DNA of 64,000 bases from Eubacteriaceae bacterium (GTDB lineage: Bacteria; Bacillota; Clostridia; Eubacteriales; Eubacteriaceae): the NCBI GenBank assembly GCA_030156895.1, contig JASGLP010000002.1:1-64000 (forward strand), in the 5' to 3' direction. Within the stretch, counting starts at the first letter, position 1. Each line of letters starts with the position of its first letter. Position numbers and translations under genes: made by a program. The notes below the pieces were generated by a model. That model had not been told where the DNA came from and made no database searches. It worked only from the letters and a program-made list of their open reading frames with translations. Below, piece by piece: positions 1 through 64,000 of this stretch.

Positions 1-94
1 TATCACCTTCTTCTATCACATTGTCGACATTTTTATTGCCACCGTGAATTTTAACAGGAATTTCTTTTAGCCAGTCGTTAATTTCTCTATTACT
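1..94 (-). other. open frame leaving the left edge, no start codon visible
   Basis: Downstream of the MerR-type promoter, the minus strand stays open for about 30 codons (reading SNREINDWLKEIPVKIHGG and on to the window edge) after an in-frame TAA at 95-97. Its composition looks protein-like, but it has no ATG, GTG or TTG start preceded by a ribosome site. The ATGs in other frames close at once. It may be a remnant of a gene whose front was lost, or a leader in front of a gene that begins left of the window. I do not recognise the family. Confidence 0.3.
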
Positions 95-122
95 TTAACA
101 CCTGGAGTCCACTCCATGTCAA
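92..122 (-). promoter_or_regulatory. MerR-family type promoter/operator with 19-bp spacer
   Basis: On the minus strand a consensus -35 TTGACA (117-122) and a -10 TAAAGT (92-97) are separated by 19 bp. The overlong spacer holds the palindrome TGGAGTGGACTCCA (103-116). A 19-bp spacer with a centred GGAGT/ACTCC palindrome is the classic arrangement of promoters untwisted by MerR-family activators. Transcription would run left out of the window. The regulator is not visible here. Confidence 0.7.
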
Positions 123-142
123 GTCTTTTTTTATTTAAGATT

Positions 143-166
143 TTAAAAAAAGAGCTGACTTAGCTC
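143..166 (-). terminator. intrinsic terminator of the GH3/c-di-GMP operon
   Basis: On the minus strand GAGCT-AAGTC-AGCTC forms a 5-bp stem (152-166), followed directly by an uninterrupted T run (143-151). It lies 65 bp past the acetyltransferase stop and ends the five-gene operon. Confidence 0.7.
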
Positions 167-231
167 AATATTGAATAGAATTTAAATTTTGGTCGTATTA
201 TTTTTACTAATTTCATACTCAAAATCATTCA

Positions 232-744
232 TCATAGTTCATTGATCAGAGCATAGAGACACATATCCTCAAATTGACCATTTTTGTAGGCATTCATTTT
301 CAAGACACCTTCACGACTAAATCCAGCCTTTTCGAGAACACGACAGGATGCGGCATTTCTGGCAAATGGTTCAGCAAAAATCCGAATTATATCTGTTGCG
401 CAAAAGATTTTTTGGCAAATCTCCAGAACAGCCTGAGTTGCAACACCATTTCCCCAATATTGTTCACCAATAAAATACCCCATCTCTGCTGTCCGATAAT
501 GAATGTTTTCCTGTCTGAATACTCCAATGTTCCCAAGTATCGTGTCCTGTTCGTTGACAATGGCATAAACAAAAGATTTACTTGTATCTGACTCAAGTGT
601 CATCTCAATATAGTTTCTAGCATCATCAAGCGTATAAGGAAAAGGGAAACCATCTCTTAAGTTATTATGTATCTTTTTATTATTAATTACCTGAACCAGA
701 CCATTTGCATCATTCATTGTCCAGTTTCTTAGTTTTATTTTCAC
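232..744 (-). CDS. GNAT-family N-acetyltransferase (RimJ/RimL type)
   Basis: 170-aa single-domain GNAT acetyltransferase, likely acetyl-CoA dependent; the acceptor (protein N-terminus, small molecule or antibiotic) cannot be told. It shows the RimJ/RimL layout: an N-terminal LRNWTMNDANGL segment, a beta-4 region GNIGVFRQ, the pantetheine-binding loop region EQYWGNGVATQA (about residues 94-105) and the terminal AARNAASCRVLEKAGF-like segment (NAASCRVLEKAGFSREG) of this family. The start is GTG at 742-744 with GAGGAG seven bases ahead. It overlaps the upstream DUF3795 gene by 35 bp, so it is probably translationally coupled and is the last gene of the operon before the terminator at 143-166. Confidence 0.88.
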   Translation of the reverse strand: MKIKLRNWTMNDANGLVQVINNKKIHNNLRDGFPFPYTLDDARNYIEMTLESDTSKSFVYAIVNEQDTILGNIGVFRQENIHYRTAEMGYFIGEQYWGNGVATQAVLEICQKIFCATDIIRIFAEPFARNAASCRVLEKAGFSREGVLKMNAYKNGQFEDMCLYALINEL

Positions 745-1216
745 TCGTCAACTCCTCATTCCATCGATATTTGCGATCGATTTTTAGTATCTCCCAATCA
801 CACGATAGGCACAAACCGTTATGACAACAGATCATTTCTCCGCATTTCGGACAAGACCATTTTGGGGTTTCACTCTTGATAAATGCTTTAACACCTAATT
901 TACTTATACTTTCAAGGTTCTCAATCATACTCATATGGTATTTTAAACGATAGCGCTTATCAAGGTTTTTCAGCCTTTTACATGGATATTCCGGGCATTC
1001 AAAACAAAACCTAACCTTCCCATTTTTTAAAAGTTGACAGCGATCACCCATATGCAGGCAGTTTTTGCTTCGTGGTAGGCATCCGTCGCAGGTCTTTCGT
1101 TTGAATCCCTTTTTATTTAACTCATACTTTGTGATTTGATATGAAAAGCATAAACTACAGTTCATCCCACAAGGCGCTATCATATTTTGTTTCATCGTCA
1201 ACCTCACAAATATCAT
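710..1216 (-). CDS. DUF3795 cysteine-rich protein
   Basis: 168 aa, cysteine-rich, matching the DUF3795 pattern: MIAPCGMNCSLCFSY near the N-terminus, then CDGC, CFECPEYPCKRL and a C-terminal CPKCGEMICCHNGLC segment. The paired cysteines suggest zinc or Fe-S binding; no reaction is known to me. The start ATG overlaps the TGA of the upstream GGDEF/HD-GYP gene in an ATGA junction (1213-1216), which implies coupled translation. A second in-frame ATG eight codons in (MKQNMIAPCG) would also fit the family N-terminus. The 3' end overlaps the GNAT gene. Confidence 0.85.
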   Translation of the reverse strand: MIFVRLTMKQNMIAPCGMNCSLCFSYQITKYELNKKGFKRKTCDGCLPRSKNCLHMGDRCQLLKNGKVRFCFECPEYPCKRLKNLDKRYRLKYHMSMIENLESISKLGVKAFIKSETPKWSCPKCGEMICCHNGLCLSCDWEILKIDRKYRWNEELTSENKTKKLDNE

Positions 1217-3750
1217 GAAACATTTTCAACCGTGTTTTTAACAGTAATTGTTTTGTTTTGAATAGCCTTTATAAAAAGATGCGCTAATCCTGGATCGAAT
1301 TGTCGTCCTGATTCTTCTTGGATGATTTTTAAAGCCCGATTTACAGAGTAAGCTTTTTTGTAGGAACGATCAGAAATCATCGCATCAAATGAATCGACAA
1401 TACATAGAATCCTAGCCATAACCGGTATATCTTCTTTTGAGATCTGACGAGGATACCCTAAGCCATCGTATCGCTCATGATGTCCAATTACTGCTGGAAT
1501 AACGTAATCAAGCGAGGGTAAATGTCTGATGATTTCGATTGAACTCTCAACGTGCCCCTTCATGATTTCATACTCTTCTTCTGTTAAGCGATCCGGCTTG
1601 TTCAGTATCTGCTCAGGGATTCCAATTTTCCCAATATCGTGTAAAAGTGCCGCTTCCTTTAATATCTCTGCACTTTCCTCATTCATGCCAAAGGCATAGG
1701 CAAGTTCAACGGCGTAATATGCCACGTTATTTGAATGATTAAAGGTGTAATGATCCTTGGTATCAATAGCCGCGGTTAAAGCATAAATTGTCGCTTCATA
1801 TTCAGAATAAACATTTTCATGCAGATCTGTAATATTTGCTGAAGTACCCTTGATAGCGATTGGGTCACGTTCAGAATATATCATAATTGCATTTTTTCCG
1901 TGACGTTTTACATGATAAATCGCTCTTTCGACATTATCAATTAACTCTTTAACGCTGCTTGCGGCATAAGGTATGCCGCTGATTCCACCACTTAAGGTTA
2001 ATGTTTTTAAGCGAATTTTAGTTTCCTGTTTATTCATTTCAGAAATTTGAGAGCGAATATTCTCAGCCAGATTCTTTGCCCCCAACAAATCATATTGAGG
2101 CAAAATAACTGCAAATTCTTTACCATTGTATCGGGCGACATAGCCGTTTTCGCCTACTGCTGCCCTGATTATTCCAGCAATTCTCTGAAGCGCCTGATCG
2201 CCCTGTTTATTACCATACAATTGATTATATAATTTAAAATCATCAATATTTAGCATGACTAACGCTACTGACTGTTGATTGTTTTCATTATAAATATTTT
2301 TGAGTGTTTCGTAAAAGTATTTGCGATTTAAAAGTCCGGTTAATTCATCCGTTTGGGCTTCAAGGCAGGCCTTTTCATATAATCTTGAATTCTTAACAGC
2401 AATCGATGCGATTGAAGCAATTGATGTCAAAAAATTGATCTCTTCATTCGAATAATTCCTTCTTGATTCTCTATTAGATAACAGGACAAGCCCGACGAGT
2501 TCCGTCCCGTCTTTGAGTCCAACAAGATATTCAATCTTCAATTCGTCGAGCTGCTTTTTTTCGATTTCCCACATTGATTTAAATTCTGTAGAATGTTTAA
2601 AATCTCTAACAAAAAGACATCCATCATTTTTTTCAAACCATTTCGCCAGTGGATTATTATGTTGAATACACCAGTTTTTACTATCCAATGGACTCGTAGT
2701 GTGAGCAATTTCATAATGATCTCTGTTCTCGTTTTGGACACAAATATAGACCTTTTTTACTTTTATTGCAGCCTGTAAGACATCTTGCGTTTTTTCAAGA
2801 ATTTCTTTAATTTTCAGCGTTTTAGAAACGGTTAAACTATAATCCTTTAAGCTTTCTGCAAAAAAAAGGTCCTCTTTGGCGAATAATTTATCAAGAAATC
2901 GTTTCATGAAAAAGTAAATTCCAGTCGTGCAGGCTGCAAAAAGAACTGAAATCATTAAAACACTATGCTCTTTATATATAGATAAATAGTTATCAATAAA
3001 AGCCTGAAAAAGACCAAGCAGGTTAGAAAAAAGTAAGAGTGACAAAGTGGCAGATAGGGCATAACAGGTACCTCGTGATATCAGTAAAGTCAGATTAAAA
3101 AGATTTCTTTTATAAAGCGCATAAATTAGAAAAAAAGAAAAAAAGACACCTGACAAAATATCTGTTGGAAAGCCCTTAAATAAAGGAATGAATATTGCTG
3201 CATGACCGAGAACAACAATAACAACACCAAAAACAATCGGTTTAAACTGTTTTTGAACAGTCTGATTTTTTCGTCCATACTGAAAAATTAAAAATAATGG
3301 ATGTACTGTAATAGCAAAGCAAACAAAAAACAGAATTGATACAGGCCAGGAAACATTATAAACAAAGATCGTATCCCCAATTTTGGAACTTACAACCTCC
3401 GGTGGAGCTAAAAAAAATCCTGTCGTTATATTAATGAGATTGACTATACTAATAATAATTATGTAAAGTCTCGAAAAAAAATGATCCTGACAACCGATGA
3501 ATTCCACAATAAAACGAAAAAATGAAAATGCCATTAGCGTCAAACCTAAGACTGACACATGATACCAAAATTGAAAAGACGGCAATAAAAGTAATCTCAT
3601 GCAGAGAGACCCGCCTGTCCACAAGATCATCGCCGATAAAAAGAGTGAAAAAGAGTAAATCAGTTTACTTTTCTTCGCTGCCATGAAAGCCATCAGTAAA
3701 AAACTGTAGCAACATAAAGCGATGACTGGCATGTATACATAATTGTTCAT
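1213..3750 (-). CDS. 7TM-GAF-GGDEF-HD-GYP membrane signalling protein
   Basis: 845 aa. The N-terminal ~290 residues form about eight hydrophobic segments, like the histidine-kinase N-terminal 7TM sensor. A GAF-like domain follows (about 300-455), then a GGDEF domain opening with TDELTGLLNRKYF (about 470), and a C-terminal HD-GYP phosphodiesterase. The cyclase signature is degenerate: ARYNGKEFAVIL stands where RYGGEEF is expected, so diguanylate cyclase activity is probably lost, though the domain may still bind GTP. The HD-GYP part looks intact: ALLHDIGKIGIP, HHERYDGLGYP, and DSFDAMISDRSYKK. The expected activity is membrane-linked c-di-GMP hydrolysis. The start ATG overlaps the GH3 stop (TAATG, 3748-3752), with its GGGAGG ribosome site inside the GH3 gene. 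Confidence 0.9.
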   Translation of the reverse strand: MNNYVYMPVIALCCYSFLLMAFMAAKKSKLIYSFSLFLSAMILWTGGSLCMRLLLLPSFQFWYHVSVLGLTLMAFSFFRFIVEFIGCQDHFFSRLYIIIISIVNLINITTGFFLAPPEVVSSKIGDTIFVYNVSWPVSILFFVCFAITVHPLFLIFQYGRKNQTVQKQFKPIVFGVVIVVLGHAAIFIPLFKGFPTDILSGVFFSFFLIYALYKRNLFNLTLLISRGTCYALSATLSLLLFSNLLGLFQAFIDNYLSIYKEHSVLMISVLFAACTTGIYFFMKRFLDKLFAKEDLFFAESLKDYSLTVSKTLKIKEILEKTQDVLQAAIKVKKVYICVQNENRDHYEIAHTTSPLDSKNWCIQHNNPLAKWFEKNDGCLFVRDFKHSTEFKSMWEIEKKQLDELKIEYLVGLKDGTELVGLVLLSNRESRRNYSNEEINFLTSIASIASIAVKNSRLYEKACLEAQTDELTGLLNRKYFYETLKNIYNENNQQSVALVMLNIDDFKLYNQLYGNKQGDQALQRIAGIIRAAVGENGYVARYNGKEFAVILPQYDLLGAKNLAENIRSQISEMNKQETKIRLKTLTLSGGISGIPYAASSVKELIDNVERAIYHVKRHGKNAIMIYSERDPIAIKGTSANITDLHENVYSEYEATIYALTAAIDTKDHYTFNHSNNVAYYAVELAYAFGMNEESAEILKEAALLHDIGKIGIPEQILNKPDRLTEEEYEIMKGHVESSIEIIRHLPSLDYVIPAVIGHHERYDGLGYPRQISKEDIPVMARILCIVDSFDAMISDRSYKKAYSVNRALKIIQEESGRQFDPGLAHLFIKAIQNKTITVKNTVENVS

Positions 3751-5399
3751 TATACCCTCCCAAAATTCACCTGATTGATATGGCTCTGTTTCTCAAGTGT
3801 CAAAAGTTCTCTAATCTGATGTGCTAATGGATTTATCCTTCTAACGTTTTGACCAGTTTTTCTTTTGTAATTTTCGAAAGTTCCGCATCTTAAAATCGTA
3901 ATTTCAAGTGGATCAATTCCCAATATTTTTTTTAAATCTTTATAATCCTGATCGACATATTTAAAATAAACTGTCAGGTGTTCCTTAATAATATCCCTGC
4001 TAATAGCATGACTTACAAGCGATTGCGTACTCATTTCCACATATAAATGCAAAAATGGACGATTGTTTTCTGTATACTCTTTCACGGCAAACCATTCTTT
4101 TATATCAATTCCTGATAATTTGATCGCTGTCCCTATCGAATGTTCAGAAATTCTTGTAAAACCGGCTATATCGATAATCGTAGAAACCCGATCAAGATAT
4201 TTAAATCGTGGTATTTTTGTCTGATCTTCAACATTCTTTAATCCGACACAACGATATACATCACCAACTCGATAGCGCATAAAAACCCCTCCTTTAAAAA
4301 CGGAGACGACAAGCTCATATTTTTCACCTTCTCGTACCTCATTCATCAGACAGGTTTTAGGCTGATAAGCCGGATCTTTTAAACTGCGATTCATTTCTTC
4401 CTCGGGGATAAATTCATAAAAACAAGCATCCGGGAAAAAATACATGCCGTCTCTAGTCCATGTTTCTGTACCTATACAAGTGGGCTCTGTACCCGCAAAT
4501 ATTTCCATCGGTCGAATTCCCCACAAGTCTTCAAGATCATCTTTATAACAATCATTATCCGTTCCTGCTACCATAAAACCCTTGAGCTTGAAAAGATCTT
4601 TGGGCATCATTTCACGTTTTTCATTTTTACAGCGAATTTTTGCGAGCAGATATCTACTAATCATTGAAAATGAGTATTTTTCAAAAAAGCCGTTTGTTTC
4701 ATTATCCGAAGCACTATTGTTTGAACTGTTCATTTTTGATAAACTTAAACTGACAAAATAAGTAACACTGCCTAATCCGAAAAAATAATCAATATTCTTC
4801 TTAAGACCAAGTTTAAACCCCTTCTTATTACGTTCGCTGAATGTCATTTTTTCAGCCTCTTTCACAGGCGGTAAAAACTCAATATCAATTTCTTCATTTA
4901 AAACAAGCGGCAGTAAACCCGTTGCATATGGAAGTGGTGCCAATCCATAAAGTATTGTGTCAGAAGCACTTACATCAAACTGCCCTTTTTCATGACTCGT
5001 GGACAGCATTAGACAAGCCATTGTATTATTCCGGTAGGTATCAAGCATTCCTTTCGTGTATGGCGCCACTTTTATCGGCTGTTTTCCACCCTCCCAAGTT
5101 GTTTGGATCCAAAGTAGGGGTTGATCTGGAAGCATCTCTGCCTTTTTTTGCAACAATACATTAGCATAATCACTATATGAAGTTAGCGGCATGCTATTTC
5201 TGAAGCTGTCTATTGAAACATTGTTTTTGCCTCTCAGCATTTGTTTTCCTAATTTTGATCGGCTCCAAAGCTCAAGCTGTTCTTCCATCAAGCGGTTTTG
5301 AATACTCATGTATTCATTGATATCAAGGTCTAAAAATCCGCAATACTCATTCCATAGTTTTTCAGATTTTCCTTTTTTCAATTTATCTTGAAATCTCAT
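3750..5399 (-). CDS. GH3-family acyl-acid adenylating enzyme
   Basis: 549 aa, full-length member of the GH3 family, the group of plant auxin/jasmonate-amido synthetases, with many uncharacterised bacterial members. These enzymes adenylate a carboxylic acid with ATP and pass the acyl group to an amine, usually an amino acid. Recognisable parts are the N-terminal LWNEYCGFLDLDI region, the TTWEGGKQPIKVAPYT motif (about 100-115) in place of the usual TSGT-type phosphate loop, GLAPLPYATG, FAGTEPTCIGTE (about 300) and the FMRYRVGDVYRC hinge (about 375). It sits 2 bp after the ICMT-like gene and overlaps the next gene by one base. The substrate is unknown. The coupling to a methyltransferase and a c-di-GMP enzyme suggests a small-molecule or lipid product, but that is inference. 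Confidence 0.85.
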   Translation of the reverse strand: MRFQDKLKKGKSEKLWNEYCGFLDLDINEYMSIQNRLMEEQLELWSRSKLGKQMLRGKNNVSIDSFRNSMPLTSYSDYANVLLQKKAEMLPDQPLLWIQTTWEGGKQPIKVAPYTKGMLDTYRNNTMACLMLSTSHEKGQFDVSASDTILYGLAPLPYATGLLPLVLNEEIDIEFLPPVKEAEKMTFSERNKKGFKLGLKKNIDYFFGLGSVTYFVSLSLSKMNSSNNSASDNETNGFFEKYSFSMISRYLLAKIRCKNEKREMMPKDLFKLKGFMVAGTDNDCYKDDLEDLWGIRPMEIFAGTEPTCIGTETWTRDGMYFFPDACFYEFIPEEEMNRSLKDPAYQPKTCLMNEVREGEKYELVVSVFKGGVFMRYRVGDVYRCVGLKNVEDQTKIPRFKYLDRVSTIIDIAGFTRISEHSIGTAIKLSGIDIKEWFAVKEYTENNRPFLHLYVEMSTQSLVSHAISRDIIKEHLTVYFKYVDQDYKDLKKILGIDPLEITILRCGTFENYKRKTGQNVRRINPLAHQIRELLTLEKQSHINQVNFGRV

Positions 5400-5401
5400 A
5401 T

Positions 5402-5971
5402 TTACTCCATTTCCTGGCGAAAAGTCTTCAAACAGCGCTTTAAACTATCCAAGCTGGGAATAAGAAAAGGTGTATTTTTTTGATAGATCTTATAATCATC
5501 GAAATATCGTATAAAAGTCCATCGATCTTGAAAAATGACATAAATTAAATTACATAAACTGAAGATCAAACCAGCAAGAAAAAGTTGCTCGCTATCAAAT
5601 GCCAACCAAAGAAAAAAATAAAACCCTGTGAAAAACAAAAGCCCGGGATGTCGACATAGTGCGTAAACTCCAGTTTGACATACGCTTTTAGAATCATCAA
5701 GATAAGTTTCTTTAAAGGGTAATGCAAAAAATAAGGAATATAACAAAAAACAGAGCATAACAATTGATAGAAAACCATATATAGAGATTCTAAAATAATT
5801 GATCGTTTCATTTTGGCAAGCCCCAAAAACAAGTCCGACCGTTGAAAAGGACAATAACAACAAACCAATAAAAAATAGATACTTTAAAATCGGGTTTTTA
5901 AAAATAATACTATTAATGTCATATATAACAAAAAGTAAAAATGCAATCACACCTAGACTGATCAGACTCAT
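5402..5971 (-). CDS. ICMT/PEMT-like integral membrane methyltransferase
   Basis: 189 aa with about five hydrophobic segments. It carries the isoprenylcysteine carboxyl methyltransferase / phospholipid methyltransferase signature TGVYALCRHPGLL (about 104-116), followed by a hydrophobic stretch and FQDRWTFIRYFDDYKIYQKNTPFLIPS, where ICMT-like proteins have their conserved RxxxEE..Y..Y....PxxIP tail. The glutamates there are replaced (RWTFIRYF), so the catalytic match is imperfect. It is the first gene of the operon. Start ATG has GGAGGAAG nearby. The likely role is S-adenosylmethionine-dependent methylation of a membrane or hydrophobic substrate, possibly the GH3 product; the substrate is not evident. 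Confidence 0.7.
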   Translation of the reverse strand: MSLISLGVIAFLLFVIYDINSIIFKNPILKYLFFIGLLLLSFSTVGLVFGACQNETINYFRISIYGFLSIVMLCFLLYSLFFALPFKETYLDDSKSVCQTGVYALCRHPGLLFFTGFYFFLWLAFDSEQLFLAGLIFSLCNLIYVIFQDRWTFIRYFDDYKIYQKNTPFLIPSLDSLKRCLKTFRQEME

Positions 5972-6060
5972 GGATCTTCCTCCATAAATAGATTCTATTA
6001 TAATTTTATTTTATTCAGTTATTTGCAGCAAACATCCCTGCACAAGGATATACAAATATC

Positions 6061-6089
6061 ATGATACTATCAATCTATTATTTTTGCAA
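6061..6089 (-). promoter_or_regulatory. predicted sigma-A promoter of the ICMT-GH3-HD-GYP operon
   Basis: On the minus strand TTGCAA (6084-6089), a 17-bp spacer and TATCAT (6061-6066). It lies about 90 bp upstream of the first operon gene, in AT-rich DNA. Confidence 0.5.
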
Positions 6090-6173
6090 ATCTTTTATAT
6101 TGCATAATATAAGCTTTTTTATATTTATAATTTTCTTAGTTAAAGATTACTTCCAACACCAATGAGTTTAAAC

Positions 6174-6209
6174 AAAAGTAGACAGGTGATCTCTCACCTG
6201 TCTACTTTT
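6174..6209 (-). terminator. strong intrinsic terminator after the P-type ATPase
   Basis: Near-perfect long hairpin: the arm AAAAGTAGACAGGTG and its complement are separated by a few bases and flanked by T runs on both strands, so it could work in either direction. It begins 3 bp beyond the ATPase stop. Confidence 0.85.
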
Positions 6210-6211
6210 GT

Positions 6212-8869
6212 CTATTTTTCGAAAAAGCGTCGGCGTATGATACCACCAATTACTTTTGTTAATTCTACAGCAACGATTGGCATTAAAGATGCAATCACGA
6301 CGATAAACCATTGAGTTCCTGTCAAGCTAACCACATCAAAGATTGGCTGTGCAGCAGGAATTAATATGACCGAAAGCTGTAATACAAGGGATATGCCAAT
6401 AGCCCCCCATAAATAAGGGTTCGTAAACAAATCTGGTTTAAAAATTGACTTTTTCTCCGATCGGACATTGATAACATGCGCTAACTGAGAAAGCCCTAAA
6501 ACTGCAAAACACATTGTTCTAGCAACGTCGATCCCATAAGATATCAAGTCCATTTCAAAAACAACTAAAGAAATAATCGCAAGAATGATCCCCTGATAAA
6601 TAATCCGGCCGCCCAAGCCATGGGAAAAGATACTTTCCGACAGTCGTCGAGGCTTTTCGTTCATAATCCGTGAGTCTTTCTTTTCAACGCCTAGCGCTAA
6701 AGCTGGCAAACTGTCTGTGATTAAATTAATCCACAATATATGAACTGGTAAAAGGGGCTGCATCCAGCCGACAAGAGAGGCTATAAATAGGATCAGGATT
6801 TCAGCGATATTACATGAAAGCAGAAAATGGATGGCCTTTCTGATATTAGCATAAATTCCGCGACCTTCCTCGACTGCCGAAACAATAGTTGAAAAGTTAT
6901 CATCTGTCAGGATCATTTCAGCTGCTTCTTTAGAAACATCGGTTCCGGTTATCCCCATGGCACAACCAATATTTGCCTTTTTAAGGGCCGGAGCATCATT
7001 TACGCCATCACCAGTCATGGCAACAACTTCACCTTTTCGTTGCCAGGCATCGACAATTCGCACCTTATGTTCTGGTGCCACTCGGGCATAAACAGCGATG
7101 TTTTCGATTTTTTGATCAAGTTCCTCGTCGCTCATCTTGGAAAGTTCCACACCTGTGTAAGCCAAGCTTTTCTTTTCAAAGATGCCTAATTCCTTGGCAA
7201 TCGCGACGGCCGTGTTTTTATGGTCGCCAGTAATCATAACGGTTTTAATACCCGCTTTTTTACAATCTTTAATCGAGTCCTTTACTTCTTCACGGGGTGG
7301 ATCAATCATTCCTGTCAGTCCGCAGAATATCAGGTCATTTTCAAGATTTTCGACGGTCACTTCCGGCATCTCATCGAATTTTTTATAACCATAGGCTATA
7401 ACTCTATAAGCCTGGTCTGACAAACGGTTATTTTCCAGCTGCAGATTTTCGCGAAGTGTCTCATCACAACCAGCAATTTCCTGCTCGGAAAAAATATGCT
7501 CGCTGCGATTTAAAATAATATCTGGTGCGCCTTTAGTAAAAGAATAAAAGGCATCCCCAATCTGATGCACAGTTGTCATTAACTTACGATCCGAATCAAA
7601 AGGCAGTTCGCCAACTCGCTGATGCTTTTCTTCCTGATCCGCTTTCTGATAGTCAAAACGATTAGCCAAAGTGATCATTGCCACTTCAGTGGGATCGCCA
7701 ATTTCCTGAGTTCCGTTTTTTCCTTTTACAATGTTTGAATCATTACAAAGCAAGCCAATTTTTACCACCAGCTTTTGAGCCGAACTTAGGCTTTCTTTCT
7801 CCAAATCAGCAACTGCCATTACTTGACCATCGGCAAAGATTTTTTCTATTGTCATCTTATTCTGAGTTAAGGTTCCTGTTTTATCAGAACAGATGACAGA
7901 AGCACAGCCCAGTGTTTCAACCGCCGGCAATTTTCTGATAATGGCATGCTTTGAAACCAGACGCTGAACACCCATTGCCAAAACAACTGTGACAATTGCC
8001 GGCAACCCCTCAGGAATTGCAGCAACGGCCAGACTAACAGCTGTCATAAACAAAAGCAAAGGATCGCCGCCTCTGATGAGACCAATTAAAAATACAAATG
8101 CACAAGCAATTAATGCACCGATTGCCAGAATTTTCCCCAATTCTTCAAGTTTTTTCTGTAAGGGTGTCTGAAGGCTTTTTGTCCCCTGAATCATACCGGC
8201 AATTTTTCCGATTTCGGTTTTCATCCCGGTCGCCGTAACAATAAAACGCCCTCGTCCATAATTAACTAAACTACTGGAATAAACCGAATTCACACGATCA
8301 CCAAGAGGGGTATCAGGATCCGTTAAATCGACGAGCTGTTTTTCAACCGGTACCGATTCTCCAGTTAGTGATGACTCCGTAATTTTTAGTGAAGCAGCCT
8401 CAATTAATCGCCCATCAGCCGGAACAATATCACCGGCATCCAAAAAGACAATATCACCAGGCACTAAATCCTCTGATTTAATTACTTTCTGCTTTCCATT
8501 TCGAAAAACCTTTGCTTCGGGGATTGTCATTTTCTTGAGCGCTTCCATTGAGCTTTCCGCTTTTTTTTCCTGTATAGCGCCAATCAAGGCATTGACAATA
8601 ACGATAATAATAATTAAAATAGCATCGCTTAATTCACCCACTAAGCCTGAAATAATAGCTGCTGCAAGCAAAACAATAATCAGAAAATCTTTAAACTGGG
8701 TTAAGAACATTTCTAAAAAGGTTCGGCGTTTTCCTTCATTTAGCTTGTTTTTCCCAAATTGACCTTGCCTTTTTTTAACCTCGTCTGAATCTAACCCCTT
8801 GGTCTGATCGACCTCAAACACTTCTTCTAATGCCTCACCGGCAATTAGAAAACTATCTTCTTTTTTCAA
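6212..8869 (-). CDS. P2-type cation-transporting ATPase, probable Mn2+ (or Ca2+) exporter
   Basis: 885 aa P-type ATPase of the SERCA-like P2A class. In order: an N-terminal cation-ATPase domain, TM1-2 (about 58-95), the actuator loop with LTGESVPVEK (about 168), TM4 with the PEGLPA ion-binding motif (about 285), the phosphorylation site SDKTGTLTQNK (about 328), the nucleotide domain with KGAPDI, the hinge MTGDGVNDAPALKKA (about 590), and a C-terminal six-helix domain. Sequence alone would suggest Ca2+. The Mn2+-type riboswitch in its leader argues for Mn2+ export, as shown for yybP-ykoY-controlled ATPases elsewhere. The start is TTG (8867-8869) behind AAAGGAGG. It is a single-gene unit closed by the hairpin at 6174-6209. 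Confidence 0.93.
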   Translation of the reverse strand: MKKEDSFLIAGEALEEVFEVDQTKGLDSDEVKKRQGQFGKNKLNEGKRRTFLEMFLTQFKDFLIIVLLAAAIISGLVGELSDAILIIIIVIVNALIGAIQEKKAESSMEALKKMTIPEAKVFRNGKQKVIKSEDLVPGDIVFLDAGDIVPADGRLIEAASLKITESSLTGESVPVEKQLVDLTDPDTPLGDRVNSVYSSSLVNYGRGRFIVTATGMKTEIGKIAGMIQGTKSLQTPLQKKLEELGKILAIGALIACAFVFLIGLIRGGDPLLLFMTAVSLAVAAIPEGLPAIVTVVLAMGVQRLVSKHAIIRKLPAVETLGCASVICSDKTGTLTQNKMTIEKIFADGQVMAVADLEKESLSSAQKLVVKIGLLCNDSNIVKGKNGTQEIGDPTEVAMITLANRFDYQKADQEEKHQRVGELPFDSDRKLMTTVHQIGDAFYSFTKGAPDIILNRSEHIFSEQEIAGCDETLRENLQLENNRLSDQAYRVIAYGYKKFDEMPEVTVENLENDLIFCGLTGMIDPPREEVKDSIKDCKKAGIKTVMITGDHKNTAVAIAKELGIFEKKSLAYTGVELSKMSDEELDQKIENIAVYARVAPEHKVRIVDAWQRKGEVVAMTGDGVNDAPALKKANIGCAMGITGTDVSKEAAEMILTDDNFSTIVSAVEEGRGIYANIRKAIHFLLSCNIAEILILFIASLVGWMQPLLPVHILWINLITDSLPALALGVEKKDSRIMNEKPRRLSESIFSHGLGGRIIYQGIILAIISLVVFEMDLISYGIDVARTMCFAVLGLSQLAHVINVRSEKKSIFKPDLFTNPYLWGAIGISLVLQLSVILIPAAQPIFDVVSLTGTQWFIVVIASLMPIVAVELTKVIGGIIRRRFFEK

Positions 8870-8948
8870 TAGGCACCCTCCTTTTAATCCGGATTAGTCC
8901 GGAATTTTACCTTTAATTCTAACAAACTACCTAAGTTATCGATCGAGT

Positions 8949-9094
8949 CGAAAAATGAAGCCGGGCATTCGTCGAAGCTATCGCTTCGACTCATCGCGGG
9001 CTTCGCCCGCTGGACGCAGGTGCTTTAATTCCTTCTTGAAAGCGAGCTTTCATCAGGAATTAAAACACCTGCGTCCACCCGGCTTCATTTTTCG
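8949..9094 (-). repeat. four-way-junction inverted-repeat element in the ATPase leader
   Basis: A 146-bp element closed by a perfect 17-bp outer stem (8949-8965 with 9078-9094). Inside are three stems: GTCGAAGC/GCTTCGAC (8971-8990), GCGGGC/GCCCGC with a 3-base loop (8996-9010), and a 23-bp stem (9011-9033 with 9055-9077) capped by a TGAAAGC/GCTTTCA hairpin. The only mismatch in the 23-bp stem becomes a U-G wobble in a minus-strand transcript and would be C-A in a plus-strand one, so an RNA role on the minus strand is favoured. It lies between the riboswitch terminator and the ATPase ribosome site. Family unknown to me; it could be a mobile palindromic repeat or a regulatory RNA module. Confidence 0.8.
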
Positions 9095-9097
9095 CGC

Positions 9098-9230
9098 AAA
9101 AAAACCTTCATCCCCACAACGTAATTTGTTGTGAAAATAAAGGTCTGACTCCAAGATAACTTGTCATTTAGCCGGGGTTATACCCGTATTGACGACTAAA
9201 CAATTCCTTTCGGTGAGCTACTCCCCTTTA
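9098..9230 (-). promoter_or_regulatory. yybP-ykoY (Mn2+-sensing) riboswitch with terminator
   Basis: On the minus strand the aptamer reads TAAAGGGGAGTAGC ... GTCGTCAATACGGG ... CCCCGGCTAAATGAC ... GTCAGACCTTTA, the conserved blocks of the yybP-ykoY class. P1 pairs TAAAGG (9225-9230) with CCTTTA (9138-9143). The expression platform is a terminator (9098-9144): an ACCTT/AAGGT and CACAAC/GTTGTG stem followed by seven T. The 3' strand of P1 is also the 5' arm of the terminator, so ligand-stabilised P1 should prevent termination, giving an ON switch. The class is established as a Mn2+ sensor; its position ahead of the P-type ATPase fits Mn2+ efflux control. Confidence 0.93.
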
Positions 9231-9238
9231 GGTATTTC

Positions 9239-9267
9239 ATTATACGAAATATTTTAACACAATTCAG
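9239..9267 (-). promoter_or_regulatory. predicted promoter of the riboswitch-ATPase transcript
   Basis: A perfect -10 TATAAT (9239-9244, minus strand) lies about 9 bp before the first riboswitch stem, placing the transcription start at the aptamer 5' end. The -35 position (CTGAAT, 9262-9267, 17-bp spacing) is a weak match. Confidence 0.5.
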
Positions 9268-9289
9268 TTATTATATAAAGCTATTTTTT

Positions 9290-11938
9290 TTAAGCCTTAA
9301 AATAATTAAGACGCTCTTGAACTTTCTCCATCGTTTCTTCGTATTGCTGTTTCTTTTCTCTTTCGGCCTGAACCACTTTTTCCGGCGCCTTATCAGTAAA
9401 ACCTTTATTTGATAGTTTTTGATTGACGCGATCAATTTCCTTTTGCAGTTTTCCGGCTTCTGCTTCGAGTCGAGCAATTTCTTTTTCCTTATCAACCAGT
9501 TCATCCAAGTCAATAAAGAGTTCCAGATCCCCCACTACCGCTGAAACATAATTTTCTTTTACATCTGACTTCTCAATGGTTTTAATAGAAGAGACTGATG
9601 CCAGTTTCATTAAATAGTCGAGAGAGTTTTTCATCAGTTGAGTAGATTCTTCCCGGTCTGAGATAAAGAGCAGCTGTGATTTTTTAGAATTAGGCACATC
9701 CATTTCCGCCCGAATATTTCTGATGCTTCGAATGACATCCATCAAGAAAATGATTTCTTTTTCGTCTGCCGGATAGTTGTTTTCATCCTTTTGGTGCGGC
9801 CACGGCGCAACAATAATGTCGCCTTCTGTGCCTGGTAAATAGCTATTGATTTCTTCGGTTATAAATGGTGTGAACGGATGTAAAAGCTTTAGGATCCCTT
9901 CCAGCACTTCATGCAAAGTTACTTGAGCTGCTACTTTTGATGGTGAATCTTCACCATACAATCTAGGTTTAACAAGTTCGATATACCAGTCGCAGTATTC
10001 GTTCCAGGCAAAATCATAGATTTTTGAAGCAGCAATCCCCAGCTCGTATTTTTCCATATTATGATTGACTTCAGCAAAAAGATTATTAAGCCTGCTGAGT
10101 ATCCAGCGATCAGTATTTTCCAAATTTTCCTGGGCGATGGCTTTTTTATTCATGATATCATCATCCAGATTCATCAGTACAAAACGAGCTGCATTCCAGA
10201 TCTTATTCAAGAAGTTTCGGCTGGATTCCATTTTGTCATCCTGCCATCTGATATCATTACCAGCAGAGTTCCCGGTGATAATGGTAAAACGCAGCGCATC
10301 GGCGCTATATTCTTCGATCAGTTCCAGAGGATCAATCCCGTTCCCAAGCGATTTACTCATCTTTCGGCCCTGTGAATCCCGTACCAGACCATGAATATAA
10401 ACATCCTTAAACGGTGTTTCTTTCATTTCGAAGATCCCCATAAAGATCATGCGGGCCACCCAGAAGAAGATAATATCATATCCTGTTACCAGAACAGAGG
10501 TCGGATAATGTTTTTTAAGATCTTCGGTATTTTCTGGCCATCCTAGGGTTGAAAATGGCCAAAGACCGGATGAAAACCATGTATCCAAAACATCCTCATC
10601 CTGGGTAAATGTATCATTGCCACATTTTGAACACTTAGTCGGTGCTTCTTTGGAAACCACCATTTCCCCGCATTCTGTACAATAATAAGCGGGAATCCGG
10701 TGACCCCACCATAGCTGTCGGGAAATACACCAGTCACGAATGTTTTCCAGCCAGTTATAATAAATTTTACTAAAACGATCCGGCACAAATTCAGTATCGC
10801 GATTTCTAACTGCCTCTAAAGCGGGCTGAGCCAGATCTTCCATCTTGACAAACCATTGTTCCGAGGTCATGGTTTCAACGGTCGTTGAGCAGCGGTAACA
10901 CTCACCAACATTATGTTCATGATCTTCGATAGCTTCTAAAAGACCTAATGCGTCCAAATCCTTAACCACTGCTTTTCGGCAGTCATAGCGGTCCATACCG
11001 ACGTATTTACCAGCCAGCTCATTCATGGTTCCATCGTCGTTCATAACCCGAATCTGTTCCAAGTTATGGCGTAAACCAACTTCGTAGTCATTAGGGTCAT
11101 GGGCTGGTGTCATTTTAACAACACCGGTTCCAAATTCCATATCCACATAGTCATCAGCAACAATTGGGATCTCTTTGTCTAAAAGCGGCAGGATCACGGT
11201 CTTGCCGATCAGATGAGCATAACGTTCGTCATTTGGGTTAACAGCTACACCAGAATCTCCCAGCATCGTTTCCGGACGGGTTGTAGCCACCACCAGATAG
11301 TCATTACCCTCAGCCAGGGGATAGCGAATATGCCAGAGGTTTCCCTGTCGGGTTTCGTATTCCACTTCTGCTTCAGATAAGGCCGTTTTACAATCCGGAC
11401 ACCAGTTGATAATTCGACTGCCTTTATAGATGAGTCCCTTTTCATAGAGATTAACGAAAGCTTCATTCACGGCTTTGGAGCAACCCTCATCCATGGTGAA
11501 GCGTTCCCGGCTCCAGTCACAGGAAGCCCCCAGTTCTTTGAGCTGATTAGTGATCCGACTCTTATAGGTCAGCGCCCAATCCCATGCACGTTCTAAAAAT
11601 GCTTCTCGACCAATGTCTTTTTTGGTTTTTCCTTCTTCTTCTCGAAGTTTATCCACCACTTTCACCTCAGTGGCAATACTGGCATGGTCGGTTCCCGGCA
11701 ACCAAAGTGCAGCATATCCGTCCATTCTCTTATAACGGGTCAAAACATCCTGAAGGGTTCCGTCAAAAGCATGGCCCATGTGAAGCTGACCAGTAATATT
11801 TGGCGGTGGCATCACAATTGTAAAAGGTTTTCCATCCGGATGGACTTCCGGTTTGAAGTATCCGTTATCCTGCCATTTCTGATATGTTTTTTTCTCAACC
11901 TCTTTCGGGCTGTACGTTTTTGACATTTCTTTTTTCAT
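9290..11938 (-). CDS. valS: valine--tRNA ligase
   Basis: 882-aa class Ia aminoacyl-tRNA synthetase that charges tRNA-Val in the cytoplasm. Visible signatures: PPPNITGQLHMGHAF (HIGH motif, about 45-60), the editing-domain region with TTRPETMLGD, zinc-type cysteines CYRC and CTEC/CSKC in the insertion, GRKMSKSLGN (KMSKS, about 525-533), and a C-terminal coiled-coil arm (about 805-880: EKEIARLEAEAGKLQKEIDR) as in bacterial ValRS. Length is normal. The start ATG overlaps the stop of the glycosyltransferase gene (TAATG, 11936-11940). No T-box leader is seen; the gene is internal to an operon. Confidence 0.97.
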   Translation of the reverse strand: MKKEMSKTYSPKEVEKKTYQKWQDNGYFKPEVHPDGKPFTIVMPPPNITGQLHMGHAFDGTLQDVLTRYKRMDGYAALWLPGTDHASIATEVKVVDKLREEEGKTKKDIGREAFLERAWDWALTYKSRITNQLKELGASCDWSRERFTMDEGCSKAVNEAFVNLYEKGLIYKGSRIINWCPDCKTALSEAEVEYETRQGNLWHIRYPLAEGNDYLVVATTRPETMLGDSGVAVNPNDERYAHLIGKTVILPLLDKEIPIVADDYVDMEFGTGVVKMTPAHDPNDYEVGLRHNLEQIRVMNDDGTMNELAGKYVGMDRYDCRKAVVKDLDALGLLEAIEDHEHNVGECYRCSTTVETMTSEQWFVKMEDLAQPALEAVRNRDTEFVPDRFSKIYYNWLENIRDWCISRQLWWGHRIPAYYCTECGEMVVSKEAPTKCSKCGNDTFTQDEDVLDTWFSSGLWPFSTLGWPENTEDLKKHYPTSVLVTGYDIIFFWVARMIFMGIFEMKETPFKDVYIHGLVRDSQGRKMSKSLGNGIDPLELIEEYSADALRFTIITGNSAGNDIRWQDDKMESSRNFLNKIWNAARFVLMNLDDDIMNKKAIAQENLENTDRWILSRLNNLFAEVNHNMEKYELGIAASKIYDFAWNEYCDWYIELVKPRLYGEDSPSKVAAQVTLHEVLEGILKLLHPFTPFITEEINSYLPGTEGDIIVAPWPHQKDENNYPADEKEIIFLMDVIRSIRNIRAEMDVPNSKKSQLLFISDREESTQLMKNSLDYLMKLASVSSIKTIEKSDVKENYVSAVVGDLELFIDLDELVDKEKEIARLEAEAGKLQKEIDRVNQKLSNKGFTDKAPEKVVQAEREKKQQYEETMEKVQERLNYFKA

Positions 11939-13080
11939 TATTCACTCACCTGCTGATTTCCTGTTTTTTTGCTGATCAGGCTTTCACACAATTCCACAGT
12001 TTTTTCCATGGATCGGTTCATTGCCTCTTCAGACATGTTTTCTGACATTTGTTTGATGATATACTTATTTTCAAACAGGAAATTGACCTTTTCGGTCAAA
12101 TCCTTTATTTTGTCGACTTTTATAGCCATTCCACCATCGACCAGATAATCGGCATTTTCCTCTTCCTGACCGGGGTAATAATAGGGAATAATCATGGGGA
12201 TATTTTTGACAATTGCTTCAGTCGTTGTCAATCCCCCTGGTTTAGATATAATAGCATCGGATTCGTCCATCAGTTCCGGGACATTTTCCACAAAGCCATG
12301 AATTTCAACGATTTTGCCATCAGAATTACGGGCTTTATTTAAAAGATGCATTTCTTTCTCGATCCATTTATTATTACCGCAGACGGCAATAATTCGGATC
12401 TTTTCCTTAACTTTCAGGAGGGATAAAAAGGCTTTTTCCATCTGCCGACTCCCCAGGCTTCCGGCCATTAAAAGCACGGTTCCCGCCAAATCCACTTCTG
12501 ATTTTTTTGGTTCTAAATGATTGTTAGTTAAAAAGGCCTGGCGGACCGGAATCCCATAGGCGTATATTATATCAGGGTTAACGCCTTTATCAATCATAGT
12601 TTTTTTTGTGTATTCGCTGCCAACCACATAAGCATCGATCATTTTTTTAAGGTAAAGTGTGTGTATTTTATAATCAGTTACAACCGACAGAACTGGAATA
12701 TCAAAGGCATCATGTTCTTTTAACGTTCCCAATACATTCGTGACAAAGGGATGGGTCGAAATAATCAGATCTGGCTTGCCTTTTTGCACCATCGGCACTA
12801 TCTCGGGGTTCATAATCCGGGTTAGCACCTGAAACATACCCTGCTGGAAACGATTCATATTATTGAACTGATTATACATCTGTTCGTACAGTTTAGGTGT
12901 CGTTGCCACCATCTGTTTATAACCTACTGAAATCAAGCGATCCAGAGCCACGCTGCTTTCCTTGAAGGCATCATAAATCTCAGTCTTTAAACCGGCCTGA
13001 TTCAGAGACTCTTTTAATGAATTTGCAGCCAGATTGTGTCCGGCACCAGTTGAAGCTGTGAAAATAAAAACCTTCGCCAT
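11938..13080 (-). CDS. MGDG synthase/UgtP-like glycosyltransferase
   Basis: 380-aa GT28-type glycosyltransferase with an MGDG-synthase N-terminal domain (FTASTGAGHNLAANSLKESL, about 6-25) and a C-terminal UDP-sugar binding domain (GSLGSRQMEKAF; SKPGGLTTTEAIVKNIPMI, about 290-308). Family members transfer sugar from UDP-glucose or UDP-galactose to diacylglycerol, making glycolipids and lipoteichoic-acid anchors at the membrane. The exact sugar and processivity are not readable. Start ATG follows AGGATAAC. It lies 10 bp after a small membrane protein gene and is coupled to valS; this operon pairing has no obvious functional logic. Confidence 0.88.
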   Translation of the reverse strand: MAKVFIFTASTGAGHNLAANSLKESLNQAGLKTEIYDAFKESSVALDRLISVGYKQMVATTPKLYEQMYNQFNNMNRFQQGMFQVLTRIMNPEIVPMVQKGKPDLIISTHPFVTNVLGTLKEHDAFDIPVLSVVTDYKIHTLYLKKMIDAYVVGSEYTKKTMIDKGVNPDIIYAYGIPVRQAFLTNNHLEPKKSEVDLAGTVLLMAGSLGSRQMEKAFLSLLKVKEKIRIIAVCGNNKWIEKEMHLLNKARNSDGKIVEIHGFVENVPELMDESDAIISKPGGLTTTEAIVKNIPMIIPYYYPGQEEENADYLVDGGMAIKVDKIKDLTEKVNFLFENKYIIKQMSENMSEEAMNRSMEKTVELCESLISKKTGNQQVSE

Positions 13081-13089
13081 AAAGTTATC

Positions 13090-13245
13090 CTAATTATCAA
13101 ATTCTCTGGAGAATCGATAATTTACCCGTACCAGCTTGCCGCCGACTTCTTTTTCCTGTCTTTTTTCGACAAAATAGAACCCGCCAAATACCATCAACAT
13201 GGCTGCTGCTACGACCGATGATCCCATAAATATTTTTTTAAACAT
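13090..13245 (-). CDS. small single-pass membrane protein, unknown function
   Basis: About 51 aa, MFKKIFMGSSVVAAAMLMVF and on: a short basic N-terminus, one hydrophobic helix (about 8-24), then a polar tail rich in charged residues. The ATG at 13243-13245 has a good GGAGG six bases ahead, overlapping the end of proB, and is preferred to an upstream in-frame ATG that lacks a ribosome site. It lies between proB and the glycosyltransferase gene in the same direction and is probably co-transcribed. No family recognised. Confidence 0.6.
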   Translation of the reverse strand: MFKKIFMGSSVVAAAMLMVFGGFYFVEKRQEKEVGGKLVRVNYRFSREFDN

Positions 13246-13246
13246 T

Positions 13247-14083
13247 TCAAACCTCCACTTGTTTTTCATTATTTCTAAAGGGATTGTTATCACTCAAAAA
13301 AATTGTTCCGATCTCCTGGCCTTCAAGAATCTCATACAAGATATCAACTTGACTGCCAGAGGCAACAATCACATCTATGCCACAATCCGTTGCATACCGA
13401 GCTGCGCCCAGTTTTGTGACCATGCCGCCGGTGCCAAGTCCTGATCCGCTTGAACCAGCTGTTTTCATCAGATCCTGATCGACCTGATGAACAGTTCTAA
13501 TCAGCTTGGCATCCTTATTATTGGCCGGATTATCATCATACAAACCATCGACATCAGAAAGAATAATCAAAAGATCGGCTCCAACGATATCTGCTGTCAT
13601 GGCTGACAATATATCATTGTCGCCAAAAGCCTCTTCCTGAATTTCATCGGTGGCAATACAGTCATTCTCATTAACAATGGGAATAATGCCATTCTCAATG
13701 AGTGCATTAAAGGTGTTGGTGGCGTTAGTTCTTTTAATTGAATGCTTAAAAACATCCTTTGTTAAAAGAATCTGTCCAACTGTCTGATTAAATTCATCAA
13801 AGAGTTTTTGATAGACCCTCATCAGGAGTCCCTGTCCAACTGAGGCTGCCGCCTGTTTATCCGTTGTCAGTTTGGGCCGTTCTTTGAGCCCCATCCGGTT
13901 CATTCCAGCACCAATGGCACCGGATGAAACCAGTACCATCCGTTTGCCGCTATTTTCCAGATCAGTCATTACTCTGGCTAATCGTTCCATTTTTCTGATA
14001 TTCAGAGTTCCATTTTCGTGAGTCACGGAAGTCGTACCCATCTTAACTACAATTCGTTTTGCTTCTTTAACTTTGCTTCGCAT
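13247..14083 (-). CDS. proB: glutamate 5-kinase, short form without PUA domain
   Basis: 278-aa amino-acid kinase fold protein that phosphorylates L-glutamate on the gamma-carboxyl, the first step of proline synthesis. Motifs: RIVVKMGTTSVT (about 10-21), VLVSSGAIGAGMNRMGL (about 50-66), PIVNENDCIATDEI (about 145-158), FGDNDILSA, and GTGGMVTKLGAA (about 215). It ends about 90 residues before the E. coli-type enzyme because the C-terminal PUA domain is absent; such short forms exist in other bacteria. proA is not adjacent, which is unusual. First gene of the proB-small protein-glycosyltransferase-valS operon, with a clear promoter upstream. Confidence 0.93.
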   Translation of the reverse strand: MRSKVKEAKRIVVKMGTTSVTHENGTLNIRKMERLARVMTDLENSGKRMVLVSSGAIGAGMNRMGLKERPKLTTDKQAAASVGQGLLMRVYQKLFDEFNQTVGQILLTKDVFKHSIKRTNATNTFNALIENGIIPIVNENDCIATDEIQEEAFGDNDILSAMTADIVGADLLIILSDVDGLYDDNPANNKDAKLIRTVHQVDQDLMKTAGSSGSGLGTGGMVTKLGAARYATDCGIDVIVASGSQVDILYEILEGQEIGTIFLSDNNPFRNNEKQVEV

Positions 14084-14115
14084 CGCTTTCTCCTGAATGA
14101 TAATCCTAGTCTTTT

Positions 14116-14144
14116 ATTATAGCAAAGAAACATTAAATCCTCAA
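14116..14144 (-). promoter_or_regulatory. predicted sigma-A promoter of the proB-valS operon
   Basis: Minus strand: TTGAGG (14139-14144), 17-bp spacer, then TGC-TATAAT (14116-14121), an extended -10. It lies 33 bp upstream of the proB start. Confidence 0.7.
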
Positions 14145-14156
14145 AATCTTTTTTGA

Positions 14157-17123
14157 TCAGGAGCAGCCAGTTGTCGTTCCGCAATCCAGACAAACCTTAC
14201 AGGTTCCGTTACGCATCAAGCGGTCGCTACCACAGTGGCTGCAAACCTCTCCGTATAACATTTCTCCCTGAATATCCTGATTGTAACTTGTTTTATGTTC
14301 AACTTTTCGTTCTTCTGTTTTATTATCATCACTGACGCTATTGATCTCGTTGACCTCATTCATCAGGGTAAAGCTTTTAGGTTTGACCTGGCAATTTGAG
14401 AAATCGCCATGTTCAATATCCAGAACCTTACTGATCAGGTCTGAAATCGAAGAGGCAAATTTAATATATGGATGCCGTGAAACAAAACCTGAAGGCTCAT
14501 ATTTTTGACCACGCAGCATTTTAGAAATCTGATCCGGTGGAATATGATACTGAAGCATATTCGATATCGACTTCGACAATGAAGCCAATAAGCCCTTCAC
14601 AACGGTTCCTTCTTTATCTGTAGAGACAAAAATCTCAGCAATGCCGCCGTCCTCATAGAAACCAATGGTAATATAAAGTTCGATATCACCGATTTTTGCC
14701 GCATGGGTTCGGCTTAAACGCATCCCTTCAGGACGGATTCGAATTGGCTCTTCGTGACAGTCTTTTTTAGCAATCTCAAGCAGTTCCTGATAAGAATATT
14801 CATCAAATGTCCGTTCATGATCTTCGGCCATGCCGGAGCTTAATGGCTGTGAAGCCTTACAGCCATCACGGTATACCGCAATTGCTTTAGTACCAGTTGC
14901 ATAAGCCAGCAGGTGAATATTAGCCACTTCTTCAACTGTCGCTTCATGGGGCAGATTAACGGTTTTAGAAACTGAACCCGAGATCATCGGTGTAATAGCA
15001 GATACCATTAAAACATGTCCCATCGGAGAAATTGTATTGGCAGTATCAAAAACAGCCAGATCTTCTTCTTTAATATGTGGTGCACCAGCAATGCTATCAT
15101 GAACGAAGTAGCCATTGTCATCTTTTTCCAGCATATATGAAAGAATATCACTAATCTGATCTTCTTCATAACCAAGATTAGCAAGTGCCGTCTCAATCAC
15201 CGGATTGACAATTTCCATTGAACCACCACCGATTAACTTTTTAAAGACCACATGATTATAGAAAGGCTCAACCGAGGTTGCGCCGCAGTCCATCGCAAAA
15301 GAGATGGTCCCAGTCGGTGCAATTACAGAAACCTGTGCATTGCGATAGCCGTTTAACTGACCAAGTTCTTCTGCTGACTGCCAGGATTTAGTCAGTTCTT
15401 TACCGATTGTATCAAAGCCCATGCTTGCCAGCAAGTCATGATTGACAATCATTGGTTCATAATTCAAATCTTCATAAGCGTCTTTTCTGGCACCTGCTAC
15501 TCGACTGTGATTTCTGATAACACGCATCATATAAGGCTGATTAACCGAAAACATCGGGAAAGCGCCCACTTTTCCGGCCATTAAAGCCGAGACTTTGTAA
15601 GAAACGCCTGTCATTAAACCGGTCAGTGCGGCAATCAGATTCCGGCTTTCGCTCGAATCATAAGGATAACCGAGAGCCAGGACCAGTGAAGCCGCATTGG
15701 CAATACCCAGGCCAGTAGTTCTAAAGAGATAACTTTTGCGAGCCACTGCCGGAGTCGGAAACTGTCCCCAGAAAATAGAAGCTTCCAGGGCGCACTGAAT
15801 CAGCCCGATTAAGTGAATATATGATTTGACATCAAACTGTTTGGTATTTTCATCATAAAAACGGAAGATATTGATTGAAGCCAGATTGCAGGCCGTATCA
15901 TCAAGGAAAGCATACTCAGAGCATGGATTAGTCGCATTGATCCGGTTGATCTTTTCATTGATATTGCCGTTTTCGCCACCCGGGCAGGTATGCCAGGCAT
16001 TGAATCGATCATCAAACTGAAGACCTGGATCCGCACATTCCCAGGAAGCCTGATTGATATTATCCCATAAGGTTTTAACCGGCAGTTCTCGATTGACACT
16101 GTCGTCAACCCGTCCTTTTAGTTCAAAGATCTGATCCGGTTCCTGTGAAAGATTTAAAACTTTTTCCATGAAATCCTGGTTCAAACGTACGGAGTTATTG
16201 CTGTTCTGACCACTGACAGTCTGATAGGCTTCTCCATCCATTGACAGGTCATAACCCATTTTCCCCAGATCACGAACCTTTCTTTCTTCCTTGACCTTCC
16301 AGTTAATAAACTGATCAATTTCTGGATGATCAATATCCACGATTACCATTTTGGCGGCTCGTCTGGTGGTTCCACCGGATTTTATAGCCCCGGCATTTCG
16401 ATCAAGGCCCAAAAGAAAACTCATCATCCCTGATGACTGACCACCGCTGGTCAGTCCTTCATTGACGCCGCGAAGACTTGAAAAATTGGTACCAACACCG
16501 GAACCACCTTTAAAGAGCTTGGTTTCACTGACATAATGTTCAGAAATAGAGTGCTGACCCAATAATCGGTCCTGAATAGACAAAATAAAACAGGCACTGG
16601 CCTGGGTTCTGGTGTAACGGTCATCACTTTCTGCAACCGTTTCTGTTTCTGTATCATAATAATATAAATCGTCTTTTGAACCTTTAATCCCGTAAGATCG
16701 CTGGAGTCCGGTATTAAACCACTGAGGTGAGTTAGGCGCCCACATCTGCATTAAAAATGCATAGACAAGTTCATCATAGTAAATTTGCCACTCTTCGTCG
16801 GTTTCGATCAGTCCCTCTTCCTTTAAGGCATCAGTCCAAAATCCAACCAGACGATCAGCTACTTCCCGCATGCTGTGCTCGTAGCCATAACTATTCGGAA
16901 CACCTTTTCGTCTGAAATATTTGGTTGCAATGATATTGCAGGCATTTTGCGAGTAATGAATCGGAAATTCCAGATCATTCATTTCATAGATCAGTTCACC
17001 TGTCAGGTAATTTTTCATTACTACATCAACAGATTGCCACTGAAACATGTCATAAACCGTTTTATCTGAATTCTCCAACTCCTTTGTAAAATGCCGTTTA
17101 AATAATTGATTAATTTCTTTCAA
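14157..17123 (-). CDS. nrdJ: class II (adenosylcobalamin-dependent) ribonucleotide reductase
   Basis: About 988 aa. Reduces ribonucleotides to deoxyribonucleotides with a coenzyme B12 radical, so it works without oxygen. Visible: the N-terminal substrate domain (QMWAPNSPQWFNTGL, ASACFILSIQD), GGSGVGTNFSSLRG, the active-site loop NATNPCSEYAFLDDTACNL (about 430), IAPTGTISFAMDCGATSVEP (about 625), and a C-terminal cysteine tail CSHCGSDRLMRNGTCKVCLDCG. The likely start is TTG at 17121-17123, because GAGAGGGAG lies 8 bases ahead; an ATG ten codons further upstream has no ribosome site. It has its own promoter and stands alone. Requires cobalamin, consistent with an acetogen. Confidence 0.95.
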   Translation of the reverse strand: MKEINQLFKRHFTKELENSDKTVYDMFQWQSVDVVMKNYLTGELIYEMNDLEFPIHYSQNACNIIATKYFRRKGVPNSYGYEHSMREVADRLVGFWTDALKEEGLIETDEEWQIYYDELVYAFLMQMWAPNSPQWFNTGLQRSYGIKGSKDDLYYYDTETETVAESDDRYTRTQASACFILSIQDRLLGQHSISEHYVSETKLFKGGSGVGTNFSSLRGVNEGLTSGGQSSGMMSFLLGLDRNAGAIKSGGTTRRAAKMVIVDIDHPEIDQFINWKVKEERKVRDLGKMGYDLSMDGEAYQTVSGQNSNNSVRLNQDFMEKVLNLSQEPDQIFELKGRVDDSVNRELPVKTLWDNINQASWECADPGLQFDDRFNAWHTCPGGENGNINEKINRINATNPCSEYAFLDDTACNLASINIFRFYDENTKQFDVKSYIHLIGLIQCALEASIFWGQFPTPAVARKSYLFRTTGLGIANAASLVLALGYPYDSSESRNLIAALTGLMTGVSYKVSALMAGKVGAFPMFSVNQPYMMRVIRNHSRVAGARKDAYEDLNYEPMIVNHDLLASMGFDTIGKELTKSWQSAEELGQLNGYRNAQVSVIAPTGTISFAMDCGATSVEPFYNHVVFKKLIGGGSMEIVNPVIETALANLGYEEDQISDILSYMLEKDDNGYFVHDSIAGAPHIKEEDLAVFDTANTISPMGHVLMVSAITPMISGSVSKTVNLPHEATVEEVANIHLLAYATGTKAIAVYRDGCKASQPLSSGMAEDHERTFDEYSYQELLEIAKKDCHEEPIRIRPEGMRLSRTHAAKIGDIELYITIGFYEDGGIAEIFVSTDKEGTVVKGLLASLSKSISNMLQYHIPPDQISKMLRGQKYEPSGFVSRHPYIKFASSISDLISKVLDIEHGDFSNCQVKPKSFTLMNEVNEINSVSDDNKTEERKVEHKTSYNQDIQGEMLYGEVCSHCGSDRLMRNGTCKVCLDCGTTTGCS

Positions 17124-17173
17124 TGCTTGTACTCCCTCTCTGATCAAATACACGATATTGTTGTTGCTTGTCC

Positions 17174-17202
17174 ATTATACATATATATAGTATTTTTTGC
17201 AA
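17174..17202 (-). promoter_or_regulatory. predicted nrdJ promoter
   Basis: Minus strand: TTGCAA (17197-17202), 17-bp spacer, TATAAT (17174-17179). The spacer contains TACTATATATATGTA, which resembles one half better than the other of an NrdR box; NrdR control is possible but not shown. Confidence 0.7.
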
Positions 17203-17246
17203 GTTTTTCTTCTTCATCTTAGAGGCATATATTTCACCTCGAAAAG

Positions 17247-17272
17247 AAAAGACTCACAAAAATGAGTCTTTT
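17247..17272. terminator. bidirectional hairpin terminator
   Basis: AAAAGACTCA and its complement TGAGTCTTTT around a short loop; A and T runs flank both sides. It sits between the repeat copy downstream of plsY and the nrdJ promoter, so it most likely ends the plsY transcript. Confidence 0.75.
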
Positions 17273-17273
17273 A

Positions 17274-17452
17274 AGTGTGCAAACTAACCCCGTATCGACA
17301 ATTGTATTTCCTCGTCTGTGCGCGGATTTGTACAGTTGCTAGCTAAAAATCATCAGCATCTTTGGGCAACTGTCCGCCCCAAGCTAGACAACAAAAAAAA
17401 ACTAATTGTTGGCACTCAGTGGCTACTATTAACTTTTAGAAACTATTAAACA
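17274..17452 (+). repeat. structured dispersed repeat, copy 1 (diverged)
   Basis: About 180 bp related to the element at 41689-41871 on the opposite strand. Shared blocks are AGTGTG at the start, AACCCCG, GACAATTG-TATTTC, GCGCGGATT-GTACAGTTGC, GGGCAACTGT, CGCCCC, AATTGT-GG-CTCAG and ATTAACTTT. The core hairpin pairs ACAGTTGC (17332-17339) with GCAACTGT (17366-17373); an outer stem pairs CGACAATT (17296-17303) with AATTGTTG (17404-17411). It holds no coding frame. It fills most of the 316-bp gap between plsY and nrdJ. The 3' boundary is approximate. Confidence 0.7.
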
Positions 17453-17469
17453 AGTCTCTTTTTGATAAA

Positions 17470-18114
17470 TTATTTTTTTGTTCGACGATGTGTCGATGAA
17501 TTCTTTTTGCTCATTGGTGCTTTCTGCCCCAATTTACTTTCACGGCCTTGAATAATTCGACCGATGTTTTTTCGATGCTGGAAAACACTAAAGCCACACA
17601 AAACAAAGGCAAAAAATATTTCGTACCCAGGTCGTCCCATAATGATTGTAATAATTGGCAAAACCGTCATCCCGACCATGGAAGTCAGAGATACCATTCG
17701 CCAGAAGTATAAAACAATCAGACCGATAGCAATGGCAATGAGTGCAACCTGCCAGTCATAAACCAAAAATACACCAAGCGAGGTTGCCGTTCCTTTACCA
17801 CCGCGAAACTGCAGAAAGAGCGGCCAGTTATGACCCGCTATCACAGCAATTCCGCCTAAGACAATAAACCAGGCATAGAGACCTAGGGCATTTCCAACAA
17901 TAATAATCAAACTGCCTTTTAAAGCATCCAGTAGAAACACCGGCAATGCATAATTTTTGCCCATAACCCGCAAAACATTTGTAGTCCCGGCATTTCCGCT
18001 GCCATAATCCCGAACATCTTCATTTTTAAAAACTTTGACCAAAATATAAGCAAAATTCAGATTACCAATCAGATAGGCAGCAATCACATATAATATTCCA
18101 AATATAAATAACAT
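17470..18114 (-). CDS. plsY: glycerol-3-phosphate acyltransferase PlsY
   Basis: 214-aa membrane enzyme that acylates glycerol-3-phosphate from acyl-phosphate to make lysophosphatidate, opening phospholipid synthesis. Motifs typical of PlsY: GSGNAGTTNVLRVMG (about 38-52), AGHNWPLFLQFRGGKGTATSLG (about 93-114) and a C-terminal FQHRKNIGRI (about 178). Five or so hydrophobic helices. The last ~15 residues form a basic polar tail (KKNSSTHRRTKK). It closes the Ptb-like/iorAB/Cys-rich gene run; acyl-phosphate chemistry links it loosely to the Ptb-like gene, which is speculative. Confidence 0.95.
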   Translation of the reverse strand: MLFIFGILYVIAAYLIGNLNFAYILVKVFKNEDVRDYGSGNAGTTNVLRVMGKNYALPVFLLDALKGSLIIIVGNALGLYAWFIVLGGIAVIAGHNWPLFLQFRGGKGTATSLGVFLVYDWQVALIAIAIGLIVLYFWRMVSLTSMVGMTVLPIITIIMGRPGYEIFFAFVLCGFSVFQHRKNIGRIIQGRESKLGQKAPMSKKNSSTHRRTKK

Positions 18115-18129
18115 GATCTTTTCCCCTTA

Positions 18130-18402
18130 TCACATTTTTATTCTTAACTGCTCTATTAAGACTCTCAGTTTTTCAAGCACTAAATCAAAATTTTCCTGCT
18201 GGTGCGGAAAGGAACAACTCATGCAGTTTTTAATTCCTTTATCGGTATAGGAAAAATTACCGCCGCATTGATCTCCCAAAGCATATAGTGGACAATAACA
18301 GAAGAGACAATTAAAAGTCTCTGGTGTTTTTGTCTCATGACAGGGAAAATATTCGCAATCCAGATGCTGAAAAAACTTGAAATTTTCACCGTGATTACTC
18401 AT
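18130..18402 (-). CDS. cysteine-rich small domain protein
   Basis: About 90 aa (MSNHGENFKFFQHLDCEYFP and on) with eight cysteines: DCEYFPCHE, FNCLFCYCPLYALGDQCGG, KNCMSCSFPH. This is the pattern of the 'cysteine-rich small domain' family, often found near cobalamin or amino-acid metabolism genes; function unknown, metal binding likely. The ATG at 18400-18402 shares its A with the iorB stop (TGATG), so translation is probably coupled. The preceding TTG codon is a poorer start choice. Confidence 0.8.
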   Translation of the reverse strand: MSNHGENFKFFQHLDCEYFPCHETKTPETFNCLFCYCPLYALGDQCGGNFSYTDKGIKNCMSCSFPHQQENFDLVLEKLRVLIEQLRIKM

Positions 18403-18977
18403 CAAACGGCATCCATTCCAGCTTTTAGCGCCTTAATATTAAGATCTACAAATTGCGGTTTGACGTTTTGTTCAATAATTTCTTCCCAGTTAATATCGGT
18501 TAAGCCCATGGCCTTGACTAAAGAACCTAGCAGAATCACATTCATTACCTTGATATTTCCCATATCTTCAGCCATTTGACCTGCTTTCATCGACCTCAGG
18601 GTGGACACATTTTTTTCCAGTTCGACCTGAATGTCAGTCGGATAGGTGGCCGCACCGATAATCACCGACAGTGGAAAAATTTCGGTATCATTAAAAATCA
18701 GCTTGCCGTCCGGTTTTAAATATTCGACTGCTCGAAGGGCTTCCATTTTTTCGAAAGCCACCACTATATCAGCCGTTCCCAGCTCAATGACCGGAGAAGC
18801 TACCTGACTGCCATAGCGCACCAGAGATGAGACTGATCCGCCCCTTTGGCTCATGCCGTGGATTTCACTCATTTTAACATCATATCCAGCTTCCATCAAG
18901 CCAGTGGTCAAGAGTTTTGCTGCCAGAATCGTACCCTGTCCGCCAACACCGACTAATACAATATTTTTTGTCTCCAT
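18402..18977 (-). CDS. iorB: indolepyruvate:ferredoxin oxidoreductase beta subunit
   Basis: 191 aa, the gamma/beta-type catalytic partner (pyruvate ferredoxin oxidoreductase gamma domain). It starts METKNIVLVGVGGQGTILAA, with GMSQRGGSVSSLVRYG near residue 45 and the family's DIVVAFEKMEALRA segment. With IorA it oxidatively decarboxylates aryl-2-oxo acids from aromatic amino acids to aryl-CoA, reducing ferredoxin in the cytoplasm. The start ATG overlaps the iorA stop (TAATG), with GGAGG inside the iorA end. Confidence 0.95.
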   Translation of the reverse strand: METKNIVLVGVGGQGTILAAKLLTTGLMEAGYDVKMSEIHGMSQRGGSVSSLVRYGSQVASPVIELGTADIVVAFEKMEALRAVEYLKPDGKLIFNDTEIFPLSVIIGAATYPTDIQVELEKNVSTLRSMKAGQMAEDMGNIKVMNVILLGSLVKAMGLTDINWEEIIEQNVKPQFVDLNIKALKAGMDAV

Positions 18978-20758
18978 TATCGCGCCTCCACTTTGATGGC
19001 CTGTTTAGGGCAAATTTGCGCGCAGACCCCACAACCAACACACATATCGGCAAGAATTCCCGATTTTTTATTTTCCGTATCAAAAGCCAGTGCCGGACAA
19101 CCTGATTTCAGACATTTTTTACAGCCAATACAAGCATCAAGGTCAACCACAGCAACCTTTTTAAAGGCTTCCGGGAATTCCGCTTTGTCTTCCTGTGAGA
19201 ACTTTTTAAGCACGCATGGCCAGCGGGTAATTAAAACCGCCGGTTCATCAAGACTTATTCCCCATTCAATGGCTTGTTTGACTGTTTCCAGTTCATTAGG
19301 GTTGACAATCATCACATTCTTAATCCCGCAGGCTTTAACCATGGCAACAATATCGATCATGGTTGCCGGTTCACCGCTTAGGCTGTAACCTGAGCCAGGA
19401 TTTTCCTGATGACCAGTCATCCCGGTAATACGGTTATCCAGGATGATGGTTAGCGTATTACTATTATTATAGGATACATTTAAAAGACTGGTTATTCCAG
19501 AGTGGAAAAAAGTCGAATCGCCTAAAATTGATACAACCTTTTTATCTTTTTCACCTTTAATGTTGAAAGCTTTGGCTACACCATGTCCGCCACTGATTGA
19601 TGCGCCCATACAGATCATGGCATCGGTGGCGTTATAAGGTGCCATTAAGCCCAGTGAATAACAACCAATATCAGAAAAAATCATCAGATCTTTTCTTTTG
19701 CCCAACTCATAGAACACACCACGATGGGGACACCCGGCGCAAAGAGCTGGCGGTCTTGGCAAAATCATTTCCGGATTAGGTGACTTAATTTCATGGCTTT
19801 CACCAAATAAAGCCTGACGAATTCGATCCGGAGTCAATTCACCCATAGTCGGCAATTTATCTTTGCCAATCACTTCAATACCAGTTGCCCGGATTTCAGT
19901 TTCCATGATCGGATCATTTTCTTCAAAAACATAAACAGTTTCTTTGTCCTGGCAAAAGCTTTTAATCATTTCCATTGGCATTGGATATGAAAAGCCAATT
20001 TTTAAATACGAAGCATCATTGCCAAAGACTTCTTTTGCATACTGGTAAGCAACACCTGAACCGATCACGCCAACTTTTGACTGATTGTCTTCGATATAAT
20101 TAAAAGGTGTTGTATTTGAATAGTCTTCCAGTTTATTTAAATTAGCTTCCAGTTTTACCTGCATCTGTCGGGATAAAGCCGGTAAAGGACAGTGTTTTGC
20201 AACATTTTTTTCATAAACTTTATCTGGAATATTCTGACGATCTGCAGTGGTAACAATTGATTTCGAGTGACAAACTCGGGTCGTCATTCTGAATAAAACT
20301 GGTAAGTCATAGGTTTCACTAACCACATAAGCTTCTTTAATCATGTCCATGACTTCCTGACTATCGGAAGGCTCGAACATGGCCACCTTAGCATGACGGG
20401 CATAATGCCGGTTATCCTGTTCATTTTGAGATGAGTGCATCCCCGGTTCATCCGCTGAAATTAAAACCAGACCACCATTCACGCCCAGATAAGCCAGGGT
20501 AAATAAGGGATCGGTTGCCACATTAACGCCGACATGTTTCATGGAACAAAGACCTCTGACTCCAGCGAGGGCTGCTCCCGCCACTGATTCCAGTGCTACT
20601 TTTTCATTTGGTGCCCATTCCGACACAATCTCCGGATACGTCGCAACATTTTCTAAAATTTCGGTGCTTGGCGTTCCCGGATAGGCTGAAGCAAATTTTA
20701 CGCCCGCTTCCCAGACGCCTCTTGCAACAGCTTCATTTCCTGTTAACAGCTTCTTCAT
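18977..20758 (-). CDS. iorA: indolepyruvate:ferredoxin oxidoreductase alpha subunit
   Basis: About 593 aa. N-terminal pyrimidine-binding domain (KKLLTGNEAVARGVWEAGVK, ASAYPGTPSTEI), a central transketolase-like region, and a TPP-binding domain with ALCAGCPHRG (about 345) and GDSTFFHSGITSLLNV (about 415). Two C-terminal [4Fe-4S] motifs follow: CIGCKKCLKSGCP and CVGCGVCAQICP. The complete subunit couples aryl-pyruvate oxidation to ferredoxin reduction. I prefer the ATG at 20756-20758 (MKKLLTGNEA) because the family begins there and GAGAGGAG lies upstream; an ATG ten codons earlier is open in frame. It overlaps the Ptb-like gene end by 26 bp. Confidence 0.95.
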   Translation of the reverse strand: MKKLLTGNEAVARGVWEAGVKFASAYPGTPSTEILENVATYPEIVSEWAPNEKVALESVAGAALAGVRGLCSMKHVGVNVATDPLFTLAYLGVNGGLVLISADEPGMHSSQNEQDNRHYARHAKVAMFEPSDSQEVMDMIKEAYVVSETYDLPVLFRMTTRVCHSKSIVTTADRQNIPDKVYEKNVAKHCPLPALSRQMQVKLEANLNKLEDYSNTTPFNYIEDNQSKVGVIGSGVAYQYAKEVFGNDASYLKIGFSYPMPMEMIKSFCQDKETVYVFEENDPIMETEIRATGIEVIGKDKLPTMGELTPDRIRQALFGESHEIKSPNPEMILPRPPALCAGCPHRGVFYELGKRKDLMIFSDIGCYSLGLMAPYNATDAMICMGASISGGHGVAKAFNIKGEKDKKVVSILGDSTFFHSGITSLLNVSYNNSNTLTIILDNRITGMTGHQENPGSGYSLSGEPATMIDIVAMVKACGIKNVMIVNPNELETVKQAIEWGISLDEPAVLITRWPCVLKKFSQEDKAEFPEAFKKVAVVDLDACIGCKKCLKSGCPALAFDTENKKSGILADMCVGCGVCAQICPKQAIKVEAR

Positions 20759-21698
20759 ACTTTCTTTTTTGCTCCTCTCGTTTATCATGACAATTTCCTG
20801 TACGTTGAACCAGATAGGCTCCCAGGTTGATTGAGTTTATCTTATTTTCTATTGATTCTGAACGGGACGTTACAATAACGGGAACACATGCCCCCATCAC
20901 AAGTCCCGCCAGACTGGCACCAGCCAGACACGTCATGGTTTTGACCACTGCGTTACCGGTTTCAATTTCCGGAAACAGGATAATGTCGGCATCCCCAGCC
21001 ACTTGAGACTGATAACCTTTTATTTGAGCTGCTTCCTTTGAAACCACCAGATCCATAGCCATGGGGCCATCGACCATCACATCCGGTCCGAAAGCACCAC
21101 TTTCTGCTAGCTTTTTAAGCTCAGTCGCATCAAGTGTAGCTGGCATTTTAGGATTTACTTTTTCCTTTGCCGCCAGAACAGCGACTTTAATCGGATTAAT
21201 TTCCAGAGTTCGTGCCAAATCAAGGGCATTATCAAGAATTCCTTTTTTCTGATTCAGATCCGGAGCAATCAACATCCCTCCGTCACTTGTAATCAGTGGT
21301 TTATGATATGCGGGTAATTCAACCACCATTACACTGCTCAGCAACTGTCCAGTCATCAGACCCTTTTCTTTGTGAATGACCGCTTTTAAAAATACAGATG
21401 TATCGACCAGACCTTTCATAACCAGATCCGCTTTTCCCTGATTAATAAGCAAGACTGCTTTTTCACAAGCTATTTCGGGTGACTCCGCAGCTATTATTTC
21501 AGCTCCGGAAAGCTCTAAATTCAACCTCTTTTTTAAGTCTCTGATCGTCTCTAACTCGCCAACAAGATAGGCTCCTGAAAGCGATTTTCCAAGTGCCTTA
21601 TCAACCGCTTCTAATAATCCCGCTTCTTCTGGAAACGCAATTGCCAATATAGGTTTTTGTCCATTTTCCACCAGTTTTTTAATGTCTGAAAAATTCAT
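20733..21698 (-). CDS. phosphate acyltransferase, Ptb/Pta family
   Basis: 321 aa, phosphate acetyl/butyryltransferase fold. It interconverts an acyl-CoA and an acyl-phosphate. Visible: DLVMKGLVDTSVFLKAVI (about 95-112), LITSDGGMLIAPDLNQK (about 133-149), DVMVDGPMAMDLVVSKEAA (about 209-227) and a glycine-rich C-terminal region DIILFPEIETGNAVVKT. It resembles phosphate butyryltransferase more than Pta. Overlap with iorA suggests it converts the acyl-CoA made by IorAB to acyl-phosphate for ATP recovery; no butyrate/acetate kinase gene is adjacent. Its own promoter must lie after the terminator at 21762-21823, but I cannot place it. Confidence 0.88.
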   Translation of the reverse strand: MNFSDIKKLVENGQKPILAIAFPEEAGLLEAVDKALGKSLSGAYLVGELETIRDLKKRLNLELSGAEIIAAESPEIACEKAVLLINQGKADLVMKGLVDTSVFLKAVIHKEKGLMTGQLLSSVMVVELPAYHKPLITSDGGMLIAPDLNQKKGILDNALDLARTLEINPIKVAVLAAKEKVNPKMPATLDATELKKLAESGAFGPDVMVDGPMAMDLVVSKEAAQIKGYQSQVAGDADIILFPEIETGNAVVKTMTCLAGASLAGLVMGACVPVIVTSRSESIENKINSINLGAYLVQRTGNCHDKREEQKRKYEEAVNRK

Positions 21699-21761
21699 CC
21701 TGCAACCTCATTCCACTCGCTTCAACTGCCTTACCCAAGCATTTATATTTTTATTCAATAC

Positions 21762-21823
21762 AAAAAACCACAGCATTAACCGTCTCATCATTTTATCATA
21801 AATAAACGGCGAATGCCATGGTT
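21762..21823 (-). terminator. intrinsic terminator of the citrate synthase gene
   Basis: Minus strand: AACCATGGCATT pairs, with two G-U wobbles, with AATGCTGTGGTT; the second arm runs into TTTTTTG. It lies 18 bp past the stop. Confidence 0.75.
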
Positions 21824-21840
21824 ATAAGACTCAATTATCT

Positions 21841-23202
21841 CTATCGTTCATTAATGGGAATATAGGGGTTTCGCTCACAAACATTTTTGTATGCCGGACG
21901 AATAATTTTACCGGCATTAATCAGTTCTTCCAGGCGATGGGCACTCCAGCCAGAAATTCGTGCGATCGCAAAAATCGGTGTAAAGAGTTGCGGTGGCAGA
22001 CCCAGCATGTTGTAAACAAAACCGCTGTAAAAGTCAACATTTGCACTAACACCCTTATAGATTTTACGAGTCTCAGCAATTGCTTCAGGCGCCAGGCGTT
22101 CAACCATTGAATACAACTCAAATTCTTCAGTTTTACCCTTTTCCTCTGATAATTTTTGAACAAACCCTTTAAAGACATTGGCTCTTGGATCCGAAACTGA
22201 ATAAATGGCATGACCGATCCCATAAATCAGGCCTGCATTGTCAAAAGCTTTCTTATTGAGCAAATCAACTAAATACTGTCTGACTTTACTTTCATCACTC
22301 CAGTCACTGATGCTTTTTTTCATATCTTCAAACATTTCAACGACTTTGATATTAGCTCCCCCATGTTTAGGGCCTTTAAGAGAACCCAGGGAAGCTGCGA
22401 TCACAGAATATGTATCCGTTCCCGATGAAGAAACGACATGAGTTGTAAAGGTCGAATTATTACCACCACCATGTTCGGCATGCAGAACCAGAGCAATATC
22501 AAGAATCCGTGCTTCCAGTTCAGTATACTGACTATCTGGTCGTAAAACATGGAGAATGTTTTCGGCTGTTGATAAATGGGGCTGTGGTTGATGGATAAAA
22601 AGGCTTTGCCCGTCATGATAATGCTTGTACGATTGATAACCATAAACCGCCAATAGCGGAAATAATGAAATCAGTTCCAGACATTGTCTTAAAACGTTAG
22701 GAATGCTGATATCACTGGCATGGTCATCATAAGAGTATAAAGTCAGAACACTTCTCGCCAGCGTATTCATCATATCCGCACTTGGTGCTTTCATGATAAT
22801 ATCTCTGACAAAACTGGTTGGCAGCGTTCGATAATTTCCAAGTATTTGTGAAAAAACATTAAGCTGATCGCGGTCAGGAAGCTCTCCAAATAAAAGTAGA
22901 TAAGTTACTTCTTCAAAGCCGAAGCGATTTTCACGTTCGAATCCGTTCACTAAATCTTCTACATTGATGCCGCGATAAAAAAGCTTTCCATCAATTCCGA
23001 TTTTTTCACCATCTACAAATTTAAAAGCCTGGATTTCAGAAATTTCTGTCAGTCCGGTAAGAACACCGTTTCCCTGAAGGTCGCGCAGTCCACGATTAAC
23101 TTTATATTTTTTATATAATTCCGGCTCAATGTAATTATTTGATTGGCATAATTCGCTGTAAGCTAGTATTTCTGGAGTCAGCTCTGAAAAAATTCGATTC
23201 AT
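21841..23202 (-). CDS. citrate synthase (citrate/2-methylcitrate synthase family)
   Basis: 453 aa. Condenses oxaloacetate with acetyl-CoA (or another acyl-CoA). The N-terminal YKKYKVNRGLRDLQGNGVLT segment is typical of the clostridial subfamily. Catalytic regions: ALVLHAEHGGGNNSTFTTHV (about 238-257), GSLKGPKHGGANIKVVEM (about 272-289), and SANVDFYSGFVYNMLGLPP (about 384-402) with the catalytic Asp. Monocistronic, with its own promoter and terminator. Substrate preference (Si- or Re-type, methylcitrate) cannot be read; the primary structure is that of ordinary Si-type enzymes, not the unrelated Re-citrate synthase. Confidence 0.93.
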   Translation of the reverse strand: MNRIFSELTPEILAYSELCQSNNYIEPELYKKYKVNRGLRDLQGNGVLTGLTEISEIQAFKFVDGEKIGIDGKLFYRGINVEDLVNGFERENRFGFEEVTYLLLFGELPDRDQLNVFSQILGNYRTLPTSFVRDIIMKAPSADMMNTLARSVLTLYSYDDHASDISIPNVLRQCLELISLFPLLAVYGYQSYKHYHDGQSLFIHQPQPHLSTAENILHVLRPDSQYTELEARILDIALVLHAEHGGGNNSTFTTHVVSSSGTDTYSVIAASLGSLKGPKHGGANIKVVEMFEDMKKSISDWSDESKVRQYLVDLLNKKAFDNAGLIYGIGHAIYSVSDPRANVFKGFVQKLSEEKGKTEEFELYSMVERLAPEAIAETRKIYKGVSANVDFYSGFVYNMLGLPPQLFTPIFAIARISGWSAHRLEELINAGKIIRPAYKNVCERNPYIPINER

Positions 23203-23241
23203 GTTCCATCTCCTTTATTTTTTGATATTTTATTCTTAAAT

Positions 23242-23270
23242 ATTATATCTTATTTTCCTGAATATGAAAA
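23242..23270 (-). promoter_or_regulatory. predicted citrate synthase promoter
   Basis: Minus strand: TTTTCA (23265-23270), 17-bp spacer, TATAAT (23242-23247), 40 bp before the ATG; AAAGGAG lies at the ribosome-binding position. Confidence 0.6.
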
Positions 23271-23578
23271 GTTAAATCTTATAAATTCGAACGTTTTTTG
23301 AAAGTATTACTTTAAGACTATCAAATTTTATTTTTAAAACTTTATCCAGTAAACAAAAGAAGTAAAAGTTTCTTTTCAGTAACTTTATATACATTTAATT
23401 CTGAAATAACTTTACCACGTAAAAATTCGTTGAATAATCCGCCATTATCTGTTTAATATTTTTACAGCTTTGACTATTCCCCTTTTCTGTCCGAGGCTTA
23501 TAAGTAAATTATAAATATTTTAATGCTTAAAAAAGTCTCCTGCATTTTTTGCCATTTGAAAGTTTGATCACTTTTCTT

Positions 23579-23689
23579 TCAAATCATTTTTGACAAGCAG
23601 CCTTTGATTATCTTTTTAAAATGATCTAAATCGACATGAAACAGTTCTTTAATCGTTAGACTTGCGAGTATTTTTATAGGAAGGGGCAT
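23579..23689 (-). CDS. possible small protein or gene remnant (36 codons)
   Basis: In the otherwise gene-free interval 23271-23876 the minus strand holds a short frame MPLPIKILASLTIKELFHVD and on to HFKKIIKGCLSKMI. The composition is protein-like and GAAGGA lies just ahead of the ATG, but with almost no spacing. The frame stays open about ten codons upstream to a TAG. It could be the tail of a decayed gene or a real small protein. The rest of the interval is AT-rich with no gene or strong hairpin that I can see. Confidence 0.25.
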   Translation of the reverse strand: MPLPIKILASLTIKELFHVDLDHFKKIIKGCLSKMI

Positions 23690-23876
23690 TCCTTCAAAAT
23701 TTAAAGCAATCTAGCCTGGTCTATTGTCATTTATATAACACAATGACTATTAATCCAAACAAATACTTATTCTTATTTAACATTAAATTAAATGGACTTG
23801 CTTTTAGAAATTAATTCTGTCAATTTTCAGTTCCATAAGATATGACTAAAACAGATTTTTTTATTTTAACGAACCA

Positions 23877-23905
23877 TTGAAAAAATACTCTCACTGTGAT
23901 AAACT
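23877..23905 (+). promoter_or_regulatory. predicted promoter of the NhaC-family gene
   Basis: TTGAAA (23877-23882), 17-bp spacer, TAAACT (23900-23905). A short inverted repeat CGTTTTCTAAACG follows just before the AAAGGAG ribosome site. Confidence 0.55.
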
Positions 23906-23937
23906 AATTTTCGTTTTCTAAACGAAAGGAGTTTTTT

Positions 23938-25506
23938 ATGGAAACTATTGACGTTGGATTACTATCAATTGTCCCCCCACTGGTAGCGATTATTTTGGCT
24001 TTACTTTCAAAGGAGGTCATTTCCTCCCTCTTAATCGGCATTCTATCAGGTTCACTCATCTATGCAATCGCAACCGATGGCGGAATTATTAAAATGAGTA
24101 CTACTGCTTTTACAATAATGGCTGAAACAGTCGGCGCTCCAGGGAAATTTAACATCCTTCTTTTTCTGGCACTTCTCGGATCACTTGTTTATCTTGTCAC
24201 CCTTGCTGGTGGATCAAGAGCCTATGGAAACTGGGCCTGTACAAAATTAAAATCTAAGCGAAGCGCTCTGCTGGCAACCAGTTTACTGGGAGCAATTATT
24301 TTTGTTGATGACTATTTCAATTGTTTGACAGTCGGAACCGTCATGAAACCAGTAACTGACAAATATCGTGTTTCGCGGGCGAAGCTTGCCTATATCATTG
24401 ATTCTACGGCAGCCCCGATTTGTATCATAGCGCCAATATCAAGCTGGGCCGCAGCGGTCGGTGCGACACTTTACGAAACGGGTAGTTTTACCAATGAATT
24501 CAGTGCTTTTATTGCGACAATTCCATATAATTTATATGCTATTTTATGTATTTTGTTGGTTATTTTACTTTCTGTATTTAATCTCGATTTTGGATTAATG
24601 GCCAAACTCGAAGCAAAAGCAGGGTTGACTGGTGAATTGGGGTCTCTTGATGCCCTATCAGATGATATGGTAAAAATGCAGGATAACGCTACCATCTGGG
24701 ATCTGATTATTCCAATTGGTTCACTGATTCTATTTTCAATTCTGGCTATGCTTTATAATGGCGGTTACTGGGCCGGCCAAGGTCTAAGTTTTTCTCAAGC
24801 CTTTGGCAATTGCGACGCTTCTGCCGCCCTTGTTCTTGGCAGCTTCTGGGCTTTAATTGTCACCTTCTTGCTCTTTGTTCCCCGTAAACTGATTAACTTC
24901 AAGGAATTCATGGGCGGTATCGGTGAAGGCGTTAAAACCATGGTTCCCGCCTATATTATTTTAACCTTGGCCTGGACCATTGGTTCCCTTTGTCAGAATT
25001 ATCTGGGAACCGGTCTTTTTATCGGCGAACTCGTCAAAGCCAGTCATATCCCGGTCGGACTGATTCCTGCCATTATATTTCTGGTTTCCGCCCTCTTATC
25101 TTTTTCAATCGGTACAGCCTGGGGAACATTTGGAATATTTATACCCATTGTCGTTTTCATCTCCCAATATTCAGCACCCGAGCTGATGGTTGTCACATTA
25201 TCCGCCACCCTTGCCGGTTCTGTTTTTGGCGATCACTGCTCCCCGATCTCTGATACGACGATTTTATCGTCAACTGGTGCAGGTTGCGACCACCTTGAAC
25301 ACGTATCAACTCAAATGGTCTATGCCATAATCGTGGCTGCCTGCAGTTTCGTCGGTTACTTAATTGCCGGCTTTAGTTACGGTAACCTACCGCTGACACT
25401 GGGATCATCAGTTGTTTTATTGATCATCACCCTACTGATTATTCATCAAATCCACCTTAAGAAAATAAAGACCGAAAATATTGAAAATTCTTCTGAACTG
25501 TTTTAA
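23938..25506 (+). CDS. Na+/H+ antiporter NhaC family protein
   Basis: 522-aa polytopic membrane protein (about 11-12 hydrophobic segments) of the NhaC/YheL family (TC 2.A.35). Characteristic: the N-terminal SIVPPLVAIILALLSKEVI, FVDDYFNCLTVGTVMKPVTD (about 122-141), DSTAAPICIIAPISSWAA (about 156-173) and the C-terminal GTAWGTFGIFIPI and FGDHCSPISDTTILSS (about 431-446) motifs. It probably exchanges Na+ for H+, or an organic substrate for Na+/H+; substrate not determinable. ATG follows AAAGGAG. One of the few plus-strand genes in the first 58 kb, transcribed alone and closed by the shared terminator at 25543-25583. Confidence 0.92.
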   Translation: METIDVGLLSIVPPLVAIILALLSKEVISSLLIGILSGSLIYAIATDGGIIKMSTTAFTIMAETVGAPGKFNILLFLALLGSLVYLVTLAGGSRAYGNWACTKLKSKRSALLATSLLGAIIFVDDYFNCLTVGTVMKPVTDKYRVSRAKLAYIIDSTAAPICIIAPISSWAAAVGATLYETGSFTNEFSAFIATIPYNLYAILCILLVILLSVFNLDFGLMAKLEAKAGLTGELGSLDALSDDMVKMQDNATIWDLIIPIGSLILFSILAMLYNGGYWAGQGLSFSQAFGNCDASAALVLGSFWALIVTFLLFVPRKLINFKEFMGGIGEGVKTMVPAYIILTLAWTIGSLCQNYLGTGLFIGELVKASHIPVGLIPAIIFLVSALLSFSIGTAWGTFGIFIPIVVFISQYSAPELMVVTLSATLAGSVFGDHCSPISDTTILSSTGAGCDHLEHVSTQMVYAIIVAACSFVGYLIAGFSYGNLPLTLGSSVVLLIITLLIIHQIHLKKIKTENIENSSELF

Positions 25507-25542
25507 GATCAGTTAAGTCTAAACAAATATCTCAACCGAAAT

Positions 25543-25583
25543 AAAACCCCAAATGTCAGGTAAAATCCTACATTTGGGGTTTT
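25543..25583. terminator. convergent bidirectional terminator
   Basis: AAAACCCCAAATGT (25543-25556) and its exact complement (25570-25583) form a 14-bp stem around a 13-base loop, with T runs on both strands. It separates the NhaC gene (+) from the secreted-protein gene (-). Confidence 0.9.
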
Positions 25584-25585
25584 TA

Positions 25586-26284
25586 TTACTCACCTTCTGT
25601 TTTTGTGGCATCAATGAAACTTACGTCATCCGGCACATCAAACAAACTAGTCCCTACCCTTTTGGTATCTATCGAATTTGTCGTTATCGTAAGGACCAAA
25701 TCATTATTATGATAATTTTCAAACTTTAAAAGCTCACCATATTTAAGCGAATACCACAAGTGATCTGACCGCGTTTCTCGTTCAGCCTCGATATATAATA
25801 CTTCCTCATCGTCAACATAGTCAACAATAGAGGCTGATACGATATCAGATTTATATTTTGCCAAGTAATCCGCCAAAGATAAGCCAATTGCATCATATCC
25901 TAATTTAGCGTGATCCCCGGCTTGGATCATCCCAACTCTGTTATCAACATCAAATGTGTATGTCAAATCATCTTCAACATCATATATGGACTCGATCGTC
26001 TGGCTACTTTCAGTAAGATATAAGTACTTACTGGCATCTTGACGGACAACAACAACTGTCGAAACAGACCCGCTCACATCTTCAATGATAAAAGCATCCA
26101 TATTTACTTTATCCAAACTAATGACATCCAGGGAATCTAACAAATCTGTATTTTTCAAAGTCCTATCCGTTACAATAATCGCATCACGTTCATCAAGGGA
26201 TGGTTCCGGTTCTTTCGCGCTAATTGCAATATAACCCGTTAACAAGACAAATGTAAATAGTAACACTAATAATATTTTTTTCAT
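25586..26284 (-). CDS. secreted protein under c-di-GMP riboswitch control, unknown function
   Basis: 232 aa with a Sec signal peptide (MKKILLVLLFTFVLLTGYIA, likely cut near AISA-KE); no lipobox cysteine. The mature part is acidic and beta-rich, with repeated short strands (VVVVRQDASKYLYL, LTYTFDVDNRVGMI, LVLTITTNSIDTKRVG), which suggests a LolA/RseB-like antiparallel fold as in MucB/RseB or lipoprotein-carrier-type proteins. No confident family. It is the sole gene behind a c-di-GMP-I riboswitch, so a role in cell surface, adhesion or motility change is a reasonable inference. ATG follows AAAGGATGAC. Confidence 0.8.
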   Translation of the reverse strand: MKKILLVLLFTFVLLTGYIAISAKEPEPSLDERDAIIVTDRTLKNTDLLDSLDVISLDKVNMDAFIIEDVSGSVSTVVVVRQDASKYLYLTESSQTIESIYDVEDDLTYTFDVDNRVGMIQAGDHAKLGYDAIGLSLADYLAKYKSDIVSASIVDYVDDEEVLYIEAERETRSDHLWYSLKYGELLKFENYHNNDLVLTITTNSIDTKRVGTSLFDVPDDVSFIDATKTEGE

Positions 26285-26416
26285 GTCATCCTTTCTTTAT
26301 TCATATAAGAAACTGCACTGCAAGAGTAAGAGCTTATTAAGGGTGTTTATTCTGGGTAGTTTTCAAGCAAATAGATGCAATATCTAGGCCTTGTGACTTT
26401 TATCTCTGATCAGCGC

Positions 26417-26528
26417 AAAAAAAACAGATATGTCACCATACCTGTTAAAGTTGCAACTGGCTGGCTTTCCATTTGGTTAAACCCCTATAGCTTTGCGTCC
26501 TTACCTTTCGATAAGTTTGCTGAATTTT
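26417..26528 (-). promoter_or_regulatory. c-di-GMP-I (GEMM-I) riboswitch with terminator
   Basis: Minus strand: GCAAACTTATCGAAAGGTAA, then GGACGCAAAGC, TATAGGGG, AACCAAATGG and GCCAGCCAGTTGC. These are the GEMM-I landmarks: the GAAA tetraloop, GGACGCAAAGC and the G(A)CCAGCCAG receptor side. Downstream a terminator pairs ACAGGTATG with CATATCTGT (26424-26445, one G-U) followed by eight T. The aptamer is complete. Whether c-di-GMP promotes or blocks termination is not obvious, because no clear antiterminator pairing was found by eye. It controls the secreted protein gene 130 bp further on. Confidence 0.9.
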
Positions 26529-26562
26529 ATTAAATTAATTGTAAATGATTGATATTATTTTT

Positions 26563-26591
26563 ATAATATCATCTTTTTTATATAAACGCAA
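26563..26591 (-). promoter_or_regulatory. predicted promoter of the c-di-GMP riboswitch transcript, overlapped by a palindrome
   Basis: Minus strand: TTGCGT (26586-26591), 17-bp spacer, TGA-TATTAT extended -10 (26563-26568). The -10 lies inside the perfect palindrome GATATTAT-TTTT-ATAATATC (26551-26570), a possible repressor site. The start would be about 28 bp before the aptamer. Confidence 0.5.
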
Positions 26592-26684
26592 GGAAATAAA
26601 TGTAAAAATACAGCAACTACATGCGGAAAAGTTAGAAAAATATGTTGATTTAAATGTCAAATGACTAATATCTATTTGAATATA

Positions 26685-26712
26685 TTAAAAAAACGGCTAT
26701 AATAAGCCGTTT
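26685..26712 (-). terminator. terminator of the tRNA-Trp gene
   Basis: Minus strand: AAACGGCT and AGCCGTTT form an 8-bp stem (26691-26712) followed by a run of seven T. Confidence 0.8.
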
Positions 26713-26725
26713 AAATTTTAATATT

Positions 26726-26801
26726 TGGCAGGGGCAGAAGGATTTGAACCCTCGGCACGTGGTTTTGGAGACCACTGCTCTACCAACTGAGCTATACCCC
26801 T
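26726..26801 (-). tRNA. tRNA-Trp (anticodon CCA)
   Basis: 76 nt with the CCA end encoded. Acceptor AGGGGTA pairs with TGCCCCT (one G-T); D-arm TAGCTCAGTTGGTAGAGCA; anticodon stem GTGGT/ACCAC around CTCCAAA, giving anticodon CCA; T-arm GAGGGTTCAAATCCTTC. A perfect promoter lies 18 bp upstream and a terminator follows. It stands alone, not in a tRNA cluster. Confidence 0.97.
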
Positions 26802-26818
26802 GCATTAGCAACTTCTAT

Positions 26819-26847
26819 ATTATATTGCATCTCAACAGATTTGTCAA
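26819..26847 (-). promoter_or_regulatory. consensus promoter of tRNA-Trp
   Basis: Minus strand: TTGACA (26842-26847), 17 bp, TATAAT (26819-26824): both hexamers match consensus exactly. Confidence 0.9.
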
Positions 26848-26856
26848 GCGATATTT

Positions 26857-26883
26857 AAGAGGTGGGAAATTTTTCCGCCTCTT
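26857..26883 (-). terminator. probable purB terminator hairpin
   Basis: AAGAGGTGGGAA and TTCCGCCTCTT form a GC-rich stem 6 bp past the purB stop. On the minus strand only a short T/A stretch follows, so it is a weaker terminator than others here. Confidence 0.5.
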
Positions 26884-26888
26884 TTATA

Positions 26889-28322
26889 TCATACTTTTAA
26901 ATCTACTTTATTGACATCCAACAGATCCTGGTTAGCATCCAAGACCGGCTTAACCTCTTCGGCTACAAAATCAACCACCTGTTCTGGTGCCCGGCCAATA
27001 TAGAGGCTTGGATCCAGCAAGCTTTCAATATCGGAAGCCTTTAGGTTAAAGGCCGGATCATTGACAATTCTTTCCATTAAATCGTTTGGTTTACCTTCAA
27101 CTTTGACCGTATGTCCAGCTTCCATGGAAAGAACACGAATTTTTTCATGCAGTTCCTGACGGTCGCCGCCTCTTTTAACCCCTTCCATGATGATATTTTC
27201 CGTCGCCATAAAGGGCAGTTCAGAATCAATCCTCTGACGAATAACTTTATCATAGACTAGCAGATTTTCAGAGACATTCATAGCAATCAGGATGATTGCA
27301 TCAGTTGCCAAAAATCCTTCCGGAATAGAGATGCGTTTATTGGCCGAATCATCAAGCGTCCGTTCAAACCACTGACTAGAGGCGGTAATGGCAGGATTAA
27401 GCGCATCCACAATGATGTAACGCGCTAAAGAACAAATTCGTTCCGTTCGCATGGGATTTCTTTTATAAGCCATAGCCGAAGATCCGATCTGTGTTTTTTC
27501 AAAAGGTTCTTCCACTTCTTTCAGATTCTGCAATAGTCTGATATCTGTGGCAAATTTTGATAAGCTCTGAGCAATACTGCTTAGAACCGCCAGGACCTGG
27601 GCATCAAATTTACGGGGATAAGTCTGACCGGTCACACCGAATGTCTTTTTAAAGCCCATTTTTTGCGCAACCAGCTTGTCAACCTGTTTGACTTTTTCGT
27701 GATCGCCTTCAAACAATTCCATAAAACTGGCTTGGGTGCCAGTGGTCCCCTTAACACCCCGTAGTTTAACATTATCGATTAAATGATCCAAATCAGATAA
27801 ATCCATCAGCAAATCCTGAATCCAGAGACAGCTACGTTTACCGACAGTTGTTAACTGAGCCGGCTGAAAATGGGTAAAACCAAGGGTTGGCAAATCTTTG
27901 TAATCCAGCGCGAAATGTGATAAATGACTAATCAGATTAATTAAAAGCTTTCTAACATGTAGCAGCCCCTGAGTATAAACGATAATATCCGTATTATCCC
28001 CAACATAGGCACTTGTTGCCCCTAAATGAATGATTCCTTTTGCCTTAGGACACTGAGCGCCATAAGTATGGACATGCGCCATGACATCATGTCTGAGTTC
28101 TTTTTCCTTTTGGGCAGCCAGTTCATAATCGATATCTTCAATTTTTGATCTGAGTTCGTCAATTTGCTCCTGGCTGATATTGAGACCCAACTCTTTTTCG
28201 GCCTCTGCCAGAGCAACCCACAACTTTCGCCAGGTCTGAAACTTATTGTCAGCCGAAAAGATCTTTAATACTTCTTTTGAAGAATAACGTTCAATCAGCG
28301 GATTTTCATAAAATGTTTTCAT
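26889..28322 (-). CDS. purB: adenylosuccinate lyase
   Basis: 477 aa of the fumarase/aspartase superfamily. Cleaves adenylosuccinate and SAICAR, releasing fumarate, in purine synthesis. The signature loop [16 protein letters not shown] (about 280-295) carries the catalytic serine, and HVHTYG (His about 86) and [14 protein letters not shown] (about 152-165) supply the other active-site residues. Length matches the longer clostridial form. Not placed among other pur genes. Start ATG after GAAAGGA. No purine riboswitch is seen in the 140-bp leader. Confidence 0.96.
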
Positions 28323-28462
28323 TTATATTCCTTTCATATCTGAAATTCTTTGTTGTTACATTAAGCATATAGATAACACTGCCTCCTGCAGCAGTAGATA
28401 GTGTTCATTAGTAGCCATAATATTTTGATCGCCTTGGCCTAGTGATACAACGGATAAACTTA

Positions 28463-29614
28463 TCAGTATTTCTTGATAAAACTCAAAAGCTTCTCACATC
28501 CACTGCGAATTTCTGCCTCCGATCCCAGGAAGGAAAGCCGGATCATTCTTTTCAAACCAATCATTTCACCGGGCATCAAAAGAATATTTTCAAGCATTAG
28601 AAGGGCGTCACAAAATCCGACGCTGTTATCAGAATGATTGCCATTTTTTTTATGCTTTAAAATTCGGCTGATATCCACGTAAATATAATATCCTCCAGAT
28701 GGTGACAAAACATCCAGGTCCTGGTCCTGCATTAAACAATCAATCATTAAATTTCGTCGCGACTGCAATATCGATTGTGTCAATTTCAGTGTTGATTTTT
28801 TATTGATCCGGTGATCTCTTCCGTCAAGAAATAAGGGGGGATTAAAATAAGCACCGATTTTCTGCAGTTCACTAATAATTGTTTTATTGGCCGCTATAAA
28901 ACAATGTGAGTCAGCATGAATGGGAATTGAATTCCCGAAGAGTAATACTGTCAGATGTTTAATCTTCTGATTGATCGATGCAATATTTAAGGCCTGTTTT
29001 GAATTAAAACAGTATTCATTGTCCATTTCATCCCAGATGACAAGAATCTTACGTTTGACAAAAAAATCAGCCAGTTCAATCAGTTCGTTAATTGTGTAGT
29101 TTCCACCCAAAAGACCCATTGAAGCATTTATGATAATCGCTCGCGTTTTTGGGGTAACCAGTAGTTCCAATTTTCTGATATCGATCTTATAACCTTCATC
29201 CATCTCAAGAAAAATTGGCATGCCTCCTGCCAGTTTAATCAGATCCGAATAATGCTCGCGATATGGCTTTGTGACAATTGTTTCTTCTGACGGATTAAGA
29301 ATCGTTTGTAAAAGCATCAGAAAATTTGACTCTGCACTTTGTCCAATTAAAATTTGTTCAACATCATACTCCAAGCCCTGTTCTATTCTGAGTTCTTCGG
29401 ATAACAAAACCCTAAGATCATCTGTTTCAAAACTTTCCGCGCTGGAATCCGTCAAATCAGTGACCCCAAAATCATTTAGATTCATGGTCTTTTGAGGTAA
29501 GTCAAAGCTATCCCTGGCAAAGTTTATCAGCTTATCTCTTTCAATTATCTGTGCTTTACTCTGCAGTTTTTGCCTGATCGACAATTTGCAATTTCTCGCT
29601 CGCCTGGAAATCAT
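28463..29614 (-). CDS. aminotransferase class I/II homologue lacking the PLP lysine
   Basis: 383 aa with the fold-type I aminotransferase layout: an N-terminal segment, a glycine-poor cofactor loop (IGQSAESNFLMLLQTI, about 90-105), the strand-loop IIINASMGLLGG where active enzymes read NPxNPTG, the cofactor Asp/Tyr region VIWDEMDNEYCF (about 195-206), and a C-terminal MIRLSF that keeps the substrate Arg. Where the Schiff-base lysine is expected (SKxFxxxGxRxG) the sequence reads LFGNSIPIHADSH, with no lysine. The frame is intact, so it is not a plain pseudogene. Likely a catalytically altered or non-PLP paralogue with a structural or regulatory role. Adjacent to the ymdB-like gene and probably co-transcribed. 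Confidence 0.8.
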   Translation of the reverse strand: MISRRARNCKLSIRQKLQSKAQIIERDKLINFARDSFDLPQKTMNLNDFGVTDLTDSSAESFETDDLRVLLSEELRIEQGLEYDVEQILIGQSAESNFLMLLQTILNPSEETIVTKPYREHYSDLIKLAGGMPIFLEMDEGYKIDIRKLELLVTPKTRAIIINASMGLLGGNYTINELIELADFFVKRKILVIWDEMDNEYCFNSKQALNIASINQKIKHLTVLLFGNSIPIHADSHCFIAANKTIISELQKIGAYFNPPLFLDGRDHRINKKSTLKLTQSILQSRRNLMIDCLMQDQDLDVLSPSGGYYIYVDISRILKHKKNGNHSDNSVGFCDALLMLENILLMPGEMIGLKRMIRLSFLGSEAEIRSGCEKLLSFIKKY

Positions 29615-29629
29615 CTGTCTCTCCTAACT

Positions 29630-30415
29630 TTATACCGTTTCATAAACTTTATAAACGCGTCTGATCGATTTCGGTTGATTTGTCTCATTATCAACACAAA
29701 CCACTATTCCATTAACTTGAACAGCACCATTCGCAGTTTCAAAACGCTTTGGTCTCTTGTTGATCATTGTTTCAAGAATAATTTCTTTGTCAACACCAAT
29801 CACACCATCCAGAGGACCTGTCATTCCCAAATCAGTAATATAGGCAGTTTGCTTCTCAAGTAACCGTTCATCCGCTGTTTGTACGTGGGTATGTGTGCCA
29901 AAAACAGCCGTCGCCCATCCATCCAGAAAATAGCCCATTGCTATTTTTTCAGAGGTCGCTTCAGCATGAAAATCGACGAAAATCAAATCAGCCTCTTCCC
30001 CAATTACTTTAATCAAGGGTTTCAGGGTGTTAAAAGGACAATTCATACTGGGCATATAAATCTGTCCCGACACATTTATAACCGCAATTTTCTTCCCATT
30101 GCATTGGTAAAAGCCAAAGCCCTTACCGGGACAAGGTTCGGGATAATTCAAAGGACGAACAATCTGTTCGAACTGATCGATGGACTCTAATAAATCTTTA
30201 TGTTGCCAGACATGATTGCCCATTGTCATCACATCAATGGGTAAGGTTAATAATTCTCTGGCATTTTTTGTTGTCAAGCCATTTCCTCCGGAAGCATTTT
30301 CCCCATTAACAATAGTAAAATCAATTTCATATTCATTGATTAAATCTTGTAAATGAGTTTTTAAAACTTTTCTTCCCGGTCTACCAAAAACGTCACCTAA
30401 AATTAATATATTCAT
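29630..30415 (-). CDS. ymdB: YmdB-like metallophosphoesterase (TIGR00282 family)
   Basis: About 261 aa, calcineurin-like phosphoesterase acting on 2',3'-cyclic nucleotides in the YmdB family. Metal-binding signature: ILILGDVFGRPGRK (Asp, about 4-17), NGENASGGNGLT (about 39-50), MGNHVWQHKD (about 67-76), DFHAEATSEK and FGTHTHVQTADE (about 172-183). Directly downstream of the RNase Y gene with a 71-bp spacing to the chosen start, the same pairing as rny-ymdB in Bacillus subtilis, where YmdB influences biofilm and motility switching. The start at MNILILGD (30413-30415) is chosen over an in-frame extension 22 codons earlier, because the family begins with this strand. Confidence 0.9.
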   Translation of the reverse strand: MNILILGDVFGRPGRKVLKTHLQDLINEYEIDFTIVNGENASGGNGLTTKNARELLTLPIDVMTMGNHVWQHKDLLESIDQFEQIVRPLNYPEPCPGKGFGFYQCNGKKIAVINVSGQIYMPSMNCPFNTLKPLIKVIGEEADLIFVDFHAEATSEKIAMGYFLDGWATAVFGTHTHVQTADERLLEKQTAYITDLGMTGPLDGVIGVDKEIILETMINKRPKRFETANGAVQVNGIVVCVDNETNQPKSIRRVYKVYETV

Positions 30416-30486
30416 TCTTTTCCCTATTTCAAACCGAAAAAAAGGGGGCTCCTCTTTCAGCTCTTGGAAAGAAGGAACCACTCCTT

Positions 30487-32049
30487 TTATTTTGCAAAAT
30501 CACTGGCTCGGGTTTCCCGAATCAGATTGACCTTAATATTACCAGGATATTCCATCTCAGCCTCAATTTTCTTGGCTATGTCGCGCGACAGTAAAATCAT
30601 TTCATCATCATTTACCTCATTCGGTTTAACCATGATACGAACTTCACGTCCCGCCTGGATCGCATAGGATTTTTCAACGCCCTCAAAAGATGAGGCAATC
30701 GTTTCAAGTTCCTGCAAACGCTGGATGTAAGATACCAGAGTCTCTCGACGAGCTCCTGGTCTGGCTGCTGAAATGGCATCTGCTGACTGTACCAGTACTG
30801 CTTCAATGGTACGGGCTTCAACATCGCCGTGATGAGCTTCAACAGCGTGAATCACATTCTTGTTTTCCTTGTATTTCTTCAGTAAATTAACACCAATTTC
30901 AACATGGGGACCTTCTACCTCATGATCGATAGCCTTCCCAATATCATGTAATAAACCAGCGCGTTTAGCAACTTTGATATTGGCATCCAATTCAGCTGCC
31001 ATTATACCCGCTAGATGCGACACTTCGATCGAATGCTTTAAAACATTCTGACCATAACTGGTACGATATTTTAGACGTCCCAGCAGTTTAATGATCTCCG
31101 GATGGAGTCCATGGATTCCAGTATCAAAACAAGCCTGTTCGCCAACTTCTTTAATATGGGCGTCAACCTCTTTTTGAGACTTTTTAACCATCTCTTCTAT
31201 TCTGGCAGGATGAATTCGTCCGTCAATGATCAACTTTTCCAGAGACAAACGGGCTATTTCCCGTCTGATTGGATCAAAACCTGACAGAATAACCGCTTCT
31301 GGTGTATCATCAATAATCAGATCAATACCAGTCAGCGTTTCCAGGGTACGAATGTTTCTACCCTCACGTCCGATGATACGGCCTTTCATTTCGTCATTTG
31401 GCAAGTTAACCACTGTAATGGTTTGTTCCGCAACGTGATCTGCTGCACATCGCTGTATTGACTGAGCAATTAACTCTTTTGCCTTTTTATCAGCAATTGC
31501 TTTAGTTTCAGATTCGATCTGTCTAACCATCAAAGCCGCTTCATGTCGCGTTTCTTTTTTGATATCTTCGAGCAAAATCACTCTTGCTTCATCATAAGTC
31601 AATCCTGAAATTCGCTCAAGTTCCTTAACCTGATCTTCATACAAACTATCCAATTTTTCTTGTTTCTTGTCCAGATCTTTGTTTCTTTTACTTAACGAAT
31701 CTTCATTTCTTTCAAGACTCTGAGATTTCTTTTCAAGATTTTCTTCTTTTTGGATTAAACGATTTTCAAACTTTTGCAGTTCTGATCGACGTTCCCGATT
31801 ATCATTTTCCTGAGATTCTTTTAAACGCAAAGTTTCTTCTTTTGCATCAAAAAGGATTTCTTTTTTTAATGTTTCACCTTCTTTGACAGCATCATTTACA
31901 ATTTTTGTTGCAGTTTCTTCCGCATTTCGCACCTTACCTTCAGCAATATTTTTTCTGACCAGATAGCCTACAAAAAATGCGGCAATGATGCCGACAATTA
32001 AGCCTATTACTACTATGTCGATATTATTCACCTCCTTATATCGATTCAT
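30487..32049 (-). CDS. rny: ribonuclease Y
   Basis: About 510-520 aa membrane-anchored endoribonuclease starting mRNA decay. An N-terminal transmembrane helix ([21 protein letters not shown]) is followed by a long coiled coil (about 35-200), a KH RNA-binding domain ([15 protein letters not shown]) and an HD domain ([23 protein letters not shown]). The start is uncertain. The only ATG (32047-32049) has no ribosome site, whereas a full AAGGAGGTG (32029-32037) sits six bases before an in-frame ATC Ile codon (32020-32022); see findings. Promoter TTGACA-17-TAAAAT lies upstream. Confidence 0.95.
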
Positions 32050-32081
32050 TTTAATAATTCAATATACTCATCATGACTTAT

Positions 32082-32110
32082 ATTTTATACTTTTTTAAAA
32101 ATAGTGTCAA
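32082..32110 (-). promoter_or_regulatory. predicted rny promoter
   Basis: Minus strand: TTGACA (32105-32110), 17-bp spacer, TAAAAT (32082-32087), between the recA terminator and rny. Confidence 0.8.
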
Positions 32111-32235
32111 GAAACAAATAACAGTCTGCTGCAATCTCTGTTGACGTTGTTTTCAACGCATCAAATAAGCGTAAAGAAATTTAATTTGTGTCAACTTAAT
32201 ATGTAATCATTCTAACATAAAAGGCTTAAATAAAA

Positions 32236-32262
32236 ACAAAACCCTACCAATTGGCAGGGTTT
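32236..32262 (-). terminator. recA terminator
   Basis: Minus strand: AAACCCTGCC-AATT-GGTAGGGTTTT with one G-U pair, followed by a T-rich tail; 22 bp past the recA stop. Confidence 0.85.
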
Positions 32263-32284
32263 CAGTAAATCCGTAAAAAGCACT

Positions 32285-33406
32285 TTAGAATTCTTCTGAT
32301 TCAAAATAATCATCTTCGGTCGGTTCATCTATTTCGTTTTCTTCAATGCTTTCTTCCTCTTCAACTACTGGTTCTTTGGCATCAGCATAGAATTTACGAA
32401 TCTCTGCTTCTATTTCACCGGCAACATCAGGATTTGCGACCAGGAATTCCTTGGAGTTGTCACGTCCCTGTCCCAATCTGGCCTCTTTATAAGAAAACCA
32501 GGAGCCAGATTTGTCAACGATGTCAAGTCCAACCCCTACATCCAGAAGATCACCCTCACGCGATATTCCTTTTCCATACATAATGTCAAATTCAGCCGTT
32601 TTAAAAGGCGGCGCGATTTTATTCTTAACAATTTTTGCCCGGGTACGGTTACCGATAATATCCGGACCTTTCTTTAGCGATTCAATTTTCCTGACATCAA
32701 TACGAACAGAAGAATAGAATTTAAGCGCCCGTCCCCCAGTGGTTGTTTCCGGATTGCCAAACATCACGCCAATTTTTTCACGCAATTGATTGATAAAAAT
32801 GACAGTGGTATTGGATTTTTTAATAATCCCCGTTAATTTACGCAAGGCCTGGGACATCAGTCTGGCCTGCAGCCCCATATGAGAATCACCCATTTCACCA
32901 TCAATTTCCGCCTTGGGAACCAGAGCAGCGACTGAGTCAACAACGACAACATCAAGAGCGTTACTGCGAACCAATGCTTCAACAATCTCCAAAGCCTGTT
33001 CACCAGTGTCCGGCTGAGCTACCAGCAAATTATCAATATCCACACCCAACGCCTTGGCATAAACCGGATCAAGGGCATGTTCAGCATCCACAAACGCGGC
33101 ATTGCCACCATTTTTTTGCGCTTCTGCGACAATATGCAGGGTTAATGTTGTTTTCCCTGACGATTCCGGGCCATAAATCTCTACCACTCGGCCCCTTGGT
33201 ACGCCACCAATTCCCAACGCCATATCAAGACCAATAGACGAAGTAGAAATCACATCAATATCAAGCTTTGCACCTTCATCTCCAAGCCGCATAACCGCGC
33301 CCTTGCCAAAGCTCTTTTCAATATTTTTAAGGGCAGCCTCAAGAGCTTTTGCTTTATCATCTGAAACTTCTGCTTCTTTAACCGCTTTCTTATTTTTTTC
33401 CGCCAT
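32285..33406 (-). CDS. recA: recombinase RecA
   Basis: 373 aa. ATP-dependent DNA strand-exchange protein that also triggers SOS self-cleavage of LexA. Walker [14 protein letters not shown] (about 80-92), [22 protein letters not shown] (about 150-170), QALRKLTG and [20 protein letters not shown] (about 205-224), C-terminal acidic tail [20 protein letters not shown]. Normal length. ATG follows GAGGAGAAA. It is the last gene after cinA. No SOS box is visible in the 24-bp gap to cinA, so it depends on the operon promoter or an internal one. Confidence 0.98.
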
Positions 33407-33430
33407 CTTTTTCTCCTCAACTATTAATGT

Positions 33431-34660
33431 TTAATCAATCGCTTTACGTATTAGATTGAACGCTTTGATTGCCGTTTTATCTTGTACCACCTGGCGTTCA
33501 CCTTTAAAATGCCAGCGTGTCACTTCCAATTTGTTCTTATAAAAAACTCCGATGTAAACCAATCCCACCGGTTTATCATCTGTTCCCCCATCCGGACCGG
33601 CAATACCGGTAACAGCAACACAACAATCCGCTCCTGAACTGTACTTCAACCCCATACACATCTCCCGCGCGGTTTCTTCACTGACTGCGCCATGCTTTTC
33701 AAGAGTATCAGCTGAAACATCCAGAAGTTTCATTTTAGCTTCGTTTGAGTAGGTTACCAAGCCCATTCCAAAAACTTCTGAGATGCCAGGATAACGCGTA
33801 AGTTGAGACGCAATCAAACCACCGGAACAGGATTCAGCCGTTGCAATAGTAATCTTTTTCTCCAACAACATCCGACACACAGCATCGCTTAAAGATTCTT
33901 TATTTAAAGAATAGATATGATCCCCAAAACGTTCAAACATCAGTTGTTCATACTGATCCAAAAGGGAATTAATTTCCACTTCATTGCTGCCATTAGCCGT
34001 AATGCGAACCTGTACCTCTCCCATTTTAGCGTAAGTAGCAATCGTTGGATTATCCTGTTTATCGATCAGATCAAGCAAGCGATCCTCAGCTGCTGATTCG
34101 CCAATGTCCGACAAATTATAATATCTGGAAACCACCAATTGATTTTCATTCTTCTTTAAAATCGGTAAAACCGCCGATTGAAACAAATGAATCATTTCCC
34201 GTGGAGGACCAGGCAGCATGAAAACCTGTCTTTCGCCCTGATCAAAGTAAATACCCGGTGCCGTCCCCCAATCATTACGAAGAACGGTTGCCCCTTCTGG
34301 CACGAGTGCCTGTTTAAAATTATTGGAAGTCATCGGAAACTCCCGATTAGCAAAATAAGAAAGGATATCCTGTTTAACCTGTTTGTCTTCAACCAGTTTA
34401 CGGTCAAACAGCTCAGCAATAATCTCCTTTGTAAGATCATCCTGAGTAGGCCCCAGTCCGCCTGTGGTTATAATCAGGTCACTACGCTCACAAGCAATCC
34501 TCACAGCATCTTTAAGGCGTTCCGGATTGTCTCCGACAGTTGTATGATAATAGACACGGATACCTAACAGAGAGAGTTCACGGGATAAGAACTGAACATT
34601 GGTATTTAAAGTATCTCCTACCAGCAGTTCTGTCCCGACAGATATTAATTCACATCTCAT
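33431..34660 (-). CDS. cinA: CinA: nicotinamide-nucleotide amidohydrolase/competence protein
   Basis: 409 aa. N-terminal MoCF-type domain (MRCELISVGTELLVGDTLNTN, GGLGPTQDDLTKE, MLPGPPREM) with ADP-ribose pyrophosphatase-like activity in the family, and C-terminal CinA domain (ATAESCSGGLIASQLT about 275-290, AVTGIAGPDGGTDDKPVG about 350) that deamidates NMN. Two-domain full-length form. The cinA-recA order is conserved in many Firmicutes. Confidence 0.95.
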   Translation of the reverse strand: MRCELISVGTELLVGDTLNTNVQFLSRELSLLGIRVYYHTTVGDNPERLKDAVRIACERSDLIITTGGLGPTQDDLTKEIIAELFDRKLVEDKQVKQDILSYFANREFPMTSNNFKQALVPEGATVLRNDWGTAPGIYFDQGERQVFMLPGPPREMIHLFQSAVLPILKKNENQLVVSRYYNLSDIGESAAEDRLLDLIDKQDNPTIATYAKMGEVQVRITANGSNEVEINSLLDQYEQLMFERFGDHIYSLNKESLSDAVCRMLLEKKITIATAESCSGGLIASQLTRYPGISEVFGMGLVTYSNEAKMKLLDVSADTLEKHGAVSEETAREMCMGLKYSSGADCCVAVTGIAGPDGGTDDKPVGLVYIGVFYKNKLEVTRWHFKGERQVVQDKTAIKAFNLIRKAID

Positions 34661-34696
34661 TTTTATTTCCTTCCGACTTAAATTTAGCAGTATAGT

Positions 34697-35236
34697 TTAC
34701 ATGGAGCGAAATACTTTTCGATTTATCACCAGATAGTCAATCCCGGAGATCAACGTCAGAATCGTCGCAATAACCATCATAATCGTTCCCATCGGTATAT
34801 TCCAAATTGAAAAAGGCCAGTTATTTAATAAAATAATCACGATCGCAATCATTTGTGAAATTGTCTTGGCTTTCCCCCACTTACTTGCTGCTATCACGAT
34901 TCCATCAGAAGCGGCCAGCGTTCTGAGCCCCGTTATGGCAAACTCTCTGGCAATGATAATAATAACCATCCAGGCCGGAACTGATCCCAATTGTACAAAA
35001 CAAATTAAAGCCGAGCAGACGAGCAATTTATCTGCCAGTGGATCCATAAATTTGCCGAAATCAGTAACAAGATTTCGACTTCTGGCCAGATAGCCATCAA
35101 GACTGTCCGTTAAAGCAGCAACTACAAACAAGGTTGCGGCAATCGGCTGATGGTAAGGAAAATCGATCAGTAAGGCCGCAATAAAAAATGGAATCATTAC
35201 AATTCGAACAACCGTGATTTTATTTGGTAAATTCAT
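34697..35236 (-). CDS. pgsA: CDP-diacylglycerol--glycerol-3-phosphate phosphatidyltransferase
   Basis: 179-aa membrane CDP-alcohol phosphotransferase making phosphatidylglycerol phosphate. Signature DSLDGYLARSRNLVTDFGKFMDPLADKLL (about 42-70), matching DGx2ARx8Gx3Dx3D; about five hydrophobic helices. The neighbouring order rimO-pgsA-cinA-recA is widespread in Firmicutes. Start ATG follows GGGGAGG, 2 bp after rimO. Confidence 0.95.
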   Translation of the reverse strand: MNLPNKITVVRIVMIPFFIAALLIDFPYHQPIAATLFVVAALTDSLDGYLARSRNLVTDFGKFMDPLADKLLVCSALICFVQLGSVPAWMVIIIIAREFAITGLRTLAASDGIVIAASKWGKAKTISQMIAIVIILLNNWPFSIWNIPMGTIMMVIATILTLISGIDYLVINRKVFRSM

Positions 35237-35237
35237 A

Positions 35238-36560
35238 TTAAACCTCCCCCATTAAATCATATTCCAGACTGTCAACTATATCAACGGGAATCATATCGCC
35301 CGCTTTTAATGAAATTCTCGGGTTTTCAATCATCACCTGACCATCTATTTCCGGTGCAAAACCGTAAAAGCGACCATAACAGGTATCAAATTCGACTTCT
35401 TCAATCAAGACATCCAGTTTCTTACCCACAAACCGTCTTTTTGTTTTTCTTGACACACCTTGCTGGGTACTCATAATCTGATGATAGCGTTCTTCTTTAA
35501 TAGCTTCATCGATTTGATTCGGGAAATCAGCCGCTGGTGTCCCTTCTTCACAGGAATATTTGAAAACCCCTAAATGGTCAAATTCAAATCGCTCTATGTC
35601 TTTGAGCAGTTCCTGATGCTGATTATCTGTCTCACCTGGAAACCCCGTTATTAAAGTTGTTCGTAAAACCGCGTCCGGTAAGTTCTTCTTAATAAGCTCA
35701 ATCACTGCTTCAATTTTTTCGCTTGTCATTTTCCGACCCATTCGTTTCAACACATCCGTTCGGGTATGCTGGAGGGGAATATCAAAATACTGACAGATGG
35801 TCGGATAATCTTTAATGACCGCCAGCAGTTCATCAGTAATCCCTTCCGGATATAAATAAAGCATCCGGATCCATTTAAAATGAAAATCCGTCGCAATCCT
35901 TGCCAACAGTTTGGGCAAGGTCATTCCTTCATCCAGATCCTGCCCGTAGGGGGCAATATCCTGACCAATCAGGATTACTTCAACGATACCACTTTTTTCA
36001 AGGTGGGCCAATTCCGTCAGGATGGCCGTCAAGGGTCGGCTGCGATACTTGCCGCGAATAGCTGGAATGGCGCAATAAGTGCAGGCATGATCACAGCCTT
36101 CACTGACTCGCACATAAGCTGTTTTAGTGCCATCCGGTAAAACCCGGACAATATCCTTGGCATAATCATGTTCGATATCCGCAAAATAGGCGTCTTTAGT
36201 GGTTTTTTCTTCAATAATCTCGAGGATCTTATCAAAATGACCAACGCCCAGAAAACCGTCAATCTCCGGAATCTCCTGGGCCAGCTCTTGATGATAGCGC
36301 TGAGCCATACAGCCGGCGACAATCAACGTATTGCAGATTCCTTCTTCTTTAAGTTTAACATATTCCAGTATATAATCAATGGATTCTTCTTTAGCTTCCT
36401 GAATAAAACAACAGGTATTGACAATAATTACTTGCGCTTCTTCAGGACGGTCAACCAGCTGGCGCTGCCCCTCTTTTAAAAGACCGGCCATCAATTCTGA
36501 ATCGATGGTGTTTTTATCACAGCCCAGGGTTGTAATATGAATTTTTACGTCGTTTTTCAA
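35238..36560 (-). CDS. rimO: ribosomal protein uS12 methylthiotransferase RimO
   Basis: 440-aa radical-SAM methylthiotransferase that modifies the conserved Asp of ribosomal protein S12. UPF0004 N-terminal domain (ITTLGCDKNTIDSELMAGLL, VNTCCFIQEAKEES, IVAGCMAQRY), radical SAM motif SEGCDHACTYCAIPAIRG (about 152-169), and a C-terminal TRAM domain. The sequence LGCDKN and DSE identifies RimO rather than MiaB. The start is TTG (36558-36560) behind AAGGGGG. Coupled tightly between ftsK and pgsA. Confidence 0.95.
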   Translation of the reverse strand: MKNDVKIHITTLGCDKNTIDSELMAGLLKEGQRQLVDRPEEAQVIIVNTCCFIQEAKEESIDYILEYVKLKEEGICNTLIVAGCMAQRYHQELAQEIPEIDGFLGVGHFDKILEIIEEKTTKDAYFADIEHDYAKDIVRVLPDGTKTAYVRVSEGCDHACTYCAIPAIRGKYRSRPLTAILTELAHLEKSGIVEVILIGQDIAPYGQDLDEGMTLPKLLARIATDFHFKWIRMLYLYPEGITDELLAVIKDYPTICQYFDIPLQHTRTDVLKRMGRKMTSEKIEAVIELIKKNLPDAVLRTTLITGFPGETDNQHQELLKDIERFEFDHLGVFKYSCEEGTPAADFPNQIDEAIKEERYHQIMSTQQGVSRKTKRRFVGKKLDVLIEEVEFDTCYGRFYGFAPEIDGQVMIENPRISLKAGDMIPVDIVDSLEYDLMGEV

Positions 36561-36562
36561 TG

Positions 36563-38971
36563 CTACCCCCTTCGATAATCCGCTTCATCAACCAAAATTT
36601 GCCGTGGCTTGCTACCATTCGGACCAGATATCAGACCGCGTTCTTCCAGTTCATCGATAATTCGACCAGCTCTGGCATAACCCACCTGAAGCTTTCTCTG
36701 AATCATAGAAGTGGAAATCTGTTTGTACTCAAAAGCGATATTCATCGCCTCTTCAGTTAGAACATCGCCGGCTTTTTCCGGCTTCTTTTCATCTAACGGC
36801 TCAACCTCCAGGGCTTCTTCAATCGCCGCATCAAATTGAACTTCCGGCTGTTTAATCGCATCAATAATGCGATTTATTTCGTCATCAGATACATATGTAC
36901 ATTGAACCCGTGTCGGTTTCGACTGGCCAACTGGGAAATAAAGCATATCCCCCTTACCAAGCAGTTTTTCCGCACCACCCGTATCAAGAATGGTTCGCGA
37001 ATCAGTGTTCGATGCAACCGCAAAAGCAATACGGGAAGGAATATTGGCTTTAATCAGGCCGGTTATTACATCAACAGAAGGCCGCTGGGTTGCAATCACC
37101 AGATGGATCCCACAGGCTCTGGCCAATTGGGCAATACGGCAAATAGCATTTTCACATTCCTTAGGTGAGGTGATCATCAAATCTGCCAACTCATCTATGA
37201 CAATAACAATTCTCGGCAGTTTCTCCCTTCCAGATAAATGAGCATTATAGCCCTCGATATCACGCACACCAGCTTCTTTGAAAATAGAATAACGATCAGT
37301 CATTTCTTTAAGACCCCAATTCAGAGCATGTGCTGCTTTTTTAGGATCCGTTACCACAGGTATTAACAAATGTGGAATACTATTATACTGGTTGAGTTCA
37401 ACCATTTTGGGGTCAATCATTATAAAGCGTAAATCATCAGGTGATGATTTATATAAAAGACTGATAATAATGCTGTTAATGCACACACTTTTACCTGATC
37501 CTGTGGCGCCGGCAATTAAAACATGGGGCATTTTCCCGATATCACCAATGACACCTTCTCCCGACAGGGTTTTTCCAAGTGCAAAAGTTAAAGGACTTCT
37601 GGCACTTTTAAAAGCCTTTGAATCAATAATTTCACGAATCCCCACAACTTCCGCCACATCATTCGGCACTTCAATCCCAACCGCCGCTTTACCCGGAATC
37701 GGGGCTTCGATTCGAATATCCGAAGTCGCCAGAGCCAGGGCCAGATCGTTAGATAAGTTTACAAACTTATTGACTTTAACGCCGGGATCAAGGGCCAATT
37801 CAAAGCGGGTTATACTCGGACCGACATTTACTTCAATAATTTTTGCTTTAACCCCAAAATTATCCAGTGTTCTTTCAATGGTTCTAGCTTTTTTTAGGAC
37901 ATCATCTTTTTTTGTCTTTTTTTTTGCCACCGGTGAATTTAATAGTTCGAGTTCTGGAAAATGGTACGCTTTTTTCCCTTCAACTGCTTTTAGTAATTCG
38001 GATGGATTTGATGCTTCCCGACCTTTAACCTCAATTGGTTCAAATGCGGTTGAAATTTGTGTTTTATCGGTTTTTATCGCTTTTTCTTCTTCGTCAAAAC
38101 CAAATGGATCTTTTGTTTTCGGCTTTTTTGACACCTGTGTAACTGGCTCAAATAATCCCTTTTGTGGTTTCTCATTCGGAATATCAAATGAAAGCGCATC
38201 AAAATCCCTTGCTTCATCAAGCATTTCATCATCAATAGGGTCAAATAGATGAGTCGCCTCACCATACTCATTAACCGGAGGGATAAAAGTTGTTTCGGAC
38301 GTGCGGTTTTTAGTCGCTTTGGCTTCACTTCGAATGCGCTGCTGTTCTTTCTTATCAGCAATTTTATTTTTCGTCATTTGACCGACGGTCGGGCCATTTT
38401 CTCGCCAAGTTTTAAATTTTTGCAGATATTTTTTTAGCACTTCCTTGAAAATTATCATTAAGACTAAAATTGATACGACTATCACCAGTAAAAAGGTTCC
38501 CTTTTTAGCCAGCAATAGTATTAGGACCCGCGCCAGAAGAATTCCAATAATTCCTCCATACTGTCCATATTTCGCCAGACTAAATAGTTCCGCAACAGAA
38601 TAATCTGTCAAATTAGGTGCGTTTACCGTAAAAAGGATCATAAAATTTATCAGCAAAATAATCGACAACAGAAAAGTCGATTTCCAGAACTCCCACTTGT
38701 GCAGTGTCAAAACCACTCCCAGCAATACGAGATAGCAACAGATAATTATGGTTGCGACTCCAAAAAGATACGATAAAACAAAGCTGATACTGTCACCCAG
38801 AACACCAGCGCTAAAACTAATGTATGCATAGGCGCCAATTAATCCGGCAACAATCAGACAAATACCAATCAGTAGTTCTTTCGGTCGCATATTTTTATCA
38901 GGAACTTTCTTTTTAGGTGTCTGCTTTCTTCTGCCTGAAGATTTTGTTTTTGATTTTTTTTCGCTTGCCAT
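36563..38971 (-). CDS. ftsK: FtsK/SpoIIIE DNA translocase
   Basis: 802 aa. ATP-driven DNA pump anchored in the membrane. Four N-terminal hydrophobic helices (about 30-180), a linker with acidic and basic stretches (about 190-340), the FtsK alpha/beta motor with IAGATGSGKSVCINSIIISL (about 480-500), DPKMVELNQYNSIPHLL, VIVIDELADLMI and ATQRPSVDVITGLIKANIPS, then the C-terminal gamma winged-helix (STSMIQRKLQVGYARAGRII). It may act in division or in sporulation (SpoIIIE role); sequence does not distinguish them. A basic N-terminal KKSKTKSSGRRKQTPKKK precedes the first helix. Confidence 0.95.
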   Translation of the reverse strand: MASEKKSKTKSSGRRKQTPKKKVPDKNMRPKELLIGICLIVAGLIGAYAYISFSAGVLGDSISFVLSYLFGVATIIICCYLVLLGVVLTLHKWEFWKSTFLLSIILLINFMILFTVNAPNLTDYSVAELFSLAKYGQYGGIIGILLARVLILLLAKKGTFLLVIVVSILVLMIIFKEVLKKYLQKFKTWRENGPTVGQMTKNKIADKKEQQRIRSEAKATKNRTSETTFIPPVNEYGEATHLFDPIDDEMLDEARDFDALSFDIPNEKPQKGLFEPVTQVSKKPKTKDPFGFDEEEKAIKTDKTQISTAFEPIEVKGREASNPSELLKAVEGKKAYHFPELELLNSPVAKKKTKKDDVLKKARTIERTLDNFGVKAKIIEVNVGPSITRFELALDPGVKVNKFVNLSNDLALALATSDIRIEAPIPGKAAVGIEVPNDVAEVVGIREIIDSKAFKSARSPLTFALGKTLSGEGVIGDIGKMPHVLIAGATGSGKSVCINSIIISLLYKSSPDDLRFIMIDPKMVELNQYNSIPHLLIPVVTDPKKAAHALNWGLKEMTDRYSIFKEAGVRDIEGYNAHLSGREKLPRIVIVIDELADLMITSPKECENAICRIAQLARACGIHLVIATQRPSVDVITGLIKANIPSRIAFAVASNTDSRTILDTGGAEKLLGKGDMLYFPVGQSKPTRVQCTYVSDDEINRIIDAIKQPEVQFDAAIEEALEVEPLDEKKPEKAGDVLTEEAMNIAFEYKQISTSMIQRKLQVGYARAGRIIDELEERGLISGPNGSKPRQILVDEADYRRG

Positions 38972-39020
38972 TCTATTCTCCTCATACTGTTTTTATTACC
39001 CATCAGCAGAGTCGCTAATT

Positions 39021-39045
39021 GTAAAAAGTGCAGTTACCTGCACCT
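39021..39045 (-). terminator. terminator of the pnp-dut transcript
   Basis: Minus strand: GTGCAG-GTAA-CTGCAC (39028-39043) followed by five T, 26 bp past the dut stop and just ahead of ftsK. Confidence 0.75.
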
Positions 39046-39070
39046 CTAATAAAACATGTTTTCTATAAAC

Positions 39071-39523
39071 TTAAGATTTACCGGTATGTCCAAAGCCCCC
39101 GTCGCCACGAAGTGTTGTTGTCATTTCTTCTTTGTTGTCGACAACGAAAAACTCACCTTGCAGATAGCTGGCAAAAATTATTTGTGCAACCCGCTCTCCG
39201 GCCTGAAGCTGATAGGGTTTATCAAGTAAATTTGTCATCGGTATTTTGATTTCACCCCGATAATCAGAATCAATCGTTCCGACTCCGTTTACCAATGAGA
39301 TTCCATGATTGACAGCCAAACCACTTCTAGCTCGAATTTGTGCTTCAATTCCATGGGGAAGTTCAATAAAAAGACCCGTTGGAATAGTGTAAACTTTGTT
39401 CGAAAGCATATACAGGGGTTCTGTTATATTCGCTCTGATATCCATCCCTGCTGAACCACTCGTTTTATACTCCGGCAACGGATATTTCGATTCACTGTAA
39501 ACTTTTATTACACAGGTTTTCAT
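39071..39523 (-). CDS. dut: dUTP diphosphatase
   Basis: 150-aa trimeric dUTPase, cleaving dUTP to dUMP and pyrophosphate. Five conserved motifs in order: SAGMDIRANITEP (1, about 23-35), RARSGLAVNHG (2, about 63-73), GTIDSDYRGEIKI (3, about 81-93), GERVAQIIFA (4) and the C-terminal RGDGGFGHTGKS (5). Lies 12 bp downstream of pnp in the same direction. Confidence 0.96.
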   Translation of the reverse strand: MKTCVIKVYSESKYPLPEYKTSGSAGMDIRANITEPLYMLSNKVYTIPTGLFIELPHGIEAQIRARSGLAVNHGISLVNGVGTIDSDYRGEIKIPMTNLLDKPYQLQAGERVAQIIFASYLQGEFFVVDNKEEMTTTLRGDGGFGHTGKS

Positions 39524-39535
39524 ACTCTCTCCTAC

Positions 39536-41614
39536 TTATTTTTTTGGTAATACCGCTTTTCTCGACAAATTAATACGTCCCTGATTATCGATTTCGACAA
39601 TTTTAACTGTCACTTCGTCTCCGATATTAACCACATCTTCTACTTTTTCAACGCGCTCATGAGCCAGTTTTGAGATGTGAATTAAACCATCTTTATCACC
39701 CGGTAAAGAAACAAAAGCTCCGAAATTCATAATTCTGACAACTTTACCAGTCAGCACTTCGCCAACTTCCAGTTCTCTAACAATATTTTCAATGATCTCT
39801 TTGACTCGATTAGCTGAAGCGGTGTCAACAGATGCAATAAAGACCTGGCCATCATCTTCAATATCGATTTTTACGCCGGTTTCATCAATAATTTTATTGA
39901 TAACTTTTCCGCCTGAACCAATCACGTCACGAATTTTTTCCGGCTTGATCTGCATTTTAATAATGCGCGGTGCATAAGGTGAAATTTCTGCCCTTGGTTC
40001 TGAAATTTCCGCATTCATAATTCCCAGAATGTGGAGTCTTCCAACTCTAGCCTGTTCCAATGCTTCGGTCAAAATAGCCTTGTTAATGCCGTTGATTTTG
40101 ATATCCATCTGAATAGCAGTAATCCCTTTTTCTGTACCGGCTACTTTAAAATCCATATCGCCCAGGAAGTCTTCCATCCCCTGAATATCAGACAGAATCG
40201 CAACATGCTCATCTTCTTTAATCAGCCCCATAGCAATCCCGGCAACTGGTGCCTTTAATGGCACACCTGCTGCTAATAAAGAAATTGTGCTGCCACAGAC
40301 AGAAGCCTGAGAAGTTGAACCATTTGAGCTTAATACTTCCGATACCACACGAATTGCATATGGAAAGTCTTCTTCTGATGGAATCACTGGTAGAAGCGCT
40401 CGCTCTGCCAAGGCGCCATGGCCGATTTCTCGACGTCCTGGACCTCGCGATGGTCTGGCTTCACCAACACTGTAAGCCGGGAAGTTATAATGATGCATAT
40501 AGCGTTTAGATTCCTCGTTGGATAAACCATCAAGAATCTGAACATCTCCCAGTACGCCTAAAGTAACCACTGATAAAACCTGAGTCTCACCGCGAGTAAA
40601 TAGGCCTGAACCATGCGGTCTGGCCAGATAATCAACTTTTGCGGAAATCGGTCGAATTTCATTCATTTTTCGATTATCCGGGCGAATACGATCAATTAAA
40701 ATTAATCGTCTGATCTCTTTCTTCACTAAGGAATTAAGCACCTCATCAATATCGCCGCCAAGTTCCGGATAAATTTCGATAAAATGTGCTTTAATCTCAG
40801 CTTTTTGGGCATCAATATTTTCCAGTCGTTCCAGTTTATCAACGGTATTCACCGCAATTTTAATTCGATCTCCAGCAAAGCTGTCGATTTCAGCTTTTAA
40901 CTCATCAGCTGGCAAATAAAGGGTGTATTCCTTCTTTTCAACGCCAACCGCAGCAATAATTTCTTCCTGAAAGGCGACAATTTTTTTAATTTCTTCGTGG
41001 GCTGTCAGGATCGCTTCCAGCATCACGTCTTCTGGTATTTCATTAGCGCCAGCTTCGACCATCATAATAGCATCTTTTGTTCCCGATACAACCAGACTCA
41101 GTTCACTCAATCCGCGCTGTTCTTCATTGGGATTAATAACGAACTGGCCATCAATATATCCCACCGCAACAGCTCCAGTTGGACCGTTAAAGGGAATATC
41201 AGAAATACTAAGGGCTATCGACGATCCGATCATCGCCGCAATTTCCGGCGCATTATCCTGATCCACTGACATGACAGTCGCCACAACCTGAACATCATTT
41301 CTAAAGCCTTTAGGAAATAATGGTCTAATTGGTCGGTCAATTAAGCGGGAATTTAAAATCGCTTTTTCTGTTGGCCGTCCTTCTCTTTTAATAAATCCAC
41401 CAGGGATTTTACCAACAGAGTATTGTTTTTCTTCATAATCAACGCTTAAAGGAAAAAAGTCCATTCCTTCACGGGGTTTTTTTGATGCTGAAGCGACAGC
41501 CAGAATTTCTGTTTCACCATATCGGATCATCGCTGAACCTTTTGCAAGTTGAGCAACCTCACCAATTTCCACCTTAAACGATCGACCTGCAATTTCTGTT
41601 TCAAATACGTTCAT
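39536..41614 (-). CDS. pnp: polyribonucleotide nucleotidyltransferase (PNPase)
   Basis: About 692-aa phosphorolytic 3'-5' exoribonuclease. Two RNase PH-like domains, [21 protein letters not shown] (first) and [54 protein letters not shown] (second, catalytic), then KH ([20 protein letters not shown]) and S1 domains. I favour the start [10 protein letters not shown] (41612-41614) because GTGAG is suitably spaced; the ATG seven codons upstream lacks a ribosome site. Downstream of the rpsO terminator and the inserted repeat. Confidence 0.96.
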
Positions 41615-41662
41615 GGGCATCTCACTTTCTATCAAATTTATTATTTAACCTAAATATTTTGA

Positions 41663-41688
41663 AAAAAAAGAGGCGGAATACTCCGCCC
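41663..41688 (-). terminator. rpsO terminator (distal hairpin copy)
   Basis: Minus strand: GGGCGGAGTATTCCGCCTC followed by eight T. The same 19-bp palindrome recurs at 41872-41890 next to rpsO, there without a T run on its 3' side. Confidence 0.8.
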
Positions 41689-41871
41689 CAGACTGAAGAC
41701 AAAGTTAATTCTGAATACCTGAGCACCGACAATTGGCTTTTCAGTTGTCCGCCTCGGGGCGAACAGTTGCTAGAAAATGCCTATAATTAGCGATTTCAAA
41801 TTGGGCAACTGTACGAATCCGCGCGCGGACTACGAAATCCAATTGGTCGGTGCGGGGTTTGTCTACACACT
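41689..41871 (-). mobile_element. structured MITE-like repeat, copy 2, inside the rpsO terminator
   Basis: 183 bp bounded by identical 19-bp copies (41670-41688 and 41872-41890) of the terminator palindrome, as if the element had inserted and duplicated its target. The ends form imperfect inverted repeats: AGTGTGTAGACAAA and AGACTGAAGACAAA, 11 of 14 matching. Inner stems: GCACCGAC-AATTGG (41723-41736) with CCAATTGGTCGGTGC (41839-41853), ACAGTTGC/GCAACTGT (41763-41770, 41805-41812), CGCC/GGCG and TCCGCGCGCGGA (41819-41830). No coding capacity. Related to the copy at 17274-17452. Confidence 0.65.
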
Positions 41872-41894
41872 GAGGCGGAATACTCCGCCCTCTT

Positions 41895-42161
41895 TTATTT
41901 TCTTAAGTTTAACTCTTTAATTAGTTCACGATATTTTAGAATATCTTTATTTTTTAAGTATGCCAGTAATCTTCGACGCTGCCCAACTAATTTAAGTAAA
42001 CCACGATTAGAATGATGATCCTTTTTGTGAATTTTTAAATGGCCATTCAAATCGTTAATACGTGCAGTTAATAATGCAATCTGCACTTCTGTGGAACCGC
42101 AGTCCCCTTCTTTTGCCTGAAACTTTTGGATAATTTCTGCTTTTTGTTCTTTTGTAATCAT
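41895..42161 (-). CDS. rpsO: 30S ribosomal protein S15
   Basis: 88 aa, full length: [10 protein letters not shown]-type N-terminus ([20 protein letters not shown]), [20 protein letters not shown] and the C-terminal [21 protein letters not shown]. Binds 16S rRNA in the central domain. It has its own extended -10 promoter and about a 75-nt leader, which may carry the S15 autoregulatory structure; I could not fold it confidently. Confidence 0.98.
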
Positions 42162-42248
42162 TTTTTACTCCTAAATATTATTTAATGACCGTAAACCGCG
42201 TAATTTGTTGGAGTTTCAAAAAACCCAGTAAACGGCTACTAACTTAAT

Positions 42249-42277
42249 TATTTTAGCATATATAAATCCTTAAGTAA
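42249..42277 (-). promoter_or_regulatory. predicted rpsO promoter
   Basis: Minus strand: TTTACT (42272-42277), 17-bp spacer, TGC-TAAAAT extended -10 (42249-42254). Confidence 0.7.
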
Positions 42278-42310
42278 ATGAATTTTTTCAGGATTTTATT
42301 TTCTTTAAGA

Positions 42311-43234
42311 TTATACCTGCCAGTCGACCCGATGTCGAAATTTTTCATCAATCAATACAATATCCGAACGAATCTGAGCAATCAAATCCTCAATATTATC
42401 AAATTTAATTTCATTTCGCACTTTTCTGATAAACTGAAGACTTAACTCATGTCCATAAATTTCGTCGTCAAAATCATAGATATAGGTTTCAATACTAAAA
42501 GGATGTTTTTCAAAAGTGGGATTAAAACCGAGATTGGTGAGCCCATCATAGCTTTTCCCCTGATAAGTCACCTTTGTAAAATAAACTCCGGTATTAGGCA
42601 AAATCCTTTTCTTATCAAGCTTGATATTGGCAGTCGGGATTCCAAACTGGTGACCCAAGCCTTTGCCTCTAATGACCTGGCCTGAAAGCTGATAGTAACG
42701 GCCAAGATATGTTTTCACTTCTTCGACCTGACCACAGCTGATCAGTTCTCTGATAAAAGTGGAAGAAACTGGATGCTTATCAATTACACAAGGCGCAACA
42801 ATCGTTACATTAAAATCATAAATCCGTCCCAGTTCCTTTAAAGTATTCGTAGTACCTGTCGCTTTATAACCAAAATTGTAATTATAACCCACTACCAGAC
42901 CTTTGATATTGTAGCGTTTCAGCAGATAATCCGTCACGAATTTCTCAGGTGACAGTTTCATCAGCCGTTCATTAAAAGCATTCAAAAAAACGTAGTCGAT
43001 CCCAGCTGCATGAATCATTCTTCTTTTTTCATCATTCGTTGTAATTAGCCACGGTGTATAGTTGGGAAAGATCAGTTCCAGCGGATGTGCTGAAAATGTC
43101 ATAACTCCCGTTTTGTATTTTTTTTCTTTACCAATTCTAACCGCTTCTTTTAGCAGCGAAAGATGGCCTAAATGAACACCGTCGAAAAAACCCAATGCCA
43201 GGATAATTGCTTCACCCTGATAATTGTCATTCAT
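42311..43234 (-). CDS. ribF: bifunctional riboflavin kinase/FAD synthetase
   Basis: 307 aa. N-terminal FMN adenylyltransferase domain (ALGFFDGVHLGHLSLLKEA, about 13-31; YNYNFGYKATGT, SSTFIRELI) and C-terminal riboflavin kinase (GQVIRGKGLGHQFGIPTANI, about 190-210; NTGVYFTKVTY; FNPTFEKHPFSIETYIYDF). Makes FMN and FAD. The N-terminus is about ten residues shorter than usual, beginning just ahead of the nucleotide-binding strand; the ATG follows GTGAGGTTGG. Confidence 0.94.
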   Translation of the reverse strand: MNDNYQGEAIILALGFFDGVHLGHLSLLKEAVRIGKEKKYKTGVMTFSAHPLELIFPNYTPWLITTNDEKRRMIHAAGIDYVFLNAFNERLMKLSPEKFVTDYLLKRYNIKGLVVGYNYNFGYKATGTTNTLKELGRIYDFNVTIVAPCVIDKHPVSSTFIRELISCGQVEEVKTYLGRYYQLSGQVIRGKGLGHQFGIPTANIKLDKKRILPNTGVYFTKVTYQGKSYDGLTNLGFNPTFEKHPFSIETYIYDFDDEIYGHELSLQFIRKVRNEIKFDNIEDLIAQIRSDIVLIDEKFRHRVDWQV

Positions 43235-43243
43235 AATCCAACC

Positions 43244-44149
43244 TCACAATAGTTTTACCGGTTTGATACACATTTCTGCATCCGCTTTGATAAACTTTCC
43301 GATGCCGGTAAAAGTCTCTTTTATATATAAACGAATCAATTCATTCTCTTCATATTCATTAAATGATTCCTGAATATTTCTGGCAACCAGTTTATTACCG
43401 TTAACCATAAATCGCTCGCCCTGAACACTGGCCGTCGCTTTTTTAAAACTCTCTAGTCCATATTCCAATGGCTTGAGCATCAATTCATTTTGAGCTAACA
43501 GTGCTCCCGCTTGATCCAAAGTAAGCGCGTCATTTAACGAAAACTTACCCACCTTTACACGAAGGAGTTCACCCATTACCGCAGCAGTCGAAAGCGCTCG
43601 TCCAATATCCCGACATAAAGCTCGTATATATGTTCCCTTTGAACAGCTCACTTCAATCAAAGCTGACTGTTTTATCGCATCAAATGCTTTGACCTTTATC
43701 GCATGAATTACAACGTCTCGCTCAGGAATCTCCACTTCAATCCCTTCTCGGGCATATTCATAAAGTTTTCGACCATTAATTTTTATGGCCGAGTAGATTG
43801 GCGGCTGCTGTTTTATCTTACCAGTTAACTGTTCAAAGACCGTTTTTAATTCCGACTCCGTCACGCTTGATTCATGAGTTCTGACCACCTGACCCGAAAG
43901 ATCACAAGAGTCCGTCTCTTTGCCAAAAATAATTTCTGCCTCGTAGACCTTATCGAGATCTGTGATATACTCTACCAGCTTCGTGGCCTTTCCAACACAT
44001 AAAACAAGGACTCCTTCAGCATCTGGATCAAGAGTCCCCGTGTGGCCTATTTTTTTTGTCGCCAAAATCTTTCGTGCCTTAAATACCACATCATGAGAGG
44101 TCATGCCTCTTTCTTTTCTGATATTTAAATAACCATCTTTATACATCAT
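43244..44149 (-). CDS. truB: tRNA pseudouridine(55) synthase
   Basis: 301 aa. Isomerises U55 in the T-loop of tRNAs. KERGMTSHDVVFKARKIL, GHTGTLDPDAEGVLVLCVG with the catalytic Asp (about 36-54), SAIKINGRKLYEYAREGIEV, and CSKGTYIRALCRDIG (about 168-182). A C-terminal PUA-like extension of about 60 residues is present. It overlaps nrnA by 11 bp. Confidence 0.96.
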   Translation of the reverse strand: MMYKDGYLNIRKERGMTSHDVVFKARKILATKKIGHTGTLDPDAEGVLVLCVGKATKLVEYITDLDKVYEAEIIFGKETDSCDLSGQVVRTHESSVTESELKTVFEQLTGKIKQQPPIYSAIKINGRKLYEYAREGIEVEIPERDVVIHAIKVKAFDAIKQSALIEVSCSKGTYIRALCRDIGRALSTAAVMGELLRVKVGKFSLNDALTLDQAGALLAQNELMLKPLEYGLESFKKATASVQGERFMVNGNKLVARNIQESFNEYEENELIRLYIKETFTGIGKFIKADAEMCIKPVKLL

Positions 44150-45110
44150 CTTTTTCTCGCTGTGACTGATACATCTCCATCAGTTCCTGCTTAATTGTCG
44201 CTGTATCACCACTATAATTAAAACCGGCAGCCCGTTCATGACCACCTCCGCCATATTTTACCGCTATTTCGTGAATATCAAAAGGATATCTTGCCCGCAG
44301 TGAGACACGATATTCTGATGGCTTCACCTCTTTTAAAAGTGCCGTCATTGCAACGCCAATGGTGTTTTGACCGAGATTGGCAATATCATCACTGATGTTT
44401 ATAAGGCCCCCATAACGCATAATTGTATCATAATCCAAAATCATAAAGGCTATTGGCATTTCATCGAGTATTTCCAGTGATTTTATAGCTGCTCCTGTCA
44501 TCTTCATCTGATCAATATTTTTCTCATGATGCAGCTTTTTAGACAGCGCAGAATAATTGTTTTTAATCTCATATAGCTGGCTTAAAATTAAATGGGTTTC
44601 CGATGTCACATTGGAAAACTGAAAACTTCCCGTATCAGTTGAAATTGCAGTAAATACAGCATCCGCCATTTCTTCATCAAAACTGACCTCCAGAGCTTTT
44701 ACCAGCCGAAAAACAAGTTCAGCCGTCGCTCCGGTGATTTCCAGAAAATTCAGATCACCATAACCGCGATTGCTCTTATGGTGATCAATCACTATAAGCG
44801 TTTTATATACAGGCATCGTTGCCGGCAAATAGCAGTATGCCAAGGTTGAACAATCGAGGATAATCACTACATCATAACTTTCTTCCAGTTTCTGATTAAA
44901 TGTTTTAACTTCATTAAAAAACTGAAGTTTCTCCTCAACTGGTACCTCAATAAAATAATCCACTTCTTTGCCTAAGCTTTTTAGTCCTTTGCCCATTGCA
45001 ATTGCAGACCCAATAGCATCACCGTCAGGTTTCTGATGCAAAAGAATCAGAAACCGCTGATTTTCTTTTAAACAGGAAATAACGGCATCAGGAATTCTCT
45101 GCATCATCAT
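44139..45110 (-). CDS. nrnA: DHH-family oligoribonuclease/pAp phosphatase NrnA
   Basis: 323 aa. DHH domain: HQKPDGDAIGSAIAMGKGL (about 25-43), VIILDCS, IVIDHHKSNRGYGD (about 107-120), with C-terminal DHHA1 GGGGHERAAGF (about 288-298). Degrades nanoRNAs from 3' or 5' ends and dephosphorylates pAp. The rbfA-nrnA-truB-ribF order is standard in Firmicutes. It overlaps rbfA by 23 bp and begins with three ATG codons in a row. Confidence 0.95.
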   Translation of the reverse strand: MMMQRIPDAVISCLKENQRFLILLHQKPDGDAIGSAIAMGKGLKSLGKEVDYFIEVPVEEKLQFFNEVKTFNQKLEESYDVVIILDCSTLAYCYLPATMPVYKTLIVIDHHKSNRGYGDLNFLEITGATAELVFRLVKALEVSFDEEMADAVFTAISTDTGSFQFSNVTSETHLILSQLYEIKNNYSALSKKLHHEKNIDQMKMTGAAIKSLEILDEMPIAFMILDYDTIMRYGGLINISDDIANLGQNTIGVAMTALLKEVKPSEYRVSLRARYPFDIHEIAVKYGGGGHERAAGFNYSGDTATIKQELMEMYQSQREKDDV

Positions 45111-45471
45111 CTTTTATCTCTTTATCTTTTTTTATATCATTCAGGATCGATTCAATGTGCATACCATACTCCACCGAATTATCCATCACAAAGGTAAGCG
45201 CCGGCACCGAATGCAGTTTTATGGTATGTCCCAGATTTGAACGCAAAAAACTGCTGGCATGATTTAGCACGTCCAGAACACTGTCTTTTTCCATCTGATC
45301 TCCCAAAACGCTCACATAAACAGTCGCAGACTTTAAATCAGGAGTCGCTTTCACCTGGGTAATGCTGACATTTTTATCTCTGATCCTAGCATCTTTTATT
45401 TTTTGGAGGATCAGCAGGCTTAACTCCCGCTGTATCTGACCATTGATTCGTTCTATTCGATGTGATCCCAT
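45088..45471 (-). CDS. rbfA: ribosome-binding factor A
   Basis: 127 aa. KH-like fold that helps 16S rRNA 5' end maturation and cold adaptation. RIERINGQIQRELSLLILQKIKD (about 5-27), VSITQVKATPDLKSATVYVSVLG (about 35-57), LRSNLGHTIKLHSVPALTFVMD. The last ~15 residues are lysine/aspartate-rich. Between infB and nrnA. Confidence 0.96.
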   Translation of the reverse strand: MGSHRIERINGQIQRELSLLILQKIKDARIRDKNVSITQVKATPDLKSATVYVSVLGDQMEKDSVLDVLNHASSFLRSNLGHTIKLHSVPALTFVMDNSVEYGMHIESILNDIKKDKEIKDDDAENS

Positions 45472-45515
45472 CTTTATTCTCCTAAATCGACCGCAAAATA
45501 TCGAATGAATGATGA

Positions 45516-47855
45516 TTACGATCGCTCAATTTTTTCCATTCTGAATGCTTCAATCACATCTCCGACTTTGAGATCGTTATATTTTTCAATACCGATACCG
45601 CATTCATAGCCAGAGTTTACTTCTTTGACATCATCTTTGAAACGTCGCAAGGATGCCAGCTGACCTTCAAAAATAACAATCCCGTCACGAATAATTCGCA
45701 CCTCATCATGTCTGGTCATTTTTCCATCTGTTACGTATGAACCGGCAATTACAGCGCCTGAAGGAATTTTGAAGGTTTCACGAACTTCGGCATTACCAAC
45801 CAATTTTTCCACAAATTCTGGTGCCAGCATTCCTTCCATGGCTTTTTTGATATCTTCCACAGCATCGTAAATGACACGATAAAGTCTAATATCCACTTCT
45901 TCAGTTTCTGCCAGTTTGGTTGCATTTTTGTCCGGTCTAACGTTAAAGCCAATCACAATTGCATTGGATGTTGCTGCCAGCATGACGTCTGTTTCATTTA
46001 CCGCACCTACGGCTCCATGAATGACATTAATGCGTACTGCTTCATTATCAAGTTTTTCCAATGACTGCTTAATCGCTTCAATTGAACCCTGAACATCAGC
46101 TTTAATAATAATGTTGACATCCTGAATATTCCCATCTTGGATCTGATTAAACAAATCATCCAATGAAACATTGGTTCGGCGCTGTCGCTCACCCTTTTGT
46201 TGTTCTTTACGCTGTTCTGCTAACTGACGGGCTTCTTTTTCGTTTTCCAGAACAATGAAATCATCTCCGGCTTCAGGAATTTCAGACAATCCGGAAATTT
46301 CCACCGGCATGGATGGTCCCGCTTTTTTAACGCGTTTACCCTTGTCGTCAATCATGGTTCTGACTTTACCGCAGGTTGTTCCAGAAATAATAGAATCACC
46401 AACATGCAGGGTTCCTTCCTGAACAAGAAGGGTCGCAACTGGTCCTTTTCCCCGTTTAACCTGAGCTTCAATAACCGTTCCTCGCGCTTCTCGACTAGGA
46501 TCAGCCTTAAACTCTTCCATTTCTGATACCAGAATAACCATTTCCAGCAAAGTATCGATGTTTTCACCGGTTTTAGCTGATACCGGAACAGCAATTGTTG
46601 AGCCGCCCCATTCTTCAACTACCAGCTGATGTTCGGTCAGTTCCTGTTTAACCCGATCCGGGTTAGCACCAGGTTTATCAATTTTATTGATGGCTACGAT
46701 AATCGGTACGCCAGCAGCTTTAGCATGGTTAATTGCTTCAACCGTCTGTGGCATAACCCCATCATCAGCAGCAACGACCAGAATGGCAATATCGGTAATC
46801 TGCGCTCCACGTGAACGCATAGCGGTGAAGGCTTCATGTCCTGGGGTATCAATAAAAGTAATGGCTTCATGATTAATGGTAACCGTGTAAGCCCCAATAT
46901 GCTGGGTAATTCCACCCGCTTCATTAGAGATGACATTGGTTTTTCTGATCCGATCCAATAGTGAGGTTTTACCATGATCAACGTGTCCCATAACCGTTAC
47001 AACCGGTGGGCGTTTGATGGCATTTTCGCTTTCTTCCTCATCGTATTCTTCGAGGATTTTGGAAACCACGTCTTCAACTTTGATCACTTCAACTTCTTTA
47101 CCCAGCTCTGCCGCCACCAATGTTGCCGTTTCAAAATCAATCTCCTGATTAATCGTCGCCATTGTGCCGGCCATCATCAGAATTTTGATAATTTCAGTTG
47201 CTCCCACATCCAGAGTATCAGCCAGTTCACCAACCGTTAAAACTTCCTGGATTTCATAAATCTGGTTTTCCTGAGCGGTCTTCTTTTTCTCATCCTTCAT
47301 CCGTTTATAGACACTGCGTGATGTTTTTTCCTTTTTACTGTGATCCCGCATTTTAGGTGCATTTGAAGGTGCGTTATTTGTCTTGTTGGGATTTGACTTA
47401 TTGGCATTTTTCTTGCGATTTTGATCCGGTGCTGTCGTTTTTTCAGTCTTTCTGGCGTTTTTCTGATCGTTAGATTGGTTGTCCCGCTTTGGTTTAGACG
47501 CTTTTTTATACTTATCAGCCGACTCCGGATTTTCAGCCTGTCCCTTACTAGTCTTAGGGCGATTACTCTTATGCTGAGCTTTAGTTTCACTCGTATTGCG
47601 ATTATTCTTTTGCTTGGTATCTTGAGCCTTTTCCTTATCCTGATCGCTTTCTGGCTCACTTATTTTTTCTTTTTGAGCTTTTTGATCCTCATATTTTTTA
47701 GGGTCAAACTTACTTTCAAACTCTTCTACCTGACGATCTGTCAGGGCACTCATATGATTTTTAACAGGAATATTATATTCATTCAAAATATTTACGAATT
47801 CTTTGCTTGCAATATTGTGTTTCTTAGCTAAATCGTATACTCTTAATTTTGACAT
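45516..47855 (-). CDS. infB: translation initiation factor IF-2
   Basis: 779 aa. GTPase that places initiator tRNA on the ribosome. IF2_N motif ([22 protein letters not shown]), a long low-complexity Lys/Asn/Gln-rich linker (about 55-205), then second IF2_N and the GTPase: [20 protein letters not shown] (G1, about 287-306), [27 protein letters not shown] (G3), [13 protein letters not shown] (G4), SAKTGEN, and domains II-IV. Standard length for Firmicutes. Upstream ylxR is only 22 bp away; the usual ylxQ (L7Ae-like) gene is missing. Confidence 0.98.
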
Positions 47856-47877
47856 ACTATTCCTCCCTTCATTTAAT

Positions 47878-48150
47878 TTATCTTTTCATCATTTTATTTG
47901 AAATCTGCTGTCGAACCTGGTCAACAACCTCTTTCTCAACCTTCCGTTTAAATGTGCGTTCCAAATAATTTTTATTAAAAAACTGCTCTTGACATGCCTG
48001 GGATCGACATATATAAGCACCCCGTCCATTCGCCTTGCCAGTCGGATCATAAAAGATTTGACCCGATTTATCAGCAACGATTCTCAGCAAATCGCGCTTA
48101 TCAAATTTCTCCTGGCAAATTACACAGGTCCTTTGAGGAATTTTTTTCAT
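47878..48150 (-). CDS. ylxR: YlxR family nucleic-acid-binding protein
   Basis: 90 aa, YlxR/DUF448 family: [20 protein letters not shown] (about 4-23), [20 protein letters not shown] (about 35-54) and a basic C-terminus. Family proteins bind RNA or nucleoid-associated targets and affect gene expression; RNase P association is reported in one clostridial-type system. Located between nusA and infB as in most Firmicutes. Confidence 0.93.
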
Positions 48151-48206
48151 CTCTCGCCTCTTTAGTCAATTATTTATTATACCACAGTAAAACACTAAGA
48201 TCCAAC

Positions 48207-49415
48207 TTACAAAGTATCCAGATCATCCTTGATTTCTTCTAATAGGTCATCTGTAAAAACATCATCCTCAAAAACGTCGTTATAATCAACTTCTTCTATT
48301 TCTAAGTCACTTAACACGTCGTCAAGCACGTCTTCAAAGTGCGGAATCGGCTCACTTACCTGAACTTCCGGAATGGTTGATTCATCAAAAGTTGATTGAC
48401 TTTTAATATCAATTTTCCAGCTCGTCAGCTTGGCAGCCAGACGAACATTTTGCCCTTCTTTTCCAATGGCCAGTGACAACTGATAATCATCAACCACCGC
48501 AATCGCCGTTTTTTCATCTTTATTGGGAATAATACGAAGGACTTTGGCCGGACTTAAAGAATTGGTCAGATACTCTTCAATATCATCACTATACTTAATC
48601 ACATCGATTTTTTCGCCGTTCAACTCATTAATGATGTTCTGTACCCGCATGCCCTTTTGTCCAACACAGGCTCCCACCGGATCGATCTCTTCATTATTGG
48701 CCTTAACGGCAATTTTAGTTCTTGATCCAGCTTCTCTAGATATGGAAATGATATCTACCAGACCTTCAAAGATTTCTGGCACCTCTGATTCGAAAAGTCG
48801 TTTGATCAGGCCAGGATGGGTTCGCGAAACGTTAACCTGGGTTCCTTTGGTTGTTTTCTTTACGGCCAAAATATAGACTTTTAATCGCTGGTTCATCACA
48901 TACTCTTCACCAACCGCCTGCTCTGATGGCAGCATTGCGGCTTCCAGTTTTCCGATATCAACATAGACGATGCCTTTATCGATTCGTTTAACGATCCCTG
49001 TCAGCACTTCATCCTGTTTTTCCAAAAAGGTATTGAATATAATATTTCTTTCCGCTTCTTTTATCCTTTGGATAATCAGTTGCTTGGCATTTTGGGCAGC
49101 AATTCTGCCAAAATCTTTGGGTCTCACTTCCTTTCTGTAAAAATCTCCCAGTTCGTAGGTGGGATCAAATTCTCTGGCCTTTTCAAGGGAGATCTCATTT
49201 TGATCGTTTTCCGGCACTTCAACGATTTCCTGCATGGTAAAAACCTGGATGTCTCCGTCAACTCGATTAATATTGATCTCCACATCCTGATTATTACCAT
49301 AATGCTTTTTATATGCTGAAGAAATTGCTGCTTCAATAGCCTGAATCAGCTCTTCCTTATCGATAGATTTTTCTTCCTGGATTACGTCGAGAGCTCTTAT
49401 AAACTCCGCATTCAT
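48207..49415 (-). CDS. nusA: transcription elongation/termination factor NusA
   Basis: 402 aa: N-terminal polymerase-binding domain (MNAEFIRALDVIQEEKSIDKEE), S1 domain (LTGIVKRIDKGIVYVDIGKLEA, about 135-156), KH1 (AVKANNEEIDPVGACVGQKGMRVQNII, about 235-260) and KH2 (AIGKEGQNVRLAAKLTSWKIDI). The C-terminal ~60 residues are strongly acidic, but the E. coli-type AR repeats are absent, as usual in Firmicutes. First-gene partner rimP lies 15 bp upstream. Confidence 0.97.
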   Translation of the reverse strand: MNAEFIRALDVIQEEKSIDKEELIQAIEAAISSAYKKHYGNNQDVEININRVDGDIQVFTMQEIVEVPENDQNEISLEKAREFDPTYELGDFYRKEVRPKDFGRIAAQNAKQLIIQRIKEAERNIIFNTFLEKQDEVLTGIVKRIDKGIVYVDIGKLEAAMLPSEQAVGEEYVMNQRLKVYILAVKKTTKGTQVNVSRTHPGLIKRLFESEVPEIFEGLVDIISISREAGSRTKIAVKANNEEIDPVGACVGQKGMRVQNIINELNGEKIDVIKYSDDIEEYLTNSLSPAKVLRIIPNKDEKTAIAVVDDYQLSLAIGKEGQNVRLAAKLTSWKIDIKSQSTFDESTIPEVQVSEPIPHFEDVLDDVLSDLEIEEVDYNDVFEDDVFTDDLLEEIKDDLDTL

Positions 49416-49430
49416 TCTTTTACACCTTCC

Positions 49431-49922
49431 TTATTCCACTTCATGCCGGGGATTGAAATCAATTTCATCCACTCTATTTGCTTTTGCTATTTTTTCAGTT
49501 TCCAGTTCCATTAGTTCCCCATCATCATTCAGAATCGTGATGAAATCAGACTGGTATTTCTTTAATAGCCCCATTATTTCCTTTTTTCCATTTACCGGTG
49601 CAAAAAGATTTACTGCAATCCGCCTGTCTATATTGGCAAGATAATGCTTTTCCTTTTTAATCAGGCGATCAAGACCTGGCGAAGAAACTTCCAGAAAATA
49701 ACTTTGTTCAATCGGATCTTTTTCATCCAGATAATCACTAACGCAGCGACTAACTGTTTCACAGTCATTTAGTGAGACCGGATGATTAGCATCTATATAT
49801 ATAACCAGCACCCAATCCTTGCCTTTTTTTTCAAAGGTAAGGTCATATAACATATAACCAGCCTCAGTGACGATTGGATCTAAAAGCTCTTCCAAAAATT
49901 CTTCTTTGGATTGTTTTTTCAT
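49431..49922 (-). CDS. rimP: ribosome maturation factor RimP
   Basis: 163 aa. DUF150 family: LLDPIVTEAGYMLYDLTFEKKG (about 11-32), NDCETVSRCVSDYLDEKDPI (about 52-71), YFLEVSSPGLDRLIKKEKHY (about 76-95). Needed for 30S assembly. First gene of the nusA-infB operon; the terminator at 49955-49987 separates it from frr. Confidence 0.95.
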   Translation of the reverse strand: MKKQSKEEFLEELLDPIVTEAGYMLYDLTFEKKGKDWVLVIYIDANHPVSLNDCETVSRCVSDYLDEKDPIEQSYFLEVSSPGLDRLIKKEKHYLANIDRRIAVNLFAPVNGKKEIMGLLKKYQSDFITILNDDGELMELETEKIAKANRVDEIDFNPRHEVE

Positions 49923-49954
49923 ACTTGCTCCATTTCCATCGCAAATTCTTATTT

Positions 49955-49987
49955 AAAAATACTTAAGAGTGGGTCACCCCACTCTCT
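49955..49987 (-). terminator. terminator of the pyrH-frr unit
   Basis: Minus strand: AGAGTGGGG-TGA-CCCACTCT-type stem (49966-49985) followed by TAAGTATTTTT. 34 bp past frr. Confidence 0.75.
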
Positions 49988-50018
49988 AGTGAAAAACATA
50001 TTTTCATCAATTCAGAGA

Positions 50019-50576
50019 CTAAACTTCAAGGACTTCTGCTTCCTTTTCCTTAAGAATCTGCTCAACGTGCTTAATCTCATCATCCGTGATTTTCTGAATC
50101 TCTTTTTCGCCCTGTTTCAGATCATCTTCTGTTACCAGACCGTCTTTTTGTCCATCCTTCATCTCCTGAATAGCATGTCGTCGGATATTGCGAATGGCTA
50201 CTTTACATTCTTCACCGTATTTCTTAACCAGCTTAACCAGTTCCTTACGACGTTCTTCTGTTAACTGTGGGATTAAAAGACGGATTATTTTACCATCATT
50301 AGACGGATTAAAACCCAGATCTGCTTTTAAAATTCCTTTTTCAATGGCAGGTATCGCTGTCGCATCATAGGGCTGAACCGCAATCATGCGCGGCTCCGGT
50401 GTGCTGATGTTAGCCAACTGATTGAGTGGTGTTTCCGCTCCATAATAATCAACGGTTACTTTATCAAGCATGCGAGGATTTGCTCGGCCAGCGCGCAGTC
50501 CTCCCAAACCTTCATGCAAATTATTTAACGCTTTTTCCATCTTTTCATTTGCTTTTTTTTCGATCTCTTTAACCAT
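50019..50576 (-). CDS. frr: ribosome recycling factor
   Basis: 185 aa, full length: LHEGLGGLRAGRANPRMLDKV (about 20-40), YYGAETPLNQLANISTPEPRM, DLGFNPSNDGKIIRLLIPQLTEERRKELVK (about 90-119). With EF-G splits post-termination ribosomes. It sits 2 bp after pyrH. The Firmicute neighbours uppS-cdsA-dxr that usually follow frr are absent; a terminator and rimP come next. Confidence 0.97.
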   Translation of the reverse strand: MVKEIEKKANEKMEKALNNLHEGLGGLRAGRANPRMLDKVTVDYYGAETPLNQLANISTPEPRMIAVQPYDATAIPAIEKGILKADLGFNPSNDGKIIRLLIPQLTEERRKELVKLVKKYGEECKVAIRNIRRHAIQEMKDGQKDGLVTEDDLKQGEKEIQKITDDEIKHVEQILKEKEAEVLEV

Positions 50577-50578
50577 CT

Positions 50579-51289
50579 TTAAGCCTCCTGAATAATTGTT
50601 CCAATTTTTTCGCCCATTATGGCGCGTAAAATATTTTTGGGCTCATCGAGTCCAAACACTAGTATCGGTATATGATTATCCATACAGAGCGATGTGGCGG
50701 TAGAATCCATTACTTTCAGGCCTTTGTTGAGCACATCTATATATGTCAGCTCGGAGTAACGTTTGGCATCGGGATTAAGCAGTGGATCTGAATCATAAAC
50801 TGCATCAATACTTTTTGCCAGGAGAATAATTTCTGCATCGATTTCCGCCGCTCGTAATGCCGCAGTCGTATCCGTTGTGAAGAAGGGATTCCCGGTTCCG
50901 GAGGCAAAAATAACAATCCGTCGTTTTTCCAGATGTCGAACTGCTTTACGTCGGATATAGGGCTCAGCAATCTGCTTCATTTCAATTGCTGTCTGCACCC
51001 GTACCGGCACCCCAATTTCCTCCAGTACATCCTGAAGACCCAGGGCATTGATAACGGTTGCCAGCATCCCCATGTAATCAGCGGTAGATTTATCCATTCC
51101 CTGGCCACTTCGGCCACGCCAGAAGTTGCCTCCACCTACAACAATTGCAATTTCAACCCCTAAATCAAAAACTTCTTTGATCTGTCGACAAATTCTTTCA
51201 ACCGTTGGAGTATCAATACCGTGATCCAATCCGCCCGCCAGGGCTTCTCCACTGAGTTTGATGATGACACGTTTATATTTCGGTTCCAA
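50579..51289 (-). CDS. pyrH: UMP kinase
   Basis: 236-aa hexameric amino-acid-kinase-fold UMP kinase. [16 protein letters not shown] (about 4-19), [17 protein letters not shown] (about 46-62), [42 protein letters not shown] (about 128-150). Start TTG (51287-51289) with GGGGGAG upstream. The gene order rpsB-tsf-pyrH-frr is conserved in most bacteria. Confidence 0.97.
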
Positions 51290-51348
51290 AAAATCTCCCC
51301 CTTCCCTAATTAAATATTATATCTTAAATAAGACACTTTTACAACGCT

Positions 51349-51378
51349 TTAAAAAAAGAACACGATTGTGTTCTTTTG
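51349..51378 (-). terminator. terminator of rpsB-tsf
   Basis: Minus strand: AAAGAACAC-AATC-GTGTTCTT with eight following T, right after tsf. Confidence 0.85.
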
Positions 51379-51384
51379 AAAATT

Positions 51385-52029
51385 TTAAGCATTCATCTGT
51401 TTTGCAACTTCTTCAGCGAAATTTTCCTCTTTTTTCTCGAGGCCTTCACCCATTTCAAATCGTGCAAATCGTCGAATTTTTACATTTTCACCGATTGTCA
51501 TAATCTGTTCTTTAACCAACTCTTCGATAGTTAAATCCGGATTCTTAACAAACGGCTGTTCCATCAGACAAATTTCTTTGTAGAATTTACTGATTCTACC
51601 TTCAACCATTTTATCAACAATTTTTTCAGGTTTTCCTTCATTTAAAGCCTGGTTACGAAGAATTTCTTTTTCTTTATCCAGTTCTTCAGTCGGTACTTCC
51701 TCTTTAGTTACATATAATGGATTGCTGGCTGCAATATGCATTGCCACATCTTTAACAAAATTTAAAAATCCTTCGTTTTTGGCAACAAAATCAGTTTCGC
51801 AGTTGACTTCAACCAGAACACCAATTTTTCCACCCATATGAATATAGGATTCAACAACGCCTTCAGCCGCTAAACGGCCAGCTTTTTTATTGGTCGCAGC
51901 CAATCCTTTTTCCCGTAAATATGCAATTGCTTTTTCGATATCACCGTCAGTTTCAACCAGGGCTTTTTTACAGTCCATCATTCCTGAACCGGTTTTTTCA
52001 CGTAATTCTTTTACTAGTTTTGCGTCCAC
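51385..52029 (-). CDS. tsf: elongation factor Ts
   Basis: 214 aa. Guanine nucleotide exchange factor for EF-Tu. [34 protein letters not shown] (about 5-38), [25 protein letters not shown] (about 69-93). This is the short form typical of Firmicutes with the trimmed second half. GTG start (52027-52029) with GGAGGGG upstream; 19 bp after rpsB. Confidence 0.97.
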
Positions 52030-52048
52030 AATACCCCTCCAAAATTAA

Positions 52049-52822
52049 TTATTCTACATCTAAATCGTCATCATTTTCAGCAATTTCAGCTGCTTCTGAA
52101 GACGCATCAGCTTCTACTGTCTCAGCGATTTCAGCCTGCTCACCTTGACGACCTTCGATAATCGCATCAGCCATTACTGAAAGAATTAAGGCAACAGCAC
52201 GAATAGCATCATCATTACCTGGAATAATATAATCAAGTTCGTCTGGATCACAGTTTGTATCAACAATCCCAATGATTGGAATACCCAGTTTTTTTGCTTC
52301 AGCAATGGCAATTCTTTCCTTTTTGGAATCAATGACAAAGATTGCGCCAGGCATACCTTTCATATCTTTAATGCCACCCAGGAATTTCTGCAGACGATCA
52401 CGCTGTCTTTTTAAACGAATAACTTCTTTTTTCGGCAATAAATCAAATGTACCATCTTCTTCCATTGCTTCAAGTTCATGCAGTTTATCGATTCGTTTAC
52501 TGATCGTTTCAAAGTTTGTTAATGTACCACCTAACCAACGGTGATTCACACAGAAACTACCACATCGTTTAGCTTCTTTTTCAATACTTGTCTGAGCCTG
52601 TTTTTTGGTTCCAACAAAGAGAATATCTTCTCCGTTTGCTGCCAGTTCTTTAACAAAATCATAGGCCTTTTCAATTCTCTTTACTGTTTGCTGTAAATCA
52701 ATGATGTAAATACCATTTCTTTCAGTAAAGATATATGGTGCCATTTTAGGATTCCATCTTCTTGTCTGGTGTCCAAAATGCACCCCCGCTTCCAATAACT
52801 GTTTCATCGAAACACATGCCAT
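52049..52822 (-). CDS. rpsB: 30S ribosomal protein S2
   Basis: 257 aa: [21 protein letters not shown] (about 8-28), [59 protein letters not shown] (about 94-107), [26 protein letters not shown] (about 171-196). The C-terminal ~30 residues are acidic ([18 protein letters not shown]). Own promoter with a 100-nt leader. Confidence 0.98.
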
Positions 52823-52930
52823 ATTACTTTTCCTCCTTGGTTTTAACCTCCATCTTCATCATTAAATATCCGTCTAACCGTTTCCGGCACCTGCGGCTTT
52901 TCCGAAGATGTGTGTAATACATACCGATAT

Positions 52931-52959
52931 ACTATAACACATGCATTATAACATTGCAA
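52931..52959 (-). promoter_or_regulatory. predicted rpsB-tsf promoter and leader
   Basis: Minus strand: TTGCAA (52954-52959), 17-bp spacer, TGT-TATAGT extended -10 (52931-52936). The leader to the ATG is about 100 nt and contains CATCTTC and GAAGATG, about 45 nt apart, which could pair in an autoregulatory structure. Confidence 0.65.
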
Positions 52960-52964
52960 GTTTT

Positions 52965-54359
52965 TTACAATAAATACCGATCATAATTTTTGTGGGAATC
53001 GGATAGCTTGAACTGATTATTGACGTAGTCAACATCGATTAAAAAATCTTCCTGCTCATAATCAGAGGCATAGAAAGAAATTTCTTCAAGCAGTTTCTCT
53101 AAAACAGTATGCAAGCGTCTGGCGCCAATGTTTTCCTCTTCTTCATTTTTGATGAAAGCAATTTTGGCAATTGCTTCCAGCGTTCCTTCGCCAAAGATCA
53201 GATTGACGTCTTCCGTTTTCAAAAGTGCCTGATACTGCTTAATGACGGAATTATCAGTGCTTTTTAAAATCTGCACAAAATCGTCTTCTGACAGACTGTC
53301 TAAAGATACGCTAACGGGAAAGCGCCCCTGAAGTTCCGGAATCATATCTTCAACCTTTGAAACATGGAAAGCTCCAGCACCAACAAAAAGAATATAATCC
53401 GTCTGGATTGGACCGTACTTAGTGTTGACCGTACAGCCTTCAACGATGGGCAGAATATCGCGCTGAACACCTTCTCGTGATACATCCGGACCGTGAGAAG
53501 CTCCTGACCCGACAATCTTATCAATTTCGTCGATAAAAATAATCCCATTTTGCTCGGCTTCTCTAATGCCCCGTTCCTTTACCACTTCCATATCTATCAG
53601 TTTTTGGGCTTCCTGATTGATTAGAATTTTACGGGCATCTTTGATCGGCAGTTTTTTCTTTGTTTTTTTGGACGGGAAAAAATCACCTAATATTTCATTC
53701 ATATTGATAAACATATCATCTGCACCCATGCCCGGCATAATGCCAATCGCTTTGGCGCTGTCCTCATCCACTTCTATTTCGATAATCGTCTCCTCCAGCT
53801 GACCATCAGCCAGTTCCTTTCTGAAGGCTTCTCGTTTTTCCTTGCGTGACATTTCTTTCTGGGGATCTTCCAGTTCTTCGACCTGAGGTTGACTAGGTTT
53901 CATAAAAGCATCGAAGGGCGACTTGACCGCATCCTTCACTTTTCGACGGGGAACCAGGGCATCAAGGATGATTTCATCGACATTGGCAGCCGCCTCTTCA
54001 TAGACTTCCTTCATTTTTTCCTGCTGGACGTTTCTGATTGAAGTCGTCACCAGATCGCGCACCATCGACTCCACATCTCTGCCCACATAACCCACTTCTG
54101 TAAATTTAGTCGCCTCAACTTTAATAAAAGGAGCATTGACCAGTTTAGCCATTCTTCTGGCGATTTCAGTTTTACCAACACCTGTCGGCCCCATCAGAAT
54201 AATATTTTTAGGGGTGAACTCATCTTTAAATTCTGCCGGCAGAAGACTTCTGCGATAGCGATTACGAAGCGCTACGGCAACAGCTTTTTTAGCATTTTCC
54301 TGACCAATGATATAACGGTTTAATTCGGTTACGATTTTTTTAGGGGTTAATTCTTTCAT
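52965..54359 (-). CDS. hslU: HslU ATPase subunit of HslUV protease
   Basis: About 464 aa AAA+ unfoldase of the HslUV (ClpYQ) protease. LTPKKIVTELNRYIIGQENAKKA (about 3-25), Walker A MGPTGVGKTEIARRMAKL (about 55-72), pore-loop region GYVGRDVESMVRDLV, an intermediate domain (about 110-245) and Walker B IIFIDEIDKIVGSGA (about 277-291). C-terminus ...NYDRYLL inserts into HslV. The start MKELTPKK (54357-54359), after AAAGGAGA, is chosen over a longer in-frame reading because it leaves a clean 10-bp gap to hslV. Confidence 0.96.
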   Translation of the reverse strand: MKELTPKKIVTELNRYIIGQENAKKAVAVALRNRYRRSLLPAEFKDEFTPKNIILMGPTGVGKTEIARRMAKLVNAPFIKVEATKFTEVGYVGRDVESMVRDLVTTSIRNVQQEKMKEVYEEAAANVDEIILDALVPRRKVKDAVKSPFDAFMKPSQPQVEELEDPQKEMSRKEKREAFRKELADGQLEETIIEIEVDEDSAKAIGIMPGMGADDMFINMNEILGDFFPSKKTKKKLPIKDARKILINQEAQKLIDMEVVKERGIREAEQNGIIFIDEIDKIVGSGASHGPDVSREGVQRDILPIVEGCTVNTKYGPIQTDYILFVGAGAFHVSKVEDMIPELQGRFPVSVSLDSLSEDDFVQILKSTDNSVIKQYQALLKTEDVNLIFGEGTLEAIAKIAFIKNEEEENIGARRLHTVLEKLLEEISFYASDYEQEDFLIDVDYVNNQFKLSDSHKNYDRYLL

Positions 54360-54369
54360 TGGATCTCCT

Positions 54370-54903
54370 TTAGACGATTTCTTCAACAGTAATATGTCCA
54401 TTCGTGAAAACACAGATACCAGCTGCAATTTCCATAGATTTTTTCACAATTTCCTTTGCCGTTAAATCAGAATTCTCTTTCAACGCCCGCGCCGCCGCCA
54501 ACGCATAATTACCGCCGGAACCAATGGCTGCGATATCATCATCTGGTTCGATCACCTCGCCGCTTCCCGACAGCACCAGGGTCAAGTCTTGATCCATCAC
54601 AATCAGCATTGCCTCAAGCTTTCTGAGTACTTTATCGGACCGCCATTCTTTAGCCAGCTCAATTGAAGCGCGCTTGAGGTTTCCGTTATAGGCTTCAATT
54701 TTTTGCTCGAATTTATCAATCAGTGAAAAAGCATCAGCCACCGATCCGGCAAATCCGGCCAGGATCTGATCCTTGTAGATCTTTCTGATTTTTACGGCAT
54801 TATTTTTCATAATGACTGAATTACCGGCTGTTACCTGGCCGTCTCCGGCTATAGCCACCTGACCCTTATGTCTGACACCAATTATCGTCGTTGCATGAAA
54901 CAT
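54370..54903 (-). CDS. hslV: HslV peptidase subunit
   Basis: 177 aa, proteasome-like Thr peptidase: [27 protein letters not shown] (about 3-29) with the catalytic Thr5 exposed after processing, [21 protein letters not shown]-type region, and [20 protein letters not shown] (about 133-152). Works with HslU in the cytoplasm. Start ATG after GAAAGTGAG. Confidence 0.95.
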
Positions 54904-54946
54904 TTTTTATCTCACTTTCTTTATATAAAGTCACTTTCCAATATTA

Positions 54947-57013
54947 TCATTCATTGGGCTTAATAAAACCACAATCTTTTTTATCACAATAAATTGTCTT
55001 GCGTTTTCCCAAACCCTTCTGGAACATGGTCGAACCGCACTGGGGGCACTTTTCAGCCACTGGCAGATCCCAGTTCATATAATCGCAATCGGGATAGTTG
55101 CTGCAGGAATAAAATGTCCGTCCGGTCTTTGATGTTCGCTTCACCAGATCTCCGCCGCATTTCATACAGATCCCACCGGTTTTTTCATAATAAGGTTTGG
55201 TATTCTTACACTCAGGGAAGCCAGGACAGGCCAGGAAACGGCCATAGCGCCCCTTTTTAATAACCATCCGCCGACCGCAAAGTTCGCAATCCACATCTGA
55301 CTCCGGGTCCATAATCGTTACTGACTCGGCCTTTTCTGATGCTGTTGTCAGGGACTTTTCAAATCCCGTATAAAAATCTCGCAGTACTTCCACCCAGTTA
55401 ACCGCTCCGTCAGCCACCTTGTCAAGCCGGTCTTCCATTTCTGCCGTAAAGGAAATATTAACAACATCACTGAAATATTCTTTCATCATTTCGGTAACGG
55501 TCACACCTAACTCCGTCGGTTTAAAATGTTTATCTTCGACTACGACATAATCACGGTTCTTAATTGTTGAAATCGTCGGCGCATAGGTACTTGGTCGTCC
55601 AATCCCCTTTTCCTCCAGGATCTTAACTAGAGAAGCCTCGGTATAACGAGCGGGTGGTTTTGTGAATTTCTGCTCTTTCGCCGTTTTGACGCGAATCAGC
55701 TCCTGGCCTTCAAGCAATTCCGGCAAGGTACTGTCTTCTGATTTTCCCGAAACCCTCAGAACCCGGGTAAAGCCGTCAAATTTCTGAATCTCACCTTTGG
55801 TTTTAAATAAAAGGCTTGATGCCGTTATGTCCACACTGGTAACAAAGTATTCAGCCGCCGCCATTTGACTTGCGATCAATCGTTCCCAAATTAGTTTATA
55901 TAAGCGATACTGGTCAGCTTCTAAGGAAGCTTTTGCTTCATCCGGGGTTAAATCAATCAGAGATGGTCTAATGGCTTCGTGGGCATCCTGAACATTTTTC
56001 TTTTTAGAGGCTGTTTGATTCCCGCCAAGATAGTCTTTGCCATAATTCTTTTCAATAAAATCCGCACTATCGCGAACCGCTTCCTCCGCAATACGCGTGG
56101 AGTCCGTTCGCAAATAAGTGATCAAACCAGTCAGTCCCCGGCCTTTAATATCAACCCCTTCATAAAGCTGCTGGGCCACTCGCATGGTTCGCTGAGTTGA
56201 ATAACCCAAAACCTTATATGCTTCCTGCTGCAGGGTTGAAGTGGTAAAAGGCAGCGGCGGCTTTTGTTTTCGGGTTCGTTTGCTGACCTTTAAAACTTCA
56301 ATCTGGCTTTGTTCAACAATATTTGAAAGTCTGATTGCCTCTTCTTCATTGGCAATCGTCTTCTTCTTTCCGTCCTCTGAATGAAACTTGGCCAGAAACT
56401 CGATCGGATCCTCTTGCTTTTTAAGGATTAGATCAAGATTCCAGTATTCTTCCGGAATAAACGCTTCGATTTCCTGTTCGCGATCGACAATAATTCGCGT
56501 CACCACCGACTGAACGCGACCACCGCTTAGTCCCTTTTTAACCTTTTTCCAAAGAAAAGGGCTCAAAGAATATCCTACAAGACGATCAAGGATTCGTCTC
56601 GCCTGTTGCGAGTTGACCAGATCAATATCAATACTTCTTTTGTTTTCAATAGCAGCATTCACCGCGCGCTTGGTAATTTCATGAAATTCAATTCGACATT
56701 CGTCCTTTAAATCAATTTCCAGAAAATTTGCCATGTGCCAGGAAATTGCCTCACCTTCACGGTCAGGGTCAGTAGCCAGATAAATCTGATCAGCCTTACT
56801 GGCTGCTTTTTTCAGCTTCTTTAAAAGCTCTCCCTTACCACGTATTTTTATGTATTCCGGTTGAAAGTCATTTTCTATATCAATAGCAAGTCGACTCTTG
56901 GGCAGATCAATAACATGCCCCATCGTCGCCTCTACCTCAAAGCCTTTCGGCAGGTATTTCTTTATCGTTTTCGCTTTTGCCGGTGATTCTACAATCACCA
57001 AATTCTTACCCAT
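54947..57013 (-). CDS. topA: DNA topoisomerase I (type IA)
   Basis: About 688 aa. Toprim KNLVIVESPAKAKTIKKYL (about 3-21), LATDPDREGEAISWHMANFL (about 83-102), active-site ITYLRTDSTRIAEEA (Tyr about 298), YTEASLVKILEEKGIGRPSTYA (about 478) and three C-terminal zinc-ribbon repeats: CELCGRRM...C.......C, CMKCGGDLV...C, CPQCGSTMF...C. Relaxes negative supercoils. Start ATG at 57011-57013 after GAGGAGG. Downstream of dprA, as in most Firmicutes. Confidence 0.97.
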   Translation of the reverse strand: MGKNLVIVESPAKAKTIKKYLPKGFEVEATMGHVIDLPKSRLAIDIENDFQPEYIKIRGKGELLKKLKKAASKADQIYLATDPDREGEAISWHMANFLEIDLKDECRIEFHEITKRAVNAAIENKRSIDIDLVNSQQARRILDRLVGYSLSPFLWKKVKKGLSGGRVQSVVTRIIVDREQEIEAFIPEEYWNLDLILKKQEDPIEFLAKFHSEDGKKKTIANEEEAIRLSNIVEQSQIEVLKVSKRTRKQKPPLPFTTSTLQQEAYKVLGYSTQRTMRVAQQLYEGVDIKGRGLTGLITYLRTDSTRIAEEAVRDSADFIEKNYGKDYLGGNQTASKKKNVQDAHEAIRPSLIDLTPDEAKASLEADQYRLYKLIWERLIASQMAAAEYFVTSVDITASSLLFKTKGEIQKFDGFTRVLRVSGKSEDSTLPELLEGQELIRVKTAKEQKFTKPPARYTEASLVKILEEKGIGRPSTYAPTISTIKNRDYVVVEDKHFKPTELGVTVTEMMKEYFSDVVNISFTAEMEDRLDKVADGAVNWVEVLRDFYTGFEKSLTTASEKAESVTIMDPESDVDCELCGRRMVIKKGRYGRFLACPGFPECKNTKPYYEKTGGICMKCGGDLVKRTSKTGRTFYSCSNYPDCDYMNWDLPVAEKCPQCGSTMFQKGLGKRKTIYCDKKDCGFIKPNE

Positions 57014-57103
57014 AAAGTCCTCCTCACTAAACTTCGTAAACAGGCACATTATAGCAAACCGCTGCATTAAATACAATGCAGGGTGACTCTGTTTAAGAAA
57101 AAA

Positions 57104-58189
57104 CTACTGATTAAGGGTAATTTTCCCTCGCCTGATAGCAATAATTTCATCCAATTCCATCATTGTCAGCTTATGATTTAATTCGGAAACTGATAAACCA
57201 CTGGCCCGCATCAAATCATCTACGGTTGTAAAACCTTTACTGATCAAGTCCGTTATACCACGATATTCAGGATCAATTAATCGACACTTTTTCAGAACTT
57301 CCGGTTCATACCGTTTTTGAATAAAGTCTTCAAGAATATCTTTTGGTTCAGTTACCAGTTTGGCGCCCTCTTTTAGAAGCATGTTTCCGCCTGACCAACG
57401 AGGGTTATTGATTTCCCCAGGAATGACATAAATATTTTTGCCTTGATCAAGCGCATAGTTAACAGTAATCATCGAGCCACTTTTTTGTCCAGCTTCGACT
57501 ACCAGCACCCCGTTAGCGAGTCCACTGATAATACGATTTCGCAAAGGAAAATGAAAAGCCAAAGGCTTTTCTCCTAAATTAAATTCTGAGACCAACAGAC
57601 CTTGACGAGCCACTTTTAGATATAACTTTTCATTAAAATTCGGGTAACAAATATCAATGCCTGTACCAAGAACCGCAACCGTTTTCCCTGGCTCATCAAT
57701 TGCGCCCCAATGGGCCGAGCCATCGACACCTTCTGCCAAACCGCTGATAATTGACAACCCCATCGATGAAATAGTCTGACTGAATTTTTTTGCATATTGC
57801 ATTGCTGATACTGAAGCGTTTCGCGACCCAATAATCGCAATGGCAGGTTTCGCTTTTAATAAGCTGGCGTCCCCTTTCAGGTATAGACCAATCGGCGGGT
57901 TATAAATTTCTTTTAAGCTCTCAGGATAACTACTATCTTCAATGGTAATATACTCGATCTTTTCTTCTTCCATACGTCGAATATCCTGTTCAACTGCTTC
58001 GAGAGAATTGCTTTTCTTAAATTTCTCCAATTGTTTTTTATTTCTAAAGCCAGCGGCCTCCTTGAATTCTTTTTCATCAGAAAAAAATGCCGCCTCAGGA
58101 TCAGAAAAATATATCAAGAGCCTGTTCTTCTGCAGATTGGAAAGTCCCTTTAATTTTGACAACCATAACCAGTATTCAAATTTTTTCAT
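57104..58189 (-). CDS. dprA: DNA processing protein DprA
   Basis: About 361 aa. Natural-transformation protein that loads RecA on single-stranded DNA. N-terminal SAM-like region (YWLWLSKLKGLSNLQKNRLL), Rossmann fold IAIIGSRNASVSAMQYAKKFS (about 118-138), SGLAEGVDGSAHWGAI, PLRNRIISGLANGVLVVEAGQKSGSMIT (about 218-245), and a C-terminal winged helix. The likely start is ATG at 58187-58189; an upstream TTG adds four codons. Upstream gene of the topA group. Confidence 0.95.
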   Translation of the reverse strand: MKKFEYWLWLSKLKGLSNLQKNRLLIYFSDPEAAFFSDEKEFKEAAGFRNKKQLEKFKKSNSLEAVEQDIRRMEEEKIEYITIEDSSYPESLKEIYNPPIGLYLKGDASLLKAKPAIAIIGSRNASVSAMQYAKKFSQTISSMGLSIISGLAEGVDGSAHWGAIDEPGKTVAVLGTGIDICYPNFNEKLYLKVARQGLLVSEFNLGEKPLAFHFPLRNRIISGLANGVLVVEAGQKSGSMITVNYALDQGKNIYVIPGEINNPRWSGGNMLLKEGAKLVTEPKDILEDFIQKRYEPEVLKKCRLIDPEYRGITDLISKGFTTVDDLMRASGLSVSELNHKLTMMELDEIIAIRRGKITLNQ

Positions 58190-58313
58190 CTTCAACCTCA
58201 AAATATACGTTTATACTCTTATTCTATATGAAATGATCGCATTTGGCCATTAAACAATTATTATTCCCCACAATAATCATCAGATTAGAAATTATTTTTT
58301 TTGCGAACAAGGC

Positions 58314-58351
58314 TTGACGAATATGTAAGATAATGCTAACATATTGTTAGC
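58314..58351 (+). promoter_or_regulatory. promoter with palindromic operator for the DUF2325-flavodoxin genes
   Basis: TTGACG (58314-58319), 17-bp spacer, TGC-TAACAT extended -10 (58337-58342). A perfect palindrome, GCTAACA-TAT-TGTTAGC (58335-58351), covers the -10, as expected for a repressor that blocks RNA polymerase. The sequence resembles DtxR/IdeR-type or similar metal-repressor sites in style, but no exact match is claimed. Confidence 0.7.
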
Positions 58352-58425
58352 CTATTCCAACTCGCTGTTAAGGCGATTTTTAAAAGGCATTGTGTTAGTC
58401 GTGAGTAACTTAAGGAGGAAATATC

Positions 58426-58749
58426 ATGAGCATTGTCATAATCGGTGGAAATGACCGAATGGTCACACAATATAAGGATCTATGCAAAGAATATCGCTGT
58501 CGGGCAAAAGTATTTACGCAAATGAATGGTGCCCTCAAGAAAAAATTAGGAGCACCGGATCTGTTCGTACTCTTCACCGGTACGGTTTCACATAAAATGG
58601 TTAATTGTGCCCTTGCGGAAGCAAAACGTTGCAAAGCCGATGTCGCCAGATCACATACCAGCAGTCTCAATGCGCTTCGTGAAATTCTTGAAGACTATTG
58701 CGCATCATGTCCAAACAAAGAAACTTGCTCAGATTGCCAAGTCCATTAG
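58426..58749 (+). CDS. DUF2325 protein
   Basis: 107 aa of the DUF2325 family. SIVIIGGNDRMVTQYKDLCKE opens a Rossmann-like domain; DLFVLFTGTVSHKMVNCALAEAKRC (about 45-69) is the family core; a C-terminal CASCPNKETCSDC cluster (about 92-104) could bind metal or Fe-S. Function unknown; often found near iron-transport genes in Clostridia. RBS TAAGGAGGAAA. First gene of a plus-strand unit with DUF3793 and flavodoxin. Confidence 0.85.
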   Translation: MSIVIIGGNDRMVTQYKDLCKEYRCRAKVFTQMNGALKKKLGAPDLFVLFTGTVSHKMVNCALAEAKRCKADVARSHTSSLNALREILEDYCASCPNKETCSDCQVH

Positions 58750-58759
58750 GAGAAATAGT

Positions 58760-59317
58760 ATGAAAAACCTGGAAAATGCGCTGGTTAAGCATTGCGCGCC
58801 CACACTAGCGGGTTTAAAAACCGCCAGTATGATCAACATTACCTTTAAATGTCCGAAACAACTGGCTAAAATGCTGACACACTTAAACAATGCGCTCAAC
58901 CACAAAGGTCTCACGCTGAGGCTTCTTCGGAACTCAGAAAATCGCGCCTTAATCTATGTATATCGCCAAAATAAGCTCATAAATGACTTAAATCAGGAAG
59001 GTGTCTGGACATTTCTTAAGGACATCGGATATCCATCTTCTGATCCAGAAGACTGCCTTACTTTTTTAACCCAGAGAATCCGTGACTGCGACGGATTTCC
59101 CCATGAAATTGGTTTGTTCTTGAGTTACCCTCTGGCCGATGTTAAGGGCTTTATCAAAAACAAGGGTGAAAACTGTAAACTGTGCGGTTACTGGAAAGTC
59201 TATGATAATGAATCCGCAACCAAAGCACTTTTTGAAAAATATAAAAAATGCACTAAAAAATACTCCGAATGTTTCAGAAATGGCAGCAGTCTAGAGAAAT
59301 TGACTGTTGCCGCATAA
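58760..59317 (+). CDS. DUF3793 protein
   Basis: 185 aa from ATG at 58760 (AGGAGAA ahead, 10 bp after the DUF2325 stop): MKNLENALVKHCAPTLAGLK, a region NALNHKGLTLRLLRNSENRALIYVYR, and ENCKLCGYWKVYDNESATKALFEKYKKC near the C-terminus, the conserved features of DUF3793. Function unknown; the family is repeatedly linked to iron genes and flavodoxin. A 5' extension in frame is open but overlaps the DUF2325 gene and has no ribosome site. Confidence 0.85.
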   Translation: MKNLENALVKHCAPTLAGLKTASMINITFKCPKQLAKMLTHLNNALNHKGLTLRLLRNSENRALIYVYRQNKLINDLNQEGVWTFLKDIGYPSSDPEDCLTFLTQRIRDCDGFPHEIGLFLSYPLADVKGFIKNKGENCKLCGYWKVYDNESATKALFEKYKKCTKKYSECFRNGSSLEKLTVAA

Positions 59318-59415
59318 GCTTGTATATTGCGGTTACAGCATGATTGCTCAAAAGTATTTCAAGGCATCTGCTGTAGTCAGTTATATAAAATAAATCGTTT
59401 TAGAGAGGTTTTAAT

Positions 59416-59844
59416 ATGAGTAAACTTGCAATTGTTTATTGGAGTGGTACAGGCAATACCGAAATGATGGCTAATCTGGTAGCCGAAGGTGCAAAAAAAT
59501 CCGGCGCTGATGTTACCCTTTATTCGCCAGACGAATTTTCCCAAACCATCATTCAAGATTATGATAAAATCGCCTTTGGGTGCCCGTCAATGGGGTCCGA
59601 GGAATTGGAAGACACCGAATTTGAACCCATGTTTTCAGCAGTTGAATCCCTTCTTAAAGATAAAACGATCGGCCTCTTCGGCTCATATGATTGGGGCGAT
59701 GGCGAATGGATGCGAACCTGGCAGGAAACCTGCAAAAGCGATGGTGCAGTCCTGATTGACAATGGCGTCATTTCCCAGGATGCCCCCGATGAAGAAGCCA
59801 GCGAAGCTTGCCGACAACTTGGTGCCAAATTAGCTGCCGCATAA
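59416..59844 (+). CDS. short-chain flavodoxin
   Basis: 142 aa. FMN-binding P-loop VYWSGTGNTEMMANLVAEGA (about 7-26), core IAFGCPSMGSEELEDTEFEP (about 52-71) and FGSYDWGDGEWMRTWQET (about 88-105). Low-potential electron carrier that replaces ferredoxin when iron is scarce. Start after GAGAGG. Third gene of the unit, followed by the terminator at 59855-59882. Confidence 0.95.
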   Translation: MSKLAIVYWSGTGNTEMMANLVAEGAKKSGADVTLYSPDEFSQTIIQDYDKIAFGCPSMGSEELEDTEFEPMFSAVESLLKDKTIGLFGSYDWGDGEWMRTWQETCKSDGAVLIDNGVISQDAPDEEASEACRQLGAKLAAA

Positions 59845-59854
59845 ACAGATCGTC

Positions 59855-59882
59855 AAAAAAGCCCCCATTTTGGGGGCTTTTT
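59855..59882. terminator. convergent terminator between flavodoxin and the URO-D gene
   Basis: AAAGCCCCCA and TGGGGGCTTT form a 10-bp stem with A/T runs on both sides, so it can serve both convergent units. Confidence 0.85.
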
Positions 59883-60959
59883 CTATCGACCAAAAAGGCT
59901 ATTATAAACGTCTAGGGAATAGTGATAGAGCTCGTCCCGGGCAATTGCTTCCGCTTTCTGATCATTGCTATCGGTCATGATCCAGCACATAATTCTACCA
60001 GTCTTGCCATAACGGTCAACAAATCCTCTAACCGCTTTGCAAATTTCTCCCTCGCTCCAGCCTGGTGCCAGCATTAATGGAATGGTAAAAGTCATTTGCG
60101 TGCCGTAGGTTTCGTACAGGTAGTCCGGCTCATTGATAAATAATTGTGGTGTCCACATATCGATGCCCATTTCAATCATCATCGGAACATATTGAATATT
60201 TTTACCGCAGGAATGCAATTCGATGAATTTCCCTTGACCTTTGATATAATCAAACAAGCGCTTGGTTGCCGGCATAATCTGCTCTCTAAACATGTCATTG
60301 GAAAAAAATCCGGCGCGTTGGGTGCCCCAATCGTCATGATACAAAACCCCATCGACACGGCCATAATATTTAAAAACCTTACTGCAGGATTCAATTTTAT
60401 AGTCAACCATTTTTTGAAAAAAGGCTTCCAGTTGTTCCGGCTCTTCGTAAAAAGCCATTAAAGTTTCATCAAATGGCATCATTTCGTGCAAACGCTCAAA
60501 TAAGCCTTCCACACATTCATAGATATGCGCCCGTTCCGGGTCCAGCATTTTCTGAATCTTTTGGCCATCGGTTTCAAAATCAACCACTGATAAATCCGGC
60601 CATGGCACTTCATTCTGCCAGTTAGCAAAATCCTTGATGACTCTGGTTCCCGGTTTTGTAATCATGCCACCAGCCGAGTCCACCATCTGCCAATATACTC
60701 CCCACCAGTCGTAGCCATCCACTTCCGGAACTGGATGTTCTTCCATGGCATCAGGCCAGACAATATCCGCTTCATAAAAATAGGCCGGCATCCAATAGGG
60801 TTTTTCACCCTTTACACAACGGGCATAATTATCTTTAACGCTGATTGGACGGGCTTCAATTGCCGGTTTTGATCGCTGGAAAATCCAGGGAAAACTTCCC
60901 GGTGCCTGCCACTCTTTTGAATAATCGCGGTTTGCTGCTACAGTCATAAACTCATTCAT
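59883..60959 (-). CDS. URO-D/MtaA-family methyltransferase
   Basis: About 358 aa. Uroporphyrinogen decarboxylase-fold protein of the methyl-cobamide transferase branch. A zinc-site motif ELHSCGKN (about 273-280) and a later GRIMCWIMTDSND Cys give the H-x-C...C ligand set of MtaA/MtbA-type enzymes, rather than the arginine pocket of true uroporphyrinogen decarboxylase. Acetogens carry many such genes for O- or N-demethylation, moving methyl groups from a corrinoid protein to tetrahydrofolate. No corrinoid protein is adjacent, so the methyl donor is unknown. The start at 60957-60959 has GGAGGAAAGA; the longer in-frame reading has no ribosome site. Confidence 0.85.
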   Translation of the reverse strand: MNEFMTVAANRDYSKEWQAPGSFPWIFQRSKPAIEARPISVKDNYARCVKGEKPYWMPAYFYEADIVWPDAMEEHPVPEVDGYDWWGVYWQMVDSAGGMITKPGTRVIKDFANWQNEVPWPDLSVVDFETDGQKIQKMLDPERAHIYECVEGLFERLHEMMPFDETLMAFYEEPEQLEAFFQKMVDYKIESCSKVFKYYGRVDGVLYHDDWGTQRAGFFSNDMFREQIMPATKRLFDYIKGQGKFIELHSCGKNIQYVPMMIEMGIDMWTPQLFINEPDYLYETYGTQMTFTIPLMLAPGWSEGEICKAVRGFVDRYGKTGRIMCWIMTDSNDQKAEAIARDELYHYSLDVYNSLFGR

Positions 60960-61002
60960 TCTCTTTCCTCCAAAAATATTTGTTATCGTTTTCTCTTTTC
61001 TG

Positions 61003-61030
61003 ATTATAACAGGGAATTTAATTTCGTAAA
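61003..61030 (-). promoter_or_regulatory. predicted URO-D gene promoter
   Basis: Minus strand: TTTACG (61025-61030), 16-bp spacer, TGT-TATAAT extended -10 (61003-61008). Back to back with the regulator promoter at 61043. Confidence 0.6.
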
Positions 61031-61042
61031 ATACGCAATTCA

Positions 61043-61079
61043 TTGAATTATTTTCATTTATATGCTACACTATGTAGCG
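61043..61079 (+). promoter_or_regulatory. predicted promoter and possible operator of the PucR-type gene
   Basis: TTGAAT (61043-61048), 17-bp spacer, TGC-TACACT extended -10 (61066-61071). GCTAC-ACTAT-GTAGC spans 61064-61079, a small palindrome overlapping the -10 and ribosome site, plausible for self-control. The leader would be very short. Confidence 0.5.
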
Positions 61080-61090
61080 AGGTGATGATT

Positions 61091-62623
61091 ATGTATTTTC
61101 ATGTGTCCATAATTTTTTATATTTTATCTTTATCCCACAAGAAATCCGTTATTAATTTGCTTAATCCCACTTTAAATGTCGAAAAAATACGATTTTTTCG
61201 CAATCAAAATACAGAAGCTGCTTGTCTTTACATTCTCGATGAAAGTATAAATTTATCTGCAAACAAATCCTTTTTCCGTGATGATTCTCTCTATATATTG
61301 ATTGGAAATCATCAAATCAATGCGCAAGAGTTTTCTCAAAAGCACACCTTTCTTGCCATTCCTGAAAATTGTGAAAGCAATAAAATCTTTGAGGAAACCC
61401 TTGATATTATATACCGACTTTCAAACTGGACTTGTCAACTGAATGATTTGTTATATCACGCTTCAAACCCCGAACCGGTTTTTAATCACTTGGCTACAAT
61501 AATCGATATGCCCTACTTTCTTATCGATGATGTCAACCAAATTTGCTTAACCAGCGACAGCTCAACTTATCCCCAAAATAATAATGAGCTGTTGCACCCA
61601 ATGTTAGCAGATCTTCTGGAAGATCCTGAATACCGCTCGATGATATGGCAAACAGATGTTTATCTCTTTCCTCAGCAAGCCTTTCATGAGCGTTTTCTCT
61701 GTTTTAATATTTTTGATCAGTCGCGACTCATTTTTCGTCTACTCTTGCTCATAACAGACTCGCCAGACCAGCCAGATCCCGGCCTCTTCAGCCTTTTTGA
61801 ATTATTTTCAAGAGCCTTTAAAGAAGCTTGTCTTGCCCCCTCCGGTATTTCTGCGATTCGTCATCAGGATGATCGGCTGCACCTTTTTTTAAAACAGCTT
61901 ATTAGCGGCAACGACTCAACTAATGTCGAATTAGTCAGACCTGGTCTCGATCCCTATGGATGGGAGCTGGAACATTTTTTTCAAACCATCCATCTTCAGT
62001 TTTTTGAGGGTTCAAGCTGGGAGTCCGTCATCACCTACATCTGTAATCAACTTGAAATCGCATTTCCCCACGCCTGTGCTATGCGATGCAATGACAACAT
62101 TCTAATCATTAATAACCTGTCCCTTTCAAAACCTGCAGATAACAGAGACTTTCTTTCTCGTTTGGCCCCTTTGATTCGCGATTATACCTGCAAAGCCGGA
62201 ATCAGTGATCCTTTTAACGGTTTATTGAATCTTAAGATCCATCACCTTCAGGCACTTAAAGCCCTTGAAATCGGCCAAAAGCAACAACCTGATTTTTGGT
62301 ATTATCAGTTTGCAGATTTTAAACTATCCTATCTGCGCAGCAAATTGACTGAAGATTTTCCATCTGTCATGCTCTTGCCTGCCGGATTTCAAACACTCCT
62401 TAAATCAGATCTTAAAAACCGTACCGAATATTTAAAAACTTTGTCTGCCTATCTGGAGCAAGGGAATAATATTTCCGCTGCTGCTGAATCACTTTTTATT
62501 CACCGAACAACCTTTATTAGAAGACTGGAACGAATAGAAACGCTTTCCAAGCTGAATCTGTCAGACCCCCAAACGATTTTCTGGATCGGGCTTTCCCTGT
62601 TTATGCTTCAGGAAAAGCAATAA
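61091..62623 (+). CDS. PucR/CdaR-type transcriptional regulator
   Basis: About 510 aa. The N-terminal ~270 residues are a weakly conserved sensor region. The C-terminus is the PucR helix-turn-helix: YLKTLSAYLEQGNNISAAAESLFIHRTTFIRRLERIE (about 454-490), ending LNLSDPQTIFWIGLSLFML. Family members regulate operons in response to small metabolites. The ATG at 61091 has GAGG eight bases ahead; an ATG two codons earlier sits too close to it. Divergent from the URO-D methyltransferase with back-to-back promoters, suggesting it controls that gene. Confidence 0.88.
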   Translation: MYFHVSIIFYILSLSHKKSVINLLNPTLNVEKIRFFRNQNTEAACLYILDESINLSANKSFFRDDSLYILIGNHQINAQEFSQKHTFLAIPENCESNKIFEETLDIIYRLSNWTCQLNDLLYHASNPEPVFNHLATIIDMPYFLIDDVNQICLTSDSSTYPQNNNELLHPMLADLLEDPEYRSMIWQTDVYLFPQQAFHERFLCFNIFDQSRLIFRLLLLITDSPDQPDPGLFSLFELFSRAFKEACLAPSGISAIRHQDDRLHLFLKQLISGNDSTNVELVRPGLDPYGWELEHFFQTIHLQFFEGSSWESVITYICNQLEIAFPHACAMRCNDNILIINNLSLSKPADNRDFLSRLAPLIRDYTCKAGISDPFNGLLNLKIHHLQALKALEIGQKQQPDFWYYQFADFKLSYLRSKLTEDFPSVMLLPAGFQTLLKSDLKNRTEYLKTLSAYLEQGNNISAAAESLFIHRTTFIRRLERIETLSKLNLSDPQTIFWIGLSLFMLQEKQ

Positions 62624-62686
62624 TTTTTTTAGCCTTCTTGCTTTTAGCTGAACTTTCAGCCATAATAAAAAAATCGGAGGTGTTTT

Positions 62687-63394
62687 ATGAGCTTTAATTT
62701 TTCACTGATCAGTTTTTTCATCCTAATCATCGCTTATCTTGTAATTGTTGAAATATTTACAGTGCTCTTTCGACTGACTGGCCTACGCGAAGATAAAGCG
62801 CGGTTTCAGGCAATTTCATTAATGACAAACAGCGGTTACACATCAAAAGAAAGTGAACTTATTATGAATTCAAGCATACGCAAAAACCTGGCTACCTTAA
62901 TGATGCTCTTTGGCTATATCTTTGCAGTATCGGGGGTGTCATTGTTAGTAAACCTCTTTATCAGAGCCGGTGAAGCGCAGTTAAACTGGCTGACACTCCT
63001 ATATTCCCTGCTCTTTTTATTGATCATTATCGCAATTACCCGCTCCAAGTGGTTAATCCGGCATTTTGACAGATTGATAGAATATCTTGCGCAAAAAAAA
63101 GATGATGGTATGTTTTGCAATAACATTCGCATTCTCGAAATGATTCATGATAAACTGATTGCCGAAGTCCTGATAACCCGCTTGCCAACAGAAATTTCTG
63201 GAAAGAACCTGGAAGAAACCAATTTCAGCAGGACTTACATGCTCAATGTGCTGTTAATTAAACGGGGCAACCAGATTATTGATCATGTAACCCCAAAAGA
63301 TGAACTCAAAAAAGGCGATCGGGTTTTGATTTATGGGTCAAAAAAACATATTATAGAGCTTTTTAAAGAAAATTCAATTGAAAATCAAAACTAG
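62687..63394 (+). CDS. membrane protein with TrkA-C (RCK_C) domain
   Basis: 235 aa. Three hydrophobic helices (about 5-30, 66-90, 100-116), then a linker and a TrkA C-terminal domain (about 155-228: IAEVLITRLPTEISGKNLEE, YMLNVLLIKRGNQIIDHVTP, KKGDRVLIYGSKKHIIEL). The domain binds small ligands such as c-di-AMP or nucleotides in related channels. No pore or NAD-binding RCK_N domain is visible. Probably a ligand-sensing membrane protein; substrate unknown. Good GGAGGTG ribosome site. Stands alone behind the PucR gene. Confidence 0.8.
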   Translation: MSFNFSLISFFILIIAYLVIVEIFTVLFRLTGLREDKARFQAISLMTNSGYTSKESELIMNSSIRKNLATLMMLFGYIFAVSGVSLLVNLFIRAGEAQLNWLTLLYSLLFLLIIIAITRSKWLIRHFDRLIEYLAQKKDDGMFCNNIRILEMIHDKLIAEVLITRLPTEISGKNLEETNFSRTYMLNVLLIKRGNQIIDHVTPKDELKKGDRVLIYGSKKHIIELFKENSIENQN

Positions 63395-63562
63395 CACAAA
63401 ACAAAAGTGGGTAAAAAAGTTGCTAAAATATTTTCAATATACAAAGCTTAAATTCATTCAACATTTTCCTCATCTTCATTCAGTTTTCACATAAAGTCAT
63501 TATGATTGTTTCATACATTTGTTTTAACATAAATTTAACAAAACAAGGAAGGAAACAATATA

Positions 63563-64000
63563 ATGAAAAGAAGAAAACTGTTAATACCCTTGCTGGTCAC
63601 CAGCATGGTTTTTATGGCCGGATGCAGCACATCCACTGAAAGCGTTTCAGAGACAAGACAAACTGATGCCGCTCAAGTCACCACCACTGCAGTGACAACC
63701 GACTCCTCCGTTGAGGTTGATACAACTTTTACGGATCGGGACATGGACCCCTCTTATGATGAAAGTACCGCCATCAATATCAGTTTAAACGGCACTTCTA
63801 TAACGGTCGATGGCAGTGGCGCTACAGCCGAAGGCAGCACTTTGACTATCAGTGCTGAAGGCATATATGTCCTGACCGGAACCCTGACAGACGGCCAGAT
63901 CATCGTTGATGCAGCCGATACAGACAAGATTCAAATCGTTTTAAATGGTGTGGAAATTAACTCTTCATCATTTGCACCAATTTACGTTGCCAATGCCAAT
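63563..64000 (+). CDS. lipoprotein with Cthe_2159-like beta-helix domain, partial (cut by window end)
   Basis: 146 codons visible. A lipoprotein signal peptide (MKRRKLLIPLLVTSMVFMAG then Cys) is followed by a Thr/Ser-rich linker and the start of a domain with STAINISLNGTSITVDGSGA, ISAEGIYVLTGTLTDGQIIV and IQIVLNGVEINSSSFAPIYV. That is the opening of the Cthe_2159 family (calcium- or polysaccharide-binding parallel beta-helix, often near CotH-type genes). The rest lies outside the window. ATG follows AAGGAAGG. Confidence 0.82.
   Translation, partial: MKRRKLLIPLLVTSMVFMAGCSTSTESVSETRQTDAAQVTTTAVTTDSSVEVDTTFTDRDMDPSYDESTAINISLNGTSITVDGSGATAEGSTLTISAEGIYVLTGTLTDGQIIVDAADTDKIQIVLNGVEINSSSFAPIYVANAN

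Follow-up and report, generated by a model that had tools for sequence, protein, structure and literature searches.

In the window analyzed here, a stretch of 64,000 nucleotides from a Eubacteriaceae bacterium whose genus we take as Acetobacterium, the spacer between rpsO and pnp contains the terminator palindrome GAGGCGGAATACTCCGCCC in two exact copies (41670-41688 and 41872-41890, with a start-to-start spacing of 202) that enclose a short element (Table 1). The inner sides of both copies are free of A- or T-runs and the outer runs are intact, as a preliminary description of this DNA had noted. The same description gave the ends of the element as imperfect inverted repeats of 14 bp, and we indeed find CAGACTGAAGACAAA and CAGTGTGTAGACAAA to agree at 12 of 15 positions. 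It further proposed a 183-bp element with a 19-bp target duplication; insertion and repeat are both real, but symmetry with related insertion sequences (ISs), which run CAG...CTG, leads us to place the element at 41689-41872 (184 bp) and to set the duplication at 18 bp, the 19th duplicated base being a G common to the left flank and the last base of the element. The left palindrome copy folds into a hairpin as single-stranded DNA, and the 221-nt stretch including both palindromes folds far better than shuffled versions (z of -10.2 and -8.4 for the two strands).

Table 1. Features of the rpsO-pnp spacer in the window.
Feature	Position	Strand	Comment
pnp (polynucleotide phosphorylase)	39536..41635	-	ORF listed at 699 aa; homologues beside a single palindrome in 15 relatives
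Outer A-run (minus-strand U-tract of the terminator, in the direction of rpsO)	41662..41669	-	Read from sequence
Left copy of duplicated target hairpin	41671..41688		18 bp (19 with the shared G at 41670); exact direct repeat
MITE, CAG...CTG, without transposase	41689..41872	+	184 bp; at least 40 scored own-genome copies; orthologous site empty in relatives
Left terminal repeat CAGACTGAAGACAAAG	41689..41704	+	16 bp identical to left end of the multicopy IS of G014
Conserved structured core	41722..41855	+	Matched in 15 of the 19 genomes of the genus; pairs covary in an alignment of 28 rows
Right terminal repeat (reverse complement CAGTGTGTAGACAAAC)	41857..41872	-	92 own-genome motif matches at up to 3 mismatches, 7 for the reversed control
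Right copy of duplicated target hairpin	41873..41890		18 bp; exact direct repeat
Outer T-run (plus-strand U-tract of the terminator)	41893..41896	+	Read from sequence
rpsO	41895..42161	-	88-aa ORF; homologues beside a single palindrome in 15 relatives

The preliminary description suggested looking for an orthologue of this site without the element, and such empty sites are readily found. All 15 relatives whose rpsO-pnp spacer was fetched carry a single palindrome and no element there, including genome G012, which is the closest of them at both proteins (94% identity for RpsO and 99% over 120 residues for Pnp). Three further genomes outside these 15 (G002, G006, and G009) gave no match in the palindrome search. 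For two more copies of the element in the genome of the window, joining the left and right flanks into one query of 400 nt gave an uninterrupted match in G012 (query positions 2-387 and 4-400), and the second of these loci is also uninterrupted in G018 (14-400) and G017 (25-400); matches of any kind, most of them partial, were obtained in 3 and 17 of the 19 genus genomes including the own one. At the level of sequence, these comparisons demonstrate that the element inserted at a site with a single palindrome.

The element is far from unique in its own genome (G000). A first look gave 164 candidates, 40 of which were scored and showed at least 89% identity, and a broader collection of 80 loci yielded 69 copies with both ends and at least 50 nt of flanking sequence per side; 8 of the 92 right-end motifs, each with 3 mismatches, lie outside these 80 loci by our count. 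As judged from mechanically called open reading frames, the 27 copies that have 600 nt of sequence to either side are all located outside ORFs of at least 100 aa, and the 21 copies with such an ORF within 400 nt on both sides sit between co-directional (15) or convergent (6) but never between divergent ORFs. Pairwise identity among the 60 copies of 178-188 bp has a median of 86% and a maximum of 97%, so that the family is not the product of a single fresh burst. Three loci (L099, L108, and L111) hold longer forms of 262-265 bp with additional sequence in the core.

These copies made it possible to compare each left-flank suffix with the corresponding right-flank prefix, using shuffled flank pairs as null. 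No fewer than 64 of the 69 copies score at or above the 99th percentile of the shuffled pairs and 56 score above the shuffled maximum; among the remaining 13 some have weak repeats and several have no clear repeat. In the 56 clearest copies the duplication measures 16-34 bp and its length follows that of the hairpin at the insertion point (r = 0.71; Spearman 0.77 against the 3' foot), with the best right-flank hairpin starting 0-2 nt from the insertion point in 51 of them. The duplication ends at most 1 nt from a hairpin foot in 73% of these copies, compared with 26% when lengths are permuted (maximum 59%), and 60 of all 69 copies have a hairpin foot no more than 2 nt away from the insertion point, compared with 22 of 138 control stretches. 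A result on the other side comes from the older copies across the genus: of 32 core hits, which include some false ones, the automatic duplication test recognized both ends in 7, and only 4 scored at least 10. The preliminary description had asked whether further copies sit in terminators and share 19-bp duplications: there are dozens of copies and their targets are mostly terminator-like (50 of the 56 copies have an outer run of four or more T or A), yet their duplications vary in length. Its proposal of a nonautonomous mobile element aimed at terminator hairpins is supported, but the target is the palindrome itself. Six of the 56 copies have no such run, and the 19 bp that it had considered unusually long are just the length of the hairpin that happens to lie at the window locus. 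From these flanks, it seems to be the shape of the target rather than the enzyme that sets the length of the duplication, and we have hardly any doubt that a mobile element duplicating whole hairpins would account for the locus.

Following the DUF772 transposases of the genus led us to an IS of 1488 bp in genome G015 (locus L122) with the ends CAGACTGTC...GACAGTCTG and an intact 474-aa transposase of the IS1182 family (NF033551 at 362.5 bits for a cut-off of 270, with PF05598, PF13751, and PF01609 above their cut-offs). It is flanked by a duplicated 22-bp hairpin with one mismatch and represents the same insertion as locus L191 of A. wieringae DSM 1911, the two being reverse complements with 100% identical transposases; this insertion is our ground for taking the genus as Acetobacterium. 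Copies in G016 and G012 have broken frames, and the two hairpins that flank the G012 copy are different. An end of the L122 IS shares its first 16 bases with a more distant, genus-wide MITE, and 20 of 25 over the whole stretch compared. The IS was at first considered the partner of the window MITE and then dropped, its ends fitting the genus-wide MITE better and another IS fitting the window. This second IS is multicopy in the congener G014 and also occurs in G005, with its pieces largely at contig ends. Its left end agrees with the window MITE at 16 of 16 bases and its right end at 15 of the first 18, and its pieces, matched through L122 only, share 47-51% identity with the L122 transposase over short stretches; a degraded copy in G017 is above the PF05598 cut-off. 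All 6 right flanks examined in G014 begin with a hairpin, each of them different (by eye), and in three cases the right-flank hairpin recurs at a left end on another contig (L177/L280, L178/L281, and L173/L303), which we infer to be single insertions split by the assembler. Across the genus, all 15 loci scanned of the 20 that were returned, remnants included, have a hairpin whose end lies 0-3 nt ahead of the left end of the IS, a count made without a control.

Comparable searches in the own assembly, which is 85% complete, gave no match to the transposases of L122 and L229 at the thresholds used, and among its 11 loci with odd right ends none has a left end at the distance expected of a long autonomous copy. 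One of the 15 left ends with a hairpin before them, a remnant of about 40 bp, is present there with no transposase sequence beside it. The only DUF772 transposase found in this genome (L059) was rejected as partner on account of its ends (TAGGGCTT type), which mismatch those of the MITE. The transposase with matching ends that the preliminary description recommended searching for is found in G014, in an IS1182-like element split over contig ends, and an IS1182-like IS of this kind is likely the autonomous partner, as judged by its ends. Left-end-like remnants also lie near position 1501 in six relatives (L288-L293), behind very similar acccaggttt...aaacctgggttt hairpins; they may represent another family of MITEs or one old insertion common to these relatives.

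We file the window element as a MITE with IS1182-like ends and not as an IS1182 member, because its 184 bp hold no transposase. It is well below 500 bp with no ORF of at least 60 aa listed inside, it has terminal inverted repeats, target duplications, and multiple genomic copies, and it has its ends in common with an autonomous element, the partner residing in congener G014 and not in the own assembly. Like the prokaryotic MITEs described in PMC10969869, it is short, transposase-free, multicopy, intergenic, and strongly structured with inverted and direct repeats, but it differs from what is described there in that its direct repeats are whole hairpins of variable length and its core is conserved genus-wide. 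This core is strikingly conserved, and an alignment of 28 copies chosen from the genus (5 own, 2 from G012, and 21 others, some of them orthologous insertions) has 36 predicted pairs with 98.3% of cells paired. Eight of the pairs changed on both sides, amounting to 36 such cells compared with 9.0 in shuffles and 0-15 in slid versions, and the number of further pair types does not exceed the shuffles (14 versus 13.2; 200 of 500). This covariation is good, though not final, evidence of structure, given that related rows can exceed shuffles without any structure. On the element's plus strand, variation that keeps pairing involves 27 G-U cells as against 3 A-C or C-A cells, the latter being what would read as G-U on the other strand, and few events may underlie these G-U counts. 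In 10-nt bins of the own copies, the stems are more conserved (0.89-1.00) than the apical loop (0.76-0.84) and the stretch inside the left end (0.78), and some internal-loop bases of the core are invariant. Outside the genus, none of 21 other genomes of the family has a match to the core. The core may act as an RNA at gene ends, or its structure may be required for the element to move. Rfam gave no match at gathering score in the element (four sub-threshold ones with E of 0.067 to 4.4); elsewhere in the window, a c-di-GMP-I riboswitch aptamer and a tRNA gene, roughly 200 bp apart, share the minus strand (26449-26531 and 26729-26801).

Hairpin duplication extends to related ISs well beyond this genus. 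A contig scan with the L122 transposase retained 80 of 195 confirmed relatives, mostly from Clostridia with two metagenome-assembled genomes labelled otherwise, and the addition of L120 and L122 resulted in 82 loci, 59 of them with both ends recognized by motif. A clear duplication is present in 45 of these 59 rows, corresponding to 44 insertions because L122 and L191 are the same one. These duplications measure 18-41 bp, correlate very closely with hairpin length (r = 0.987, slope 0.97), and end at most 1 nt from a hairpin foot in 44 of the 45 rows compared with 15% for permuted lengths (maximum 38%). Among candidate end pairs the one with the best duplication score was taken, a choice that favors the finding of repeats and not their agreement with hairpin feet. 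In Chakrabartyella piscis, nine near-identical IS copies occupy nine different hairpins with duplications of 20 to 36 bp, which shows the palindrome to be the target and not a part of the IS. The other 14 rows with recognized ends show no matching repeats: by eye, 10 of them have complete hairpins on both sides that differ from each other (L120, L210, L213, L218, L221, L224, L225, L230, L237, and L243), possibly the product of recombination between IS copies, and at L234 and L236 the contig ends at once. In a phylogenetic tree, 29 hairpin-duplicating ISs fall on one side of a branch (97/98), a grouping that we do not use as evidence for a single origin because the sequences came from a similarity search with one query, 32 of them were picked by hand (three with ORFs below 400 aa were then dropped), and long branches were flagged.

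The genus also harbors a second IS1182-type group with GGGACC-GTGAAAA ends, found at five loci (L128, L129, L130, L134, and L144), that seems to insert mid-palindrome: L128 splits a perfect palindrome without any repeat, and L129, L134, and L144 have repeats of 7-9 bp. When 196 genomes were searched for more members of this group, 4 of them yielded 5 matches, none with clear ends of that type. The insertion model of PMC5678879 includes a "loop" pathway c to which this group may correspond.

The targeting of hairpins as such has precedents. IS1272 / TnSha1 of the IS1182 family in staphylococci is described to target hairpins, often terminators, with little preference for primary sequence and to remove the hairpin wholly or partly without target duplication (PMC4923244, PMC5678879). 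The elements studied here resemble it in their family, to which the MITE is linked by its partner IS, and in targeting hairpins without a fixed primary sequence; however, they keep and duplicate the hairpin, so that IS1272-type replacement as portrayed in these sources is not what we find. Closer to our observations is pathway b of the 2017 model in PMC5678879, where joining at the 5' feet of a stem-loop would hypothetically duplicate the whole of it. There it is only a drawn possibility, and the same pattern is seen here in 56 MITE copies and 44 IS insertions. ISPse1 (PMC3281130) and ISCaa15 (PMC3196728), both assigned to the IS1182 family in their authors' naming, are listed with 4-bp direct repeats in contrast to the hairpin-long repeats described above. 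For whole-hairpin duplication as a regular outcome, the open-access literature searched offered a hypothesis only, and an earlier report may exist in the central IS reviews, which lie outside that search. Within this scope, the targeting of hairpins by IS1182-family elements is already known, and the regular duplication of the whole hairpin is apparently new, with no printed example found.

Setting aside the form in which the palindrome is recognized, the window MITE was very probably mobilized by an IS1182-type DDE transposase that would target palindromes, usually intrinsic terminators, and leave the whole hairpin duplicated. An ordinary IS or MITE with a preference for terminators and a fixed long stagger of about 19 bp would satisfy the window copy by itself with its 18-19 bp, but the range of 16-34 bp among MITE copies and 18-41 bp among ISs, in step with hairpin length, contradicts such a stagger and leaves this explanation next to no probability. 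Hardly better are the prospects of a structured RNA or regulatory repeat that is no transposon and spreads between the terminators of gene ends by recombination. The genus-wide conservation and covariation of the core and the better preservation of its stems than of its loop would suit such a repeat, yet the copies sit in different local terminators, the sites of relatives are empty where tested, and the ends match those of an IS; empty sites together with duplicated targets make it hard to hold. We also regard it as improbable that a transposase of another family moved the window MITE and that its IS1182-like ends reflect coincidence or convergence. In favor of this idea, no IS1182-like partner was found in the own assembly, and the MITE core had no match in G014 and G005, the two genomes with the best-matching IS, but the agreement of the G014 IS at both ends and the same target behavior speak against it.

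How an IS1182-type transposase would recognize its target can be inferred from the position and length of the duplications, and on this basis we lean slightly toward a cruciform mechanism acting at the 5' feet. The target palindrome would extrude as a cruciform and the two 3' ends of the element would be joined at the two 5' feet of its hairpins. These feet adjoin each other across the four-way junction, so that the ordinary small spacing of active sites could give duplications of any length, and gap repair would then leave either side with the complete hairpin. Extruding palindromes this short as cruciforms is costly, and short terminator hairpins fold readily as single strands; an enzyme acting on a hairpin of single-stranded DNA, for instance in the lagging-strand template at a replication fork, may lead to the same outcome, and we consider this a serious though less probable alternative. 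It has to contend with the fact that duplicating a whole hairpin needs joining on both strands, which the four-way junction explains directly. More tentatively than the cruciform mechanism itself, we propose that a widespread IS1182-type group might read its stagger off the secondary structure of the target, that is, the 5' feet of two opposed hairpins at a four-way junction, and duplicate any palindrome whole, with the Acetobacterium MITE also carrying a structured RNA that has G-U pairs favoring one strand and its own role at gene ends.

The length of the target duplication is usually treated as a signature of the transposase family, and IS catalogues list very variable repeat lengths for IS1182. 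In the elements studied here this length looks like a property of the target, considering its slope near 1 against hairpin length over 18-41 bp, which also calls for caution with annotation tools that expect short and fixed repeats. Hairpin-long duplications can be seen as a genomic read-out of structure-guided transposition that provides natural examples of an outcome found so far only as a drawn model, and the elements that produce them form a testable system for the recognition of cruciforms or hairpins. Each outer hairpin retains the U-tract that belongs to it, and the insertion should therefore leave termination intact in either direction. Surviving termination would make terminators safe sites and a high copy number possible, and it would explain how dozens of gene ends can host the element and still terminate transcription.
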